DNA from: Sandaracinaceae bacterium
GTDB taxonomy: Bacteria > Myxococcota_A > Polyangia > Polyangiales > Sandaracinaceae
Assembly (NCBI GenBank): GCA_019637095.1
Contig: JAHBWG010000038.1
Span: 1 to 64,000 of the forward strand
DNA: 64,000 nucleotides
Direction: 5' to 3'
The translations under genes and the position numbers were made by a program. The notes under the pieces are model-generated. The model saw only the letters and a list, made by a program, of their open reading frames with translations, had not been told where the DNA came from and searched no databases. Of the stretch, positions 1 through 64,000 are shown in pieces. How positions within the stretch are numbered: position 1 is the first letter of the stretch; the number at the start of each line of letters is the position of its first letter.

Positions 1-91
1 CCGGCCCGTGCGGCGGCGCGTCCTCCCGCGCTCGGCCGCCGCGCCCGAGCAGCGCGCCGAACAGCGCGCGGCGCGTCGAGCGCTCGCTCAC
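1..91 (-). CDS. Partial NapF-like ferredoxin, N-terminus only
   Basis: Only the first 30 codons lie in the window. A GTG start at 89-91 overlaps the napB stop as GTGA, so the gene is the next member of the leftward nap operon. The peptide begins V-S-E-R-S-T-R-R-A-L-F-G-A-L-L-G-R. This resembles the amino terminus of NapF, a cytoplasmic or Tat-linked ferredoxin of nitrate reduction loci, which also opens with a twin-arginine-like SRRG.L.GR stretch. No cysteine cluster is reached, so NapF is an inference from position and the N-terminal motif. A NapG-type Tat ferredoxin is the main alternative. Confidence 0.45.
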   Translation of the reverse strand, partial: MSERSTRRALFGALLGRGGRAREDAPPHGP

Positions 92-966
92 GGCACCCCG
101 ACGGGCGGCCCGGCCTCGAGCAGGGAGGCGGGGTGCTGATCGAGCGCGCCCGACGGCGCGTGGCACTGCGTGCAGCTCCCGCGCTCGGGGTGCGTCGTGC
201 GCAGCGCGCCCGCCCAGGCGCCGTGGCAGCTGTCGCAGCGCTCGCGCATGAGCGTGGAGTGGGGGATCTGCGGCGGCGCCACGGGCCACGCGCGCGCGCC
301 CCGCTCGGGCGAGGGCCGCCCCGCGAACGCGCTCTCTAGGGGCGGGCCGCCGCCGAGCCGCTCGCCCGGCATCTCGCCCTCGTCCGGGACGTGGCACTGC
401 ACGCAGCTCCCGAGCTCGCGGTGGCTCATCGGCGGCGCGACGCGCTCGCCGAGGCGCAGCCCGTCGCGGTGACAGACCACGCACTCGAGCGCCCCGAGCG
501 CGGGGATCGGGTGCGGGATGCGCGGCGGCGCGCCGTCGTACGCGCGCAGCGACCCGCGGCGCGCGAGCTCGACGCGGACTGCCGCGTCATCGCGCGGCGG
601 CACCGGCGCGCCGAGCGCGGGGTGGTCCGCGCGCATGGCCTCGATCGCGGCCGCGTGCCGGTCCCGGTCGGGCCCGAGGGGCGTCGCGCGGATCGCGGCG
701 TACGTCGGCGCGAGCCGCGTCGGTCCGTCGACCACCACCGCCGGCGGCGCCTCGCGCCGGTGGGGGGCCTCCTCGCCGCGCGTGCCGGTGAAGAAGCCGA
801 TCAGCGCGGCGGTGATGAGCACGATCGCCACGACGTGCAGCCAGCGCGTGGCGCGCGGGTCGTCGCCGAGCGGCGACGGCGGCGCGGCGCTGATGCGCTC
901 GCCGATCGGCCGCCGATCGTGCTCGGCGTCGCGCTCGGCGCCGTGCTCGTCGCGGTGGTCGTTCAC
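88..966 (-). CDS. napB: Membrane-anchored tetraheme NapB-like cytochrome c with duplicated diheme unit
   Basis: Predicted electron-transfer subunit that delivers electrons to NapA in the periplasm, 292 aa. A single hydrophobic segment at about residues 42-60 would anchor it in the inner membrane. Four CxxCH heme sites lie at residues 162-166, 188-192, 244-248 and 265-269. Each is preceded by a candidate distal histidine (H152, H182, H236, H259), as in bis-His NapB. The two halves, IPHP...CVVCH...SH...CVQCHVP and IPHS...CDSCH...TH...CTQCHAP, look like a tandem repeat of the NapB diheme unit; classical NapB has two hemes and a cleaved signal. The GTG start overlaps the napA stop (GTGA). Assignment to the NapB family rests on the motif pattern and the operon. 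Confidence 0.75.
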   Translation of the reverse strand: MNDHRDEHGAERDAEHDRRPIGERISAAPPSPLGDDPRATRWLHVVAIVLITAALIGFFTGTRGEEAPHRREAPPAVVVDGPTRLAPTYAAIRATPLGPDRDRHAAAIEAMRADHPALGAPVPPRDDAAVRVELARRGSLRAYDGAPPRIPHPIPALGALECVVCHRDGLRLGERVAPPMSHRELGSCVQCHVPDEGEMPGERLGGGPPLESAFAGRPSPERGARAWPVAPPQIPHSTLMRERCDSCHGAWAGALRTTHPERGSCTQCHAPSGALDQHPASLLEAGPPVGVP

Positions 967-3362
967 GCGGCGCCTCGCCTCCGGACCCGCGCCGCGCACT
1001 TCTTGTAGTCGGGCTGCTTGGAGAACGGATCGTACTCGTGCAGCGTCAGCGCGTTGACGAGCAGGCGCTCGTCGAAGAACGGGATGAACACCGTGCCCTC
1101 CGGCGGCCGGCCCCGCCCGTCGATCCAGATCGGGATCTCCATCTGCCCGCGCCGCGTCTCGACGATCACCGTCTCGCCGTTGGCGACGCCGAGCCGCGCC
1201 GCGTCCGCGCGGTGCATCTCGCAGTACGCCTGCGGCATCGCGCGACGCAGCGGCGCGATGCGCATCGTCATGGACCCCGAGTGCCAGTGCTCGAGCACGC
1301 GCCCGGTGCAGAGCCAGAGCGGGTACTCCGCGTCCGGCACCTCGGGCGGCGGCTCGTAGGGGTGGAAGAAGACTTGCGCGCGGTCGTCGCTCGTCGTCGA
1401 GTGGTAGAACTGCACGCCCTTGCCCGCCTCGACGTACGGGTCCTCGCCCTCGACGAAGCGGAAGCGCGTCTCGCGCCACGAGCCGTCGGGCTGCTCGACC
1501 ACCGGCCAGCGCAGCCCGCGCGCGCGCACGTACTCCTGATAGGGCGCGATGTCCTTGTGCTTGAAGCGGGTGAACGCGCGGTACTCCTCGAAGAGCCGCT
1601 CGTCGACGTTCACGTCGTAGTAGCGGCTCCACTGCCAGATCGGCACCTCGCGGCCCTGCGCGTCCTCGGTGTGGAAGAGGAAGCGCCCGTCGCGATCGCG
1701 CATGCCCTCGTGGCCGAGCTCGAGCAGGCGATGGGCGACCGCGATCGTCTGCCAGCAGTCGTCGCGCGCCTCGCCCGGCGGATCGACCATCTTGAACCAC
1801 TGCTGCGTGCGCCGCTCGGAGTTGCCGTAGACGCCGTTCTTCTCCACCCAGAGCGCGGACGGAAGGATCAGGTCCGCGGCGCGCGTCGTCTCCGTCGGGT
1901 ACACGTCGCTCACGATCAGGAACTTGTCCTCGAGCGCGCGCGCGCGGCGGAAGTACTCGTTCTGGTTGGGCATCGTCTGCCCGGGGTTCGTGACCTGCAC
2001 CCAGATCGTGTCGATGTCGCCGCCCTCCGACCTCGGGAGGTTGAAGCGCCGGAACATCTCGACGGTGTGGTAGCCGATCTCGCCGCGGATCCGGCCCTCG
2101 GGCACGTTCCAGAGCTGCTCGGCGTCCGCGCGATGCGCGGGGTTGGTCACTACGCGGCCGCCCGGCAGGGTGTGGCAGAGCGTGCCGACCTCGCGGACGG
2201 TGCCGCACGCGGACGGCTGCCCGGTGAGGCTCGTCGGCGCGTCGCCCGCGCGTCCGAAGTGGCCGCTCAGGAGGTGCAGGCCGTGGATGAGCGTGTTGAC
2301 CGCGGTGCCGCGCGTGTGCTGGTTCGCGCCCATGCACCAGAGGCTCGTGATGCGCAGGTCCCGGTTGCCGAAGAGCTCGGCGAGCATCCGGATCTGCGCG
2401 GCCGGGACGCCCGACAGCGCCTCGACGTGCTCCGGCGTGTACGGCTCGAGCCGGCGCCGGTACTCCTCGAAGTCGATCGCCTCGCCCTGGAGCGTCGGGT
2501 TCTCGGCCTGGAGCGCGCGGAACGCGCAGTGCGCCTCGACGAACTCGCGGTGGTACGTGCCCTCTCGCACCAACAGGTGCGCGACGCCGAGCGCGATCGC
2601 GAGATCGCCGTGCGGGCGCATCTCGAGGTAGTGCTGGCAGTGCTCGGTGGAGCGCGTGCGCCGCGTCCCGATGTCGATCAGCACGACCTGCTCGCCGCGC
2701 GCGCGCCGATCGATCACGCGCGAGAAGAGGATCGGGTGCATCTCCGCCGGGTTGTTCCCCCAGAAGATCAGCACGTCGCACTGGTCGAGGTCGTCGTAGC
2801 AGCCCGCCGGCTCGTCGACGCCGTAGGTCGCGAGGAACCCGGTGACCGCGGACGCCATGCAGAGGCGCGCGTTCGCCTCGAGGTGGTTCGTGCCGAGCCC
2901 CGCCTTGACCAGCTTGCTCGCGGCGAAGCCCTCGGGGACGGTCGACTGCCCGGAGATGTAGAAGCCGAAGCGCGACGGGTCGCGGTGGATCCGGCGCGCG
3001 ACGATGTCGATCGCCTCGTCCCACGAGATCGGCTCGTGGCGATCGCCCCGGCGCAACAGCGGCTGCGTGAGCCGATCCGTCCCGTAGAGCGCGAGGCCGA
3101 CGTGGTAGCCCTTCACGCAGAGCAGACCGCGGTTCACCTCGGCCATCGCGTCGCCCTGGATCGAGACGACCCGGCCGCGCTCGACGCCGACCTGCACGTG
3201 GCAGCCGGTGCCGCAGAACCGGCACGGCGCCTTCTGGAACGCGACGCCGTCGGCGGTGCGCGGGGCGGGGCGAGCCGGCGGCTGTCCGACCGCGTCCCGC
3301 GCGCCGATCGCGGCGGTCGCCGCGGCCATCGCCATCCCCTTGATCACGTCTCGTCGCTGCAT
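963..3362 (-). CDS. napA: Periplasmic nitrate reductase catalytic subunit NapA
   Basis: Reduces nitrate to nitrite in the periplasm using Mo-bis-MGD and one [4Fe-4S] cluster. The protein is 799 aa, slightly shorter than the roughly 830 aa of proteobacterial NapA. It opens with a twin-arginine signal (MQRRDVIKGM followed by an Ala-rich stretch). The cluster ligands are C47, C50, C54 and C82 (CRFCGTGC...CVKG). Lys84 just after the last cysteine matches the electron-transfer lysine of the family. C168 in NARLCMASAV is the molybdenum ligand, which identifies a NapA/Nas-type enzyme. The ATG at 3360-3362 is chosen because the Tat motif follows directly. The reading frame stays open upstream, but that stretch belongs to napD in another frame. 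The 5' end overlaps napD by 19 bases. Confidence 0.95.
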   Translation of the reverse strand: MQRRDVIKGMAMAAATAAIGARDAVGQPPARPAPRTADGVAFQKAPCRFCGTGCHVQVGVERGRVVSIQGDAMAEVNRGLLCVKGYHVGLALYGTDRLTQPLLRRGDRHEPISWDEAIDIVARRIHRDPSRFGFYISGQSTVPEGFAASKLVKAGLGTNHLEANARLCMASAVTGFLATYGVDEPAGCYDDLDQCDVLIFWGNNPAEMHPILFSRVIDRRARGEQVVLIDIGTRRTRSTEHCQHYLEMRPHGDLAIALGVAHLLVREGTYHREFVEAHCAFRALQAENPTLQGEAIDFEEYRRRLEPYTPEHVEALSGVPAAQIRMLAELFGNRDLRITSLWCMGANQHTRGTAVNTLIHGLHLLSGHFGRAGDAPTSLTGQPSACGTVREVGTLCHTLPGGRVVTNPAHRADAEQLWNVPEGRIRGEIGYHTVEMFRRFNLPRSEGGDIDTIWVQVTNPGQTMPNQNEYFRRARALEDKFLIVSDVYPTETTRAADLILPSALWVEKNGVYGNSERRTQQWFKMVDPPGEARDDCWQTIAVAHRLLELGHEGMRDRDGRFLFHTEDAQGREVPIWQWSRYYDVNVDERLFEEYRAFTRFKHKDIAPYQEYVRARGLRWPVVEQPDGSWRETRFRFVEGEDPYVEAGKGVQFYHSTTSDDRAQVFFHPYEPPPEVPDAEYPLWLCTGRVLEHWHSGSMTMRIAPLRRAMPQAYCEMHRADAARLGVANGETVIVETRRGQMEIPIWIDGRGRPPEGTVFIPFFDERLLVNALTLHEYDPFSKQPDYKKCAARVRRRGAA

Positions 3363-3640
3363 GGCCTCCCTCGGAGTCGGCGGGGCACCGTGCCCTCGAT
3401 CTCGGGCACGTCGGAGAAGTCGTGGAACACCACGAAGAGCTGGCTCACGCCCTCGGTCGCCTCGAGCGCCGCGAAGAGCGCGGCGTCCTCGGCGGCCGCC
3501 GTGGTCTCGGTGACGAGCGCCACGCGGCCCCCTTCGCGCGGGCCGACGGTGACCCGCGCGTCGGCGCCGAGGCGCGCGATCGTCTCCGGCCACCCCGAAG
3601 GGTCGCCGCGGAGGTGCGCTACGAGTCCGGTGACAGGCAT
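3344..3640 (-). CDS. napD: NapD, Tat-signal chaperone for NapA
   Basis: Small cytoplasmic protein of 98 aa. The NapD family binds the twin-arginine signal peptide of NapA and holds back export until the cofactor is inserted. The sequence starts MPVTGLVAHLRG and has the ferredoxin-fold pattern of the family, with the motif VSQLFVVFHD near residue 70 where NapD proteins show a G-x-x-x-x-L-V-Y-H-like strand. It is the first gene of the leftward nap operon, its 3' end overlaps napA by 19 bases, and it diverges from the cytochrome operon 78 bases away. Confidence 0.85.
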   Translation of the reverse strand: MPVTGLVAHLRGDPSGWPETIARLGADARVTVGPREGGRVALVTETTAAAEDAALFAALEATEGVSQLFVVFHDFSDVPEIEGTVPRRLRGRPCSDET

Positions 3641-3694
3641 GGTCGCGTGTGTATGTGCACCCCGACGAACGGCTCGCTACCTCCCGAGAGCTGC

Positions 3695-3700
3695 TACTCT
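3695..3700 (+). promoter_or_regulatory. Possible -10 element (TACTCT) of the rightward cytochrome operon
   Basis: A TAnnnT hexamer lies 18 bases before the ATG at 3719, in the 78-base gap between divergent napD and the cytochrome lipoprotein gene. No convincing -35 or FNR/NarL-type inverted repeat was found in the gap, so the control of this locus cannot be read from the sequence. Confidence 0.3.
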
Positions 3701-3718
3701 CCGCGACCGACGCACGAG

Positions 3719-4330
3719 ATGCCCCGACCGTACCGCAGCACGCACGCGCGCACTACGCCGATCCTGCTCGCCCTGCTCGCAGGCTGCGGGAGCGACGTGG
3801 AGCGCCCACTCGCCGACCCGCCGGGCGAGCCCACGGGGCAGGTGCGGATCTCGGCGCCGGCGTGGCTCGACTCGCTCGCCACGGAGGTCACGGGGACGGA
3901 CGGAACGCCGCTGCGCCTGCGATGCGAGTCGTGTCACGCGCTCTCGCCGTCCGGCGCGGCGCTCCCCGCGAGCGCGGAGGAGGCTGGCGCACCACACACG
4001 GGGCTCGAGGTCGAGCACGGCACCCTCGCCTGCGCTTCGTGCCACGACTCGGAGCGCCCGGACCGGCTGCGCCTCGCGAGCGGGCACGTCGCGCCGATGC
4101 GCGAGGCGATGCTCCTCTGCGCCCAGTGCCACGGGACGCAGCACCGCGACTACCAGCACGGCGCGCACGGCGGCATGCAAGGATACTGGGATCTCTCGCG
4201 CGGCGATCGCGTCAGGAACCACTGCGTGGAGTGCCACGCACCGCACCGCCCCGCGTACCCGCGGCTTCGCCCTCTGCCGCCACCGCACGATCGCTTCCCA
4301 CCCGTACGACACGAGGGCGACCATGGCTGA
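3719..4330 (+). CDS. Tetraheme cytochrome c lipoprotein
   Basis: Predicted periplasmic, lipid-anchored electron carrier, 203 aa. The signal peptide ends in a lipobox with C23 (LLALLAGC). Four CxxCH motifs lie at residues 69-73, 105-109, 134-138 and 169-173, with many free histidines between them that could serve as distal ligands (VEHG, SGHV, QHGAH). The ATG at 3719 is chosen because the lipoprotein signal follows at once; the frame is open upstream without a signal. The stop overlaps the start of the ferredoxin gene (ATGGCTGA), so the three genes 3719-6552 form one operon. It probably links the NrfCD-type quinol oxidase to NapB/NapA. I do not recognise a named family beyond a NapC/NrfH-unrelated multiheme class. 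Confidence 0.8.
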   Translation: MPRPYRSTHARTTPILLALLAGCGSDVERPLADPPGEPTGQVRISAPAWLDSLATEVTGTDGTPLRLRCESCHALSPSGAALPASAEEAGAPHTGLEVEHGTLACASCHDSERPDRLRLASGHVAPMREAMLLCAQCHGTQHRDYQHGAHGGMQGYWDLSRGDRVRNHCVECHAPHRPAYPRLRPLPPPHDRFPPVRHEGDHG

Positions 4331-5264
4331 GGAGCCGACCGATCCCACGAGCGAGCCGGCGAAGGAGGGCTTCGATCGGCGCACCGCGCTGAAGGTGGGT
4401 GGCGCGACCCTCGGCGCCGCCGCCTTCGCCCGCGCGCTCGCCCCGCTCACCGAGTGGACCGAGGACCTCTCCGTCGACGGGTTCCTGCAGAAGCACTACA
4501 AGGAGCTGACCCCCGAAGAGCTCTCCGCGGTCCTGCGACGCCACGAGGCCGAGACCGAGCGCCGCTACGGGCGCGAGGTGACGATCCGCGATCTGCGCCC
4601 GCAGGAGGGCGTGTCGTTCGGGTACGCCCTCAACCTCTCGGTGTGCATCGGGTGCCGTCGCTGCGCCGAGGCGTGTCACATCGAAAACAACCACGACCGC
4701 CGCACGCAGACCTCCTACATCCGCGTGCTCGAGATGACGCAGGGCAGCTTCGACATGGAGCACGGCACCGCCGTCTACGACCACGAGGCCGTCCCCGCGC
4801 CCGGCAAGTACTACATGCCCGTGCAATGCCAGCAGTGCGACAACCCGCCCTGCGTGCACGTCTGCCCGGTGGAGGCCACCTGGAAGGAGGAGGACGGCAT
4901 CGTCGTCGTCGACTACGACTGGTGCATCGGGTGTCGCTACTGCGAAGCGGCGTGCCCCTACCACGCGCGCCGCTTCAACTGGGAGCGCCCCGTCGTCCCG
5001 GCCGAGGAGATCAACCCGAACCAGTCGTACCTCTCGAACCGGATCCGGCCTCAAGGGGTGATGGAGAAGTGCCACTTCTGCCTGCACCGCACCCGCGAGG
5101 GGCGCGCCCCGGCGTGCTTGGAGGCCTGCCCCACCGGCGCACGCGTCTTCGGCAACCTCCTCGATCCGAACAGCGACATCCGTTGGGTCCTCGAGAACAA
5201 GCGCGTCTTCGTCCTCAAGGAGGATCTCGGGACGCGCCCGCGGTTCTTCTACTACTTCGGGTGA
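4323..5264 (+). CDS. Tat-exported four-cluster ferredoxin subunit (NrfC/PsrB/HybA type)
   Basis: Iron-sulfur electron-transfer subunit, 313 aa, expected on the periplasmic face next to the NrfD-type subunit. A twin-arginine motif (FDRRTALKVG) at residues 17-26 is followed by an Ala-rich h-region. Four ferredoxin cysteine groups follow in the usual order of the family: CIGCRRCAEAC, CQQCDNPPCVHVCP, CIGCRYCEAACP and CHFC...CLEACP. The family passes electrons between a quinol-oxidising membrane subunit and a periplasmic oxidoreductase. Here the partners would be the membrane protein at 5269 and the tetraheme lipoprotein just upstream, whose stop codon this gene overlaps. Confidence 0.88.
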   Translation: MAEEPTDPTSEPAKEGFDRRTALKVGGATLGAAAFARALAPLTEWTEDLSVDGFLQKHYKELTPEELSAVLRRHEAETERRYGREVTIRDLRPQEGVSFGYALNLSVCIGCRRCAEACHIENNHDRRTQTSYIRVLEMTQGSFDMEHGTAVYDHEAVPAPGKYYMPVQCQQCDNPPCVHVCPVEATWKEEDGIVVVDYDWCIGCRYCEAACPYHARRFNWERPVVPAEEINPNQSYLSNRIRPQGVMEKCHFCLHRTREGRAPACLEACPTGARVFGNLLDPNSDIRWVLENKRVFVLKEDLGTRPRFFYYFG

Positions 5265-5268
5265 GACC

Positions 5269-6552
5269 ATGAGCGCCCGCGACCACGCCATCAGCTACCC
5301 GAAGTTCCTCTGGCGCGCCGTCTCGATGGCGACGGACGGGAGCTGGCTCTTCTACACGTGGATGCTCGTGCTCACCGCCATCGCCCTCGTCGGCGCGAAC
5401 GCGTGGGCGCAGCAGACCGTCGACGGGATGGCGCTCACGAGCATGAGCGATCACGTCTCGTGGGGTCTCTACATCGCGAACTTCACGTTCGCGGTCGGCC
5501 TCGCCGCCGGCGGCGTGATGATGGTCATCCCCGCCTACCTCTACCGCGACGAGCGGATGCACGACGTCGTCATCGTCGGTGAGCTGCTCGCGATCGCGGC
5601 GCTGGTCATGGCGCTCTTGTTCGTCGTGGTGGACCTCGGGCGCCCGGATCGCTTCTGGCACCTGATGCCGTTCATCGGCCGGTTCCATTGGCCGATCTCC
5701 ATGCTCACGTGGGACGTCATCGTCCTCAACGGCTACCTGCTCATCAACGCACACATCTGCGGTTACCTGCTCTACACGAGGTTCATCGGCAAGAAGCCGG
5801 ACCCGCGTTGGTACATCCCGTTCGTCATGGTCTCGATCGTGTGGGCCATCTCGGTGCACACGGTGACCGCGTTCCTCTACAGCGGCCTCGGCGGCCGACC
5901 GTTCTGGAACAGCGCGCTGCTCGCCCCGCGGTTCCTCGTCACCGCGTTCATCACGGGCCCGGCGTTCATCGTCCTGACGCTCAGGTTCATGCGCGGCGCG
6001 ACCCGCTTCGCGGTGCCGAGCGGCCCCGTCGCGACGCTCGTCGGCGTCATGCGCGTGACCGTGATCGTGAACCTCTTCATGCTCGGCGCCGAGCTCTTCA
6101 CGGAGCTCTACTCGGGCGGCAGCCACGCGGCGGCCGCCGAGTACCTGTGGTTCGGCCTGCACGGCGCGAACGCGCTGGTGCCGTGGACCTGGGCCGCGCT
6201 CCTCTTCAACGTCGCGGCCGCGGTGATCCTGCTCACCCCGGCGCTCGCGCGCCGCTACTGGGTGCTCAACGCCGCGTGCGTCCTGGCCTTCGCGGGCGTG
6301 TGGATCGAGAAGGGCATGGGGCTGATCATCCCGGGCTTCATCCCGAGCACGCTGCACGAGATCGTCGAGTACGTGCCGAGCACCACCGAGTGGCGCATCA
6401 CCGCCGGGATCTGGGCGTTCGGCCTCATGGTCTACACGGTGCTCATGAAGGTCGCGCTGCCCATCGTGGCCGGCGAGGAGCGGCTCGACCGGCGCGGCGC
6501 GCCCGCGAAGCCCACGGCGCCCGCGCCGGCGGCGCGCGACGAAGAAGAGTAG
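5269..6552 (+). CDS. NrfD/PsrC-family quinol-oxidising membrane subunit
   Basis: Integral membrane protein of 427 aa with eight to ten hydrophobic segments, starting around residues 20-45 and ending near residue 405, with a short Pro/Ala-rich cytoplasmic tail. The segment near residues 60-90 ([19 protein letters not shown]) and the [11 protein letters not shown] loop match the NrfD/PsrC/HmcC family, which oxidises menaquinol and hands electrons to a ferredoxin partner. It begins 4 bases after the ferredoxin gene. No napC or napH is seen, so this module is the natural candidate for feeding NapAB. Confidence 0.88.
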
Positions 6553-6553
6553 T

Positions 6554-6574
6554 CGCGGCCCGCGCCGTTTTTTT
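6554..6574 (+). terminator. Possible weak intrinsic terminator after the NrfD gene
   Basis: A short GC hairpin (CGCG stems around GCC, 6554-6564) is followed by CCG and seven T residues at 6568-6574. The same T run is also the loop of a second stem, GCGCCGT/ACGGCGC (6562-6568 and 6576-6582). Long T runs are rare in this window, which supports a terminator, but the stem is short. Confidence 0.35.
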
Positions 6575-6609
6575 GACGGCGCCGCGCGGGTCGGGCATCG
6601 GTGTCCCTC

Positions 6610-6625
6610 ATCGAAGCGCTTCGAT
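6610..6625. promoter_or_regulatory. 16-base perfect palindrome before the parA ribosome binding site, candidate operator
   Basis: ATCGAAGCGCTTCGAT is a perfect inverted repeat that ends one base before an AAGGGAGG ribosome binding site (6626-6633) of the zinc-finger ParA gene. The operon also encodes a ribbon-helix-helix-like protein, and such proteins typically bind short palindromes as dimers of dimers and repress their own operon. Binding here is an inference. Confidence 0.55.
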
Positions 6626-6638
6626 AAGGGAGGACGCC

Positions 6639-7718
6639 TTGCGAGCCGATCAGTTCGCGTGCAGCGCGTGCGCACGCACCTTCAAAGTGCAGTTCCGTTA
6701 TCAGGTCCGCGAAGAGGCGGGCCGCTTCGTCTACTTCTGCTCGCAGGCGTGCCTCCAGCACGGCCTCGAGCAGCCGGTGTGCACGGTCTGCGGGACGGGC
6801 TTCGAGCTCGAGTACCCCTACCAGTGCCAGGTCGGCGACGCGGAGCCGATCTACTACTGCACGCCGCAGTGCCGCGAGGCCGCGCGGGCGGGGGTCTACC
6901 GGACCGGCAAGGCCGGCGGGCGCGCCGCCGACGGGCCGCGCCGCATCGCGGTCTTCAACCACAAGGGCGGCACCGGCAAGACGACCACCGCGGTGAACCT
7001 CGCCGCCGGCCTCGCGGAGCGCGGGATGCGCGTGCTGCTCGTCGACGCCGACGGTCAAGGCAACGTCGGCGCCTCGCTCGGCATCCGCGGCGAGCGCACC
7101 CTCTACCACGTGCTCGTGCAGGGGCTCTCGAGCGAGGAGTGCGCGGTCCCCGTCCGCTCCGGGCTCGACGTCCTGACGAGCAACGAGATGCTCGCCGCCG
7201 CCGAGCTCTACCTCGCGGAGCGGCCCAACCGCGATCGCATCCTGCGCGAGCGGCTCGGGGGCCGGACGACCGGCTACGACGTCGTCGTGCTCGACTGCGC
7301 GCCCGCGCTGTCGCTGATGAACCAGAACGCCCTCGTCTACGCGGACAGCGTGCTGGTGCCCGTCTCGTGCGACTACCTCTCGCTCATCGGCGTCCGGCAG
7401 GTGCTGCGCACGCTCAAGAGCGTGCACGCGCTCCTCAAGCACGACGTGCGTCTGCTCGGTGTGCTGCCGACGTTCTTCGACGTGCGCAACAACATCGCGC
7501 GCGAAGCCCTCGGTGCCCTGACCGAGCACTTCGGCGACCGCTGCCTCTCGCCCATCCGCGTGAACACGCGGCTGCGCGAGGCGCCGAGCGCCAAGAAGAC
7601 GATCTTCGAGTACGCCCCGACCTCGCACGGGGCGCTCGACTACACGGCGCTCGTCGATCGGATCGTGCGGCTGCGCGGAGACGCGGCGCCGGTGCGCGAG
7701 ACGGCGCTGGCCGGGTGA
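6639..7718 (+). CDS. ParA/MinD-family ATPase with two N-terminal zinc fingers
   Basis: 359 aa. The TTG start at 6639 is supported by an AAGGGAGG ribosome binding site ending 5 bases upstream and by the zinc finger that begins at once. Residues 8-38 and 48-78 each carry C-x2-C-x22-C-x3-C with identical spacing, a tandem pair of treble-clef or TRASH-like zinc sites. The ATPase follows from about residue 102, with the deviant Walker A KGGTGKTT (signature lysine K109), DADGQGN (switch I region) and a [10 protein letters not shown] Walker B region. ParA ATPases position DNA or protein cargo with a DNA-binding or activating partner; the partner here is probably the small protein at 7729. No parB or parS is visible, so this is not the main chromosome-partition operon. 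It could be a dedicated cargo-positioning system. Confidence 0.85.
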
Positions 7719-7728
7719 GGAGGAGCCG

Positions 7729-8040
7729 ATGGGAGCGAAGGACGAGGGGGTGAGCGCGCTGTTCGATCGGGACGAGGTGCGCGAGGTGCTCGAGGGCGCG
7801 TTCTACAAGCCGGGCCCGGCGGCGGCCCGCGAGCGCTCGTCCCCCCGGCGGCGCGCGAGCGCGAAGGACGACCTGCCCTACGAGGTGATCTGCATCAGCC
7901 TCTACAAGGAGGACCTGCGCCGCCTCGACGAGAAGGTGAAGCTCCTCAAGGCGCGCGGGCACCGCAAGATGAGCCGCAGCGCCCTGATCCGCTACGCGCT
8001 CGACACCGCGAACCTCGACGACCTCCCGAAGGCCTACTGA
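7729..8040 (+). CDS. Small ribbon-helix-helix-like protein, probable ParA partner
   Basis: 103 aa, starting 10 bases after parA with GGAGGAG just before the ATG. The N-terminal half is charged and probably flexible. The C-terminal 50 residues (YEVICISLYKEDLRRLDEK, then KMSRSALIRYALDTANL) have the strand-helix-helix layout of a ribbon-helix-helix DNA-binding domain: a short strand, a helix rich in charged residues, then S-R-S-A-L-I-R-x-A. ParA plus a small RHH protein recalls the type Ib ParA/ParG and ParF/ParG pairs. It may bind the 6610-6625 palindrome. The fold is called by eye. Confidence 0.7.
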   Translation: MGAKDEGVSALFDRDEVREVLEGAFYKPGPAAARERSSPRRRASAKDDLPYEVICISLYKEDLRRLDEKVKLLKARGHRKMSRSALIRYALDTANLDDLPKAY

Positions 8041-8086
8041 AGGCCCGCCGCTGGCGCGCCGGCCGCGACGTGCCATCACGCCGCTC

Positions 8087-8245
8087 GTGACGGAGCAGCG
8101 CGGCAGCGGCGCGATCTTCTGGATCATCGGCGCCATCGTGGTCTGTATGCTCGCCGCGGCGGGAACGATGCTCTGGCTGTCGATCTCGCACGACGCGGCC
8201 CGCGGCTACATCCCCCGCGAGGCTCGCGACGCGAGCGCGCCTTGA
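8087..8245 (+). CDS. 52-residue single-pass membrane protein
   Basis: A GTG-initiated 52 aa frame with one strong transmembrane helix at residues 9-32 (AIFWIIGAIVVCMLAAAG), a short polar N-terminus and a charged C-terminal tail. Its stop overlaps the TTG start of the next gene (TTGA), which is the coupling seen between many genes in this window and supports it being real. No family recognised. The gap 8041-8086 after the RHH gene holds nothing else. Confidence 0.5.
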   Translation: MTEQRGSGAIFWIIGAIVVCMLAAAGTMLWLSISHDAARGYIPREARDASAP

Positions 8246-8577
8246 GCTCCGCGCACGGGGTTGGCCGCGCGCGCAGGATCGGCCTCGCGCTCGCGGCGGC
8301 CCTCGCCGTCGCGCTCGCGCTGCCGTTCGCGGTCCGGTGGTCGCGCGGCTGCGAAGAGGAGCGCGCGCGCGCCCGCGCGGCGTGGGCGCGCTACGCCCGC
8401 GAGGCGGCGGGGACGGCGGCGGGCGAGGACGCCGACCGCGTGCTGCGCGCCCTCGAGCGCGGCGTGACCGAGGCGGTCGAAGAGGCCGACGCCCTGCCGG
8501 CGCGCGCCCGCGCGCCGGGCTACCGCGAGGCGATCGAGCAGCTCACGCTCGCGCACGGCGCGTGCAACGAGCGTTGA
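8242..8577 (+). CDS. Small secreted or membrane-anchored hypothetical protein
   Basis: 111 aa from a TTG start that overlaps the stop of the 52-residue gene. Residues 10-31 form a hydrophobic Ala/Leu helix, either a signal anchor or a signal peptide. The rest is a charged, helical, Ala/Arg/Glu-rich domain with two cysteines, one just after the helix and one near the C-terminus. No family recognised. It converges on smc, whose stop is 51 bases away. Confidence 0.55.
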   Translation: MSSAHGVGRARRIGLALAAALAVALALPFAVRWSRGCEEERARARAAWARYAREAAGTAAGEDADRVLRALERGVTEAVEEADALPARARAPGYREAIEQLTLAHGACNER

Positions 8578-8628
8578 CCGTCCAGCGAGCGCGCCCCCGA
8601 GCCGCCACGCGGCAGCTCGGGACGTCGC

Positions 8629-11600
8629 TCAGGCGACCGCGGCCTCCTCGATCGGCGCCGCCACCTTGCGCTCCGACGCGCGCAGCTCCACCGCGACGAG
8701 GTTCGAGACGCCCGGCTCGCTCATCGTGACGCCGTAGAGCACGTCCGCGAGCTGCATCGTCCGCTTGCTGTGCGTGATGACGATGAACTGCGAGTGCTTC
8801 GTCATCGCGCGGATCGCCTCGGCGAACCGATCGATGTTCGCCTCGTCGAGCGGCGCGTCGACCTCGTCGAGCAAGCAGAACGGGCTCGGCCGGTGCTGGA
8901 AGATCGAGAAGATCAGGCTGACCGCGGTGAGCGCCTTCTCGCCGCCGCTCATCAGCTCGATGGAGCCGATGCGCTTGCCCGGCGGCTGCGCGATGATGTC
9001 GACGCCGGTCTCGAGCATGTCCTCGGGGTTGGTCAGCCGCAGCTCCGCGCGCCCGCCGCCGAAGAGGCGCGGGAACACCTGCTGGAAGCGCGAGTTCACC
9101 GCGTCGAACGTCTCGCGGAACATGCGCCGGCTCTCCTTGTTCATCTGCCGGATCGCCTTGTCGAGCTGGCCGAGCGCCGTCTCGAGGTCCCCGCGCTGAT
9201 GCGTGAGGTACTCGTAGCGCTTGCTCTTCTCCTCGTACTCCTCGATCGCGGTGAGGTTGATCTCCCCCATCCGCCGCACGAGCGCGAGCAGCTCGTCGAT
9301 GCGCGCGCGCACCTGCGCGTCCGGCAGCTCGCGGTAGTGGTAGTCGCCGATGATCTTCGTCAGGTCGACGTCGTGCCGCTCGTCGGTGGTCGTCAAGAGG
9401 TACTCGAGGTCCTTCGCGAGCTCGCGCTCGCGCAGCGTGAGCGCGCCGAGCTCCTTGTCGCCCGCCTCGATGGCGCGGCGCAGCGTGCCGAGCGACTGCT
9501 CTCGCTCCCCGAGCTGGACCTTGGCCTCCTCGTAGCGCGCGCGCACCGCGCCGAGCTCCTCGTGCGCGACCATCGCCCTGGCCACCGTCTCGTGCAGCTC
9601 CTCGCGCCCGAGCATCGCGTGCGCCGCCGCCTCTCCCTGCTGCTGCGCGGCGGTCCGCATGTCGCCCTCGAGCCGCGCCTCGCGCTCGGCGAGCTCGGCC
9701 ACCGAGCGCGCGAGCCGCTCGAGCGCGCCGCGGTCGCTCTGCGCGCGCTGCTTGGCCTCGGCCGCGCGCACCTTCACGGTCGTGACGACCAGCGCCTGCT
9801 CCTCGGCCGCGCGGCGGCGGTGGCCGAGGATCTCCTCGCCCGCCGCGAGCGCCTCGGACGCGTCGCGGTCGGCGGTGCGCGCCGCCTCGATCTCCTCGGT
9901 CGCCGCCCGCTCCTCGTCGTGCGCCGACGAGAGCTGCGCCCCGAGCTGGTCCGCCTCGGCGCCGAGCTGCTCGGCGCGCCGCTGCGCGCGCTCGAGCCCC
10001 TCCTCGGCGCGGCGCAGATCCTTGTCCGTCTTGACGATCGCGATCTCCGCGTCGTGCGCCTCGGTGCGCGCCGCGTCGAGGGCGGCACGCCGCTGCGCGA
10101 TCCCCGTGCGGAGCTCGCCGTGGCGCGCGATGGCCTCGTGGAGCGACTCGTCGAGCCGCCCGACCACGCCGTGGAGCGCGCGCATCTCGCGCTTGATCTC
10201 GATGAGGTGGGCGCCGACGCCGGCGCCGCGCCCCGCGCGCACGCTGCCGTCGCGCTCGACGACGACGCCGTCGAGCGTGACCATCCGCGCGTCCACCCCG
10301 CGATCGCGGAGCGCGCGCGCGATCTCGCGGTCCCGGACCACGAGCACCCCGTCGAGCAGGTGCCGCACGAGGCCGGCGTCGGCGGGCGCGTGCTCGACGC
10401 GATCGGCGAGCCAGCCGATCACGCCGTCGCCCTCGGGCAGCGCCGGGAGCGGGCGCACCACGCGCCGCGGCGACTGTGGGATCAGCGTCGCGCGGCCGCG
10501 CGCCGCGCCGCCGCCCTCGAGGAACTCGACCGCGGCGAGCGCCGCCGCGCGATCCCGCACGACGACGTTCTCGAGGACGTCCTCGAGCGCCGCGGCGAGC
10601 ACCGGGGTGAGCTCGACCGGGCAGTCGATGCGATCGGCGACGAGCCCGAGCACCCCCTCGTCGAGGCGCGCCGCCTCGTCGGGCGCGTAGTCGCGCATCA
10701 GCGCGCGGGCGCCGTCACCGACGCCCTCGAAGCGCTGCTGGATCTCCTCGAGCGAGCGCAAGCGCGAGCGGCGCTGGGAGAGCTCCTCGCGCAGCTTCTC
10801 GACGCGCACCTCGCTCTCGCGGATGGCCTCGCGGAGCTGGACGAGCTCGGCCTCGAGCTCCTCGCGCCGCTGCGCGGTGCCCTCCTTGCCGCTCTTGAGC
10901 CCGTGCAGGCGCGCGCGCAGCTCCTCGCCCTCCTGGGCGAGCTCGACGGCCTTCTGCGCGTGCTCCTCACGCTCGGCGGCGAGCCGCTCGAGCCGCTGCC
11001 GACCCTCCGCGCGACGCCGCGCGAACCCGTCGAGCACCGCCTCGGCGCGCGCGATGCGCGCGCGGGCCTCGCCGTGACGCGCCCGCGCGCCGACGACGAC
11101 CGCCTCCGCCTCCTTCGCGGCCTCGCGGCGCCGCCCGAGCTCGAGGTCCTCGCGCGCGAGGACCTCCGACTCCTTCGCCTCGATCTCTTCGAGGTCCGCG
11201 AGCGAGCGCTCGAGGTGCGCGCGCTCGCCGGCGAGGCGCTCGCGCTGCGTCACGAGCGCGGAGAGCTCGCGCTCCGCCGTGCGCTCGGACTCTCGCAGGC
11301 TCTCGAGCCGGCCGAGGTGGCCCTCGATGCGCCCCTCGATCATGCGCACGCCGTTGTCGAGCTCGTACGCGATGCGCTGCGCGCGCTCGACCGCGTGCTC
11401 GTGCGTCTGCACCTCGAGGCGCTCCGCGCCGAGCTCGGCCTCGCGCACCCGCATCGCGAGGCGCTGGCCCTCGACCTCGGCCCCGACGCGCGAGAGCGAG
11501 CCCGAGAGCACGCGGCGCGTGACGGTCAGCTCCATCCAGCGGTGCGAGGCGACGAGCAGCTCGAGGTCGCGGATCTCGTGGCGGTAGGTGCGGTAGCGCT

Positions 11601-12246
11601 CGGCCTTCTGCGCCTGCCGCTTGAGCGTCGCGAGGCTCCGCTCGATCTCCGTGACGATGTCGCCGACGCGCAGGAGGTTCTGCCGCGTCTGGTCCATCTT
11701 GCGCTCGGCGGCCTTCTTCTTGGCCTTGAACTTCGTGATCCCCGCGGCCTCCTCGATGAGGTGGCGGCGATCCTCGGGCTTGGCCGAGACGATGAAGCCG
11801 ATGCGCCCCTGCTCGATGATCGAGTAGGCCTTCGTGCCGACGCCGGTGCCGAGGAAGAGGTTGGTCACGTCGCGCAGGCGGACCTGCGCGCGGTTGATGA
11901 GGTACTCGCTCGCCCCGCTGCGATCGAGGCGGCGCGTCACCTCGATCTCCGGGTAGGCGGCGAGCTCGGGCGGGCTGAGCCCGTCGTCGTTGGAGAAGGT
12001 CAGCGTGACCTCCGCGAACCCGTTCGGCCCGCGCGTCTCGGAGCCCGCGAAGATCACGTCCTCCATGTTCTTGCCGCGCAGGTGCCGCGCCGACTGCTCG
12101 CCCATCGCCCAGCGGATCGCGTCGACGATGTTCGACTTGCCGCACCCGTTCGGCCCGACGACCGCCGTGACGTCGTGATCGATGTGGATGACCGCGCGGT
12201 CCACGAACGACTTGAAGCCGCAGACCTCGACCTTCTTGATCTTCAT
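8629..12246 (-). CDS. smc: Chromosome segregation ATPase SMC
   Basis: 1205 aa, the usual length for bacterial SMC. The N-terminal ATPase half has Walker A GPNGCGKSN near residue 35. Two long coiled coils flank a hinge at about residues 520-640 (GVLGLVADRIDCP...). The C-terminal half has the ABC signature ELMSGGEKALTAVSL and Walker B CLLDEVDAPLDEAN. SMC dimers with ScpA/ScpB organise and segregate the chromosome. The ATG at 12246 is chosen because MKIKKVEVCGFKSF is the conserved start; a GGTGGGA ribosome binding site precedes it. scpA and scpB are not in the window. The 224 bases upstream are non-coding and hold a palindrome and a repeated GGCGATCGCC. Confidence 0.97.
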   Translation of the reverse strand: MKIKKVEVCGFKSFVDRAVIHIDHDVTAVVGPNGCGKSNIVDAIRWAMGEQSARHLRGKNMEDVIFAGSETRGPNGFAEVTLTFSNDDGLSPPELAAYPEIEVTRRLDRSGASEYLINRAQVRLRDVTNLFLGTGVGTKAYSIIEQGRIGFIVSAKPEDRRHLIEEAAGITKFKAKKKAAERKMDQTRQNLLRVGDIVTEIERSLATLKRQAQKAERYRTYRHEIRDLELLVASHRWMELTVTRRVLSGSLSRVGAEVEGQRLAMRVREAELGAERLEVQTHEHAVERAQRIAYELDNGVRMIEGRIEGHLGRLESLRESERTAERELSALVTQRERLAGERAHLERSLADLEEIEAKESEVLAREDLELGRRREAAKEAEAVVVGARARHGEARARIARAEAVLDGFARRRAEGRQRLERLAAEREEHAQKAVELAQEGEELRARLHGLKSGKEGTAQRREELEAELVQLREAIRESEVRVEKLREELSQRRSRLRSLEEIQQRFEGVGDGARALMRDYAPDEAARLDEGVLGLVADRIDCPVELTPVLAAALEDVLENVVVRDRAAALAAVEFLEGGGAARGRATLIPQSPRRVVRPLPALPEGDGVIGWLADRVEHAPADAGLVRHLLDGVLVVRDREIARALRDRGVDARMVTLDGVVVERDGSVRAGRGAGVGAHLIEIKREMRALHGVVGRLDESLHEAIARHGELRTGIAQRRAALDAARTEAHDAEIAIVKTDKDLRRAEEGLERAQRRAEQLGAEADQLGAQLSSAHDEERAATEEIEAARTADRDASEALAAGEEILGHRRRAAEEQALVVTTVKVRAAEAKQRAQSDRGALERLARSVAELAEREARLEGDMRTAAQQQGEAAAHAMLGREELHETVARAMVAHEELGAVRARYEEAKVQLGEREQSLGTLRRAIEAGDKELGALTLRERELAKDLEYLLTTTDERHDVDLTKIIGDYHYRELPDAQVRARIDELLALVRRMGEINLTAIEEYEEKSKRYEYLTHQRGDLETALGQLDKAIRQMNKESRRMFRETFDAVNSRFQQVFPRLFGGGRAELRLTNPEDMLETGVDIIAQPPGKRIGSIELMSGGEKALTAVSLIFSIFQHRPSPFCLLDEVDAPLDEANIDRFAEAIRAMTKHSQFIVITHSKRTMQLADVLYGVTMSEPGVSNLVAVELRASERKVAAPIEEAAVA

Positions 12247-12374
12247 TTGGATCCCACCATCGCCCCTCAGCGAGACGAGCAAACCGCGGCGCGCCCGAAC
12301 CTTGCGAGTATCACCGTGGATCGTGGAGCGCAACGGACATCGCGAGCAATGGTGGGTGCCACCCTGTGACCACC

Positions 12375-12389
12375 ACTACATATTGTAGT
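12375..12389 (-). promoter_or_regulatory. AT-rich palindrome upstream of smc, possible -10 region
   Basis: ACTACA-TAT-TGTAGT is a perfect 6-base inverted repeat in an otherwise GC-rich gap. Read towards smc it contains TACAAT, close to the -10 consensus, about 130 bases before the smc start. No clear -35 is seen, so it may be an operator, a promoter or both. Confidence 0.35.
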
Positions 12390-12416
12390 CTAACGAATCG
12401 GGCCACGAGTACTGGG

Positions 12417-12446
12417 GGCGATCGCCTCCGCGGGTAGGCGATCGCC
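12417..12446. repeat. Two copies of the palindrome GGCGATCGCC 20 bases apart
   Basis: The decamer GGCGATCGCC occurs at 12417-12426 and 12437-12446. Each copy is self-complementary and the pair can also form one hairpin. It lies between the end of the lipoprotein gene and smc, so it may act as a weak terminator or a protein site. The rest of 12247-12470 holds no open frame I would support. Confidence 0.4.
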
Positions 12447-12470
12447 TGGATCGCCGGAGACACCTCCGCG

Positions 12471-13079
12471 CTACCGCGCGATCGCCGGCAGGTCGTTGCG
12501 GATCGCCACGTCGCAGGGCGCGATCTCGAGATCGGTGTGCTCCCAGCGCGGCTCCTCGATCCGCTCGAGGGCGAGCGCGCCGAAGCCCGCGTCGCTGTAC
12601 ACGAACGTCCCCTCGATCCACGCGGCGATGCGGCGGCCGCTCGGCTGGCGGCCGATCAGGAGGAGGCGGTCGAACACCCAGCCGTCGGCCACGAGCCCGA
12701 GCAGCCCGGCCGCCTCCTCGCTGCGCGCGCCCTGCACGCAGATCCCCGCGTACGTGGCGCTCGCGAGCGCCGCGCGCAGGCGCCCGGGCTCGATGCCGCC
12801 GTCGCGCCCGCCGGGCGCGAGCCGGCGCGCCGCGAACCGCTGCAGCGCGGCGCCCTGCAGGAGCACCTCGAGGTCCCGGTCGGCGAACAGGAGGCTCGAG
12901 GGCGTCCCCGCGCTGAGCGCGCCCCACGCGTGCTCACCGAACGCGTCGACGGCGCGCTGTCGCTCCGCCGCCGCCTCGGGGATCACGCTCGGCGTCGTCG
13001 GGCGGCGCACGGCCTCCGCGCCGCCGCAGCCGGCGGCGAGCGACGAGGCGACGAGCACCAGGAGAGAGCGTCGGCGCAC
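12471..13079 (-). CDS. Hypothetical lipoprotein
   Basis: 202 aa with a lipoprotein signal (VRRRSLLVLVASSLAAGC), so the mature protein should sit in a membrane facing the periplasm. Two further cysteines in the body (GICVQG and APCDV) could form a disulfide. The GTG at 13079 is chosen because the signal follows directly and a TAGCTT hexamer (13088-13093) sits 8 bases upstream. I do not recognise the family. It lies between smc and the AgmX-type gene on the same strand. Confidence 0.7.
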   Translation of the reverse strand: MRRRSLLVLVASSLAAGCGGAEAVRRPTTPSVIPEAAAERQRAVDAFGEHAWGALSAGTPSSLLFADRDLEVLLQGAALQRFAARRLAPGGRDGGIEPGRLRAALASATYAGICVQGARSEEAAGLLGLVADGWVFDRLLLIGRQPSGRRIAAWIEGTFVYSDAGFGALALERIEEPRWEHTDLEIAPCDVAIRNDLPAIAR

Positions 13080-13090
13080 GGCCGGAGAAG

Positions 13091-13465
13091 CTACCGCACG
13101 TTGAAGGGGTAGCTCACGCGGAACGTGGTCGCGCGGAAGCGCGAGAAGCGCGCGGTGCGGATCACGCCCTCCATGCAGGCGCCCTGCGGCGTGCCGCCGA
13201 ACGGGCTGCCGCCGACCGCGACCGTCGCGACGCTGCCGTCGCCGTTCACGACGATGGTCGAGAGCGCGAGGCCGACCTGATCCCCGGCACACGCGCGGAT
13301 GCGCGAGCTCAGCGGGCCGAGCGCGCGCGCCACGTCCTGGCGGCTCGGGTTCTCCGGGAGGTTGGCGTCGTTGGCCGGCGCGGCGGCCGCCGCCGCCGGA
13401 CGCGCCCGCGCCTCGACCCCCGTCCCCTCGCGGTTCGGGCGACCGCCGAGCGCCTGGTCGAGCAA
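13091..13465 (-). pseudogene. C-terminal AgmX-type domain, 3' part of a probably frameshifted gene
   Basis: The last 85 residues (from NPSRQDVARALGPL) have the pattern of the myxobacterial AgmX/TonB-like C-terminal domain. These are a helix with paired cysteines (RACAGD and GACMEG), then NGDGSVATVAV and a closing RVSYPFNVR strand. Alone it lacks a plausible start; the only nearby one is a TTG in the middle of a linker. The frame is open far upstream with an Ala/Pro-rich linker that runs across the end of the gene at 13627-14385. The two look like one anchored protein split by a single-base shift between about 13630 and 13700. This may be a genuine mutation or a sequencing error. Confidence 0.6.
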
Positions 13466-13626
13466 GCTGTCGACCCCCGAAGGGACGGCCTGCGCGGCCG
13501 CGGGCGCAGGCTCGCGGCTCCCTGGCGAGTCGCCGGGTGCCCTGGCCGTTGTTGCGCAGGCGCGCTCTCGCGCGCCGGCGCTGGCCTGACGCGTGACCGC
13601 GGCGGCGGCGGCTACGCACGCGCGCG

Positions 13627-14385
13627 TTACGCGACCACGGCGCGCGGGCCGGCTGGCCCGGCTCCCCGCGGCCCCCTGTCGGTGACGGGGGGCGGCTCGA
13701 CCGGCGCGGCGGCCGCGAGCTCCACGGCCGGGGTGGGCGCCGCTTCGACGGGCGCGGCGACGGGCTCGACCGGCGCCTCGGCGCTCGCGGCCGGGGCCGA
13801 CGGCTCGTCCTCGGTGGCGCCCTCGCCGGGGCCGACGCTCGTCGGGGCCGACGCGGTCGGTGCCCCGGGGTCGGCGTCCTGCCCGCCGCGCATGTAGAGG
13901 AAGAGCCCGGCGGCGGCTGCGATCGCCACGCCGATGCCGACGCCGAGCCAGAGGTTGCCCCCGCCGGCCCTCTCCGCCGGCGCGACGACCGGCGCCGCCG
14001 CGACGGGGCGCGCCTCGCGCGAGGGCTCGTCCGTCTCGCGGGCCGCGGCGCGCGAAGAGCCCGCCTTCTTGGCCTTCTTCGCCTTCTTCTCGGCGGCGGG
14101 CGCCGCCTTCGCCGCCTTCGGCGCCGGGACGGGCGCCGCCGCGACGGCGTCGTCTTCGTCCTCTCCCTCGTCCTCGCCCTCGTCGTCCGCCGCGTGCGCC
14201 GCCGGCGGCGGCGGCACGGACGCCGCGACGAGCGCGCCGAGATCGAGCTTGCCGTCGTCGTCGTCGGAGGCGTCCTCTTCGTCCTCGTCGTCCATCGACG
14301 GAGGAGCCGTGGAGGTCCTCACCAGCGCGGAGAGCGCGGCGAGTCCGTCGTCGTCGTCGTGGTCCTGCTTGTCGTCGTCGCTCAC
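13627..14385 (-). CDS. Acidic membrane-anchored protein, 5' part of the split AgmX-type gene
   Basis: 252 aa. It has an Asp/Glu-rich cytoplasmic N-terminal half, a Lys/Ala-rich stretch (KKAKKAKKAGSS), one transmembrane helix (LWLGVGIGVAIAAAAGLFLYM) and a Pro/Ala-rich periplasmic linker that stops abruptly in GPRGAGPAGPRAVVA. Myxobacterial proteins with this layout normally continue into an AgmX-type C-terminal domain, and that domain lies just downstream in another frame (13091-13465). The GTG start at 14385 (V-S-D-D-D-K-Q) is preferred over an upstream in-frame ATG because composition changes there. Function unknown; gliding or secretion-apparatus proteins share this architecture. Confidence 0.6.
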   Translation of the reverse strand: MSDDDKQDHDDDDGLAALSALVRTSTAPPSMDDEDEEDASDDDDGKLDLGALVAASVPPPPAAHAADDEGEDEGEDEDDAVAAAPVPAPKAAKAAPAAEKKAKKAKKAGSSRAAARETDEPSREARPVAAAPVVAPAERAGGGNLWLGVGIGVAIAAAAGLFLYMRGGQDADPGAPTASAPTSVGPGEGATEDEPSAPAASAEAPVEPVAAPVEAAPTPAVELAAAAPVEPPPVTDRGPRGAGPAGPRAVVA

Positions 14386-14497
14386 GGCTGGCCTCGGTAG
14401 CACGAATGTCGACCCGGGGGTCCCGCGAATCGTGACGCCTCGCGAGCCGGTTGTCACCTTCGACCGAGGCGCATGCCTCGCCTTGGGCGCGACGCGT

Positions 14498-15097
14498 TCA
14501 GTCCGCGTGCGTCGCGAAGTATGCGCGCGCGCCGTCCGGCGTCGCGACGATGCCCGGCTCGCCGCTCCGCCAGTTCGCCGGGCAGACCTCGCCGTGCTCC
14601 TCGGTGAACTTCAGCGCGTCGAGCACGCGCAGCGCCTCGTCGACGTTGCGGCCGATGCCGAGGTCGTTGATCGTGACGTGGCGGACCACGCCCTCGCGGT
14701 CGATCAGGAACAGGCCGCGCAGCGGCGCGCCCTCGTCGACGCCGTCCTCGATGAGCACGCCGTACGCGGTCGCGATCCGGCGGCTGACGTCGGCGACGAG
14801 CGGGTAGCGCACGCCGCCGAGGCCGCCCTGATCGCGCGAGGTGCGCTGCCACGCGAGGTGCGTGAACGCGCTGTCCGTCGAGACGCCCACGACCTCCGCG
14901 CCGCGCTCGCGGAACGCGTCGAGCTTCGCGTCGAACGCGATGATCTCGGTCGGACAGACGAAGGTGAAGTCGTAGGGCCAGAAGAAGAGCACCACGTACT
15001 TGCCGCGGAGCGAGGCGAGGGAGAAGTCGACGATCTCGTCACCCTGGACGGCCTGGGAGGAGAACTCGGGGGCGACCTTCTGAACTCGTGCAGTCAT
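14498..15097 (-). CDS. ahpC: 2-Cys peroxiredoxin (AhpC/Prx1 type)
   Basis: 199 aa thiol peroxidase that reduces H2O2 and organic peroxides. Peroxidatic C48 lies in FTFVCPTEI and resolving C172 in GEVCPANW, the pair that defines the typical 2-Cys class. Length and C-terminus fit AhpC/Prx1. No ahpF or ahpD is adjacent, so the reductant is not shown by context. It diverges from the small membrane protein gene at 15218. The 112 bases between its stop and the acidic protein gene hold nothing recognisable. Confidence 0.93.
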   Translation of the reverse strand: MTARVQKVAPEFSSQAVQGDEIVDFSLASLRGKYVVLFFWPYDFTFVCPTEIIAFDAKLDAFRERGAEVVGVSTDSAFTHLAWQRTSRDQGGLGGVRYPLVADVSRRIATAYGVLIEDGVDEGAPLRGLFLIDREGVVRHVTINDLGIGRNVDEALRVLDALKFTEEHGEVCPANWRSGEPGIVATPDGARAYFATHAD

Positions 15098-15176
15098 GCG
15101 CACGTCTCTGGGGGCTCGCGTCCCGCCGCGCAACGCGCCGCGTGGGCTCCGTCCAGACCGAGCTGAGTTTTCACAC

Positions 15177-15194
15177 GCCGCCCCCGCGGGCGGC
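15177..15194. repeat. Inverted repeat in the ahpC divergent region
   Basis: GCCGCCC and GGGCGGC are separated by 4 bases in the 120-base gap between divergent ahpC and the gene at 15218. It could be an operator, but the arms are pure GC and such repeats occur easily in this composition. Confidence 0.3.
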
Positions 15195-15217
15195 GCGAGT
15201 GCTACGGTCAGAGGGCG

Positions 15218-15511
15218 ATGAGCGAAGAGCGCGAGAAGGCCCGAGCGAAGCTCACCACCGTGTTCGGGTGGGTCGCGGGCGGCACGGCGGGGGTGCTCGC
15301 GAACTGGGGCCTCTACGTCGCCATCGGCGAGAGCTACCCCGTCACCTGGACGACCTTCCTCCTCTTTCTCGGCGGCGCGTTCGGCGGCATGTACCTCGCC
15401 GACCGGCTCGGGCCGCGCGGGTTCGCGCCGCTGGGCATCGGCGCCGGCGTGCTCTTCGCGGTGCTCGTCGGGATGGTGCTCACGGTGACGCTGGCGGGGA
15501 CCAGGCCATGA
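15218..15511 (+). CDS. Small multi-pass membrane protein
   Basis: 97 aa with a charged N-terminus and three predicted hydrophobic segments (about residues 15-35, 45-60 and 70-93). The layout resembles small DUF-type membrane proteins; no family recognised. The ATG at 15218 has TACGGT 9 bases upstream (15203-15208), compatible with a near-leaderless transcript. Its 3' end overlaps the end of convergent rimI by 32 bases. Confidence 0.65.
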   Translation: MSEEREKARAKLTTVFGWVAGGTAGVLANWGLYVAIGESYPVTWTTFLLFLGGAFGGMYLADRLGPRGFAPLGIGAGVLFAVLVGMVLTVTLAGTRP

Positions 15512-15908
15512 GCAGCGCGTCCTCTCCGTCCGCGTAGTAGCCGCGCCGCACCCCCGCGCCGACGAACCCGCACCGGGCGTAGAGCGCGCGCGCGGCGGTG
15601 TTCGTCGCGCGGACCTCGAGGTGCGCGGCGCGCGCGCCCTCGAGCGCCGCCTCGAGCAGGGCGCGCCCGACGCCACGGCCGCGCGCCTCCGGCGCGACGC
15701 CGATGGCGAGGATCTCGGCCTCTGCGTCGATCACCCACGCGGCGACGAAGCCGGCGAGCGCGGGCGCCTCGGCGACGAGCAGCCGCGCGAACGGGCGCGC
15801 GCGCTCCGCGGCGAGCGCGGGGCCGTCCCAGCCCGAGAGCTCGCACCGCGCCGCGAGCGCGGCGACCGCGGGCTCGTCCGCGGGCGCGAGCGGGCGCACG
15901 CGGATCAC
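15480..15908 (-). CDS. rimI: RimI-like N-acetyltransferase (GNAT)
   Basis: 142 aa GNAT enzyme that by family acetylates the alpha-amino group of ribosomal protein S18 or other proteins. The acetyl-CoA motif is ILAIGVAPEARGRGVGRALL (R/Q-x-x-G-x-G/A form), followed by EVRATNTAARALYARCGF, the motif typical of RimI. The GTG start at 15908 overlaps the stop of the SurA-like gene (GTGA), so it is translated from the same mRNA. Confidence 0.82.
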   Translation of the reverse strand: MIRVRPLAPADEPAVAALAARCELSGWDGPALAAERARPFARLLVAEAPALAGFVAAWVIDAEAEILAIGVAPEARGRGVGRALLEAALEGARAAHLEVRATNTAARALYARCGFVGAGVRRGYYADGEDALLMAWSPPASP

Positions 15909-16630
15909 GGCGCGCCGCCGCCGGGGTCCGCCCTCCACTCCGCGAGCACCCGCACGCTCGTGCGCCCTCGCAGCACCTCGATCCAGCGCGCGACCTCCCG
16001 CGCGAGGGCGCGCTGCTGAAGCCACACGCGGAACGGCTCGCGCACCTCGTCGAGCGGGCGGCCGGCGAAGGGGTGATCGGGGGCGGCGTGCGCGCGCTCG
16101 AGCTCGGTCTCGGTCAGCTCGGTCGAGCCCTCGAGGTTCGCTCGGAGGAACGCGTCGACGTAGGCGCGGCGGCGGGCGATCGCGTCGAGCTCCTCGGCGT
16201 CCACGCCGAGGCGCGCGACGAGCTCGGCGAGCACCTCGGCCCCGCCCGAGTCGCTGGCCAAGCGGTCGCGCTCGCGCGCGACGTCCGCCTCGGAGGGGCG
16301 CGCCGCGCGCAGCCGGTCCGCCTCGCGCGCGATCAGCACCTCGCCGACGAGCTCGTCGAGCGTGGCGGCGAGGAGCGGCGGCGGCAGCGGCGTGATGCGC
16401 ACGCGCCCCGTCCCGCCGGCGAGGCGCATGCGCGCGCGCAGGACGACGTCGCTGCGCAGGATGGCCACCGACCCGGGGCGACCGCTCGGACCGACCCACG
16501 CGGCGACGCCCTCGACGCGCGCGCGCGCGCCGGGCACCTGCGCGCTCACCGGCGCCGCGAGCGCGAAGCCCGCGGCGAGCCACAGCGCGCCGAAGGTGCC
16601 GCTACGCGTCGTGAGCCTCGTCGAGCGCAC
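15905..16630 (-). CDS. SurA N-domain-like periplasmic protein without a rotamase domain
   Basis: 241 aa with a cleavable signal peptide (GALWLAAGFALAAPVSAQ). The mature part opens with a segment like the first strands and helices of SurA/PpiD chaperones (VEGVAAWVG...SVAILRSDVVLRARM, then a helical DELVGEVLIAREADRL block). No PpiC-type parvulin domain is present. It may be an outer-membrane-protein chaperone reduced to the chaperone module. It overlaps the UPF0158 gene by 29 bases and rimI by 4, forming one leftward operon. Confidence 0.6.
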   Translation of the reverse strand: MRSTRLTTRSGTFGALWLAAGFALAAPVSAQVPGARARVEGVAAWVGPSGRPGSVAILRSDVVLRARMRLAGGTGRVRITPLPPPLLAATLDELVGEVLIAREADRLRAARPSEADVARERDRLASDSGGAEVLAELVARLGVDAEELDAIARRRAYVDAFLRANLEGSTELTETELERAHAAPDHPFAGRPLDEVREPFRVWLQQRALAREVARWIEVLRGRTSVRVLAEWRADPGGGAP

Positions 16631-17372
16631 CGGTCGGCTCGTCCAACGAGGTCTCGTCGACCTCGCGCGGTTCCTCGCCCGCCATCGCCTCGTCCTCGGC
16701 GGACTTCGCGCGCGGACGCGGCAGGTGCTTGCGCTGGCGCAGGAACTCGAGGAACGCGACCGCGGCGTCCAGCTCGCGGGCGGGGAGCTCGTCGACGAGC
16801 GCGTGGAGACGACCGCGGTGCGCGTCGGCGAGCTGCGCGCGCGTCTTGCGACCGGCGCGCCGCTCCTCCTCGCGCTCGACCTGCGGGCGGACCTCGTCGG
16901 CGGTCGGCACGCGCCACTCGCGCCGCTCGCCCGCCGCGATGCCGTGCGCGGCGAGCCAGGCCTCCATGCAGGAGCGCAGGCGCTCCGAGCGGAACGCGAA
17001 CCAGCGCTCGCGATCCACGGGGAAGCTCATCAGCACGTCCTTGAAGCGGCGGAACGCGCCCTTGCCGTCGATCGCTTGGTTGAGCTGATCGCGCAGCTCG
17101 GACTCCTCCACCGTCTCGATGAAGCGCTCCATCCAGCGGTACTGCTCCCGCGACGAGACCGGATCGATGCGCAGGTACGTCGCGTCCTTCGCCACGCGCG
17201 CGTGCATGCCGGGGTCGGCGATCCCGTCGACGATCCGGATCACCTCGCCGGTGTCGAGGTGCAAGTAGCTGTGCACCTCGGGCGCGTTGTTCTCGAACGC
17301 GTCCTCGAGCGCCTCCCAGGCGATCGGGACCTCCTTGAGAGGCTTCTTCGGGGCGTCCTTCGTCTTGCTCAT
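16602..17372 (-). CDS. UPF0158 family protein
   Basis: 256 aa. The first 145 residues match the UPF0158 pattern: VPIAWEALEDAFENN, YLHLDTGEVIRI, RIDPVSSREQYRWMERF and AIDGKGAFRRFKDVL followed by ERWFAFRSE. Biochemical function of the family is unknown. The C-terminal 100 residues are charged and helical and end in an acidic Asp/Glu-rich tail. First gene of the leftward set UPF0158 - SurA-like - rimI. Confidence 0.8.
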   Translation of the reverse strand: MSKTKDAPKKPLKEVPIAWEALEDAFENNAPEVHSYLHLDTGEVIRIVDGIADPGMHARVAKDATYLRIDPVSSREQYRWMERFIETVEESELRDQLNQAIDGKGAFRRFKDVLMSFPVDRERWFAFRSERLRSCMEAWLAAHGIAAGERREWRVPTADEVRPQVEREEERRAGRKTRAQLADAHRGRLHALVDELPARELDAAVAFLEFLRQRKHLPRPRAKSAEDEAMAGEEPREVDETSLDEPTGALDEAHDA

Positions 17373-17394
17373 CGGTCGTGCTCAACCTCGGTTC

Positions 17395-18885
17395 TCATGC
17401 CGTGACCGTCCTGGCTCGGTCGACCGCTCGCCTCCAACGCGCGAGGTGGGCCTCGCGCGTCCCTTCGTCCATCGACGGGCGGAACGTCTTCGCGATCCGA
17501 TGCGCGCCGACGATGGCGTCGAGGTCGGGGAACACGCCGACGGCGAGCCCCGCGAGGTACGCGGCCCCGAGCGCCGTCGTCTCCACGGACGCGGGACGAT
17601 CACTCTCGACGCCGAGGAGATCGGACTGGAACTGCATCAGGAGGTCGTTCTCCGACGCGCCGCCATCGACCCGCAGGCGCGCGAGGCGCGCGCCGTCCGC
17701 CTCCATCGCGCGCACGAGGTCGGCGACGGAGAAGGCGATGCCCTCGAGCGTCGCGCGCGCGACGTGCGCGCGCGTCGTCTCGCGCCCGAGCCCCATGATC
17801 AGGCCGCGCGCGTCGGGATCCCAGTGCGGCGCGCCGAGCCCCACCAGCGCGGGCACGAAGACCACGCCGCCCGCGTCGTCGACCGTGCGCGCGAGCGCCT
17901 CGACGTCGGCCGAGCGCTCGATGAGGCCGAGCCCGTCGCGCAGCCACTGCACGGCGGCGCCCGCGATGAAGGCGCTGCCCTCGAGCGCGTACACCGTGCG
18001 GCCCCCGAGCTGCCAGGCGATCGTCGTCAGGAGCCCGTGCCGCGACTCGAGCGGCGTCTCGCCGGTGTTGACGAGCACGAACGCGCCCGTCCCGTAGGTG
18101 CACTTGGCCTCGCCCGGCGCGAAGCACGTCTGCCCGAACAGCGCCGCCTGCTGGTCGCCCGCGATGCCTGCGATCGGCGTGCCGTCGGCGAGGCCCGGGA
18201 CGCCGCGCGTGGTCGCATAGATCTCCGAGCTGGAGCGGACCTCGGGCAGCACCGCGCGCGGCACGCGCAAGAGGTCGAGGAGCTCGTCGTCCCAGCGACC
18301 GCGGTGGATGTCGTAGAGCAACGTGCGGGACGCGTTCGTCGCGTCGGTGACGTGCGCCGCGCCGCCGCTCAGGCGGTTCACCAGGAAGCTGTCGACCGTC
18401 CCGAAGGCGAGCTCCTCGGCGCGCGCCCGGGACCCGTCGACGTGATCGAGGATCCACTCGATCTTCGTGCCGCTGAAGTAGGCGTCGAGCACGAGGCCGG
18501 TGCGCGCGCGAAAGAGCGGCCCGTGCCCCGCCGCCTCGAGCGCGGCGCAGCGCGGCGCGGTCCGCCGATCCTGCCACACGATGGCGCGGTGGATCGGGCG
18601 CCCGCTCGCGCGCTCCCACAGGATCGTCGTCTCGCGCTGGTTGGTGATGCCGATCCCCGCGCAGCTCGCGCCGTCCACGCCGGCCTGCGCGAGCGCGTCG
18701 CCGAGGGCGTCGAGGACGCTCTGCCAGATCTCGTCCGGGTCGTGCTCGACCCAGCCGCTCTTGCCCGGCGGGTAGTGCTGGGGAAACTCGCGGTTGGCCT
18801 TCGCGCGGATCGCGCCGTCCTCGCCGAGGACGACGACCGTGCTGCCGGTCGTCCCTTGATCGATGGCCAGGAGGTAGCGCGACAT
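17395..18885 (-). CDS. glpK: Glycerol kinase
   Basis: 496 aa FGGY-family kinase that phosphorylates glycerol to sn-glycerol 3-phosphate. It starts with the phosphate-binding motif [14 protein letters not shown]. It contains [12 protein letters not shown] and [25 protein letters not shown] (with the conserved catalytic-region Asp), [10 protein letters not shown], and closes with [20 protein letters not shown], all diagnostic for GlpK. No glpF or glpD is adjacent. A TACCGT hexamer (18896-18901 on the opposite reading) sits 10 bases before the ATG. Confidence 0.97.
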
Positions 18886-18895
18886 CGGAGCGGCT

Positions 18896-18901
18896 ACGGT
18901 A
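18896..18901 (-). promoter_or_regulatory. -10-like TACCGT, 10 bases before glpK
   Basis: Read on the minus strand the hexamer is TACCGT. Its distance to the ATG predicts transcription starting at or within a few bases of the start codon. It is one of fourteen similarly placed hexamers in the window. Confidence 0.45.
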
Positions 18902-18938
18902 CGCGGTGCGGACGACGGGTGTAAAGCCGCGGCGCTCG

Positions 18939-21191
18939 CTACCGGCGGAGACGATCGCGCACGGCTTCGAGCGCGAAACGCGCCGGGCCGCGGCCCACGA
19001 CGCCGAGCGCGAGCTCGACGATCTCGCGCGCGATCTCTTTGGCGCCCTCGCGCTCGGCCGCGGCGAGCGCGGCGCGCAGCATCGTGGTGTCGCGGCGCAG
19101 GACCCCGAGCCGGGCGAGCGCCCGCGCGGCGCCCGCGGCGTCGCCGGCCTCGAGGAACCGCGCGCGCGCGGCGTCGAGCAGCGCGGCCCGCGCCTCCGGA
19201 TCGGCGGTCGCGGCCGCGCGCGAGAGGAGCGCGTCGCCGTCGTCGTCGGTGCCCGCCGGGGCGTCGGTCGTTGCGCGCCCCCCCGCGGCGTCGCTCGCCG
19301 CTTCGGGCTCGGCGCTCTCCGTCGAGGTCTCCGCCGGCGCCGCCGGCGGCGTCGTCGGGGTCTCGTCCTCGACGGCCGCGCCCGGCTCCGCCGCAGGGCT
19401 CGACGCGGGGTCGGCGACCGGCGTCGGCTCGGCGGCGGGCGGCGTCGGATCGCGCGCCTCGATGGCGGCCTCGAGCGCCTCGAGCGCCGCGTGCTCGGGG
19501 CGCGCGCGGCGGAGCGCGGCGCACCACGCGCGCGCCCGCTCCACGCGATCGTGCGCGAGCGCGTGCCGCGTCGCCGCCTCGAGCGCGTCGATCACCGCCT
19601 CGTCGAGCCGCGCCTCGCGCGCCACCGCCGCGAGGAGCCGATCCTCCGCGCGCTCCGCGGCCTCCTCGCGATCGAGCGCGCGACGGACGCCGGCGAGCGC
19701 CGCCCAGTGGCGCGCGCGATCGTCGCGCACGGCGGCCTGCGCGAAGCGCCGCTCCGCGGCCGCGAGATCCCCGATCGCGCGCGCCACCCTGGCGCCGGCG
19801 CCGAGCGCGCGCGCCTCCGCCTCGTGATCACCCTCGCGCCGCCACGCGCTCGCCGCGCGATCCCACGCGTCGAGCGACGCGCCGAGATCTCCCTCGCGCT
19901 CGACCGCGCGGGCGAGCCCCTCGAGCACCAGTCCGTCGGCGGGCAGGTGCTCGTGGGCGAGCCGATAGAGGTCCGCCGCCTCCGCGCGGTGCCCCGCGAG
20001 CTCGCAGAGCCCGGCCGCGTCGCGCGCGAACGCCGCGCGATCCGCGCCCGGCTCGCGCATCGCGCGGCCGAGCTCCAGCGCGCGCGCGAGCTCGCGCGCG
20101 TCGCCGAGGCGCGTCGCGACCTCGACCAGCCGCAGGGCGTTCGCGGGCTCGGTCGGGCCCCGCTCGCACGCGCGCTCGAGGAGCTTGCCCGCGAGCGCGG
20201 GGCGCGGGCGCATCGCGAGCTCGGCCGCCGCGACGAGCCCCTCGATGGCCACCGCGTCGCACGGCTCGAGCTGCTCGAGCGCGAGCGCCGCGCGCGCGGC
20301 CGCGTCTACGTCTCCCTCGCGGAGCGCGGCCCGCAGCGCGGCGCACCGCGCGACCGCGTCCACCCCGCTCGGCGGCGAGAGGCCGAGCTCGCGCGCGTCG
20401 AGCTCGCCCCCGCGCTCGACGAGCGCGGCGTAGGCCGCCCGCGCCTCGGCGAGCTCGCCCACCGCGAGGTGCGCGACGAGCGGCGCGAGCGCGCGCGCGC
20501 GCTCCCACGCCGGGCCCGGTCGCGAGAGATCGTCCCCGTCGGTGCGCGTGGCGAGCGCGACGCGGTGTGGACCGAGCACCTCGAGCGCCACGGACACGGC
20601 GCGGTCGTCCGGGACACGCCAGCCGTGCGGCACGAGCGCCTCGCGCAGGACCGCGGAGAGCGCGCGCTCGACGCGGATCGCGCCGCGGTCCTCCTCGTAG
20701 TCGAGGCCGAGCGCGCGGGCCGCGACCACCGCGCGCACGAGCGGCGGGGCGGGCCCGTCGTGGACGGCTCGGGCCCCGTGCGCGACGACGCGCAGGTGCG
20801 GCCCCTCGAAGCGCGCCTCGACGTCGAGCGCCACCGTCCCGAACGCATCGCGGAGCGCGAACGCGAGCGATCCCTGCGCCGGCGCGAGCGCCGCGAGCCC
20901 GTAGGGCTCTTCGACGAGGCGCGCGAGCAGCGCGGGCAGGTCGAGCCGCACGCGCGCCGCGCGCACGCGCGTGCGCCGCGTGCGAAAGCGCCCCGCGCCG
21001 CCGCTCAGGTCGAGCGGGAAGCGGAGCGGGCCGAGGTCGAGCTCGAGCGCGTCGACGATCCCGAGCGCGAACGGGAGCTCGCGCGCGAGCACGAGCCGAC
21101 CGAGGCCCTCCTCGAAGCGCAGGGCGAAGCGCGGCCCGTCCGCGGCGTGCGGCGCGACGGGAGCCCGGGAGGCGCGCTCGAGGGACCGCAT
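18939..21191 (-). CDS. Large Ala/Arg-rich TPR-type repeat protein
   Basis: 750 aa. The first 220 residues are mixed, with alternating hydrophobic strands and no known motif. Residues about 240-610 are built of helix-turn-helix repeats of TPR character (for example [19 protein letters not shown] and [20 protein letters not shown]). Then come a Pro/Thr/Glu linker of about 90 residues and a final helical pair. There is no signal peptide, so it is probably cytoplasmic. Proteins with such repeats usually act as assembly scaffolds. Composition is extreme even for this window (very high Ala and Arg). Function unknown. Confidence 0.65.
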
Positions 21192-21259
21192 GACGGCGAC
21201 GGAAGGTACCAGGCCGCGGCCTCGGATTCACTCGGCGCGCGCCGGCACGGCCGAGCTCG

Positions 21260-22345
21260 TCAGGCGGGGACGCGCGCTCGGAACCGCTCCCACGCCGGGC
21301 CGAGCACCGAGAGCGCGCGCTCCCTCACGTCGCGCACGTCGTCCGGGTGCGCGCCCGCCGCGAGCGCCTCCTCGGCACACAGGAGCGCCGGGAGATGACG
21401 CTGCCGCTCGAGGAAACAGTGCGCGAGGAGCGGCAAGAGCGTGGTGCGCGGCCCCCCGAGCGACAGCGAGCGGCGCAACAGGCCGATCGCCTCGCCGTAG
21501 CGCGCCTCCGTGAGGTGCGCCTCGCCCAATCGCCGGAACAGGTCCGCCGAGACGGTCGGGCTCTGCTGCGCCCACTGGATCGCGAGCCGCAAGACCTCTT
21601 GCGCCCAGTCGCTGCGCCCGAGCGCGACGTAGGCGGTGCCGAGCATCCCGAGCGACTCCGCGAGCGTCGCCTTCACCTCCGGCGCGAGGGACTGCCCCTC
21701 GTGCGTGCGCAACAGCAGCGAGAGCGGCCCTGGCCACGTGTCGAGCAGCTCGACCACGCGCTCGGGCTCGTCCGCCGCGACCGCGGCGCGCGCCTTGGGG
21801 ACGACGTTCAGGTCGATCGCGAACGGCGAGGGCGCCTTGTGCCGCTCCGCGAGCGCGGTGATCCGCTCGCGCAGGACCAGGCGCAGCTGCTCGAGCGAGA
21901 CGTCGATGTCGTCCCCGTCGCAGATCACCTCGAGCGAGGCGCGCCCGTCCGAGACGCGCAGGACGTCGAGCCGGATCCCGAACAGCGGCGCGAGCAGTAC
22001 GTACCGGAACCCGATGAACTGCTGGAGCTCCTCGAGGTCGGGCTCGTCGGAGAGCTCGAGGTCCGGGTCGTCCGACGAGAGCATCGCGCGCGCGAGCCGC
22101 TGCCGGAACTCGGCGAGCGAGAGGCGCTGCGGCCCGCCGATGCTCCCGACCTCGAACTCCACGACGGACGCGTCGTTGTTGCGCGGATCGACGGTGAGCG
22201 CGCTGATGCGGATCCCGGCGATCACCGAGAAGGCGACGAAGTGTGTCCCGACGACCTCGCAGAGCTGCGCGAAGCCGGGCGAGCCCTCGCCGAGCTCCTC
22301 GAGCCATCCGTCGGCGCGGACCTTGTCGAGCCGGTACGTCCTCAT
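21260..22345 (-). CDS. TPR-containing hypothetical protein
   Basis: 361 aa. The N-terminal half (about residues 1-200) is a globular domain with strands and an acidic segment (SSDDPDLELSDEPDLEEL) that I do not recognise. The C-terminal half has TPR-like repeats (LGMLGTAYVALGRSDWAQEV, FRRLGEAHLTEARYGEAIGL). The ATG at 22345 overlaps the stop of the epimerase gene (ATGA), so it is co-translated with the sugar gene upstream. Confidence 0.7.
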   Translation of the reverse strand: MRTYRLDKVRADGWLEELGEGSPGFAQLCEVVGTHFVAFSVIAGIRISALTVDPRNNDASVVEFEVGSIGGPQRLSLAEFRQRLARAMLSSDDPDLELSDEPDLEELQQFIGFRYVLLAPLFGIRLDVLRVSDGRASLEVICDGDDIDVSLEQLRLVLRERITALAERHKAPSPFAIDLNVVPKARAAVAADEPERVVELLDTWPGPLSLLLRTHEGQSLAPEVKATLAESLGMLGTAYVALGRSDWAQEVLRLAIQWAQQSPTVSADLFRRLGEAHLTEARYGEAIGLLRRSLSLGGPRTTLLPLLAHCFLERQRHLPALLCAEEALAAGAHPDDVRDVRERALSVLGPAWERFRARVPA

Positions 22346-23313
22346 CCGGTCCTCGAACGGTACCACTCGATCGTGCGCGCGAGCCCGTCCTCGAGATCGA
22401 TCTCGGCGCGGAACCCGAGCAGCCGCTCGGCCTTCTTCACGTCCGGGATCCGGAGCTCGACGTCGGGGTAGTCCCACTTCACGAAGCGGATCTCGCTCGA
22501 GCTGCCCGCGAGCCGTACGACGAGGCGCGCGAGCTGGTAGATGGTGACCGTGCTGCGCGGGTTGCCGATGTTGAACGACTGACCGATGGCCTCGACGCGG
22601 GTGAGCGCGCGCAGGATCGCGCCGACGATGTCGTCGATGTAACACCACGACCGGATCTGATCGCCCTCGTTGTGGATCTGGATCGGGTCGCCCGCGAGCG
22701 CGCGCACGACGAACGCGTGCACCGCGCCCTCGCCGATCTGCCCGGGACCGTAGATGTTGAACGGCCGGATCGCGCAGGTCGGGAGCTGGTACTGCTTCCA
22801 GTAGTTGTGCGCGAGGTGCTCCGTCGCGAGCTTGCTGACCGCGTAGGTCCAGCGCGCCTCGCCGACCGCCCCGAGGCTCGTCACGTCGGCCTCGCGCACC
22901 CGGAACGCGTAGCTGCCGAACACCTCGCTCGTCGAGAAGTCGATCACGCGCCGCACGCCGCCGGCCTTCCGCGCCGCCTCGAGCACGTTCATCGTGCCGC
23001 GCAGCGAGACCTCCATCGTCGTGACCGGGTTCTTCATCACGGTGTCGACGCCCGCGATCGACGCCATGTGCACGACGTGATCGACGCCCTCGACCGCGGC
23101 GGCGACCACCGCCTCGTCGCGCACGTCCCCGACGATCAGCTCGAGGTTCGGGTGCCCGGCGAGCCCGGCCGCCTCGAGCCCGTTGCGCCGGAGGTTGTCG
23201 AGCACGCGCACGCGGTTGTGCGGGAGCAGGACGCGCGCGAGCGCCGTCCCGATGAACCCGGCGCCGCCGGTGAGCAGGAGGTGCGCGCCCGAGAGGATCG
23301 GCTCGTCAGCCAT
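22342..23313 (-). CDS. NAD-dependent nucleotide-sugar epimerase/dehydratase
   Basis: 323 aa extended short-chain dehydrogenase. The NAD motif is TGGAGFIGTAL near residue 15; the catalytic pair is Y-x-x-x-K in WTYAVSKLATEH with a preceding STSEVFGSY serine region. RPFNIYGPGQ and IRSWCYIDDIVGA are typical of UDP-glucose 4-epimerases and UDP-glucuronate decarboxylases. The substrate is probably a UDP- or dTDP-sugar for surface polysaccharide, fitting the two glycosyltransferases just upstream on the same strand. The exact reaction cannot be told from the sequence. Confidence 0.85.
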   Translation of the reverse strand: MADEPILSGAHLLLTGGAGFIGTALARVLLPHNRVRVLDNLRRNGLEAAGLAGHPNLELIVGDVRDEAVVAAAVEGVDHVVHMASIAGVDTVMKNPVTTMEVSLRGTMNVLEAARKAGGVRRVIDFSTSEVFGSYAFRVREADVTSLGAVGEARWTYAVSKLATEHLAHNYWKQYQLPTCAIRPFNIYGPGQIGEGAVHAFVVRALAGDPIQIHNEGDQIRSWCYIDDIVGAILRALTRVEAIGQSFNIGNPRSTVTIYQLARLVVRLAGSSSEIRFVKWDYPDVELRIPDVKKAERLLGFRAEIDLEDGLARTIEWYRSRTG

Positions 23314-23364
23314 CGGCCCGGTGTGATGCGCGATCCGCGCGGGCGGGGCAAGTACGCGGCACGT

Positions 23365-24360
23365 TCACTTGTACTCGATGAGCCGGTTGCGCCGCCCGCG
23401 CCAGCGCGCGCCGTAGTACTTCAGCACGCCCTGCGCCTCGGCGAAGCGGCCCACCGTCACCGCCGCCGCGTAAGCGGCCGCATCGGTCGGCGCGCGCCCG
23501 CGCCCGCGCACGTGGCGGTAGATCCGCGCGGCCTGCGCGGGATACGCGGCGAGGAGCCCGAGGCTCAGCCCGAGCGTCGGCACTGCGGCGCCGAGCGCGA
23601 CCGCCGGGACGAGCGCACCCCACAGCACGACGCGGCGCGTCTCCTTCACCCAGTGCCGCTCCGGCGGCGCGCCGTGCATCGCCGCGCCCTCCGCGAACGC
23701 GTGGCCGGCGCGCACCGCGCGCAGCCAGAACTGGCGCGGGTGCGTCATCGCCGCGTCGTGCAGGGTCATCTCGGCGTCGAGCCGCTCGATGCGCCACCCG
23801 CGCCCGCGCAGCCGCACGCAGAGCTCGGGCTCCTCGCCCGCGATCACGCTCGGATCGAACCCGCCGACCGAACGGAACGCCTCGACGCGCATCATCGCGT
23901 CGCCGCCGCACGCGAGCGCCTCGCCGACCGGGGTGTCCCACTCGACGTCGATGATCCGGTTGAAGACGCTCGCCTCGGGGTGACGCTCCCGCCGCCGCCC
24001 GCAGACGACCCCGAGCCGCGGCGAGCCCTCGAGCCGCGCGCGCGCGGTCGCGATCCAGCCATCGACGACCTCGCAGTCCCCGTCGACGAACTGCACGTAG
24101 CGCAGCGCCGGCGCGAGCTCCGTCAGCCGCGCGAAGCCCTCGTTGCGGGCGCGCGCCGCGGTGAACGGGCGCGCCATGTCGAGCTCGACGACGTCGGCCC
24201 CGAGCCCGCGGGCGCGCTCGACGCTCCCGTCCGTCGACGCGGAGTCCACGTAGACGACGCGCCCGACCGCGCCGCGCACGGACGCGAGGCAGCGCGCGAG
24301 GCGCTCGCCTTCGTTGCGCCCGATCGCGACGAGCCCGACGTCGTCCGCGCCGGCGCTCAG
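23365..24360 (-). CDS. Family 2 glycosyltransferase, apparent CTG start
   Basis: 331 aa GT-A fold enzyme. VGLVAIGRNEGERL opens the nucleotide-binding strand, VVYVDSASTDGS carries the first Asp, and FVDGDCEVVDGW is the D-x-D-like metal site. The C-terminal third has hydrophobic stretches (about residues 240-285) that could bind the membrane. There is no ATG, GTG or TTG between the last plausible upstream position and the first catalytic strand. A CTG at 24360 overlaps the stop of the upstream GT4 gene as CTGA, in the manner of the many GTGA/ATGA overlaps here. I therefore propose a CTG start by translational coupling. Function: transfer of a sugar to a polysaccharide or lipid carrier. Confidence 0.75.
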   Translation of the reverse strand: MSAGADDVGLVAIGRNEGERLARCLASVRGAVGRVVYVDSASTDGSVERARGLGADVVELDMARPFTAARARNEGFARLTELAPALRYVQFVDGDCEVVDGWIATARARLEGSPRLGVVCGRRRERHPEASVFNRIIDVEWDTPVGEALACGGDAMMRVEAFRSVGGFDPSVIAGEEPELCVRLRGRGWRIERLDAEMTLHDAAMTHPRQFWLRAVRAGHAFAEGAAMHGAPPERHWVKETRRVVLWGALVPAVALGAAVPTLGLSLGLLAAYPAQAARIYRHVRGRGRAPTDAAAYAAAVTVGRFAEAQGVLKYYGARWRGRRNRLIEYK

Positions 24361-25607
24361 GACCGACCTCCGCGCGCGCGGCGGGCCCGATCCACCGCCT
24401 CGTGCGTGCGCTCGGCGCGCCGCGCGTACCACGCGTCCGCGGCGTGGTACGCGGCCGCGTCGCACGCCCGCCGCGCCAGCTCGCCGAGCCGAGCGCGGTC
24501 GCGGTCGAGCGCGGCGAGCGCGTCGGCCGCCTCGAGCACGTCGTCGGGCAGGAGCGCGGTGGCGCGCTCGGCGCGCGCGCGCTCCTCGACGTAGGGGATC
24601 GGCGAGGCCACGAGCGGCAGGCCCGCGGCGTAGCCGTCGAAGATCATGCGCGGCGTGTCCTCGGCGGTCGGCGTGAAGAGGAGCCCGTCGAACGCCGCGA
24701 GCCGGCGGAGCAGCGCCGGGCCGTAGGTCGCGGTCCCCGTCAGCCGCACCGCGTCGGCGATCCCGAGGCTCGCGGCGAGCGCGGCGAGCCGCTGCTCTTC
24801 GGGGCCGGAGCCGATCACCTCGAGCTCGACGCGGGCTCCACGCGCGCGCGCGCGAGCGAGGATGCGCAGCGAGACGTCGACGCCCTTGCGGGCGACGAGC
24901 CGACCGCAGTAGACGAAGCGCAGCGGGCGGTCCTCGCCGAGGGTCGCGAGGCGCCGCTCGACCTCGGCGCGATCGACGATCTCGTGCGAGAAGTACGAGG
25001 TGTCCTCGAACACGAGGAGGTTCTTCGCGTGCGGCGCGTACCGCCGCTCGAGCGTGCCGCTCTTGAGGAGCGTCAGGTCCGCGCGGCGCACGCACCAACG
25101 GCAGAGCGGCTCGAACGCCGCCGTGTAGACGCGGGCGCGCGCGCGCGGCACGCGGCCGGGCCTCGCGAGCTGCGGCACCTGCACCACGACGTCGGTGTCC
25201 TGCACGAAGACCGTCGGCACGCCGCGCCGGCTCGCCATCGCGAACGCCATCCCGGTCAGCGGGCGGTGGAGCTCGTCGAGGCCCGAGTGGACGACCTCGG
25301 CGGTGCGGAGCGCGTCCGCGAGCGTCGCGCGGAGCGGGCGCGCCTCTCGCGACCAGAAGTGACGAGCGCGCACGCGCGCGTCGTAGAGCGTCTGCGCGCG
25401 CACCGACGCGACGCCTTCGAGCGGCTCGAGCCGCTGCTCCTTGGCCTCCTCGGCGTCGACGGGCAGCCACGGCGAGAGCAAGACGAGGTCGCCATAGCGA
25501 CCGCCGAGCGAGTCGCGGAGCAGCTCGACGGCGCGCCGCCAGTCCGTCTGGATCGAGACTTGGGGGCCGTCGCGGAAGAGCGGCACCCCGATCGGGATGA
25601 CGTACAT
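24357..25607 (-). CDS. Family 4 (GT-B) glycosyltransferase
   Basis: 416 aa. The C-terminal domain has the GT4 signature elements: RFVYCGRLVARKGVDVSLRI, LEVIGSGPEEQRLAAL and the GFTP-E-x7-E-like segment FTPTAEDTPRMIFDGYAAGL, in which the donor-binding glutamates sit. The N-terminal acceptor domain is less conserved. It is the first gene of a leftward trio (GT4, GT2, epimerase) for a surface glycan. TAGCCT lies 12 bases before the ATG. Confidence 0.85.
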   Translation of the reverse strand: MYVIPIGVPLFRDGPQVSIQTDWRRAVELLRDSLGGRYGDLVLLSPWLPVDAEEAKEQRLEPLEGVASVRAQTLYDARVRARHFWSREARPLRATLADALRTAEVVHSGLDELHRPLTGMAFAMASRRGVPTVFVQDTDVVVQVPQLARPGRVPRARARVYTAAFEPLCRWCVRRADLTLLKSGTLERRYAPHAKNLLVFEDTSYFSHEIVDRAEVERRLATLGEDRPLRFVYCGRLVARKGVDVSLRILARARARGARVELEVIGSGPEEQRLAALAASLGIADAVRLTGTATYGPALLRRLAAFDGLLFTPTAEDTPRMIFDGYAAGLPLVASPIPYVEERARAERATALLPDDVLEAADALAALDRDRARLGELARRACDAAAYHAADAWYARRAERTHEAVDRARRARGGRS

Positions 25608-25759
25608 GGGAGGGGCGCGAGGCTAGCACGCGGCCCGACGCGCGCTTCCCGGTGGAAGGAGCCGCGCACTTCACGCGTTGGACCGCGCGAGCCATCCTTT
25701 ACAAAGCCGCTCGCCCCGTGAAAGGCTCGGGGCCCGAACCGCGTAGGGATCAACGAACC

Positions 25760-26425
25760 ATGGGCATCTTCAGCCGCTTCAACCGCGTCCTCAAGTCGAA
25801 CCTCAACTCGTTGATGGACAAGGCCGAGGATCCCGCCAAGCTCATCGACCAGACCATCCGCGAGATGGAGTCGGAGCTCAAGAACGCGAAGAAGGAGCTC
25901 GTCTCGACCCTCGGGACGGCCAAGCGCCTCGACAAGAAGAAGGCGGAGCTCGAGGACGAGGTCGCGCGCTGGGAGGACAAGGCGGTGCTCGCGCTCAAGG
26001 CGGGCGACGAGCCGCTCGCGCGCGAGGCGCTCAAGCTCAAGCAGAAGGCGGCTCGCGACGCGGAGGAGGCAGCGAACCGCGCGGCGGAGGCGGAGAAGGC
26101 GGCCTTCGAGATGAAGGACACGCTCGACGAGATCGAGCGCAAGATCGACGACCTCAAGGCGCGCAAGGGCACCCTCGCGGCGAAGGTCCGGCGCGCGCGC
26201 CAGGATCCGAACGACGCGGTCAGCGGCCGCGGCGGCGCCATCGGCGACCTCGAGCGGCTCGCCGGGCGCATCGACCAGCTGGAGTCCGAGGTCGAGGTGC
26301 ACGACGTGCTCGACGACCCGAAGGACCGCGACATCGACGCGCGCTTCCGCGCGCTCGAGCGCCAGCAGGGCCGCACCAACGTCGACGACGAGCTCGACGC
26401 GCTCAAGCGTCGCCTCGACGGCTGA
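25760..26425 (+). CDS. pspA: PspA/IM30 (Vipp1) family membrane-stress protein
   Basis: 221 aa, almost entirely coiled coil, the usual size of PspA. The amphipathic start MGIFSRFNRVLKSNLNSLMD and the DPAKLIDQTIREMESEL segment are diagnostic. The family forms ESCRT-III-like rods and rings that bind and protect the inner membrane under stress. No pspF, pspB or pspC is adjacent. The downstream gene begins 11 bases after its stop and is probably co-transcribed. The ATG at 25760 is preferred over upstream in-frame codons because it restores the family N-terminus. Confidence 0.93.
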   Translation: MGIFSRFNRVLKSNLNSLMDKAEDPAKLIDQTIREMESELKNAKKELVSTLGTAKRLDKKKAELEDEVARWEDKAVLALKAGDEPLAREALKLKQKAARDAEEAANRAAEAEKAAFEMKDTLDEIERKIDDLKARKGTLAAKVRRARQDPNDAVSGRGGAIGDLERLAGRIDQLESEVEVHDVLDDPKDRDIDARFRALERQQGRTNVDDELDALKRRLDG

Positions 26426-26436
26426 CCGCGAGGAGC

Positions 26437-29400
26437 GTGGCGGAGCTCCTCGTCCTCTGGCACCGGTGGCTCCCGCGGCGAGCCGACGAGACGCGCGAGC
26501 CGATCGCCGTCGCGGCGTGGCGCCGCACGGTGGCCGCGCGCCTCGCGGCCGGTGGCGGCGAGGTCGTGCCCGCGATCGGCGCCGCGATCGTCGCGACCTT
26601 CGATCCCGCCGAGTGCGCGGACGCGGTCGAGATCGCGCTCGACCTGCTCGACGAGGCGGAGGCCGCGGACATCGACGTCGCGCTCGCCGCCGCGCTCGGC
26701 GTGGTGCACGCGCACGAGGACGGACCGATCGGCGACGCGTTCGAGCGCGCGCAGCAGCTCGCGAACCGCGCCCGCGCGGGGGAGCTCGTCCTCGACGCGC
26801 ACGTGCGCGACGCCGTGCGCGAGGAGTTCCTGTTCGGGCGGCAGGTCGCGGGGGCGTGGCGCGGCACGACGGTCGACCGCGACAACCCGCGCCGTGTGGA
26901 GACCGCCGACGCGATCGCGGACCTCCCCGTGGCCCGGTTCCCGCCGATCGGCGCGCCGCTCGTCGCGGAGATGGCCCTGCACCTCGACACCGCGACGGCC
27001 CGCACCTTCATCCTGCGCGGCCCCGTCGGCGCCGGAGCCGCCGAGCTCGTCGCGGAGCTCGCCCGAGAGCAGGGCGACGCACGCATCCTCGAGCTCGGCG
27101 CGGCGCCCGGAGGGGTGGTCCCGCTCGCGAGCCTGCGCTTCGCGCTCTCCCGGCAGCACGGCTCGCCCGAGGGCGTCCACGCGGCGGCGCGGGCGGCCGG
27201 GGCCTCGCCGACCCACGCCGAGACCCTCGCGCGCGTCGCGGACGGCGCGCTCCCCGACCACGCCTCCGTCGCCGCCGCGCTCGCGGCGCTGCTCGCCGGC
27301 ACGCCGCCCGCGTGGACCGTGCTCAGCCCCCTGAGTCAGATCGACGCCGCGAGCCTCGCCGTTCTGCTCGAGGCGCGCGAGCGCTGCGACTTCGTGATCT
27401 TCGGCCGCCTCCCGACCGAGGCGCCGCTCCCGACGCCGCTCGCCGCGCTCGCCGAGCCCGTCGTCGAGCACGTGATCCCGGCCCTCAAGACCGCGGACGC
27501 GCGGCTCGTCGCCGAGCAGATCCTCGGCCCGAGCACCGATCCCGACGTCGCGCGCCAGGTCGCGGTGCTCGGCGGCGACACGGTGATCGGCGTCGTCGAG
27601 GCCGCGCGCACCCTCATCGCGACGGGCGAGGTGGTGCGCGGCGATGGGGACGCGTTCGTCTGGCGCGCGGGGCCGCGCCGCGGCGTCGACATGATCTCGA
27701 CCGACGAGCTGCTGTCCGAGCGCATCGACCTGCTCGACGGCGAAGCGCGCCAGGTGCTCGAGACGCTCTGCGTCGCGCCGGACGGCGCGGCGCGCGACCT
27801 GATCGAGTCGGTGGCGGCGCGCGACGGGATCGGGCCCGCGACGTTCGACCGCAGCCTCGAGCGCCTGGTGAAGGAGGCGTTCGCGCGCGACGAGGCGCGC
27901 CCGCGACCGACCTCGAGCCTGCTCCGCTGGCGGATGCTCGAGCTGATCCCGGCCGCGCGCTCGATGGAGCTCCACCGGTTCGTCGGCGAGGCGCTCGCGG
28001 CGCACCCGCACGAGCACGCGCCGCTGCGCGCCGAGCTCGCCTACTACCTCGTGGAGGGCGGACGCCACGAGGAGGGGCGCCCGCTCGCCGCCGCCGCGGT
28101 CGAGGCGCTCGTCGAGGCCGGCTACCGCCGCGCCGCGACGCACCTCTCGAGCTGGATCGCGAGCACGACGGCCGAGTCCGCCGAGGGCGGCGCCGCGCGT
28201 CCGACGCCGGTCCCCCCCGCCGCGGAGGCCCGCGACGAGGGTCCGGCCTCGAACGAGCTCGCGCTCGGAGAGCTGCTCGACGAGCTCGCGGAGGAGCCGC
28301 GGCGGACGACGACCCCGCCCCCGCGCGCGGCGCTCCCGCGGGAGGAGCGCGATCTGCGCTCGAGCGAGCCCGCGCTCGACGCGCTGCTCGACGAGATCGC
28401 CGCCGCCGCGCCCCCCCCGCCCGCCGCCGACGTGGCGCGCGCGCCGTCCTCCCCGCCGCGTCCCCCGACCTCGGCGCCCGTCGGTCGACCCTCGACCGCG
28501 CCGCCGCCGCCGCCGAGCCGGCGCGCGACGTCCGCGCCCCCGGCGGCGCGGACGCCGCCGCCGCCCCGCTCGGATCGGCCTCGACCACCGCCACCGCCAC
28601 CCCGCCGCCCGCTCCCGCCGCTCCCGCCCGCGCACGAGATCGTCGAGCTGTCGGCGGACGAGGTCGAGCTCTTCGACGAAGCGAGCGGGGCGAACGAGCG
28701 CCTCGAGCTCGACCTCGACGGCTTGCGCTCCTCCCCCGAGGTCCCGCTCGGGCGCGCGGTCGTCGACGAGACGGCCGAGCATCCCGCGCTCCCCGCCGGC
28801 GTCGCCGCAGGTCCGCTCGAGCTGTCGGGCCTCCGATCGAGCGACTGGCCCGCCGACGAGGAGGAGGGCGAAGGCTGGCTCGACCACGTCGCGCCCACGG
28901 CCGCCGGCGCGCGCGCGGACGACGCGGGCGCAGCAGACGACGACGACGCGGGGGAGCCCGACTCGGACGAGACGATGCTCACCGACGCGGCGGAGCTGAT
29001 GGCCGCGCTGCGCGCCGCGCCCGCGGCGAGCGGCGACGGTCCACCGACCGTCGAGCTCGAGCCGCCGAGCGACGGCGCGACCAATGTGGGGCCGGCGCCG
29101 GAGCGCTCGTTCGTCGAGGAGGCGACCCAGCTCATGCGCGCGGGCGCGTTCGACGCGCTCGATCGCGCGATCCAGCGCGCGGTCGCCGAGGGCGCGGATC
29201 TCGCCGCGATCGGGCGCGTGCGCGCGATCGCGCAGCTCGCGCGCGGGGAGGTCGCGCAGGCGAAGGCGAGCCTCGACGACGCCCGCGCCCGCGGCCGCGA
29301 CGACCGCGCCGAGCGCGGCCGCTACGAGCTCGCGATGGCCCTCTTGAGCTTGCGCTCCGGCGACGCGATCGAGGGCGTGCGCCGCGGCCTCGGCGCGCTC

Positions 29401-29517
29401 GCCTGCGCGCGCGGGCTCGGCGACGCCCGCGGGGAGGAGGCGGCGCTCAAGACCTTGGCGGCGTGCTACCGCGCGCTCGGTCGCGACGCCGACGCGGAGC
29501 GCCTCGACCATGTGTGA
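26437..29517 (+). CDS. Large regulator with degenerate class III cyclase and degenerate P-loop domains plus TPR
   Basis: 1026 aa from a GTG preceded by GAGGAG. Residues about 1-130 follow the class III nucleotidyl cyclase layout (GGEVVPAIGAAIVATFDP where active enzymes have a G-x-x-x-K-x-x-G-D-x-x-x-x-x-F strand pair, and GDAFERAQQLANRA where they have N-x-A-x-R), but the metal-binding aspartates are missing. Residues about 190-420 resemble the ATPase region of the cyclase/STAND proteins, with a P-loop remnant GPVGAGAAEL that lacks the Lys and Ser/Thr. Helical repeats follow, then a long Pro/Ala-rich linker (about 590-740), an acidic region and a C-terminal TPR. It is probably a catalytically dead scaffold or sensor, perhaps tied to PspA encoded 11 bases upstream. 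Confidence 0.7.
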   Translation: MAELLVLWHRWLPRRADETREPIAVAAWRRTVAARLAAGGGEVVPAIGAAIVATFDPAECADAVEIALDLLDEAEAADIDVALAAALGVVHAHEDGPIGDAFERAQQLANRARAGELVLDAHVRDAVREEFLFGRQVAGAWRGTTVDRDNPRRVETADAIADLPVARFPPIGAPLVAEMALHLDTATARTFILRGPVGAGAAELVAELAREQGDARILELGAAPGGVVPLASLRFALSRQHGSPEGVHAAARAAGASPTHAETLARVADGALPDHASVAAALAALLAGTPPAWTVLSPLSQIDAASLAVLLEARERCDFVIFGRLPTEAPLPTPLAALAEPVVEHVIPALKTADARLVAEQILGPSTDPDVARQVAVLGGDTVIGVVEAARTLIATGEVVRGDGDAFVWRAGPRRGVDMISTDELLSERIDLLDGEARQVLETLCVAPDGAARDLIESVAARDGIGPATFDRSLERLVKEAFARDEARPRPTSSLLRWRMLELIPAARSMELHRFVGEALAAHPHEHAPLRAELAYYLVEGGRHEEGRPLAAAAVEALVEAGYRRAATHLSSWIASTTAESAEGGAARPTPVPPAAEARDEGPASNELALGELLDELAEEPRRTTTPPPRAALPREERDLRSSEPALDALLDEIAAAAPPPPAADVARAPSSPPRPPTSAPVGRPSTAPPPPPSRRATSAPPAARTPPPPRSDRPRPPPPPPRRPLPPLPPAHEIVELSADEVELFDEASGANERLELDLDGLRSSPEVPLGRAVVDETAEHPALPAGVAAGPLELSGLRSSDWPADEEEGEGWLDHVAPTAAGARADDAGAADDDDAGEPDSDETMLTDAAELMAALRAAPAASGDGPPTVELEPPSDGATNVGPAPERSFVEEATQLMRAGAFDALDRAIQRAVAEGADLAAIGRVRAIAQLARGEVAQAKASLDDARARGRDDRAERGRYELAMALLSLRSGDAIEGVRRGLGALACARGLGDARGEEAALKTLAACYRALGRDADAERLDHV

Positions 29518-30007
29518 GCGCGCCGCGCTCGCCGCGCTCGCGCTCGCCGTGGGCTGCGCCGACCCGTGCGCCGACCTCGACGCGCCGGCGCTCGCGCTCG
29601 GCTCCTCCGACGCCGCCGCGACGCGCTTCGAGCCGTTCGAGGACGGGGCGCCGCTCCCGCTCGTCGCGGGGCCGCAAGGCGGCATGCACGTCTGGCTGAG
29701 CCTGCGGCTCACCGGCCTGTGCATGGAGCACGTCCGCGTCGAGCGCCGCATCGTCGACGACGCGACGGAGGAGATCGTCGAGCTGCAGCGCGGGCCGCTG
29801 CGCTTCGTCGAGGGCGACGCGCCCGACACCTGGGTCACCGCGGGCGCGATCCCCATGATCCTGTGCCCGACGACCCGCTCCGTCGTCGGCGAGCGCTTCC
29901 GCTTCGCCGTCCGCGCCGAGGACTCGCTCGGCCGCTCCGCCGTCTCGATGCGCCCGTTCGTCGCCGCGTGTGTCGAGGGCGCCTGCGAGCTCTGCGACCC
30001 GCTGTGA
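29510..30007 (+). CDS. Cysteine-containing hypothetical lipoprotein
   Basis: 165 aa. The start ATG overlaps the stop of the large regulator gene (ATGTGTGA), so it is co-translated. Signal peptide with a lipobox (ALALAVGCADP), then a mature domain with alternating strands and several cysteines (CADLD, GLCME, ILCPT, ACVEGACELC), suggesting disulfides. No family recognised. With pspA and the regulator it forms a three-gene rightward unit. Confidence 0.65.
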   Translation: MCERAALAALALAVGCADPCADLDAPALALGSSDAAATRFEPFEDGAPLPLVAGPQGGMHVWLSLRLTGLCMEHVRVERRIVDDATEEIVELQRGPLRFVEGDAPDTWVTAGAIPMILCPTTRSVVGERFRFAVRAEDSLGRSAVSMRPFVAACVEGACELCDPL

Positions 30008-30022
30008 AGGCGCGGAAGACCG

Positions 30023-30943
30023 TCACTCCGGCGCGGTGACGACGCGGTTGCGGCCTTCTTGCTTGGCGCGATAGAGCGCGCGATCGGCGCGCTCGACCAG
30101 CGCCTCGACGGTGTCGTCCGCGCGCGCCGCGGCGACGCCGACGCTCACGCTCACGGGGATCACGCGCCCGTCGTGGACGAAGCGCGCCGCCGCGGTCGCG
30201 GCCCGGATGCGCTCGCCGAGGCTCGCCGCGTGCGCGAGCGACGTGCTCCGGCAGAGGATCGCGAACTCCTCTCCGCCGTAGCGCGCGAAGAGATCCTCGC
30301 GCCGGACCATCGCCTGCGCGAGCTCCGCGAACGTCGCGAGCACGTAGTCGCCGCCGAGGTGCCCGTACGTGTCGTTGACGACCTTGAAGTAGTCGAGGTC
30401 GAGCAAGAGCACGGAGAGCGGCGTGCCGTGCCGCCGCGCGTGGGACAGATCGGCGTCGAGGCGGTCGTCGAGCGCGCGGCGGTTGTAGAGCTTGGTCAGC
30501 GGATCGCGCAGCGCGGCCTCGTAGAGCTCCTCCTGGAAGCGCGCCTGCGCCTCGTCCTGGAGCGAGAACTTCAGGAGCAGGTTCACGCCCACCTGGATCT
30601 GATCGCCGTCCGAGAGCGCGCGCGGCTCGGTGACCCGCAGGCCGTTGACGAGCGTCCCGTTCGTCGAGCCGAGGTCCTCGACGTGGACACGCCCCTCGAC
30701 CTTGCGGAGGCGCGCGTGCATGCGCGAGACGCCGTCGCCGTGGAGCTGGAGGTCCGCGCTCGGGCTGCGGCCGATCGTCAGCTCCTCGCCGACGCGCATC
30801 GTGCGCCCGACCGCGTCGCCCGCGTACACGATGAGGTAGGGCTGCGCGTTCGCCTTCGCCGCGCCGACCGCGGCGGCGACGGTGCGCAGGTCGAGCTGCA
30901 CCGTGCCCTCGTCCTCCCAGTCGTCGTCGTCGTCGGACCCCAT
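30023..30943 (-). CDS. FHA-GGDEF diguanylate cyclase
   Basis: 306 aa. Residues about 35-125 are an FHA domain (TIGRSPSADLQL, GVSRMHARL, DLGSTNGTLVNG), which binds phosphothreonine peptides. Residues about 140-306 form a GGDEF domain with RYGGEEF as active site (GGEEF at 223-227), DLDYFKVVNDTYGH and a conserved inhibitory site R214-x-x-D217 placed 5 residues before GGEEF. It should therefore make cyclic di-GMP and be inhibited by it. The FHA domain suggests control by one of the Ser/Thr kinases. No signal peptide, so cytoplasmic. TAGAGT (30952-30957) sits 8 bases before the ATG. Confidence 0.92.
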   Translation of the reverse strand: MGSDDDDDWEDEGTVQLDLRTVAAAVGAAKANAQPYLIVYAGDAVGRTMRVGEELTIGRSPSADLQLHGDGVSRMHARLRKVEGRVHVEDLGSTNGTLVNGLRVTEPRALSDGDQIQVGVNLLLKFSLQDEAQARFQEELYEAALRDPLTKLYNRRALDDRLDADLSHARRHGTPLSVLLLDLDYFKVVNDTYGHLGGDYVLATFAELAQAMVRREDLFARYGGEEFAILCRSTSLAHAASLGERIRAATAAARFVHDGRVIPVSVSVGVAAARADDTVEALVERADRALYRAKQEGRNRVVTAPE

Positions 30944-30951
30944 CCCCTGCG

Positions 30952-30957
30952 ACTCTA
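30952..30957 (-). promoter_or_regulatory. -10-like TAGAGT, 8 bases before the FHA-GGDEF start
   Basis: Minus-strand hexamer TAGAGT with 8 bases to the ATG at 30943. It lies in the 16-base gap after the upstream leftward gene, so the cyclase may have its own leaderless transcript. Confidence 0.45.
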
Positions 30958-30959
30958 GC

Positions 30960-31733
30960 TCACTCCGGCGGCGGTGCGGCAGCCGGCGTGAAGCGGTAGC
31001 GGAGCACCGCCTCGAAGTCCTGCGGGCCGGTGACGCGGGGCCCGGACAGGAGGCCGACCCGATCGGAGACGCAGCGCGCCGCGGGCTCGAACGGGACCGA
31101 CGCGGGCACCAGGAGGCCGGTGAGCCGGACCGATCCGTCGGGCGCGAGCCGCGCGCGCACGACGAGCTCGGCGGGCTCGCCGCTCGCGCCCGCGCCCGGG
31201 ATGCACGCGAGCAGCGCCCCGCGCCGCGCCACGACGCGCCGCGCGAGCTCCTCGGGCGCGGGGGGCGGACCGGGGACCGCGAGGCGGTACGCGTGCTCGA
31301 TCTTCTGGCGGCGTCCGGGGAACGGCCGCAGGTGCGGGCGAACGACGCGCGTGACCTGCGCGGCGAGGCAGGCGTGGAGGCGCGCGAGGTTGAGGCGTGC
31401 CCGCGGCGCGGCGGACGCGTCGGTCCGGCCGGCGAGTTCGGGCACCTCGAGCGTGTGGCGTCCGTCGGGCTCGAGCCACACCCGCAGCCGCAGGCGCGGC
31501 CGCGGGCCCGCGCCATCCCACGGCTCGTGCGTGTCGGCGCAGCGCTGGACCTCGGGCGCGAGGCCTCGGAGCGCCGCCCGCACCTCGGCGACGCGCGGCG
31601 GCCCCGGCGCGCGCGGGCCGACGATCACGCGCGGCGTCGCGCTCGTCGGCGGCGGGACGCGGCGCCGCGGCTGGGCCGACGCGGGCGCGGCGAGCACCAA
31701 GAGCGCGGCGAGGGAGACGAGCGCGACCCGCAT
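30960..31733 (-). CDS. Secreted protein with AgmX-like cysteine pairs
   Basis: 257 aa with a signal peptide (MRVALVSLAALLVLAAPASAQ). The mature protein seems to contain two copies of the cysteine-paired module seen in AgmX/TonB-like C-terminal domains of myxobacteria. The first has EVQRCADTHEP...LHACLAAQV with a strand RLRLRVWLEPDGRHTLEVPEL between; the second has GALLACIPG...RCVSDRVGL with ELVVRARLAPDGSVRLTGLLVP between. It ends in a Pro/Ala tail. Function unknown, probably in the periplasm or outer membrane. TACCCT (31741-31746) is 7 bases before the ATG. Confidence 0.65.
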   Translation of the reverse strand: MRVALVSLAALLVLAAPASAQPRRRVPPPTSATPRVIVGPRAPGPPRVAEVRAALRGLAPEVQRCADTHEPWDGAGPRPRLRLRVWLEPDGRHTLEVPELAGRTDASAAPRARLNLARLHACLAAQVTRVVRPHLRPFPGRRQKIEHAYRLAVPGPPPAPEELARRVVARRGALLACIPGAGASGEPAELVVRARLAPDGSVRLTGLLVPASVPFEPAARCVSDRVGLLSGPRVTGPQDFEAVLRYRFTPAAAPPPE

Positions 31734-31753
31734 CGCCCGCAGGGTAGAGCGTT

Positions 31754-32743
31754 TCAGTCGGGATAGCCGACCATCCGCTCCGCCTCGGCGTCCCAGAGCT
31801 TCTGCTCGAAGCACGCGGCGATGTCCTCCGGCCAGAGCGTCGTCTTGCGCGGGCTCTGGAGCTCGGGGATCGCCGCCATCGCCTCGGGGAGGCGGTAGAA
31901 CGGGATGCCGGGGTTGAGGTGATGGACGTGGTGGTAGCCGATGTTGCCGGTCAGCCAGCCGAGCAGACGCCCCGTCTCCATGTAGCTCGAGGACTCGAGC
32001 GCGGCGCGCGTGTACTCCCACGACTCGCGCGGCTGGACGTGCATCTCGGGGAAGTTGTGTTGCGCGTAGAACAGGTAGCCGCCGCTCGCGGTCGCGACGA
32101 AGAGCGGCAGGAACAGGACGAAGAACATCGTCCAGAACCCGAAGCCCCACCAGAGCAGCGCGACGAGCGCGAAGTTGACGACGATGGCGACCGCGGAGTC
32201 CCAGTTCTTGCGCGGATTGCGCATGAACGAGCTCAGGCACATCCCGTAGAGGAACAGCGTGAAGTACCCGAAGAGGATGGTGAGCGGGTGGCGGATCACG
32301 CGATACATCAGGCGCTCGGACTCGCTCATCTTCTCCCAGATGTCGGTCGTGACCATCAGGTAGCTGCCGACGTGCGAGCCGACGATCTTCGCAGTGTGCG
32401 CGTGGTGGTAGTTGTGCGTCTGTCGCCACACGTTCGGCGGCGTCAGGACGAGGACGCCGTACGTGTGCATGATCCACTTCGCGACGTGGCTCCCGCGCAA
32501 GATCGCGAGGTGCATGAAGTCGTGGTAGAGGATGAACGCGCGCACGATCACGAGGCCCTGGAAGATCGCGAGCGGGATGCGGACCCAGAGACTCTCGACG
32601 AAGAAGAGCGCGACGGCGCAGGCGATGATCACGCCGAACGTCTCGAAGACGTGCAGCCAGCTCCGCAGCCGGTTCTCCTTCTGGTAGGGCTTGGTCGCGG
32701 CGATCAGCTCACGACCGGATCGGGGCTCGACGACTTCGCTCAT
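31754..32743 (-). CDS. Membrane fatty acid desaturase
   Basis: 329 aa di-iron membrane enzyme. It has three histidine boxes: HDFMH at residues 74-78, HNYHHAH at 110-116 and HHVHH near residue 278. Hydrophobic pairs flank residues about 33-70 and 180-225. The family introduces cis double bonds into acyl lipids, using ferredoxin or a similar donor; related enzymes include carotenoid-type hydroxylases. The ATG at 32743 is chosen over an in-frame start further upstream because the upstream stretch is Arg/Cys-rich and unlike a coding N-terminus. Confidence 0.88.
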   Translation of the reverse strand: MSEVVEPRSGRELIAATKPYQKENRLRSWLHVFETFGVIIACAVALFFVESLWVRIPLAIFQGLVIVRAFILYHDFMHLAILRGSHVAKWIMHTYGVLVLTPPNVWRQTHNYHHAHTAKIVGSHVGSYLMVTTDIWEKMSESERLMYRVIRHPLTILFGYFTLFLYGMCLSSFMRNPRKNWDSAVAIVVNFALVALLWWGFGFWTMFFVLFLPLFVATASGGYLFYAQHNFPEMHVQPRESWEYTRAALESSSYMETGRLLGWLTGNIGYHHVHHLNPGIPFYRLPEAMAAIPELQSPRKTTLWPEDIAACFEQKLWDAEAERMVGYPD

Positions 32744-32965
32744 CTGTCGACTCTTCTTTGCCTGCTCCGCGTTCGATCGCGCGCAGCGAGCGCACCAACC
32801 GCGTAGCTCGCTTCGCACCGCTCGCGTGTCCCCGGATGGCTGCCACGCCGGAGATTCCGCGCCTCTCGGATAGCACACCTCGCTGGCGAGTCACCCGAAC
32901 CGCGCATCGCGCGTGAGCGTCTGCACGCGGTGCGCCAGCGCTCCGGTTTGGCCGCGCGGCCGGAA
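32744..32965. other. Non-coding gap between the desaturase and the acidic tail-anchored protein gene
   Basis: 222 bases with lower GC than the genes around it. It must hold the desaturase promoter and the end of the leftward gene at 32966. A GC palindrome GGCCGCGCGGCC lies near 32950-32961, just past the stop of that gene, and may help termination, but no T run follows. I see no RNA gene. Confidence 0.4.
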
Positions 32966-33358
32966 TCAATCGATGAACAGGGCCGCGAGGATCCCGAGCG
33001 CGATCAGGCCGAACACCACGAACAGCGGGATGAGGCCGGCGATCGACGACGGCGACGTCTCGGTCGCCGGCGGCTGGGGCGCGCTCTGGGCGGCCGAGGC
33101 GCGCGCGGGCTCGCGCGCAGCGACCGGCGCGCGCGCCTCGGGCTCGTCCGCCGGCTCGTCCTCACCGTCTGCGTCGTCGTCGTCGTCCTGCGGTGGCGGC
33201 TCGTCGCCCGCGTCGGCGGCGCTCGACGCGTCGGCTTCCTCGTCGCTGCCCTCCTCGCCTTCGTCGCCCTCTTCCTCCTCGTACAGCCCGTCGTCCTCGG
33301 CCCGATCACGGGCCGCGCGGGGCCGCTTCGGTGCGCGTCGCTTCTTTCGCTTCGCCAT
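32966..33358 (-). CDS. Acidic tail-anchored membrane protein
   Basis: 130 aa. It has a basic N-terminus (MAKRKKRRAPKRPR), a long low-complexity Asp/Glu/Ala middle and a single hydrophobic helix at the extreme C-terminus (IAGLIPLFVVFGLIALGILAALFID). This gives tail-anchored topology with the charged part in the cytoplasm. No family recognised. It diverges from the RidA-like gene. Confidence 0.6.
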   Translation of the reverse strand: MAKRKKRRAPKRPRAARDRAEDDGLYEEEEGDEGEEGSDEEADASSAADAGDEPPPQDDDDDADGEDEPADEPEARAPVAAREPARASAAQSAPQPPATETSPSSIAGLIPLFVVFGLIALGILAALFID

Positions 33359-33383
33359 CGCGACGGACCCTTAGCACATGCGG

Positions 33384-33389
33384 TACGGT
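33384..33389 (+). promoter_or_regulatory. -10-like TACGGT, 6 bases before the RidA-like GTG
   Basis: With this hexamer as -10, transcription would begin at the GTG at 33396. That is why I prefer the GTG over the ATG at 33378, which would lie upstream of the promoter. Confidence 0.45.
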
Positions 33390-33395
33390 CGGCGC

Positions 33396-33800
33396 GTGGC
33401 GACCATCGTGAACCCCGACACCCTCGCGCCGCCGCGCGGGTACTCGAACGGGATCCTCCTCGGCGGCGAGCGCGTGCTCTTCGTGGCCGGACAGATCGGC
33501 TGGGACGCGTCGATGAAGGTCGCGGACGGGCTCACCGCGCAGTTCGCGCTCGCGCTCGACAACGTGCTCGACGTCGTCCGCGCCGCGGGCGGCCAGCCCG
33601 AGCACGTCGGGCGCATGACGATCTACGTCGTGGACCGACACGAGTACGTGCGGGAGGCGAAGGCGATCGGGGCGGCGTACCGCGCGCGCTTCGGAGGCCA
33701 CTACCCCGCGATGTCGCTGGTGCAGGTCGCCGCGCTCCTCGAGGAGGGCGCGCGCGTCGAGATCGAGGTGACGGCGGTGCTGCCCGCGGAGGCGTCGTGA
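33396..33800 (+). CDS. RidA/YjgF-family protein lacking the substrate-binding arginine
   Basis: 134 aa from the GTG at 33396; an ATG at 33378 would add six residues. It has the family core (GYSNGILLGGERVLFVAGQIGWD, FALALDNVLDVVRAAGG, ARVEIEVTAVLP). Canonical RidA has P-A-R-S-x-V-x-V, where the arginine binds the carboxylate of the enamine/imine substrate. Here the segment is PAMSLVQVAALLEEG, with Met in place of Arg. The protein is therefore probably not a 2-aminoacrylate deaminase; RidA subgroups without this arginine have other or unknown roles. First gene of a four-gene operon with fatty-acid type enzymes. Confidence 0.8.
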   Translation: MATIVNPDTLAPPRGYSNGILLGGERVLFVAGQIGWDASMKVADGLTAQFALALDNVLDVVRAAGGQPEHVGRMTIYVVDRHEYVREAKAIGAAYRARFGGHYPAMSLVQVAALLEEGARVEIEVTAVLPAEAS

Positions 33801-34603
33801 CCCTCGCGCCCAAGAGCTTCCGCCTCGCGCTCGACGGCGACGGCGTCGCCACGATCACGCTCGACCGCCCCGAGCGCATCAACGCGCTGACGTTCGAGGT
33901 GTACGCGGAGCTGCGCGACACGTTCCGCGCGCTGCGCGAGGGGCACCCGGAGGTGCGCGCCGTCGTGCTGCGCGGCGAAGGGCCGCGCGGGTTCTGCTCG
34001 GGCGGCGACGTCGAGGACATCATCGGCGAGCTGTTCTCGCGCGATATGCGCGGGCTGCTCGAGTTCACGCGGATGACCGGCGCGCTCATCCACGCGATCC
34101 GCGCCGCGCGCCCGCCGGTGATCGCAGCGCTCCACGGCGTCTGCTGCGGCGCCGGCGCGGTCATCGCGCTCGCGTGCGACGCGCGCATCGTCGCGCCCGA
34201 CACGCGCATCGCCTTCCTCTTCCCGAAGGTCGGCCTGAGCGGCGCGGACATGGGCGCCGCGTGGCTGCTGCCGCGCACGATCGGGCTGGGGCGCGCGAGC
34301 CGGCTCCTCCTGACCGGCGAGTTCGTGAAGGCCGAAGAGGCCGAGCGCATCGGGCTCGTCACCGAGGTCGCGCCCGACGGAGAGGTCTTCGCGAAGGCGG
34401 ACGCGTTCGCGCGCGCGCTCGCGACGGGCCCGGCCTTCGCCCACGCGATGACCAAGCGCATGGTGGAGTACGAGGCGCACGTCGACTTCGCGACCGGGAT
34501 CGAGGCGGAGGCGCAGGCGCAGGCGATCTGCATGCAGCACTCCGACTTCCGCGAGGCCTACGACGCGTGGGTCGAGAAGCGCGCGCCGAGGTTCGCGCGG
34601 TGA
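33797..34603 (+). CDS. Enoyl-CoA hydratase/isomerase family protein
   Basis: 268 aa crotonase-fold enzyme. The oxyanion-hole segments GFCSGGDVEDI and LHGVCCGAGAVIALACD are present. The catalytic glutamates of true hydratases are not obvious (position after the second segment reads FPKVGLSGADMGAAW), so it may act on an unusual acyl-CoA, as a lyase or thioesterase-like member. The GTG start overlaps the RidA-like stop (GTGA), and its stop overlaps the next start the same way. Probably catabolism of a branched or aromatic acyl-CoA with the dehydrogenase downstream. Confidence 0.85.
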   Translation: MTLAPKSFRLALDGDGVATITLDRPERINALTFEVYAELRDTFRALREGHPEVRAVVLRGEGPRGFCSGGDVEDIIGELFSRDMRGLLEFTRMTGALIHAIRAARPPVIAALHGVCCGAGAVIALACDARIVAPDTRIAFLFPKVGLSGADMGAAWLLPRTIGLGRASRLLLTGEFVKAEEAERIGLVTEVAPDGEVFAKADAFARALATGPAFAHAMTKRMVEYEAHVDFATGIEAEAQAQAICMQHSDFREAYDAWVEKRAPRFAR

Positions 34604-35757
34604 CCCCGTCCGACGCGGTGCTCGAGCGCGCGTTCCTCGACGACGACGTCATCGCGCGCGGCTGGGACGCGGCCGGCGCGCTCGCCGACGACGGCGCCGC
34701 GCTCGAGCGCGACGCCGAGCCCGCCGACGCCCTCGTGGCGATGGTCCGCTTGCTCGGCGCGCGCGGCCTCCTCTCGCTCGTCGCCGGCGGGCCGAGCTGG
34801 CGCGCGGTCTGCCTCGCGCGCGAGCGCCTCGGCTACACCAGCCCGCTGCTCGAGCTCGCGTTCACGATGCAGGGTCTCGGGAGCTACCCGATCACCCTCG
34901 GCGGCAGCGACGCGCAGCGCGCGCGCCACCTCGAGGGCGTGGTCGCGGGGACGCACGTCGCCGCCTTCGCGTTGACCGAGCCCGACGCCGGCTCGGACCT
35001 CGACGGCGTCTCGACGAGCGCGCGGCGCGACGGCGACGGCTACGTGCTCGACGGACACAAGGTGCTGATCTCCAACGCGCCGGTCGCCGACCTCTTCACG
35101 GTGTTCGCCGCGACCGCGCCGGCCGGCGCGCCGCGGCGGCTGAGCGCGTTCGTCGTGCGCCGCGGGGCCGCCGGCCTGACCACCACCCCCACGCGCGTCC
35201 TCGGGGGCCACCCGATCGGCGAGGTGCGCCTCGACGGAGTGCGCGTCGCCGAGGAGGACCGGCTCGGCGCCGAGGGCGACGGGCTGCGCCTCGCGCTCGG
35301 CACGCTGCACCGCTTCCGCACCACCGTCGGCGCGGCCGCGGTCGGCTTCGCGCAGCGCGCGCTCGACGAGGCGGTCCACCACACGCGCACCCGGCACCAG
35401 TTCGGCGCGCCGCTCGCCGCCCTCTCGGCCGTGCAGATGAGCCTCGCCGACATGGCGTGCCTGACGGAGACGGCGCGCCTGCTGGTCTATCGCGCCGCGG
35501 CGCTCGCGGATCGCGGCGACGGCGGCCGCGAAGCGGAGGCGCGCGCGGGCAGCATGGCCAAGCTCGTCGCCACCGAGAACGCCTCCCAGGTGATCGACCG
35601 CGCGGTGCAGCTCCACGGGGGCCGCGGCGTGATGACCACCTCGGTCGTCGCGCGCCTCTACGAGGACGTGCGCGCCCTGCGCATCTACGAAGGCGCGAGT
35701 GACGTGCAGCGCCTCTTGATCGCGCGCCACCTCCTCGCGGATCGCGCCGCGCGATGA
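34600..35757 (+). CDS. Acyl-CoA dehydrogenase
   Basis: 385 aa flavoprotein that oxidises an acyl-CoA to the 2-enoyl-CoA and passes electrons to ETF. Motifs: AFALTEPDAGSDLDGVSTSA (FAD/substrate binding), TRHQFGAPLAALSAVQMSLADM and QLHGGRGVMTTS, ending in LRIYEGASDVQRLLIAR, where the Glu of YEG is the usual catalytic base. The GTG start overlaps the hydratase stop. Substrate not identifiable. Confidence 0.92.
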   Translation: MTPSDAVLERAFLDDDVIARGWDAAGALADDGAALERDAEPADALVAMVRLLGARGLLSLVAGGPSWRAVCLARERLGYTSPLLELAFTMQGLGSYPITLGGSDAQRARHLEGVVAGTHVAAFALTEPDAGSDLDGVSTSARRDGDGYVLDGHKVLISNAPVADLFTVFAATAPAGAPRRLSAFVVRRGAAGLTTTPTRVLGGHPIGEVRLDGVRVAEEDRLGAEGDGLRLALGTLHRFRTTVGAAAVGFAQRALDEAVHHTRTRHQFGAPLAALSAVQMSLADMACLTETARLLVYRAAALADRGDGGREAEARAGSMAKLVATENASQVIDRAVQLHGGRGVMTTSVVARLYEDVRALRIYEGASDVQRLLIARHLLADRAAR

Positions 35758-36908
35758 GCTGGCTCGACAGGCTCGATCCGGGCCCGCTCGCCACGGCGGC
35801 GCACCGCTTCCTCGACGCGCACCCGGGCGCGCCGCGGCGCCCGTTCGATCGCGGCGCCGCGGGCCTGCGCGCGCTCGGCGACGCGCTCGAGGCGTGGGCC
35901 GACGAGGAGCCCTCCCCGCTCGACGACGGGTTCGTCGAGGGCGCGGGCGCGCTGCTCGCGCTCTTGCTGCTCGACCACGTCGGCGAGGGCGCGCACGCCG
36001 CGCGCGAGGGAGCGCACCGCGTGCGGCTCGGCCGCGATGGCTGGTTCGATCCGTTCGGCGCCGTCGAGGCGGCGCTCGACGACGACGACCCGCGCGCCGC
36101 GCTCGCGCTCGCCGTCGCGCGCGCGGAGGCGGAGGCGGCAGGGCGAGCGGGCGTCGGGCGCGCGATGCGCATCCTGCGCGAGGCCCTCGCGCGCGAGCGC
36201 CCCGACGTCTCGGTCGAGGCGAGCTTCGAGCTCACCGTGCAGCTCTCCGGCGAGATCGAGCTCGACCTCGGCCGGACCGTCCGCGCCACGGAGGGCGAGC
36301 CCGACGCGGCGGTCGAGCTCGCGGTCGCCAAGCTCGTCGCGATGCTGCCCGGCGGCGCCGCCGGCGCCACCTTCGCCGACGTGCGCGCGAGCCTCTACCC
36401 GCGGCTGACCGCGCCTGGCTTCGCCGCCTCGCTCGCCGAGCACGGCCGGCTCGCGGCCGCGGCCCGCCTCGGCGGCGCGCTCGAGGTCGCGCTCGTCGTC
36501 GCGCACGGCGACCGCTCCCGCTACGTCGGCGCCCTCGAGCTCGAGCGCGCCGGCGTCGGGTTCGACGAGGCGCTCGCGATCGCGCTGCAGAACCTCGCCG
36601 GCCGCTCGCGCGACGCGCGCTTCGGCCGCGTCGACACCCCCGACGGCCCGCTCGTGGTCGCGCGCACCGGCGACGGCCTCGACGCCGCGCGCCTCCTCTT
36701 GCCCACCCTCCACGCCGTGCTCGCGCCCGAGCTCGGCGACGCGTTCCTCGCCGCCGTGCCGCACCGCGACGCGCTCTACGCCTGCGCCGAGACCCCCGCG
36801 CTCCGCGCCGCCCTCACCGCGCGCGCCGCCGACGACGCCGCGCGCGCGCCGCACGCGATCAGCGCGCGCCTGTTCCGCGTGCGCGCCGACCGCCTCGCGC
36901 CGGCCTGA
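35754..36908 (+). CDS. Hypothetical protein with a DUF1444 (YtpQ)-like C-terminal half
   Basis: 384 aa, coupled to the dehydrogenase by ATGA. The first 140 residues are helical and Ala-rich. From about residue 160 the layout recalls the DUF1444/YtpQ domain: VALVVAHGDRSRYVGALELERAGVGFDEALAIALQNL, then VVARTGDGLDAARLLLP and FLAAVPHRDALYAC. Role unknown; YtpQ-type proteins are often encoded with unrelated metabolic genes. Being the last gene of a tightly coupled acyl-CoA operon is the main clue here. Confidence 0.65.
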   Translation: MSWLDRLDPGPLATAAHRFLDAHPGAPRRPFDRGAAGLRALGDALEAWADEEPSPLDDGFVEGAGALLALLLLDHVGEGAHAAREGAHRVRLGRDGWFDPFGAVEAALDDDDPRAALALAVARAEAEAAGRAGVGRAMRILREALARERPDVSVEASFELTVQLSGEIELDLGRTVRATEGEPDAAVELAVAKLVAMLPGGAAGATFADVRASLYPRLTAPGFAASLAEHGRLAAAARLGGALEVALVVAHGDRSRYVGALELERAGVGFDEALAIALQNLAGRSRDARFGRVDTPDGPLVVARTGDGLDAARLLLPTLHAVLAPELGDAFLAAVPHRDALYACAETPALRAALTARAADDAARAPHAISARLFRVRADRLAPA

Positions 36909-36915
36909 TCCCGAG

Positions 36916-38678
36916 TCAATTCCGGCCGTCGCTCGGGAGCGGCGGGCCGTCGGTCTGGAACGGGACGTAGAACAGCGTGGTGACGCCGTACTGACCTCGG
37001 CGCTCGTAGCCGGCGAGGCCGTAGAACATCTTCCACCAGTGCCCGCCCTCGCTGTTCTCGCCGTAGGAGAAGAACGGGAAGAGGTGGAACTCCCACTCCG
37101 AGGAGCCGTCGGCGCGCGTGCGCTCGCGGTGGTAGGCGTTGAGGACGAGCGTGCTCGTCGTGTTCCCCTCGCGGAAGCGCCAGAAGAACGGGAAGAGCAC
37201 CGTGTAGCGGTTGCGGTCGCCCTCGAACGACTCCAAGTCCCACCAGAACGGCGCGAGCACGGAGTGCCGGTGGCTCGGCACGCTCTCGTAGTAGAAGATC
37301 GGGTGGATGTTGACGGCGTCGCCGTCGTGCCACCGCGACACCTGGAGCGTCGGCAGCACCCACGTCGTCTCGTCGCCGGTCTCGTGGTTCTCGTGGTTGC
37401 CGAAGAGCGGCGTGAGCCAGGTCGTCGAGCGGCCGCGCTCCTCGAAGCGGGCGAAGAACGGCGCGACCACCGTGGCGGACGACGCGGGGTCCTCGATGTG
37501 CCAGACGAGCGGCGGGACCGCGAGCGTCGTGGAGTCGGTGCGCGGATCGCGGATGTAGAAGAAGAAGGGCGCGATGGCGTCGAGCTCGGTCGCGCCGCGA
37601 AAGCGCTGGTAGAGCGGCGTCACGATCGTCTCGTCGCCGTGATCGCGCCACCACCAGAACAGGCCGGCGACCGTCAGGCGCTGGACGTCCGGCTCCTCCG
37701 AATAGTGCGAGAGGAGCGGGAAGATCGTCGTCGAGGTGTGGTTGGGCCCCGAGTTGTGGTGGAAGAGCGGCGGGATCCCGAAGTAGGAGCCGTTCGGCTC
37801 GTCGCGGTGATAGAAGGGCGGGACGACCGTCAACGCGGTTCGCTCGGTACGGTCCTCGAACCGGAAGAAGAGCGGCGGGACGATCGTGTACGAGTTGCGC
37901 TCGCCGTTCTCGACCCAGAGGAACGGGAAGATGCCCCAGTGCTCCGTCTGGTTCTCCCAGACTCGCCAGAAGAGGCTCGAGAACGTGTAGCGCGACTCGC
38001 CGTCGGTCCCCCAGTCGAGCGTGAGCAGCGGCGGGATCAGCGTGTAGTGCCGCGTCTCGTGCCGGCCGGTCATCACGAGCGGGAAGATGCCGAAGTCGTG
38101 GCCGTCGGTCGCGTCGTGGTGCCAGAACGGCGGCAGCACGAACGTGTGGTGCCCCGCGCCGCGGTAGAACCAGAAGAGCGGGAAGAGCACGTCCCACTCT
38201 TCGGGGCCGCGCATCAGGTAGTACGGCGGGATCGTGAGCTCGGTCGTCTGGCGCGACTGCCGCAGGTAGAAGAGCGGGAAGGTGGCGATCGTCTCGACCC
38301 CGCCTGCGCGCTCGTAGAGCAGAGGCGGGATGACGAGGCTGAAGTCGTCGTCGCCGGTCGGCGCCGGGGCAGGCCCATAGAGCACGGGGGCGCGCGCGAC
38401 GCCCAGGCCGCCCTCCTGGCCCTCGACCGCCTCGTCGTCGCGGCCGATCGCCGTGTCCTCGTGCTCGCCCTCTTCGGCTTCCTCCTCCGCCTCCTCCTCC
38501 TCGGGCGGGGCGCTCGGGGGAGGCGCCTGCTCTTCCTCCTCGACCTCCTCTTCTTCCTCTTCCCAGCCGGCGTCGTCGCCGCCCTCCACCCACTCGTCTT
38601 CGTCGCTCTGCGCCGCCGCCGGCGCGGCGACGGCCAGGGCGACGAACGACAGGGCGACGGCGATCGCGCCGGTGCGCG

Positions 38679-38682
<4 letters not shown>
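36916..38682 (-). CDS. Secreted protein with about 27 short PPLFW-type repeats
   Basis: 588 aa from a GTG that overlaps the hisS stop (GTGA). It has a signal peptide (VALSFVALAVAAPAAAQ) and a very acidic linker (about residues 25-95). The remaining 490 residues consist of roughly 27 degenerate repeats averaging 18-19 residues. Each has an aliphatic strand, then P-P-[LF]-[FYL]-[WYH] and a polar charged turn, for example YTIVPPLFFRF, LTVVPPFYHRD, FGIPPLFHHN and YTVLFPFFWRF. The even spacing of aromatic strands separated by polar turns suggests an outer membrane beta-barrel or a beta-propeller/solenoid. I do not recognise the family. It lies downstream of hisS on the same strand. Confidence 0.75.
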
Positions 38683-39947
<1,265 letters not shown>

Positions 39948-40056
39948 GGGTGCAGGGGCTCGCCTGGGGGCGACGAGCCGCCGTCATCTAGCCGCTTCGT
40001 CTCGGGGGCGCAACGCCCTGACCGAGATACCGCGCGCCGGGGCTCGACCCGGTGGG

Positions 40057-40062
40057 TATACT
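40057..40062 (+). promoter_or_regulatory. -10-like TATACT, 10 bases before the kinase GTG
   Basis: TATACT is the hexamer closest to the sigma-70 -10 consensus in this series. It supports the GTG at 40073 as start; the other candidate GTG at 40052 lies before it. Confidence 0.5.
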
Positions 40063-40072
40063 CGCGCCGGCG

Positions 40073-41788
40073 GTGCTGAGCCCCGGAACCATCATCGGCG
40101 ACAAGTACCGCCTCGAGGCGCCCATCGGACAGGGCGGCATGGCGACGGTCTGGCGCGCCGTGCACACCACGCTCGACCGGCCGGTCGCGGTGAAGTTCCT
40201 CGAGGCGGTGGGCACGCACGCCCAGCAGCTCGCCGCCCGCTTCCTGCGCGAGGCGAAGCTCGCCGCGGGCATCCGCCACCGCCACGTCGTCGACATCGTC
40301 GACTTCGGCGTCACCGACAGCGGGCAGCCCTTCATGGTCATGGAGCTGCTCGAGGGCAAGAGCCTGGCCGATCGCTACGAGCTTGGCCCGCGCGTCACGG
40401 ACTGGGACCTCATCGAGATCGTCGCGATGACCCTCGGCGGGCTCGCCGCCGTCCACGACGCGGGGATCCTCCACCGCGACATCAAGCCGGAGAACCTCTT
40501 CCTCGTCGAGGACGCGGACGGCACGTACCCGAAGCTGATCGACTTCGGCGTCTCCAAGGGTTTCCAGCACGGGGACCGGATCACCCGGACCGGCGCGGTG
40601 GTGGGCACCCCCGAGTACATGTCGCCCGAGCAGGCCCGCGGGCTCAAGGAGATCGGGCCCGCGAGCGATCTCTGGGCGATGGGGATCGTGCTCTACGAGG
40701 GGCTCGTGGGGCGCACGCCCTTCGAGTCGGAGAACCCGGGTGACGTGCTCATCGCGATCGCCACCGCGGAGCTCCCGTCGCTCGCCGACGCGCGGCCCGA
40801 CCTGCCGCCCGCGCTCGTCGAGGTCGTGCACCGGACGCTCGCCAAGCGGCCCGAGGATCGGTTCGCCGACGCGCGCGCGATGCGCGAGGCGCTCCACGCG
40901 GTGATGCAGTCAGACCTCCCGATCGAGGGCCGGCCGGACGGACGCGGCTCGTTCGAGCCGGCGCCCGGCTCGGGGCTGATCCGCGTGCTGACCAAGCACG
41001 CGACGCCGCCGCCGTCGATGCCGAGCTCCCCCGAGATCGCGATCCCGCTGACGCCGAAGCTGCCGCACGACGCCGCGGCGAGGCCCCCCGCGCCCAAGCC
41101 GAAGAAGGCGAGCAAGCCCACCCCCACCACCGATCCGCGCGCCCTCGCCGCGCCGCGCGCGAGCCGCCCGACCCCCGCGCCCGCGCCCAGGCGCGGCGGC
41201 CTCGGCTGGGCGCTCGCGCTCCTCGTGCTCGCGGGCGGCGGCGTCGCGGCGTTCCTCCTCCTCGACGGAGAGGCGGCGCTCGAGCGCGCGGGCCTGTTCG
41301 GGATGGGCATCGCGGACGAGAGCGCGCAAGGCGCGTTGCGGCCGGGGCTCGACGTGTCCGCGCTCTCCGACGCGAGCCCGCGCGACGCGCACGCCGATCC
41401 GCCCCCCGGGCCCGACGAGGACCCCGACGCGCCCGAGACGGTCGACGTACCGAGCCCGCCGGACCCGCCGGCCGGCGCCGGCGAGCTCGAGGGCACCGAG
41501 CCGACCGGAGACGCGGGCGAGACCGCGCCGGGCGAGGCCGCGCCGGGCGAGGCCGCGCCGGGCGAGGCCGCGCCGCGTCCACGTGACGATAGGCGCCCGC
41601 CGCGCCGGCCGTCGAGGCGCCTGCGCCGCGGGCCGGGCGCGCCGCGAACCGCCGCCGGCGCCCTCGCCGCCGCGCGGCGCCGTGACTCGCCGCGCCTTCA
41701 CTCCGCGGCGCGCGGGAGCCGCTCCTCGAACCAGAGCGCCGACAACTTCTCTTGCATCGAGCTCTGTCGTAGCCGCTGGCGCAGGTGA
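40073..41788 (+). CDS. Transmembrane Ser/Thr protein kinase, probably frameshifted near its 3' end
   Basis: Pkn-type kinase. It has a glycine loop (IGQGGMATVWRA), the catalytic lysine in VAVKFLE, HRDIKPENL and DFGVSK, an activation loop with GTPEYMSPEQ, and a Pro/Ala juxtamembrane region. One membrane helix (LGWALALLVLAGGGVAAFLLLDG) separates the cytoplasmic kinase from an acidic, Pro-rich outer part with four GE(T/A)AP repeats. After the repeats the read frame turns Arg-rich and runs 91 bases into the convergent gene. One frame over, from about 41590, the sequence reads PAAPAVEAPAPRAG and stops at 41683-41685, before that gene. This looks more natural, so a one-base shift after the repeat is likely. 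Confidence 0.88.
   Translation: MLSPGTIIGDKYRLEAPIGQGGMATVWRAVHTTLDRPVAVKFLEAVGTHAQQLAARFLREAKLAAGIRHRHVVDIVDFGVTDSGQPFMVMELLEGKSLADRYELGPRVTDWDLIEIVAMTLGGLAAVHDAGILHRDIKPENLFLVEDADGTYPKLIDFGVSKGFQHGDRITRTGAVVGTPEYMSPEQARGLKEIGPASDLWAMGIVLYEGLVGRTPFESENPGDVLIAIATAELPSLADARPDLPPALVEVVHRTLAKRPEDRFADARAMREALHAVMQSDLPIEGRPDGRGSFEPAPGSGLIRVLTKHATPPPSMPSSPEIAIPLTPKLPHDAAARPPAPKPKKASKPTPTTDPRALAAPRASRPTPAPAPRRGGLGWALALLVLAGGGVAAFLLLDGEAALERAGLFGMGIADESAQGALRPGLDVSALSDASPRDAHADPPPGPDEDPDAPETVDVPSPPDPPAGAGELEGTEPTGDAGETAPGEAAPGEAAPGEAAPRPRDDRRPPRRPSRRLRRGPGAPRTAAGALAAARRRDSPRLHSAARGSRSSNQSADNFSCIELCRSRWRR
41516..41575 (+). repeat. Tandem 15-base repeat (GE-T/A-AP, four units)
   Basis: GGCGAGGCCGCGCCG is repeated three times exactly at 41531-41575, preceded by one copy with a single change (41516-41530). 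It encodes GETAP-GEAAP-GEAAP-GEAAP in the outer part of the kinase. Such a tract can slip during replication and may differ between strains. Confidence 0.85.
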
Positions 41789-44700
41789 GAGAAGTCCACC
41801 CGATCGAGCTCCTGATCTTGATCGAAGCAGGAGTAGACGAGCGTCTCCTCGCCGCTCACCGGATCGACGTGCCGCTGCAGGCACTGCGCGCAGACCTCCT
41901 TGAGCATGCACTGCATCGGCGAGTTGATGCTGCCGAGCGCGACGTGCGCGGGAGACAGGTACGGCGCGAGCGCGCCCTTCCGGGCCTCGGCGACGGCGCG
42001 CATCATCCCGTCGCTCCCGATCGCGAGCACGCGATGGATGGCGTCGAGCGGCACGCGGCGCGGGCCGAGCTCCCCGCGGGCGTAGGCGAGCATCGCCTCG
42101 ACCACGTTGCCGCGGAAGTGCGCGTCCTGAAGGCGCCGCGGCGCGATCGGCGGGCCCGTGTCGGACGCCCAGATCACCTGCTCGGTCCCTGCCTCGATCT
42201 GGTCGCGTTCGAAGACCGTACCGCCGTCGCGGTAGCCCGCGAAGTAGAGCACGCGGCTGCCCGCGGCCCGGAACGCCTTGGCGATCGAGAACAGCACGGC
42301 GTTGCCGAGGCCGCCGCCGACGAGCAGCACGTTCTCGCCGCCGCGGATGTCGCTCGGGCGCCCGGTCGGGCCCATCACGACGACGGGCTCGCCGACCTCG
42401 AGGTGCCGGCAGAGCCGCGAGCTCACGCCCATCTCGAGGACGATCATCGAGAGCAGCCCCGCCTCGGGATCGGTGGACGCTCCGGTCAGCGCGATCCCCT
42501 CGGTCGCGAGGGTCGTCTCGTCGATCCGCCGCGCGTGGCGCTCGAAGCTCTGCAGCCGGTAGAACTGCCCGGGCTGGAACCGCCGCGCCGCGCGCGGCGC
42601 GCGCACGACGACCTCGACGATCCCGGGCGCGAGCTCGCGCACCGCGTGCACCGTCGCGCGCAGCTCGTCGTCGAGGCGCGCGAACAGCGCGGTGTCGAGC
42701 GGCGCCGGGGGCGGCTCCCCGAACAGCGCGCTCACCGCGCGGTGTCCGTCCTTGGCGCTCGCCATCGCCTTCACGACGCTGCCCGCGTAGCGCGGGTGGT
42801 TGTCGCCGTAGTAGCTCACGAGCTGGCCCCCGGGGCCGCGATGGCTGGTGAAGAACCCGTCGCCCGGCGCCAGCGCGATCGCGCCGTCCTCGGCGCGGTG
42901 CGCCGCGTGCGAGGCGAAGTAGCCGCGCGCGTCGAGCTCGAACGTGCCCGGGTACTCGCGCTCGTAGGTCACGTTCGGGTGGGTGCCGGCGGCGACGAAG
43001 ATCGCGCGCGCGGGGATGCGCACGCGCGCGTCGGTCGCGCGGAGCCGCCCGTCCTCTTGCTCGTTGACCGCGAACGTCACCGCCTCGGCCGCACCGAAGC
43101 GGTCGACGTGGACCTCGAGCGGCGAGAGCAGCTCCACGTACCGCACGCCCTCCTCGAGGCTCTTCTCGACCTCCTCGTGGTTCAGCCGGTACGCGGGCGA
43201 GTCGACGAGGCGCCGCCGGTAGACCACCCGCACGCCGCCCCACGCGTCGAGCAGCGAGCGCAGCTCGGGCACGCGGCCCTCCCGCGCGGCGGCCGCCCGC
43301 TCCACGGCGATCGCCTCCCCGTGCGCGAGCTGCTCGTCGAGGACGCCGAGCTCCTCCTCGTCGAAGCGTGTGCGCACCGCCGCCTCGCCGTGCTCCGCCA
43401 CGAGCGCGAGGTAGCGCTCGCGCGCCTTCTCGACCTGCACCACGTAGTAGGCGAGCGCCTCGGTCGCCGTGTCGATCGCGGTCAGCCCGCTCCCGATGAC
43501 GACGGCGGGGAGGCGCAGCTGCAGGTTCGCGAGCGAGTCGCGGCGGAAGGCGCCGCCGAGCTGGAGCCCCATCAAGAAGTCGCTCGCCTGGCGCACGCCG
43601 CGCGCCATCCCGTTCTTCATCTCGACGAGCGTCGGGCGGCCCGCGCCGGCCGCGATCGCGACGTGATCGAAGCCGAGCGCCCACGCGTCCTCGAGCGTGA
43701 TCGTGCCGCCGAAGCGCACGCCGCCGTACGCGCGGAACGCCGCGCGCCGCGCGAGGTTCAGGTAGAGCATCGAGAGGAAGCTCTTGTCCCAGCGCACGGT
43801 GATGCCGTACTCGCTGACGCCGCCGAAGCCGAGCACGGTGCGCGACTCGAGCGGCTCGCGTAACGCCTCGACGTCCCGGATCGGCTCGCGCAGCCAGGCC
43901 TCCGGCAGCGGCTCGATCTTCAACCCGTCGATCGCGACGACCGCGAAGCCCTCGTTGAGGAGGTAGTGCGCCAGCGTGTAGCCAGCGGGCCCGAGCCCGA
44001 CGACGAGCACCTTCTTGCCCGTGTGCGGGCGCGGGATCGGGCGGTGGAGCGAGAGCGGCGAGAACCTCGTCAACAGCGACCAGATCTCGAAGCCCCACGG
44101 CAGCGAGAGCACCTCGTCGAGCACGCGCGTCTCGACCATCGGCACGTTCACCGGCGCCTGCTTCTGGAAGATGCAGGCCTTCATGCAGTCGTTGCAGATC
44201 CGGTGGCCGGTGCCCGGGCACATCGGGTTGTCGAGCGTGATCGCGACGAGGGCGCCGAGCGGATCGCCAGCGCGGCGCAGCGCCTGGGCCTCGCCGATCT
44301 TCTCGCCGAGCGGACAGCCGGCGAGCTCGACGCCGAGCGGGTTCTTCGTGTTCCGGCCGGCCTTGTCGGTGAGGCCGCGGCTGCACGAGTCCTTGCCGCG
44401 CTCGTGGCAGTACATGCAGAGCTCGAGCTCCGCGCCGACGTCGCGCGGGCCGCCGCGCGGATCGGTCAGCGCGAACGGCTCGGGTCGGCCGCGGGGCGTG
44501 ACCTCGCCGATCGACTCGCCCCGCACCGCGCCGGCGGGGCGCCGCAGGTGCACGAGGTGGCCGAAGTCCTGCGGGCGCACCTCGGCGAGCGAAGGCCAGC
44601 GGGCGGCCTCGTCGCCCGGGCTCGCGCGCCGCGCGACGAGCGCACCCTCGATCGCGTGGAGCACCGCCTCGAGCAGCGCCTCGTCGTCGCGATCCGCGAG

Positions 44701-45258
44701 CGCGGGGAGCGCGGCGCGCAGGCCCGCGACGAGCGCGCGCGCGTCCTCGGTCCAGCTCGCGCCGCCCGCCCGCGCCACCTTTCGCGCGAGCTCGTGCGCG
44801 TCGAGCAGGCGCAGCGTCGCGACCGCGACCGAGCGCTCCTCGTCGTCGGCGGCGTCTGACGCACGGCCGGCCGCCGCCCACGCGCGCGACGCGATCGCCG
44901 CGTCCGCCGGCGCGGGGGGCGCGGTCCGCTTCGCGAGCCGCTTCTTCACGAAGCGCTTACGGAAGTCGAGCACGGGCTCGTCGGCGAGCACGCGCGCGCG
45001 CAGCGCGTCGAGCTCGGCCTCGACGCCGAACAGACGGGCCACGAAGGCGCCCGCGTGCGGGGCCACCGCCAGGACGAGCTTCGAGGTCGCCGCCGCGTCG
45101 AGCGCGTCCGGCGTGGCGCGGGCCGCGAACAGCGCCTCGGCCGCCGCCGGGTCGCGCTCGGCGAGCCAAGTGTCGAAACGCACGAGCAGCTTGGCCAGCC
45201 CGTCGTCGGTGTGAAGATCGTCCCAGTCGAGCCCCGGAAAGCCGAGCGTCAGCTTCAT
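41698..45258 (-). CDS. NfnAB-like fusion flavoprotein with an extra N-terminal domain
   Basis: 1186 aa. Residues 1-260 are helical and unrecognised. Residues 281-362 carry eight cysteines (281, 284, 292, 315, 347, 355, 358, 362) in a GltD/NfnB-like two-cluster arrangement. Residues from about 415 hold a GltD-type oxidoreductase with GLGPAG at 421-426 and VVIGSGLTAIDTATEA further on. About 890-1110 is an FNR/PyrK-like domain (FQPGQFYRLQSF, LLVGGGLGNAVLFSIAKAF). Then come C-terminal cysteines like the [2Fe-2S] site of NfnA/PyrK (QCMLKEVCAQC...YSCFDQDQ). NfnAB bifurcates electrons between NADH, ferredoxin and NADP. Having both halves in one chain, in a nap-encoding, probably facultative organism, is unusual. 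A glutamate synthase-like or sulfide dehydrogenase role is possible. Confidence 0.8.
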   Translation of the reverse strand: MKLTLGFPGLDWDDLHTDDGLAKLLVRFDTWLAERDPAAAEALFAARATPDALDAAATSKLVLAVAPHAGAFVARLFGVEAELDALRARVLADEPVLDFRKRFVKKRLAKRTAPPAPADAAIASRAWAAAGRASDAADDEERSVAVATLRLLDAHELARKVARAGGASWTEDARALVAGLRAALPALADRDDEALLEAVLHAIEGALVARRASPGDEAARWPSLAEVRPQDFGHLVHLRRPAGAVRGESIGEVTPRGRPEPFALTDPRGGPRDVGAELELCMYCHERGKDSCSRGLTDKAGRNTKNPLGVELAGCPLGEKIGEAQALRRAGDPLGALVAITLDNPMCPGTGHRICNDCMKACIFQKQAPVNVPMVETRVLDEVLSLPWGFEIWSLLTRFSPLSLHRPIPRPHTGKKVLVVGLGPAGYTLAHYLLNEGFAVVAIDGLKIEPLPEAWLREPIRDVEALREPLESRTVLGFGGVSEYGITVRWDKSFLSMLYLNLARRAAFRAYGGVRFGGTITLEDAWALGFDHVAIAAGAGRPTLVEMKNGMARGVRQASDFLMGLQLGGAFRRDSLANLQLRLPAVVIGSGLTAIDTATEALAYYVVQVEKARERYLALVAEHGEAAVRTRFDEEELGVLDEQLAHGEAIAVERAAAAREGRVPELRSLLDAWGGVRVVYRRRLVDSPAYRLNHEEVEKSLEEGVRYVELLSPLEVHVDRFGAAEAVTFAVNEQEDGRLRATDARVRIPARAIFVAAGTHPNVTYEREYPGTFELDARGYFASHAAHRAEDGAIALAPGDGFFTSHRGPGGQLVSYYGDNHPRYAGSVVKAMASAKDGHRAVSALFGEPPPAPLDTALFARLDDELRATVHAVRELAPGIVEVVVRAPRAARRFQPGQFYRLQSFERHARRIDETTLATEGIALTGASTDPEAGLLSMIVLEMGVSSRLCRHLEVGEPVVVMGPTGRPSDIRGGENVLLVGGGLGNAVLFSIAKAFRAAGSRVLYFAGYRDGGTVFERDQIEAGTEQVIWASDTGPPIAPRRLQDAHFRGNVVEAMLAYARGELGPRRVPLDAIHRVLAIGSDGMMRAVAEARKGALAPYLSPAHVALGSINSPMQCMLKEVCAQCLQRHVDPVSGEETLVYSCFDQDQELDRVDFSHLRQRLRQSSMQEKLSALWFEERLPRAAE

Positions 45259-45348
45259 CTACGGTTTTCCCATCGATTCAGTAGGCAATAGCGAACCATG
45301 CGCCGCCGAGCACGGGCGGTCAAGCGGTGCTAAGCGGACGGCCGACCG

Positions 45349-46380
45349 ATGGAAGACGGGCTGACCTATCGCGGGGCGGGGGTGGACATCGAGGCGGGCG
45401 AGCGCCTGGTCGACCGCATCAAGCCGCTCGCGCGCGCGACTCGGATCGAGGGCGTGCTCGGCGGGGTCGGCGGCTTCGCGGGCCTGTTCGAGGTGCCGCC
45501 CGACATGGAGCGGCCCGTGCTGGTCTCGGGAACGGACGGCGTCGGGACGAAGCTGCGCGTCGCGTTCCTCGCCGGCGTCCACGACACCGTCGGGATCGAC
45601 CTCGTGGCCATGTGCGTCAACGACGTGCTCACGGTCGGCGCGCGCCCGCTGTTCTTCCTCGACTACTTCGCGACGGGCGCCCTCGACGTCGACGTCGCCG
45701 AGGCGGTGATCCGCGGCATCGCGAAGGGGTGCGAGCTCGCCGGCTGCGCGCTCCTCGGCGGCGAGACGGCCGAGATGCCGGGCTCCTATCCGCCGGGGGA
45801 GTACGACCTCGCCGGCTTCGCGGTCGGCGTCGTGGAGAAGGCGAAGATCCTCGACGGCTCGGCGGTGCGCGCGGGCGACGTCCTGATCGCCCTGCCTTCG
45901 AGCGGCCTCCACAGCAACGGCTACTCGCTCGCGCGCAAGGCGCTGTTCGAGCGCGGCGGCCTCGACGTCGGCGGGCGGGTCGAGGAGCTCGGCGCGACGC
46001 CGATCGGCGAGGCGCTCCTGGCGCCGACGCGCATCTACGCGCGCGAGGTCGCCGCCGCGCTCGCCGCGAGCCCCATCCACGCGATGTGTCACGTCACGGG
46101 CGGCGGGCTGCCGGGCAACCTCCCGCGCGTGCTCGCGCCCGGCACCGGCGCGCGCATCGAGGCGGCCCCGCCCCCGCTGCCGATCTTCCGTGCGATCGCG
46201 CGGCTCGGCGGCGTCGAGGAGCCGGAGATGCGGCGCGCGTTCAACCTCGGCGTCGGGTACGTCTTCGTGGTGCCGGAGGCGGGCGCCGACGCCGTCCTCG
46301 CGGCGCTGCCCGAGGCCTGGGCGCTCGGGCGCGTGGTGCCGTCGGACGCGAGCGGAGAGGCCCGCGTCGCGTACGCCTGA
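45349..46380 (+). CDS. purM: Phosphoribosylformylglycinamidine cyclo-ligase (AIR synthetase)
   Basis: 343 aa, the usual PurM length. It closes the imidazole ring in purine synthesis with ATP. Motifs: SGTDGVGTKLRVAF, GIDLVAMCVNDVLTVGA, LGGETAEMPGSYPPGEYDLAG, SSGLHSNGYSLARK and HVTGGGLPGNLPRVL. It diverges from the NfnAB-like gene and is followed after 3 bases by a flavoprotein of unrelated type. Confidence 0.97.
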   Translation: MEDGLTYRGAGVDIEAGERLVDRIKPLARATRIEGVLGGVGGFAGLFEVPPDMERPVLVSGTDGVGTKLRVAFLAGVHDTVGIDLVAMCVNDVLTVGARPLFFLDYFATGALDVDVAEAVIRGIAKGCELAGCALLGGETAEMPGSYPPGEYDLAGFAVGVVEKAKILDGSAVRAGDVLIALPSSGLHSNGYSLARKALFERGGLDVGGRVEELGATPIGEALLAPTRIYAREVAAALAASPIHAMCHVTGGGLPGNLPRVLAPGTGARIEAAPPPLPIFRAIARLGGVEEPEMRRAFNLGVGYVFVVPEAGADAVLAALPEAWALGRVVPSDASGEARVAYA

Positions 46381-46383
46381 GCG

Positions 46384-47928
46384 ATGGAGACGCCGGCCAG
46401 CTCCTACGACGTCGTCTGCGTCGGCACCCAGCTCGCGCCGCTGTTGACCGGCGCCCTGCTCGCGAAGCGCGGCTTCCGCGTCCTGCTCGTCTCGCAGGAG
46501 GAGCGACCCCCGACGTACCGGTCGACCGACGACGTCGTCTTCCCGCGCGAGCCCTTCCACTTCGTGCCGGCGAGCTCTCCGATTGCGCGGCGCGTGCTCG
46601 CCGAGCTCGCGGTGCACCCGCGCTTCCGCCGGCACGCGGTGCAGATCGATCCCGCCTTCCAGGTGTGTCTGCCCCGCCACCGCTTCGAGCTCGCGCGCGA
46701 GCCCGAGCTGCTCGGCCGCGAGATCGAGCGCGAGTTCCCCGAGGTGAAGCGGCCCATCGAGGACTTCCTGCGCATCAACGAGGCGCAGCAGCAGCTCTTC
46801 GACGCGGTCTTCGATCACGACCTCGCGTGGCCGCCGGACACGTTCTTCGAGCGCCGCGATCACGCGCGCGCGACGTCGATCCTGCCCTTCGGCAAGCACG
46901 GCACCGCGCTCGATCCGCTCGCGGAGCTGCCCGAGCGGCACCCGTTCCGGCTCGTCGTCGAGCTGCCGGCGCGGTTCTCGGACGGGATGGACCCGGACCA
47001 CACCAACGGCCTGCGGCTCAGCCGGCTCTTCGGCGCGTGGCGCCTCGGCGCGGCCGCGCTCGAGGGCGGCTACGCGACGCTGCGCGCGCTGCTCGTCGAG
47101 GCGATCGAGGCGCACGGCGGCGTGCTGCGCGAGGGCGAGAAGATCGACCGCGTGCGCGTCGGCCGCGGCGGGGTGACCGGCGTCCGCCTCGCCGCGTCGG
47201 GCCAGGAGATCGGCGCCGGGTGGGTGGTGAACGGGGCGCCGCTCCGGAGCCTCTTGTCCTGGGTCCCGGACCGCGCGCCCTTCGAGGAGCTGTTCGAGCG
47301 GATCGGCGAGCCGGTCGTCCGCTACTACCGCTACACGCTGAACCTGCGCGTGCGGCCCGAGGCGGTCCCGGAGGGGATGAGCCAGGAGGTCTTCTTCGTG
47401 CGCGACCCCCGTCGCCCGCTCGTCGGCGCGAACGCGCTGCACGTCGAGGCGCCGCCGGTGCGCGAGGACGGGCGGCGCCACCTCACCGTGGAGGCGCTGC
47501 TCCCGCGTCGCGCGGTCGAGGAGACGAGCGACTTCGCCTCGACGATGCGCGAGCGCGTGGTCGCGTCGCTGTCCGATCTGATGCCGTTCCTCGGGGAGCA
47601 CGCCGAGCTCATCGACTCGCCGCACGACGGCCGCGGCGCGCAGGACCTCGAGCGGCGGATGAGCGTGACGCCGGCGGAGCCGTGGCACCGCGGCGTCGCG
47701 ACCATGCGCGCCGTGTACGGCTTCCCGGTGAGCACCTCGCTCGGGATCGCGGCGCTGCCCGTGCGCGCGCCCGTCAAGCGGCTGCTGTTCGCGAGCGATC
47801 AGGTCGTCCCGGGGCTCGGCCTCGAGGGGCTCTTCCTCGCGGCGTGGTCCGCCGCGCGCGTCGTGAGCCGCGCCGATGCCCGGCGCGATCGGCTCCGCCG
47901 CGGCCGGTGGGGCAAGCTCGAGCTGTAG
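46384..47928 (+). CDS. Phytoene desaturase-like FAD protein with degenerate dinucleotide motif
   Basis: 514 aa. It has the overall layout of the carotenoid isomerase/phytoene desaturase amine-oxidase superfamily. A Rossmann-like N-terminus (YDVVCVGTQLAPLLTGALLAKRGFRVLLV) and a C-terminal strand (LLFASDQVVPGLGLEGLFLAAWSAARVVS) correspond to the FAD-binding ends. The N-terminal glycine motif is altered: where active members have G-x-G-x-x-G it reads V-G-T-Q-L-A-P-L-L-T-G, keeping only the first and last glycine. It may bind FAD weakly or not at all. Function unknown. It follows purM by 3 bases and is probably co-transcribed. Confidence 0.7.
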   Translation: METPASSYDVVCVGTQLAPLLTGALLAKRGFRVLLVSQEERPPTYRSTDDVVFPREPFHFVPASSPIARRVLAELAVHPRFRRHAVQIDPAFQVCLPRHRFELAREPELLGREIEREFPEVKRPIEDFLRINEAQQQLFDAVFDHDLAWPPDTFFERRDHARATSILPFGKHGTALDPLAELPERHPFRLVVELPARFSDGMDPDHTNGLRLSRLFGAWRLGAAALEGGYATLRALLVEAIEAHGGVLREGEKIDRVRVGRGGVTGVRLAASGQEIGAGWVVNGAPLRSLLSWVPDRAPFEELFERIGEPVVRYYRYTLNLRVRPEAVPEGMSQEVFFVRDPRRPLVGANALHVEAPPVREDGRRHLTVEALLPRRAVEETSDFASTMRERVVASLSDLMPFLGEHAELIDSPHDGRGAQDLERRMSVTPAEPWHRGVATMRAVYGFPVSTSLGIAALPVRAPVKRLLFASDQVVPGLGLEGLFLAAWSAARVVSRADARRDRLRRGRWGKLEL

Positions 47929-47966
47929 CCGAGCACGGACGGCGCCCGGTGGTAGCATCGCGCTCG

Positions 47967-49544
47967 GTGTCGGAGGACACATCCGTCGGAGGCGCGATCG
48001 GACCGTACCGCGTCGTGGCCCCGCTCGAAGACGGCGGGATGGCCTCGCTGTACCTCGCGCATCGCCCGCCCGCGCGCGACATCGTCGCCGTGAAGGTCAT
48101 CCGCACGCGCCTGCGCGACGACTCGGCGATGGTCCGCATGTTCCAGGACGAGGCGCGCACGCTGACCCACGTCCGCCACCCGAACGTCGTGCGGGTGCTC
48201 GACTCGGGCGAGTACGAGCACGGCCGCTACCTCGCGATGGAGTACCTGCACGGCTGCTCGCTCGCGCGCCTGCGCGACGAGCTCGAGCGGCGCGAGGTGC
48301 CCCTGCCGGTCGACGTCGTCGCGCACGTCGGGATCGAGGTCGCCGAGGCGCTCCACGCCGCGCACGGCGCGCTCGACGCGGACGGCAAGGCGCTCGGGAT
48401 CGTGCACCGCGACGTGAGCCCGCAGAACGTGATGATCTCCGAGAACGGCAACGTGAAGCTGATCGACTTCGGCGTCGCGAAGGCGCACGGCCGCCTCGAG
48501 GTCACGAACGCGCGCACGATGGTCAAGGGCAAGCTCCGCTACATGGCGCCCGAGCAGGTGAGCGGGAAGCCCGTCGACGGCCGGACCGACATCTTCGCGC
48601 TCGGCATCGTGCTCTGGGAGTGCCTCACCGGGCGCAAGTTCGCCGCGCGCGACGGCGAGGGCGACCTCTTCGCGCGCCTGATGGATCCGCGCGCCACGCC
48701 GCCGAGCGAAGACAACCCCGACGTGCCGGCGGCGCTCGACGACGTGGTGCTCGCGGCCCTCGCGCGCGAGCCGAAGGACCGGCCGGCCACCGCCCGCGAG
48801 CTCGCCGAGCGCATCGCGGCCGCCGCCGACGTGTCGCGCGGCCGCGACCAGCTCCGCGCGCTGGTCGATCGGATGTTCGGGATCGAGCTCGCGTACACGC
48901 GCCGGTGGATCACCGACTCCTTCCATCTGCCCGAGGACGAGTGGCACCTCGAGCCGCCCGCCGCGGGCGACCCTGGCACGACCACCCGCGCGATGGGTCG
49001 CGAGGTGCTCGCGGCGCTCGCGGCGCGCAAGGTCGCGGAGGAGCGGCGCGACGCCTCGCTCGCCGAGACGCTCGTCGCCGAGGAGGCCGACGGGCGGCCC
49101 GATCCGACGCGGCGCGAGCGACGGCGCGGCGGCGGGCGCCGCGGCAAGCTCGACCTCACGTTCTCGCTCGCGAAGCCGCGCGGGCTCGACGCGACCGGCG
49201 CGCGCCCGCTCGCGGCGCCGTTCGACGAGCCCGTCACCCTCCCCGACACCGGACCGGACGCGGAGCCGTTCGACGCGGGCAACGACACCGACAACCTCGC
49301 CATGCGCTGCCTCGCGAGCCTGCGGCAGGCGACGTGGGCGGAGCTGCCCGCCGGCGCGCCGCCGCCGCTCTCGCTCATCGCGTCGCTCGAGGAGATCACG
49401 CCCGACGCGCTCCCGCCGCCGTCGTCACGGCCGCCGCCTCCTGCGGCGCCCGCGTCGCGCGGCTGGGTGCTGCTCGTCGCGGTCGCGGTGATCGTCCTGA
49501 TGGCGAGCCTCGGGATCACCCTGATCGTGCTCACGAGCGGGTAG
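47967..49544 (+). CDS. Tail-anchored Ser/Thr protein kinase
   Basis: 525 aa. The kinase domain is at about residues 10-280, with K43 in VAVKVIR, HRDVSPQN, DFGVAK and RYMAPEQVSG. HRDVSPQN instead of HRDIKPEN is common in myxobacterial kinases. The glycine loop is loose (LEDGGMASLYLA). A basic linker (RRERRRGGGRRGK) and an acidic region follow, then a single C-terminal membrane helix (WVLLVAVAVIVLMASLGITLIVL) with almost nothing outside, so it works as a membrane-tethered cytoplasmic kinase. The GTG at 47967 is preferred over one at 47949 because TAGCAT (47953-47958) lies between them. It ends 9 bases before pilT. Confidence 0.9.
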   Translation: MSEDTSVGGAIGPYRVVAPLEDGGMASLYLAHRPPARDIVAVKVIRTRLRDDSAMVRMFQDEARTLTHVRHPNVVRVLDSGEYEHGRYLAMEYLHGCSLARLRDELERREVPLPVDVVAHVGIEVAEALHAAHGALDADGKALGIVHRDVSPQNVMISENGNVKLIDFGVAKAHGRLEVTNARTMVKGKLRYMAPEQVSGKPVDGRTDIFALGIVLWECLTGRKFAARDGEGDLFARLMDPRATPPSEDNPDVPAALDDVVLAALAREPKDRPATARELAERIAAAADVSRGRDQLRALVDRMFGIELAYTRRWITDSFHLPEDEWHLEPPAAGDPGTTTRAMGREVLAALAARKVAEERRDASLAETLVAEEADGRPDPTRRERRRGGGRRGKLDLTFSLAKPRGLDATGARPLAAPFDEPVTLPDTGPDAEPFDAGNDTDNLAMRCLASLRQATWAELPAGAPPPLSLIASLEEITPDALPPPSSRPPPPAAPASRGWVLLVAVAVIVLMASLGITLIVLTSG

Positions 49545-49553
49545 ACTGGCCCC

Positions 49554-50672
49554 ATGGACGGTCAGCCGCGCTTCACGATCCACCAGCTCCTCAAGGTCAT
49601 GATCGACCGCGGGGCCTCCGACCTCCACGTCACCACCGGCACGCCGCCGCAGCTCCGCATCGACGGCTCGCTCGTCCCGCTCAAGACGGAGCCGCTCGAC
49701 GCGGTCGAGACCAAGCAGCTCTGCTACTCGGTCATGTCCGAGGAGCAGACGGTCCGGTTCGAGAAGAGCAACGAGCTCGACCTCTCCTTCGGCGTACGCG
49801 GCCTCTCGCGCTTCCGCGCGAACATCTTCATGCAGCGCGGCGCGGTCGCGGGCGCGTTCCGCGCCATCCCGTTCAAGATCCTCTCGTTCGAGGAGCTCGG
49901 GCTGCCGCCGGTGGTCGCGCAGCTCGCGAACATCCCGCGCGGCCTCGTACTCGTCACCGGACCGACCGGCTCGGGCAAGTCGACGACGCTCGCCGCGATG
50001 ATCGACAAGATCAACCGGGAGCGCCGCGAGCACATCCTCACGATCGAGGATCCGATCGAGTACCTGCACGCCAACAAGCTCTGCGTGGTCAACCAGCGCG
50101 AGGTCGGCGCGGACACGAACAGCTTCAAGATCGCGCTCAAGTACGTCCTGCGGCAGGACCCGGACGTGGTGCTCGTCGGCGAGATGCGCGACCTCGAGAC
50201 GATCGAGTCCGCGCTCACGATCTCGGAGACCGGTCACCTCGTCTTCGCGACGCTCCACACGAACGGCGCGATCAGCTCGATCAACCGCATCATCGACGTG
50301 TTCCCCGCCCACCAGCAGCCGCAGGTACGCGCGCAGCTGTCGTTCGTGTTGCAGGGTGTGCTCTGCCAGAACCTCGTCGCGCGCGCCGACGGGCCGGGCC
50401 GCGCCCTCGTGCTCGAGGTCATGATCCCGGACCCCGCCATCCGGAACCTCATCCGCGAGGACAAGGTCCACCAGATCTACTCGTCGATGCAGATCGGCCA
50501 GGCCAAGAGCGGGATGCAGACGTTCAACCAGTCCCTCATGGCGCTCTTCCTCCGGCGGGTCATCTCGCTCGAAGACGCGCTCGGACGCTCCCCCGACCCG
50601 GGCGAGCTCCAGCGCATGGTCGAGGAGCACCAGCGCGGCGCGGCCGCGGCCAAGGGCGCCCCGAAGCGCTGA
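49554..50672 (+). CDS. pilT: Type IV pilus retraction ATPase PilT
   Basis: 372 aa hexameric ATPase that depolymerises the pilus and drives twitching or S-motility. Walker A GPTGSGKSTTLAAM, the Asp box (ILTIEDPIEYLH), Walker B-like VLVGEMRDLETI, the His box (GHLVFATLHTNGA) and the retraction motif region near the C-terminus (AIRNLIREDKVHQIYSSMQ, AIRNLIRE being the PilT signature) are all present. TAGACT lies 6 bases before the ATG and overlaps the stop of the kinase gene. Confidence 0.97.
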   Translation: MDGQPRFTIHQLLKVMIDRGASDLHVTTGTPPQLRIDGSLVPLKTEPLDAVETKQLCYSVMSEEQTVRFEKSNELDLSFGVRGLSRFRANIFMQRGAVAGAFRAIPFKILSFEELGLPPVVAQLANIPRGLVLVTGPTGSGKSTTLAAMIDKINRERREHILTIEDPIEYLHANKLCVVNQREVGADTNSFKIALKYVLRQDPDVVLVGEMRDLETIESALTISETGHLVFATLHTNGAISSINRIIDVFPAHQQPQVRAQLSFVLQGVLCQNLVARADGPGRALVLEVMIPDPAIRNLIREDKVHQIYSSMQIGQAKSGMQTFNQSLMALFLRRVISLEDALGRSPDPGELQRMVEEHQRGAAAAKGAPKR

Positions 50673-50698
50673 GCGGCCTGCGGATGGCGTCAACGTTT

Positions 50699-50728
50699 TT
50701 GCCCGGCGCGCGGCGCGAGAGGTAGACT
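50699..50728 (+). promoter_or_regulatory. Likely promoter of pilC: TTGCCC-18-TAGACT
   Basis: -35 TTGCCC at 50699-50704 and -10 TAGACT at 50723-50728 with an 18-base spacer, 12 bases before the pilC ATG. It lies in the 68-base gap after pilT, so pilC-pilS can be transcribed separately. Confidence 0.5.
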
Positions 50729-50740
50729 CGTACGGCCAGC

Positions 50741-51952
50741 ATGGCTGAATTCGTCTACGAGGCGCGGGCCCGCTCCGGGGAAGTTCGCAAAGGGGTCATG
50801 GAGGCCGAGACCGCCGAGATGGTGGAGACGCGGCTCAAGGCCCAGAACCTCGCGCCGGTGAAGGTCAAGAAGAAGCCGAAGGAGCTCAGCCTCTCGTTCG
50901 GCTCCCCGGTCTCCGAGAAGGAGCTGGTCATCTTCACGCGCCAGTTCGCGACGATGATCGACGCGGGCCTGCCGCTCGTGCAGTGCCTGGAGATCCTCTC
51001 CGGCCAGGGCGACAACAAGCAGTTCAACAAGATCATCAAGGAGGTGAAGGCCTACGTGGAGGGCGGCGGCACGTTCTCGGACGCGCTCTCCAAGCACCCG
51101 AAGGTCTTCGACTCGCTGTACGTGAACCTGGTCGCCGCGGGCGAGCTCGGCGGCATCCTCGACACGATCCTGTCGCGGCTCGCCGTCTACATCGAGAAGC
51201 GCGTCAAGCTGAAGTCGCAGGTCCGCGGCGCGCTCATCTATCCGTCGATCATCGCGTTCGTCGCCGTCAGCGTCATCTTCATCCTGCTCACCTGGGTCAT
51301 CCCGGCGTTCCAGGCGATGTTCCGCGACTTCGGCGGGGAGGACTCCCTCCCCGCGATCACGCGCTTCGTCATCGCGGTCAGCCACGGCTTCGTCGACAAC
51401 CTGCCGATCCTGATCGTGCTCGTCGTCGCGTTCGGGGTGGTGTTCTCGCTCACCTACCGGACCCCGAAGGGCAAACGCTTCTGGCACAAGACGCTGCTCG
51501 GCGCGCCGCTGCTCGGCCCGGTCATGCGCAAAATCGCGGTCGCGCGCTTCTGCCGGACCCTCGGGACGCTGCTGTCGTCGGGCGTGCCCATCCTCGACGC
51601 GATGGACATCGTGGCCAAGAGCGCCGGCAACACGATCGTCGAGGACGCGATCAACACGACCAGCGATCGCATCCGCGAGGGCCGGACGATGGCCGAGCCG
51701 CTGATGGAGACGAAGGTCTTCCCGCCGATGGTCGTGCAGATGATCGGCGTCGGCGAGCAGACGGGCGCGCTCGACAACATGCTCAACAAGATCGCCGACT
51801 TCTACGAGGAGGAGGTCGACGTCGCGGTCGCCGCGCTGACGAGCATGCTCGAGCCGATCATGCTCGTCGTGATGGGCGGCATCGTCGGCTTCATCATGAT
51901 CGCGATGTACATGCCGATCTTCGAGATCGCGGGACAGGTCCAGTCGGAGTAG
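50741..51952 (+). CDS. pilC: Type IV pilus inner-membrane platform protein PilC
   Basis: 403 aa GspF/PilC-family protein that couples PilB/PilT ATPases to pilus assembly. Two cytoplasmic helical-bundle repeats (FTRQFATMIDAGLPLVQCLEIL and FCRTLGTLLSSGVPILDAMDIV) are separated by membrane helices (about residues 168-190 and 221-240), with a final membrane segment LEPIMLVVMGGIVGFIMIAMYMP. Full-length for the family. pilS begins 2 bases after its stop. Confidence 0.96.
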   Translation: MAEFVYEARARSGEVRKGVMEAETAEMVETRLKAQNLAPVKVKKKPKELSLSFGSPVSEKELVIFTRQFATMIDAGLPLVQCLEILSGQGDNKQFNKIIKEVKAYVEGGGTFSDALSKHPKVFDSLYVNLVAAGELGGILDTILSRLAVYIEKRVKLKSQVRGALIYPSIIAFVAVSVIFILLTWVIPAFQAMFRDFGGEDSLPAITRFVIAVSHGFVDNLPILIVLVVAFGVVFSLTYRTPKGKRFWHKTLLGAPLLGPVMRKIAVARFCRTLGTLLSSGVPILDAMDIVAKSAGNTIVEDAINTTSDRIREGRTMAEPLMETKVFPPMVVQMIGVGEQTGALDNMLNKIADFYEEEVDVAVAALTSMLEPIMLVVMGGIVGFIMIAMYMPIFEIAGQVQSE

Positions 51953-51954
51953 CC

Positions 51955-53583
51955 GTGCCCGAGACGCTCCCGCTCCGACGTCGCCAGCTGTGGCTGCTCG
52001 GCGGGAGGCTCGCGGTCGCCACGCTCCTGCTCGGCGGCTACTTCTTCTTCGGAGATCGGCCGGGTGGCTTCACGCAAGACGCCTTGCTCGCGCTCATCTC
52101 CGCGACCTTCGCGGTGAGCCTCGCCTCGCTCGTCGCGCTGCCGCGCGTCGGGCGCCCGGACCTGCTCGTCGCCGCGCAGCTCGTCTACGACCTCGGCCTC
52201 GTCACCGGGCTCGTGTACCTGTTCGGCGGCGTCGGCAGCGGCTTCAGCTTCCTCTACGGCGTGGTCATCCTCGCCTCGGCGATCCTCCTCGGCGCACGCG
52301 CCGCGCAGCTCGTCACGGCGACCGCGCTCGTGCTCTACCTCGTCGTCGGCATCGGGCTCGCGAACGAGTGGATCCCGCCGCCGCCCGACGCGCCGGAGAT
52401 GGCGACCGACCTGCCGCTCGACGCGCTCGGGCTCAACGTCCTGCGCACGCTCGTCGGGCTCATCCTGGTCGGCGTCCTCGCCGGCGGGCTCGCGGAGCGG
52501 CTCCAGCGCGCGGGCGGGCAGCTCCGCGAGGTCGAGCAGAGCGCGGCGGAGTACGCGACGCTCAACGAGGACATCCTGCGCTCGCTCGCCTCGGGGCTCC
52601 TGACGACCGACCTCGAGGGCGTGATCGTGCGCATCAACCCCGCCGGCGCCGCGCTCCTCGGCGGCGCGCCGGACGCGCTCGAGGGCCAGCGGGCGGACAC
52701 GCTGCTGCCGTTCGATCCCGCCGCGCAGAAGAACGTCGAGCGCGGCGACGGGACCGCGCGACGGATCGACGGGAGCACCTTCCCCGTCGGGTTCTCGTGC
52801 TCGCCGCTGCGCGACGGGCGCGGCGAGCACCGCGGCTCGCTCGTCCTGTTCTCCGATCTGACCGAGCTGACGACGCTCCGTCAGAAGGCCGAGCGCGCGG
52901 AGCGGCTCGCCGCGCTCGGCCGCCTCGCGGCCGGGCTCGCGCACGAGATCCGCAACCCGCTCGGCTCGATCTCGGGCTCGGTCGAGCTCGTCCGGGAGGC
53001 CGCCGACCTCGACCCAGAGGACGCGCGCCTGCTCTCGCTCGTCCTCGACGAGGTCGACCGCCTCGACGCGCTCGTCACGACGATGCTGGACGTGGGGCGC
53101 CCCCGCGAGCCCGAGCTCACGTCGGTGGATCTCGGCGCGCTCGTCGACGCGGTGGCGAAGGTCGTCCGCCCGACGACGCCGATCGCGATCCGGGTCCAGG
53201 CGCCGCCGGATCCGGTGCGCGCGCTCGGCGACCCCGGGCAGCTCCGGCAGGTGATCTGGAACCTGCTGAAGAACGCGCTCCAGTTCTCGCCTCCCGGCGG
53301 CGAGGTGCGCGTCGAGGTCGGCTGGGACGAGGACGCGCGCCCGCGTATCGCGGTCAGCGACGACGGCCCCGGGATCGAGGCCGAGGACATGGAGCACCTG
53401 TTCGACATGTTCTTCACCAAGCGACGGCACGGCGTCGGGCTCGGCCTCGCGCTCGTGCGACAGATCGTCGAGGCGCACCGCGGGCGCGTCGTGGTCGACA
53501 GCCGCCCGGGCGAGGGGTCGACCTTCTCGGTGCACCTCTCGGCGGCCGGCATCGAGGAGCGCGCCTCCACCCCGCACCCGTGA
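51955..53583 (+). CDS. pilS: PilS-like membrane histidine kinase
   Basis: 542 aa. About six N-terminal membrane helices (residues 15-185) are followed by a PAS domain (about 205-300). The kinase core has LAAGLAHEIRNPLGSISGSV (phospho-acceptor His), NLLKNALQFSP (N box), VSDDGPGI (G1) and FFTKRRHGVGLGLALVRQI (F/G2). PilS senses pilin and controls pilA through the response regulator PilR. The GTG at 51955 follows the pilC stop by 2 bases. The usual partner pilR is not next; the following gene is on the other strand. Confidence 0.88.
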   Translation: MPETLPLRRRQLWLLGGRLAVATLLLGGYFFFGDRPGGFTQDALLALISATFAVSLASLVALPRVGRPDLLVAAQLVYDLGLVTGLVYLFGGVGSGFSFLYGVVILASAILLGARAAQLVTATALVLYLVVGIGLANEWIPPPPDAPEMATDLPLDALGLNVLRTLVGLILVGVLAGGLAERLQRAGGQLREVEQSAAEYATLNEDILRSLASGLLTTDLEGVIVRINPAGAALLGGAPDALEGQRADTLLPFDPAAQKNVERGDGTARRIDGSTFPVGFSCSPLRDGRGEHRGSLVLFSDLTELTTLRQKAERAERLAALGRLAAGLAHEIRNPLGSISGSVELVREAADLDPEDARLLSLVLDEVDRLDALVTTMLDVGRPREPELTSVDLGALVDAVAKVVRPTTPIAIRVQAPPDPVRALGDPGQLRQVIWNLLKNALQFSPPGGEVRVEVGWDEDARPRIAVSDDGPGIEAEDMEHLFDMFFTKRRHGVGLGLALVRQIVEAHRGRVVVDSRPGEGSTFSVHLSAAGIEERASTPHP

Positions 53584-53609
53584 GCGATCGAAGACCTACG
53601 GCGAGTCGG

Positions 53610-54290
53610 TCACTCGGCGAGCGCGTCGACGACGGCCTCGAGCACGTCGGGCTCGAAGAGCATGCCGTTGTGCCCGATGGTCTCGAACCAGCGCACTTCG
53701 GCGTCCGGCAGCGCGGCCGCGCTCGCGGGCGGCGTGACCATGAGGTCGGCGCCGGCGACGAGCGCGGTGTGCGAGACGCCCTCGGCGCGGTGACGGCCGA
53801 GGTGCAAGCGGCGCACGATCGGGCTCTCGGGCACGAGCGCGGCGCGGAGCGGTCCCGGCGCGAGCCGCGCGCTCCTCGTACCGGCGTGCGGCGTCGCGAG
53901 CGTGACGAGCCGGCTCACCCGCGCTGCGCCGCCGAGCTCCTGCACGTACCAGCGCGCGAGCAGGCCACCGAGCGAGTGCCCGACGAGGTCGAGCCGCGCG
54001 CCCGGATCGACGTGCCGCTCGACGTGCGCGGCGAGCCCCTCCGCGACGCGGTGGAACGAGGTGAGCGAGCCGTACGTGAAGTCGAGCGTCGAGACGCCGA
54101 GGCGCTCCTCGACGTGCGCGCGCATCGGCTCGAACACCGGCCCGGCCGCGCCGAAGCCGTGCACGAACACGACGACGCGCGCGGCCTCGCCGGGCACGTA
54201 GCGACGCGGGCGGCGCCCCCGGATCATCAGCGCGCCCTGGCGCGCCCACGCCATCGCCTCGCGGCCGAGCATGCGCGCCGACTCACGCAT
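53610..54290 (-). CDS. Lipase-like alpha/beta hydrolase
   Basis: 226 aa. The oxyanion motif FVHGFGAAGPVFEPM and the nucleophile elbow GHSLGGLLARWYVQ resemble PGAP1/lipase class 2-type hydrolases. The triad His is likely in IGHNGMLFEP near the C-terminus, and an acid lies in between. No signal peptide, though residues 1-25 are amphipathic. Its start overlaps the end of the SDR gene, so the two are coupled. Confidence 0.82.
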   Translation of the reverse strand: MRESARMLGREAMAWARQGALMIRGRRPRRYVPGEAARVVVFVHGFGAAGPVFEPMRAHVEERLGVSTLDFTYGSLTSFHRVAEGLAAHVERHVDPGARLDLVGHSLGGLLARWYVQELGGAARVSRLVTLATPHAGTRSARLAPGPLRAALVPESPIVRRLHLGRHRAEGVSHTALVAGADLMVTPPASAAALPDAEVRWFETIGHNGMLFEPDVLEAVVDALAE

Positions 54291-55350
54291 AGCGCGGCAC
54301 CCACCGCTCGGCCTGGTACCAGCGGAGCACCTGCCGCCAGCCCTCCGCGAAGCGCGGGTAGCGGGGCACCCACCCGAGGGCGCGGAGCTTCTGCGCGTCG
54401 ATCACGAGGTCGTCGTAGAGTAGCGTGAGCGCCTCGCGATCCAAGCGCACGCGCAGCGCGGGCTTCAGCCCGTGCCTCATGACGACCAGCTTCCACGCGC
54501 CGAGGGCGACCGAGTCGGCGGCCTGGTAGGCGCCGCGCCGGACGAACAGCCGCGCGACCCGGTCGAGCACCGGCCGCGGGAGCGTGCCCGAGGGCACCAT
54601 CGGCAGGCCGTACGCGCGGATCGTCTCGGCCACGCGGTCGCCCAGGGTGAGCGCGTCCTCGTCGGCGACGTTGTAGACCTCGTACGCCGCCTCGGGCCGA
54701 TCGAGCACGAACACCGCCGCGCGGGCGACGTCCTCCGCGTGCACGAGGGTCGCCGTCGGCCCGCCGCTCGGGCGCGGCAGGACCGGGGTGACGAGCCGCA
54801 TGACCGGCCCGACCGCGAGCAGCGCCGCGGCGAAGTGACGCCCGCGCCGGCCGTAGAGCGGCGCCGGACGCAGGATCGTCCACGCGGTCGGCCCATCGCC
54901 GTGCGCGCGGAGCGCCTCCTCGGCGGCGAGCTTGCTCGCGCCGTGCTCGCCCCGCGGCGCGACCCGCGCGTCCTCGGTGAGCGCCCCCGCCTGGCCGGGG
55001 GCGTAGATCATCGATGTGGAGACTTGCACGAAACGTTGCACCCCGGCGGCCCGCGACGCGGCGAAGAGCGTGCGCACGACCTCGGTGTTCACCTCGTGGA
55101 GCGCGCGCGGGGTCGCGCCGACGTCGAGCAGCGCGGCCGTGTGGATCACCGCGTCGCAGCCCGCGACGAGCGAGCGCACGAACGCGGCGTCGCGCAGGTC
55201 GCCGGCGCGGACCTCGCCGCGCACGGGCTGCTGCACGCCCTTGGCCGTCAGGTCGTTGGCGATCACCCGGTAGCCCGCCGCCTCCGCGAGCGGGATCACG
55301 TAGTTGCCGACCGTCCCGGCGGCCCCGGTGACGAGCACGCGGCGGCTCAT
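54283..55350 (-). CDS. NAD(P)-dependent epimerase/dehydratase-type SDR
   Basis: 355 aa. The Rossmann motif is VTGAAGTVGNYVIPLAE. The family region STSMIYAPGQ precedes GASKLAAEE, where the usual Y-x-x-x-K tyrosine is replaced (H-G-A-S-K). The catalytic step may therefore be lost or different. The C-terminal half (SVALGAWKLVVMRHG and on) is like sterol-dehydrogenase/3-beta-HSD-type SDRs acting on hydrophobic substrates. The ATG at 55350 overlaps the trpC stop (ATGA). Confidence 0.75.
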   Translation of the reverse strand: MSRRVLVTGAAGTVGNYVIPLAEAAGYRVIANDLTAKGVQQPVRGEVRAGDLRDAAFVRSLVAGCDAVIHTAALLDVGATPRALHEVNTEVVRTLFAASRAAGVQRFVQVSTSMIYAPGQAGALTEDARVAPRGEHGASKLAAEEALRAHGDGPTAWTILRPAPLYGRRGRHFAAALLAVGPVMRLVTPVLPRPSGGPTATLVHAEDVARAAVFVLDRPEAAYEVYNVADEDALTLGDRVAETIRAYGLPMVPSGTLPRPVLDRVARLFVRRGAYQAADSVALGAWKLVVMRHGLKPALRVRLDREALTLLYDDLVIDAQKLRALGWVPRYPRFAEGWRQVLRWYQAERWVPRYA

Positions 55351-56132
55351 CGCCCCAGCTCCTCGAGCCACGCGGCGAGCCGCGCGCCCGGATCCGGCGC
55401 GGCCATCAGGCCGCTCCCCACGAGGACCGCGTCGGCCCGCGACGCGGCCGCCGCTCGAAGCTCGTCGGCGCTCTGCACCCCGCTCATGTACACCGCCACA
55501 CGGTCTTTGGGGATCTTCTCGACCAACGCGGCGGCGCGGCGGGGGTCGAGGGCGAACGTCCGGAGGTCGCGCGCGTTGATGCCGACGTGCCGGGCGTCCG
55601 TCGCGAGCGCGCGCTCGAGCTCCTGCTCACTGGCCGCCTCGACGAGGGGCGCGAGCCCGCGCGCGGCGCAACCGCGGACGAGGTCGCGGAGCGTCGCGTC
55701 GTCGAGCGCGTTGACGAGCAACAGGACCAGGGACGCGCCGCAGCGGACCGCGAGGTCGAGCTGCAGCGCGTCGAGCACGAACTCCTTGAACAGCACCGGC
55801 ACGGGCGCGACCGCGCGCGCGACGCGCCGCAGCGCGAGCGGCGAGCCGCCGAAGCCGGGGCCGTCGCACAGCACGCTGATCGCGTCCGCCCCGCCCGCCG
55901 CGTAGCCGCGCGCGACCCGCACCGCCTCGCCCGGCGCCCAGGGGCGGATCGCGCCCGCGCTCGGGCTGCGGAACTTCACCTCGGCGATGACCCGCGGCCG
56001 CGCCCCCGCCGGCCGGGCGAGGTCGGGCGGCGCGCCCCCGCGTCGCAGCCCGGGCTCCGCCACCGCGAGGTGGCGCGCGCGCCGCGCGATCTCGCGCCGC
56101 TTGCGGGCGAGGATCGGCCCGAGGTAGCTCAC
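55347..56132 (-). CDS. trpC: Indole-3-glycerol phosphate synthase
   Basis: 261 aa (beta/alpha)8-barrel enzyme of tryptophan synthesis. Signature elements are VIAEVKFRSPSAGAIRP (the family S-P-S motif, with K-x-x-S), DAISVLCDGPGFGGS, PVLFKEFVLDALQL and VGINARDLRTF. The usual E-V-H-x-x-x-E reads VEAASEQELE. GTG start overlapping the trpD stop (GTGA). Single-function, not fused to TrpF. Confidence 0.92.
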   Translation of the reverse strand: MSYLGPILARKRREIARRARHLAVAEPGLRRGGAPPDLARPAGARPRVIAEVKFRSPSAGAIRPWAPGEAVRVARGYAAGGADAISVLCDGPGFGGSPLALRRVARAVAPVPVLFKEFVLDALQLDLAVRCGASLVLLLVNALDDATLRDLVRGCAARGLAPLVEAASEQELERALATDARHVGINARDLRTFALDPRRAAALVEKIPKDRVAVYMSGVQSADELRAAAASRADAVLVGSGLMAAPDPGARLAAWLEELGR

Positions 56133-57148
56133 GGCGCCCTCCGCGCGACCCACCGATCGAGGAGCGCGCGCGCATCGGCGCGATCGATGGCCGCGGCCGC
56201 GCGCTCCGCCGCCGCGCGCAGGTCCGTCTCGACGCCGGCGACGACGAGCGCGGCCGCCGCGTTGATCACGACCGCCGCGCGCGGAGCGCCCGTCGCGCCG
56301 TCGAGCACGGCGCGCACGATCGCGGCGTTCGCGCCGGCGTCGCCGCCCGCGAGGCCCTCGAGGGCGACCGGCGCGAGGCCGAAGTCAGCCGGCTCGACGA
56401 CGCGCTCCGTGACCTCGCCCGCGTCGAGCACGGCCACGCGCGTCGGCCCGGCGGGCGAGACCTCGTCGAGCCCGCCCTCGCCGTGGACGACCCACGCGCG
56501 CTCCACCCCGAGCGCGCCGAGGACCTCCGCGATCGCGCCGAGCCGCGCAGGATCGTAGAGCCCGAGGAGCTGGTGGGTCGCGCCGGCCGGGTTGGCGAGC
56601 GGGCCGAGCAGGTTGAAGAAGGTGCGCAGACCGAGCTCGCGACGCACGGGCGCGGCGTACCGCAGCGCGCCGTGGAAGGCGGGCGCGAAGAGGAACGCGA
56701 TGCCGAGCTCGTCGAGGCACGCGGCGCTCGCCTCCGGGCCCTCGTCGAGCGCGACGCCGAGCGCCTCGAGCACGTCGGCGCTCCCCGAGCGCGAGGAGAC
56801 CGCGCGGTTGCCGTGCTTGGCGACGCGCACACCGCACGCGGCGACCACGAGCGCGCCCGCGGTGCTGATGTTGAACGTGCCCGCGCCGTCGCCGCCGGTG
56901 CCGCACGTGTCGAGCAGCGGCCGGCGCGCCGGCCCCGGGAGCGCCACGGCAGCTCGCCGCAGCGCGCGCGCGGCCGCGGCGAGCTCGCCCGGCGTCTCTC
57001 CCCGCATGCGCAGCGCGACCGCGAGCGCCGCGACGTGCACCGGGCTCGCCTCGCCCGCGAGGATGCGCGCCATCGCCGCCTCCATCGCGGGCGCGTCGAG
57101 GACCTCGCCGGCGACGACGCGGGCGAGCGCGTCGGCGAGCTCGCTCAC
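56129..57148 (-). CDS. trpD: Anthranilate phosphoribosyltransferase
   Basis: 339 aa. It transfers phosphoribose from PRPP to anthranilate. The PRPP-binding [15 protein letters not shown], the glycine-rich [21 protein letters not shown] and the metal motif region with [16 protein letters not shown] are all present. GTG start overlapping the trpG stop. Confidence 0.95.
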
Positions 57149-57729
57149 CCGCGCCCCCGCGCCGGCAGACGCCGGAGGAAGCCGCGCAACAGCGCGTGCC
57201 CGTGCTCGGTGAGGAACGACTCCGGATGGAACTGCACCCCTTCGACGTCGTGCTCGCGGTGCCGCAGGCCCATGATCTCGCCCTCGGCGGTCCACGCGGT
57301 GATCTCGAGGACGTCCGGGAGCGTCTCGCGCTCGACGATGAGCGAGTGGTAGCGGGTGGCGGTGAACGGGCTCGGGAGGCCTTCGAAGACGCCCATCCCC
57401 GCGTGCTCGATCGGCGAGGTGCGGCCGTGCATCAGCCGCGGCGCGCGCACGACGCGGCCGCCGTACGCCTGCCCGATCGCCTGGTGGCCCAGGCACACGC
57501 CCAGCAGCGGGAGCGTCCCCGCGAGGCGGCGGACGCACTCGAGCGTGATCCCGGCCTCGTCGGGCGTCCCGGGCCCCGGCGAGAGGAGCACGCCCTCGGG
57601 CCGCATCGCGAGCAGGCCGTCGACGTCGATCGCGTCGTTGCGCACCACCTCGACCGACGCCCCCTCCTCGGCGAGGTACTGGACGAGGTTGTAGGTGAAG
57701 GAATCGTAGTTGTCGACGACGACGATCAC
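57145..57729 (-). CDS. trpG: Anthranilate synthase glutamine amidotransferase subunit
   Basis: 194 aa class I glutaminase that supplies ammonia to TrpE (or PabB). The catalytic triad is the Cys in [16 protein letters not shown] plus His and Glu in [14 protein letters not shown]. The oxyanion glycines are in [13 protein letters not shown] prefer the GTG at 57729 ([12 protein letters not shown]), 4 bases after the upstream stop, over the longer in-frame start. trpE is not in this window, so TrpG must pair with a subunit encoded elsewhere. Confidence 0.93.
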
Positions 57730-57733
57730 GCGC

Positions 57734-58291
57734 TCACCGTCTATCTCGGGCCTCGGGCTCGTCAACCGGGCCGCCGGGCGCGGGCGGCGCCGCGGGCAGC
57801 AGCGCGTCCATCGCGCGCACGACGCCGACCAGCGCGACCTCGGCGCGCCGGAGCTCGCGCACCGCGTCGATCACCACGAGCGGGTCCTGGGTCACTCCGC
57901 CCGCGAGGGCCGCGCGGTAGGACTCGAGCGCGCTCGCGCGCTGACGATGGGCGGCGACGAGGCGGCGCTGGAAGTCCCGCCCCTCGTCGGTCGTCACGCG
58001 CGCCTCCTCGAGCGCGGCGACCTGGCGCGTCGCCGCCGGGATCGCGGTCGTCTCGAGCAGCTCGGCGGCGTGGACCGGTCGCTCGTCGGCGACGCGCTGC
58101 TCGACGCGCGCGAGCGGCTCGAGCGCGGGGTCCGCGTCGAGGATCGCGTGCAGGACGGTGAGGTCGTCGCGCAGCGCGGGCGCCGGGCCCTCCGGCTCGC
58201 TGCCGCAGGCGAGGAAGAACGAAGCGAACAGAGCGAGCCCGGCGCGCGGAGCGGACCGGCCCGATCGCAGGCGCCGTGGATCAGAGCACAT
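57734..58291 (-). CDS. Hypothetical lipoprotein
   Basis: 185 aa with a lipoprotein signal ([20 protein letters not shown]). The mature part is helical and charged with no recognisable motif and ends in an acidic Pro-rich tail. It is the first gene of the leftward set that continues into trpGDC, spaced 4 bases from trpG. TACCCT (58302-58307) lies 10 bases before the ATG. No link to tryptophan synthesis is evident beyond position. Confidence 0.65.
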
Positions 58292-58328
58292 CGGGTGCCG
58301 GAGGGTAGCAGCGGAGCGGCGCGGGTGC

Positions 58329-58356
58329 TTGACACCGTCGAGCGCGCCCGGATACC
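58329..58356 (+). promoter_or_regulatory. Sigma-70-type promoter TTGACA-16-GATACC
   Basis: The -35 is a perfect TTGACA at 58329-58334; the -10 is GATACC at 58351-58356. It precedes the gene at 58409 with a leader of about 45 bases, unlike the short-leader genes in the window. The gap 58292-58408 holds nothing else. Confidence 0.6.
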
Positions 58357-58408
58357 TTCCGCGTCGCGAAACGACGGCACCTTCTCGGGGGGCTGCAAGG
58401 CCTGATCG

Positions 58409-59755
58409 ATGGCAACACCCAAGAAAAAGCGGGATCTACGAGCGCGGCTCGGTCGAACGATCACTCCGAAGACCAAGGGAGGGGCCGACGACGTCGCGCC
58501 GCCCCCGGGGGCGGCGAGCGCGCCCGAGCTCGACGCCTACGAACCGGAGGAAGAAGAGGCAGCGGCAGCCCCCGCGCCAGCCGCTCCGGCGCCGTTCGCG
58601 TCCGCCGCCGCAGCGCCGGCCGCCGCGGCCCCGCCGGCGCGCCCGAAGCCGCGGGTCACCCCGCCTCCGGCGGGGGTCACGCCGCCTCCGATGGGCGTCG
58701 CGGCGCCCCCGCCCGGGCTCGGAGGGGGTCCGATGGGTATCGCCGCTCCGCCGTTCGCGCAGCCGGCGCCCGTGGCGCCGATCGGCCCCGCGGATCCGTT
58801 CTCCGCCGCGGCCGCCGCGCCGCAGGAGAAGGTCGTCCGCCTCGAGTTCGACGACCGCCTCGTCGCGGACGCCGAGGTCGGGAAGACGCAGACGTTCAAG
58901 ATCGCGATCATCGCGGCCGTCGTGCTCGTGGTCGGCCTGATGGTCGGGTTCTTCGGTGGCTCGACCTTCGAGAACCGGAAGATCTTCGATCGCACCGTGC
59001 GGGACGCGCAGTCGATCTACACGTCGATCAACGAGGCCTCGGCCACGATCACGTCGGCGCAGCGGCACATCAACGCGATGGTGACCGCCGCGGCGGGGAG
59101 CGAGGCCGAGGGCCGGGCGCCGGCCGTCGACTACGACGCGATCGCCGCGCTGCGCGCGCTCCAGCAGCCGTTCAACGCCAACGCGTTCACCAACAAGAAC
59201 TACAACGCGTTCAGCGCGGAGACGGTCCACGACCTGTTCCAGTACCTGATGAACGTCACGCAGCTCTGGCACGAGTTCCAGGCGCTGGCGGCGAGCACCC
59301 TCGCCGAGGCCGCGCGCGAGGAGCTCAACCGGACGGCGGGCGAGCTGGCGGAGAGCGCGACCACGCAGTACGGCGCGCTCCTCATGCGTGGCGAAGGGGG
59401 CGTGCTCGCGGGCAGCCTCGTCTTCCTCTCCCCCGTCGACGGCGGACAGCCGGGGCAGGTCCTGGCGAGGCCGAGCCGGCGCGGACCGGGCCGGAACATG
59501 ACCCTCTTCTCCTTCGGCGACGGCCAGAGCATCGAGGAGGGCGCCGCGCCCTCGTTCGTCATGCTCATCGACAACGCGACGAGCCGCGGCGTGCTCGCGG
59601 ATCAGACCGGCGCGTTCGGCCGCTACCTGAACGACCTGCGGCGCATCAAGCCGATGGTCGACCAGACCGTCGAGATCCAGGGCCGCCTGCTCACCTCGAT
59701 CAGCCAGGCGCTCACCGAGGCGGGCGCCACCGTCGGCCCTCCCCCGGCGGAGTAG
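58409..59755 (+). CDS. Single-pass membrane protein with Pro/Ala-rich cytoplasmic part
   Basis: 448 aa. It has a basic N-terminus (MATPKKKRDLRARLGR), a long Pro/Ala-rich region with PPPxGVxxPP-type repeats (about 75-130), one membrane helix (IAIIAAVVLVVGLMVGFFGG, about 167-186) and a helical periplasmic domain of about 260 residues. I do not recognise the outer domain. It precedes the FHA gene at 59803, with which it may share a transcript. Confidence 0.65.
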   Translation: MATPKKKRDLRARLGRTITPKTKGGADDVAPPPGAASAPELDAYEPEEEEAAAAPAPAAPAPFASAAAAPAAAAPPARPKPRVTPPPAGVTPPPMGVAAPPPGLGGGPMGIAAPPFAQPAPVAPIGPADPFSAAAAAPQEKVVRLEFDDRLVADAEVGKTQTFKIAIIAAVVLVVGLMVGFFGGSTFENRKIFDRTVRDAQSIYTSINEASATITSAQRHINAMVTAAAGSEAEGRAPAVDYDAIAALRALQQPFNANAFTNKNYNAFSAETVHDLFQYLMNVTQLWHEFQALAASTLAEAAREELNRTAGELAESATTQYGALLMRGEGGVLAGSLVFLSPVDGGQPGQVLARPSRRGPGRNMTLFSFGDGQSIEEGAAPSFVMLIDNATSRGVLADQTGAFGRYLNDLRRIKPMVDQTVEIQGRLLTSISQALTEAGATVGPPPAE

Positions 59756-59790
59756 CGCCACCGTCTCTGGCCGCCGCGCTGCGGCGATGG

Positions 59791-59796
59791 TAGCGT
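59791..59796 (+). promoter_or_regulatory. -10-like TAGCGT, 6 bases before the FHA-gene GTG
   Basis: Spacing of 6 bases predicts a leaderless transcript that starts at the GTG. Confidence 0.45.
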
Positions 59797-59802
59797 GCGG
59801 GC

Positions 59803-60621
59803 GTGGCTCGGTTTCGGCTTCGCTATCAGTCGACCGACCTCGAGATGCCGGAGGGCGAGTTCGTCGTCGGGCGCAGCTCCAGCTGCCACCTCTCGCTCGA
59901 CGACGCGCTCGTCTCGCGGCGACACGCGGTCTTCCACGTCGGCCCGGACGGCATCGACGTCGAGGACCTCGGCAGCCGCAACGGGGTCCAGGTCAACGGG
60001 GAGCAGGTCGCTGGCAGGCGCGCCCTCTCGCACCTCGACCGCGTGGTGATCGGCAGCCAGGAGCTGCTGCTCCTGCGGGCGCACGGCGCGGACCTCGAGA
60101 AGGAGCGCGGCACGCGCCCCACCCTCGCCGGGATGACGCTCGACCTGCCGGTGATCGGCGCGGTGAGCACCGCGAGCCCGGAGGAGCCGACCGCGCACCA
60201 CGCGGGCTCGGTGCTCGACCGCATCGCCGACAAGGCGCTCGCCCTCGGGCGCTACGACGAGGCGGAGCGGATGCTGACCCGGCGCCTCAAGGAGATGCTC
60301 GACGAGGCCAGGAGCGGCGCGCGCAAGCCCGCGCCGGACAAGCTCCTCGCCGCGACGCAGTACGCGCTGCTGCTCGCCGGCGGCCTGCGCAAGCCCGCGT
60401 GGATCGACTGGATCTTCGAGATGCACGACGCCTGCGCGGCGCTCGTCGACGCCGAGGCGATCGACCGCCTCCACGAGCTCGTGCGGCAGCTGCGCTACCC
60501 CGGCGGCCCGGCGCTCCGCCGGTACATGCAGAACCTCCGCGCGCGGCAAGGGACGTTGTCGATCGCGCAGCAGTTCCAGGTCCGACGCCTCGAGGGCATC
60601 GAGCGGGTCGTCGGCGCCTGA
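59803..60621 (+). CDS. FHA-domain protein with a C-terminal helical domain
   Basis: 272 aa from a GTG with TAGCGT 6 bases upstream. FHA domain at about residues 5-95 (FVVGRSSSCHLSLDD, VSRRHAVF, DLGSRNGVQVNG) for phosphothreonine binding. Residues about 130-272 form a helical domain that aligns by eye with that of the convergent FHA gene: GRYDEAERMLTRRLKEM and WIDWIFEMHDACAALVDAEAIDRLHEL. Probably a phospho-dependent adaptor for a Ser/Thr kinase. Confidence 0.88.
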   Translation: MARFRLRYQSTDLEMPEGEFVVGRSSSCHLSLDDALVSRRHAVFHVGPDGIDVEDLGSRNGVQVNGEQVAGRRALSHLDRVVIGSQELLLLRAHGADLEKERGTRPTLAGMTLDLPVIGAVSTASPEEPTAHHAGSVLDRIADKALALGRYDEAERMLTRRLKEMLDEARSGARKPAPDKLLAATQYALLLAGGLRKPAWIDWIFEMHDACAALVDAEAIDRLHELVRQLRYPGGPALRRYMQNLRARQGTLSIAQQFQVRRLEGIERVVGA

Positions 60622-60632
60622 TCTCCCGAGGC

Positions 60633-61505
60633 TCAGGGGCTGAGGAGCTGCTCGAGCCGCGCGAGTCGCGACAGATCGGGCGACGGCGCCGGCGGCGGCT
60701 TGGTCTTGTACCAGCTCACGTAGGTGTCGAGCACCGGCGGCACATCGGAGAGCGCCGCGAGATCGAGCTCCTCGAGGCGGTCGATCACCTCGTCCGCGAG
60801 CATCTTGCCCTGACGGCGATGCAGCGTGAGCGCCCACGCCACCCACTCGCTGCCGCCGAGCAGGCGCGCGAGGCGCACGGCGAAGGTGGAGATCATCGAG
60901 AGGTGCTCGGCGTCGAGTCGCTCGCCCGCGGCGAGGCGGTCGTCGATCTCCTTGGCCGCGCGGCGCATGAGCCGGTCCGCCTCGGCGGCGCGGCTGGTGC
61001 TGAGCGCCCGCTCGATCACCTCGCCCAGGAGCTGGAACGTCCAGTTGCGGCGCGACTCCACCATCATGCCGCTGACCGTGTCCTCCTCTTCGAGGGCGGG
61101 CGCGCCGCAGTGCGGGCACGCGGGGCTGCCCTCGGGGTACGGCGTCCCGCACGCGTGGCACACGCGCATGTACCCGGTCGGCCGAACCGGGCGGTCCTTG
61201 CGCCTCACGACCGAGAACAAGAGCTCCTGCGTGCCGAGCCGCACGCGGTCGCCGTCCTTGAGCTCCGCCTCTCCCTCGATGCTGCGGCCGTTGATCCGCA
61301 CGCCGTTGCGGGAGCCGAGGTCGACGACGGTCGCCTTGTCCTCCTTGATCGCGATCCGCGCGTGCCGGCGGCTGATGAGCGGATCCTCGATCGTGATGTG
61401 GCAATCCGGGCTGCGGCCGAGGATCACCTCAGGTCCGACGAGGTCGAACTCCTGGAGCAGGAAACGCAGTCGAAAACGCGGCAATCGGGACTCCAGCGAG
61501 GACAC
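60633..61505 (-). CDS. FHA-zinc ribbon protein, paralogue of the convergent FHA gene
   Basis: 290 aa from a GTG start. FHA domain at about residues 12-100 (VILGRSPDCHITIED, ISRRHARI, DLGSRNGVRING), then a zinc ribbon (VCHACGTPYPEGSPACPHCG, about 115-134) and a helical domain (about 150-290). The helical domain matches the neighbour: ERALSTSRAAEADRLMRRAAKEI and WVAWALTLHRRQGKMLADEVIDRLEEL. The two genes converge with 11 bases between stops. Likely arose by inverted duplication with gain or loss of the zinc ribbon. TAGACT lies 14 bases before the start. Confidence 0.88.
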   Translation of the reverse strand: MSSLESRLPRFRLRFLLQEFDLVGPEVILGRSPDCHITIEDPLISRRHARIAIKEDKATVVDLGSRNGVRINGRSIEGEAELKDGDRVRLGTQELLFSVVRRKDRPVRPTGYMRVCHACGTPYPEGSPACPHCGAPALEEEDTVSGMMVESRRNWTFQLLGEVIERALSTSRAAEADRLMRRAAKEIDDRLAAGERLDAEHLSMISTFAVRLARLLGGSEWVAWALTLHRRQGKMLADEVIDRLEELDLAALSDVPPVLDTYVSWYKTKPPPAPSPDLSRLARLEQLLSP

Positions 61506-61550
61506 CCTCGCCCCGTGACAGTCTACCAGAGGTAGTGTCTTCGTGATCCG

Positions 61551-61570
61551 ACAGATCGTGACAGCTCGTG
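61551..61570. repeat. Tandem 10-base repeat ACAG(A/C)TCGTG upstream of the FHA-zinc ribbon gene
   Basis: Two adjacent copies of ACAGNTCGTG (61551-61560, 61561-61570), with a further TCGTGAT at 61541-61547. The 10-base period places the copies on the same face of the helix, and they lie where the -35 region of the leftward FHA gene would be. A possible activator or repressor site. Confidence 0.35.
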
Positions 61571-61595
61571 ATCGACGCGCGGCGGGCCGACCGGA

Positions 61596-62624
61596 TCAGA
61601 GATCGGAGAGGTCGAGGCCGCCGCCGGAGGAGCCGCGACGACCGCTCGAGCCGCTCGAGCCGCTCGAGCCGCTCGCGCCGCTGCCGCCCGACGCGCCTCC
61701 GCCTTGCGCGCCACGCCCGCTCGCCGGCGCCTTCGTCGCACCGGGCGGCGCGTCCTGGCGGCGGCGGATGTTGCCGGTGATGCGGTCCGCGATGTCCGAG
61801 TTGGGGTTGCTGTCGGACGAGTCCGCGGACCCGCCCTCGGGCAGCAGCACCGCGTCGACGAGCGCGTGATCGCCCTGGCCGCTGGGCTGCTGCGTGTTCG
61901 TGCGCAGCTGCGCGAGCTGGTCGAGCGTCGCCTTGTCCTCGAACACGAGGCAGTAGAAGCCGTAGAACTGGTTGTGGTCGATCGCGCGCAGGCGCGTCGT
62001 CGCGTCCTGCCACTCGAGCCAGCGCTGGTTGGGACCGCCCTCGACGAGCCGCCCGGAGCGATCGGCCGCGGGACCGAAGCGGCCCTGCACCGCGGCCGCG
62101 AACTGCTCGAAGGTCTGGCCCTGGAAGACGGACGCGTCGAACGCCTTGAACCACTTCCAGAGCCGGCCGCGGATGAAGAAGTAGAAGTTCTGCGAGTTAC
62201 CGTCGCGCTGCGCGATCATCGACTCGCGGTTGCCGTGGGTGAACTCGCCGCGCAGGAAGCTCAGGTCCCAGCCCGTGCGCGTGCCCTCGAAGCGGACGTA
62301 GCTCTCGCGCAGCTGGCGGATCTCCTGATCCCGCTCGTTGCGGATGCGGTCCTCCTCGATCGCGCCGGGCGCCTTCGCGAGCCGCGGCCGGTAGCGCTCC
62401 TCGATCTGGCGGCGGAAGTGGGCGTGCACCTCCTCCGGCGTCATCCCCCAGCGGAGCTGGCCGAGGGACTCGGCGATCGCGGCGCTCTGCGGCGCCGCCT
62501 GCTGGGTGGTGGCCGCGGTGCCGCCCCGGCGCCCGCGACGACCGCGCTGCGCGTCGACACCGACGGCGAGGAGCGAGAGCGCGCTGGCCAGCACGGTGAT
62601 GCTGATGACCGTCTTCTTCTTCAT
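61596..62624 (-). CDS. Secreted protein with Ser/Gly-rich tail
   Basis: 342 aa with a signal peptide (KTVISITVLASALSLLAVGVDAQ). The mature domain (about 50-260) begins LGQLRWGMTPEEVHAHF, similar to the W/GM-x-x-x-E-V motif of SmpA-like small domains, and is rich in aromatic residues and glutamine. It ends in a low-complexity tail of Ser/Gly repeats (GSSGSSGSSG) finishing LDLSDL. Function unknown. Confidence 0.65.
   Translation of the reverse strand: MKKKTVISITVLASALSLLAVGVDAQRGRRGRRGGTAATTQQAAPQSAAIAESLGQLRWGMTPEEVHAHFRRQIEERYRPRLAKAPGAIEEDRIRNERDQEIRQLRESYVRFEGTRTGWDLSFLRGEFTHGNRESMIAQRDGNSQNFYFFIRGRLWKWFKAFDASVFQGQTFEQFAAAVQGRFGPAADRSGRLVEGGPNQRWLEWQDATTRLRAIDHNQFYGFYCLVFEDKATLDQLAQLRTNTQQPSGQGDHALVDAVLLPEGGSADSSDSNPNSDIADRITGNIRRRQDAPPGATKAPASGRGAQGGGASGGSGASGSSGSSGSSGRRGSSGGGLDLSDL
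61642..61677. repeat. 9-base tandem repeat CCGCTCGAG
   Basis: Three exact copies of CCGCTCGAG and one variant (CCGCTCGCG) at 61642-61677, encoding the Ser/Gly repeat of the secreted protein on the minus strand. Copy number may vary by slippage without shifting the frame. Confidence 0.8.
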
Positions 62625-62694
62625 CGGGGGAGCCCCTCCAGCCTCGCGGGGAGGATATCGTCCGGGCTCTCCGACGGCAAACGCGGAAGAACAT

Positions 62695-63651
62695 TCACGC
62701 GCCCGTCGCGAGCGCCGCTTCGCTCTCCCCCTCGAGGTCGAGGAACAGGAGCGTCCCGCCCGCGACCGCGGCCGGCATGAAGAGCAGGTTCACGAACGGG
62801 ATGAAGAGGAACAGCCACACGCCGGTGCCGAAGCCGAACATCGGCAGGAAGTGCGTCGTCGCGAGCCCGAACCGGTAGGTGACGCTCCGGTTGCGGCGCG
62901 ACGCGGGCCAGTCGATGTAGTCGATCGCGAAGTACATCGCGGTGAAGACGAACCCGAAGATCGTGTAGATGGCCGGGCCGACCACGGGGACGAGGTTCGA
63001 GAGGATGAACAGCGGGATCATCACGAGGGCGTAGAGCCCGAGCTTGAGCGCCTCGAGCCCGACGGTGCGCACGAGGTCCCGCAGGATCACCTTCAAGCTG
63101 AACGGCGGGCCCGGTCGGCCCGTGCGTATGCGCTCGACCTCCTCGCTGAGGAAGTCGTTGAACGGCGCCGCGATCACGTTGGTGAGGAACAGCGCGACCA
63201 GCAGCCCGACGGCCCAGATCGTCAGCAGGATCACGATCGCGAACGTCGCGTGCGCCCAGTGCCCCGCCTCGTCGATCCAGTCGTGCTCGTTGGGGGCGAT
63301 GCGCTTGTCGCGCGGCTTGTCCTTGCTGCGCTCCGCGTGCACGGTCTTCTGCAGCACCTCGGCGCTCGTCGGGTCGCGCCAGATCGAGCCCGCGATGCCC
63401 TCGTAGCTCGCCAGCCCGATCCACGTGACCGCGGCGAGGAACAGCGCGGTGATGAGGATGGGGAAGATCCAGAACCGGATGAGCCCCGGGTGCTGGAAGT
63501 AGACGAACTTCATCCCCTTGAACGGGTAGGTGAGGCCGCGCCAATACCCGACCGCGACCGCCTTGCTCCCCGACAGCGCGGCGGACGCGGCGGCCTTGCT
63601 GCCGGCGGCGGCCTTGCCCGCGGCCGCCTTCGCGTCGTCGGTGATCCCCAT
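62695..63651 (-). CDS. EI24/CysZ-type multi-pass membrane protein
   Basis: 318 aa. A soluble Ala/Lys-rich N-terminal stretch (DDAKAAAGKAAAGSKAAASA) precedes a membrane domain with about five hydrophobic segments. Motifs such as FLTNVIAAPFNDFLSEEVE and IIPLFILSNLVPVVGPAIYTIFG correspond to the EI24 domain, which includes the sulfate channel CysZ. Sulfate transport is not implied by the neighbours. No signal peptide. The gap to the next gene (63652-63731) holds nothing clear. Confidence 0.78.
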   Translation of the reverse strand: MGITDDAKAAAGKAAAGSKAAASAALSGSKAVAVGYWRGLTYPFKGMKFVYFQHPGLIRFWIFPILITALFLAAVTWIGLASYEGIAGSIWRDPTSAEVLQKTVHAERSKDKPRDKRIAPNEHDWIDEAGHWAHATFAIVILLTIWAVGLLVALFLTNVIAAPFNDFLSEEVERIRTGRPGPPFSLKVILRDLVRTVGLEALKLGLYALVMIPLFILSNLVPVVGPAIYTIFGFVFTAMYFAIDYIDWPASRRNRSVTYRFGLATTHFLPMFGFGTGVWLFLFIPFVNLLFMPAAVAGGTLLFLDLEGESEAALATGA

Positions 63652-63731
63652 CCTCGTCGCCTACGCCCAGTGCCCGCCGGCTATTTCGGCCCGAACCTCG
63701 CGCAGCGTCAATCCCCGCGCCCGCGGCCGCC

Positions 63732-64000
63732 TCAATTCAGGCCTCCGGCGAGCCCCCCGAGGAACGGCAGGAGCCCGATGAGGTCGCGGTCGTCGAAGCG
63801 GAGCATCGCGCCGAGGAAGAAGTCGGCGCCGTTCTGCGACGGAACGCTCGGGTCGGCGTTGAGGATGTTGTCGACGCCGCCGAGCACGTAGAGCGTGCGC
63901 ACGATCTCGTAGTTGAAGCGCACGCGCAGCGACGGGAAGGTCTGGTCGCCGAAGCGGAACAGGTCCGCGTTGATCTCGAGCCGGTCGTCGAAGAAGTGCA
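63732..64000 (-). CDS. C-terminus of an MCE/MlaD-type protein, cut by the window edge
   Basis: About 89 C-terminal residues are visible, the 5' end lying beyond 64000. They show alternating beta strands (LEINADLFRFGD, SLRVRFNYEIVRTLYVLGGVDNILN) and end FDDRDLIGLLPFLGG. This resembles the extra C-terminal strand-rich region of MCE-family lipid-transport proteins of delta-proteobacteria, where GVDD/GVDN-x-LN and DD-x-DLxxLL are common. The MCE domain itself is outside the window, so the call is tentative; an outer membrane porin-like protein is the alternative. Confidence 0.55.
   Translation of the reverse strand, partial: HFFDDRLEINADLFRFGDQTFPSLRVRFNYEIVRTLYVLGGVDNILNADPSVPSQNGADFFLGAMLRFDDRDLIGLLPFLGGLAGGLN

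Follow-up and report, generated by a model that had tools for sequence, protein, structure and literature searches.

Chromosomes, plasmids, carboxysomes, chemoreceptors and division sites are all placed in the cell by motors of the ParA type, and for many ParA proteins encoded on chromosomes the cargo is not known. In a Sandaracinaceae bacterium (GCA_019637095.1, contig JAHBWG010000038.1), a parA gene whose product begins with two zinc fingers is followed closely by a small gene, and the locus raises the question of what kind of ParA system these parts form. We analysed positions 1-64,000 of the forward strand of this contig, a stretch of 64,000 nt called the window below. The initial annotation had described a parA gene with two C-x2-C-x22-C-x3-C units, a small gene 10 nt downstream and a perfect palindrome, and had proposed that they form a self-regulated positioning unit separate from parABS. 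All three parts were confirmed in the sequence, and none of the outcomes named there as refuting, fingers missing from close homologues, no RHH fold or an unconserved palindrome, was obtained. The two genes and their domains are as follows.

6626..6633, + strand: parA ribosome binding site, with the Shine-Dalgarno sequence AAGGGAGG, read from the sequence
6639..7718, + strand: parA, encoding a ParA-type ATPase of 359 aa with two zinc fingers at its N-terminus; start codon TTG at 6639, stop codon at 7716-7718
6660..6752, + strand: zinc finger 1 (Cys 8, 11, 34 and 38), MYM/FCS type
6780..6872, + strand: zinc finger 2 (Cys 48, 51, 74 and 78), present in every ParA aligned
6939..7670, + strand: Soj-like ATPase domain, residues 101-344, with the KGGTGKTT Walker A motif, D138, D219, R283 and R307
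7729..8040, + strand: RHH partner of 103 aa, starting 10 nt after the ParA stop; N-terminal helix with DxDEVxxVLxxxFY, basic linker and C-terminal RHH (strand ~51-59, helices 60-75 and 83-93)

The deviant Walker ATPase is complete, and Pfam matched it to AAA_31 at an E value of 3.8e-48. Among solved structures, Thermus thermophilus Soj matched best (E 1.4e-51; structurally aligned, the two are 46% identical), so that the ATPase lies nearer to chromosomal Soj than to ParF (2.1e-07); the matches to McdA (3.6e-11) and to the SegA chain 7dut (2.4e-07) were weak. An AF2 model of ParA (mean pLDDT 89.5; ~81-95 in the finger region) superposed on Soj (Foldseek E 2.8e-26). The Walker A lysines, including the signature Lys, the catalytic D138 and the Walker B aspartate were invariant in 44/44 aligned family members, and D138 aligned with the residue that is altered in the Soj entry 2bek. 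R283 was retained in 42 of these 44 proteins, and position 311 was R or K in 41; both align with Soj arginines that we take to be nonspecific DNA-binding residues. Judged from its sequence, the fingered ParA is a Soj-class ATPase with all motor residues and the predicted equivalents of the Soj DNA-binding arginines.

This likeness to Soj-Spo0J (ParABS) is confined to the ATPase domain, in sequence and model; the partner here is an RHH protein, and there is no adjacent ParB/Spo0J gene. A Soj-ParB pair of the genome's own lies elsewhere, on contig C90. Furthermore, in a tree of ATPase domains built with the fingers left out, 39 fingered ParA proteins fell on one side of a branch (support 100/99) and 21 further ParA proteins from the same order, canonical Soj included, on the opposite side. 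By this phylogeny, the fingered ParA forms a single old clade apart from the canonical Soj proteins of the order, and the placement of the unit outside parABS was borne out.

Both fingers have the spacing C-x2-C-x22-C-x3-C and lie within the first 90 residues of ParA. They were present in 41/41 same-order orthologues, with a nearly constant x22 spacer and highly variable linkers. The eight finger cysteines were retained wherever finger 1 exists, with a single Cys-to-His exception, and only the second finger was found in lineages f35, f13, f14 and f15. In some f12 genomes (L086 and L094), fingers and ATPase are joined through a long proline/alanine-rich linker (~100 or more residues). The zf-FCS (MYM-type) model matched 19 of 21 ParA N-termini at E <= 0.05 (best 1e-08); the finger region of the window's own protein reached 0.00045 in the finger-model search, just short of the curated cut-off, and TRASH models were among the weak Pfam matches to ParA N-termini. 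A six-frame genome search with PF06467 did not find the window's fingers, so this model is too weak for surveys. On these profile matches, the fingers are of the MYM/FCS type. The pattern of MYM/FCS fingers, C-x2-C-x(about 20)-C-x3-C with an FCS motif, occurs here twice in tandem, as a fusion with a ParA ATPase. We know of no finger-type docking module in other ParA proteins, and SegA, to our knowledge, has no zinc fingers.

The small downstream gene encodes an RHH protein, as the initial annotation had expected from its sequence. The window's protein alone matched RHH_1 weakly (E 0.94), and 24 of 66 relatives matched this model, with a best E value of 1.8e-04. In the predicted structure, a strand region without a pairing strand precedes helices 60-75 and 83-93, which is what a single chain of an RHH dimer should look like. 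A Foldseek search with the monomer model was weak (E about 5); its top six matches include TraM, Reg576 and ParD2, which we take to be RHH proteins. S57, Y59, G77, S84, R88 and A90 were invariant in the aligned partners. In ParF-ParG, the N-terminal tail of the partner supplies an arginine finger; the tail here contained no invariant Arg or Lys in the alignment, its conserved features being the N-terminal helix and the basic linker only.

We then consider how far the two genes travel together. Searched for in other myxobacteria, the finger-ParA fusion was conserved and the RHH partner tightly linked to it. Among 57 same-order genomes, 45 had both genes and 12 had neither, so that the pair co-occurs or is jointly missing. 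In a wider sample of Myxococcota, the fingered ParA occurred in 94 of 284 genomes, about a third, always in single copy. The RHH protein was found in 50 of 237 genomes, all 50 of which also carry the fingered ParA; it adjoins parA in all of them save G030, whose two genes each lie at the end of a contig, and no partner without a fingered ParA was found anywhere in the phylum sample. The linkage that had been claimed for ParA and the RHH protein thus stands, but the pair is not the widest unit: this is the fingered ParA itself, because some lineages keep it without a detectable partner. No RHH protein was detectable in the searched genomes of lineages f27 (presumably Bradymonadia-like), f43, f46, f53 and f29, where the fingered ParA stands alone. 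At L215-L220 of f27, a conserved protein of ~460-520 aa with a membrane-like N-terminus is encoded after the fingered ParA, in place of the RHH gene. In f48, the gene downstream of parA encodes a long tail and then a diverged RHH-like C-terminus. A long N-terminal tail with a diverged RHH-like C-terminus was also seen in the downstream gene at L232 (246 aa) and L247, possibly an extended form of the partner.

The arrangement resembles ParF-ParG, the type Ib system of plasmid TP228, in having a ParA, a small RHH protein with an N-terminal tail (flexible in ParG) and, before the ATPase gene, an operator in ParF-ParG and an operator-like box here. ParF, however, is plasmid-borne and without zinc fingers, whereas the unit described here is chromosomal, fingered and an old single clade. 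Gene order and partner fold are the same as in type Ib partition cassettes, as they would be in a remnant of an integrated ParF-ParG-type cassette; nonetheless, this origin is disfavoured and highly improbable, given a ParA that is single copy, is 41-78% identical across several classes of the phylum, forms one clade in the ATPase tree and was absent from the 72,556 plasmid and 50,697 phage records searched.

Upstream of parA, the palindrome noted at the outset proved to be the core of a wider, conserved, operator-like box.

6607..6628, + strand: operator-like box CTC-ATCG-AAG-CG-CTT-CGAT-AAG, with 11/12 fixed positions of CTTN4AAGYRCTTN4AAG, overlapping the parA ribosome binding site
6610-6625: perfect 16-nt palindrome ATCGAAGCGCTTCGAT, core of the box

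Within 3 mismatches, ATCGAAGCGCTTCGAT occurs only once in the window. The window has 13 other palindromes of >= 16 nt, and by length alone this one is unremarkable; it rises above chance because it is conserved upstream of parA. Of 41 orthologues, 18 have the motif AAGYRCTT in the 150 nt before parA, where 0.7 would be expected. Once aligned, the sites show the longer pattern CTTN4AAGYRCTTN4AAG, which is palindromic with a 12-bp period, and in some genomes AAGYRCTT occurs twice, at a distance of 12 bp. In a held-out test, each lineage (groups at 72% ParA identity) was scored by a matrix from the other lineages and compared with random segments of the same locus. At p <= 0.01, the box was detected in 15 of 31 groups with the partner and in 0 of 13 without (Fisher P = 0.0013); the P values of this test are approximate, since the groups are partly related and the motif was first noticed in the same loci. 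Two cases, L170 with a truncated, rearranged ParA and G030 at a contig end, were set aside after the table was seen; counted as partner-less, they change the contrast to 15/31 versus 2/15. L170 lies on a MAG chromosome in which the fingered ParA is cut at residue 284 and joined to an unrelated coding sequence, with the box intact; the truncation is probably a misassembly. Lineages outside the class (L214, L225, L226 and L245) also have the box, and about half of the lineages with a partner, many Polyangiaceae among them, had no detectable box before parA.

Thus, the box tracks the partner across lineages. The partner probably binds it, and self-regulation by the RHH protein would be the natural reading of this co-occurrence, as the initial annotation had supposed. 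A sigma-70 scan gave no operon promoter; by eye, a TTGAC-like element recurs upstream of the operon.

Sites of the box elsewhere in the chromosome would point to other roles. Over 15 genomes, pattern counts of dispersed sites equalled those of the reversed control, a comparison that a degenerate motif could escape, and on these genome-wide counts we rejected a dispersed centromere or a regulon built from the box. The apparent excess in one genome, G025, was discarded; it includes a full-consensus site inside an isocitrate dehydrogenase-like ORF (named by eye). With no genome-wide excess, the box looks like an operator.

This distribution bears on a comparison with SegA-SegB of the Sulfolobales, a chromosomal ParA with an RHH protein and with palindromic sites immediately before its operon (PMC12284271). 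Both systems are chromosomal ParA-RHH pairs with palindromic sites upstream. They differ in that SegB binds about 46-49 chromosomal sites, whereas the box has no genome-wide excess; in addition, the RHH-partner profile gave no SegB match in a PDB search. The unit belongs among the ParA-RHH systems as a previously undescribed variant, and on present evidence it is not a new category; the family was not described in the literature searched (open-licence papers).

An operator at the operon start would also suit a regulatory switch, in which ParA modulates an RHH repressor, as FleN does FleQ, the fingers serve as a metal or redox sensor, and control is exerted on the operon itself and possibly on a few other genes. 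The box overlaps the operon start region, and the finger class includes metal-sensing domains of the TRASH type, but the motor residues and predicted DNA-binding arginines are all retained, the lack of box excess elsewhere in the 15 genomes speaks against a regulon, and no metal-homeostasis genes were seen beside the unit in the contexts examined. We therefore consider such a switch unlikely.

The genes around the unit offered a further line of evidence.

1038-6552, + strand: upstream region encoding a 1408-aa protein with a DsrO-like (4Fe-4S) C-terminus and then a DsrP/NrfD-like membrane protein
8629-12333, - strand: smc (SMC_N 2.8e-67, hinge 1.1e-15), downstream of and convergent with the ParA-RHH pair

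The first 1190 residues of the 1408-aa protein had no Pfam match, and the membrane protein scored above the DsrP cut-off. The longest perfect palindrome in the window, of 24 nt (GAGGTCCTCGCGCGCGAGGACCTC, 11143-11166), lies inside the smc gene. In ten same-order genomes of four families, topoisomerase IV genes (parC-parE, named by eye) precede the operon; at L075, L077, L079, L082, L089, L097 and others they adjoin the fingered parA or lie a short distance before it, and at L075 the end of the parE match is 81 nt from the start of parA. This topoisomerase IV and smc context is suggestive of chromosome biology. Nonetheless, smc was beside the fingered parA only in the window's genome and in none of the other genomes read, and other lineages have urocanase/imidazolonepropionase-like (histidine-degradation) or guaB-like neighbours; the neighbourhood therefore does not decide function, and a role read from it was given little weight.

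The neighbours are also where a cargo might be sought. PomZ and McdA are chromosomal ParA proteins outside ParABS that position protein cargo, and the fingered ParA is likewise chromosomal and outside ParABS, with a cargo that may be a protein. Unlike these systems, it had no PomX, PomY or McdB-like neighbour noted in the contexts examined. Positioning of a protein cargo, with fingers that choose a protein complex as McdA does carboxysomes or PomZ the division site and an RHH protein that only represses the operon, would account for the fingers being the addition that the family keeps most constantly, for the several lineages with a fingered ParA and no RHH protein, and for a box that occurs at the operon only, with no dispersed sites. 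However, no conserved protein-coding neighbour fit to be the cargo was found in the contexts examined, and the RHH protein was never found without ParA whereas ParA occurs without it; this asymmetry and the conserved N-terminal motif suggest that the RHH protein does more than autoregulation. We regard this explanation as rather doubtful.

The explanation that we favour, and to which we give about an even chance, is a ParA-RHH unit of two chromosomal genes with the organisation of ParFG or archaeal SegAB; it probably represses its own expression, and its fingers would dock a cargo or a regulator. The sequences establish the components, the linkage of the two genes and the co-occurrence of box and partner, whereas positioning, the cargo and the role of the fingers are inferred. 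The RHH dimer would bind the box and repress the operon. Its N-terminal tail may contact the ATP-bound, nucleoid-bound ParA dimer and stimulate hydrolysis, as does that of ParG, which reportedly activates the ParF ATPase (Barilla 2007, cited in PMC9178275), and the resulting ParA gradient would position what the unit holds, be it box-bearing DNA or a protein that the fingers grip. Where a lineage has no RHH protein, the fingers or another protein would have to provide the link. A bolder proposal, that these proteins are a separate chromosomal ParA class in Myxococcota in which tandem MYM/FCS fingers, not a ParB-type adaptor, dock the cargo, and in which the RHH protein acts as adaptor and autorepressor but is dispensable, Bradymonadia-like lineages lacking it or having a replacement, is possible and is put forward tentatively.

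Altogether, the fingered ParA is old, single copy and present in about a third of the Myxococcota sample, and it has a partner already in place and a DNA box of defined sequence. It occurs in the named species Sorangium cellulosum and Minicystis rosea and in Polyangium, so that deletion and imaging are feasible. If the favoured explanation is true, the unit would give the SegAB architecture of archaea a counterpart in bacteria.
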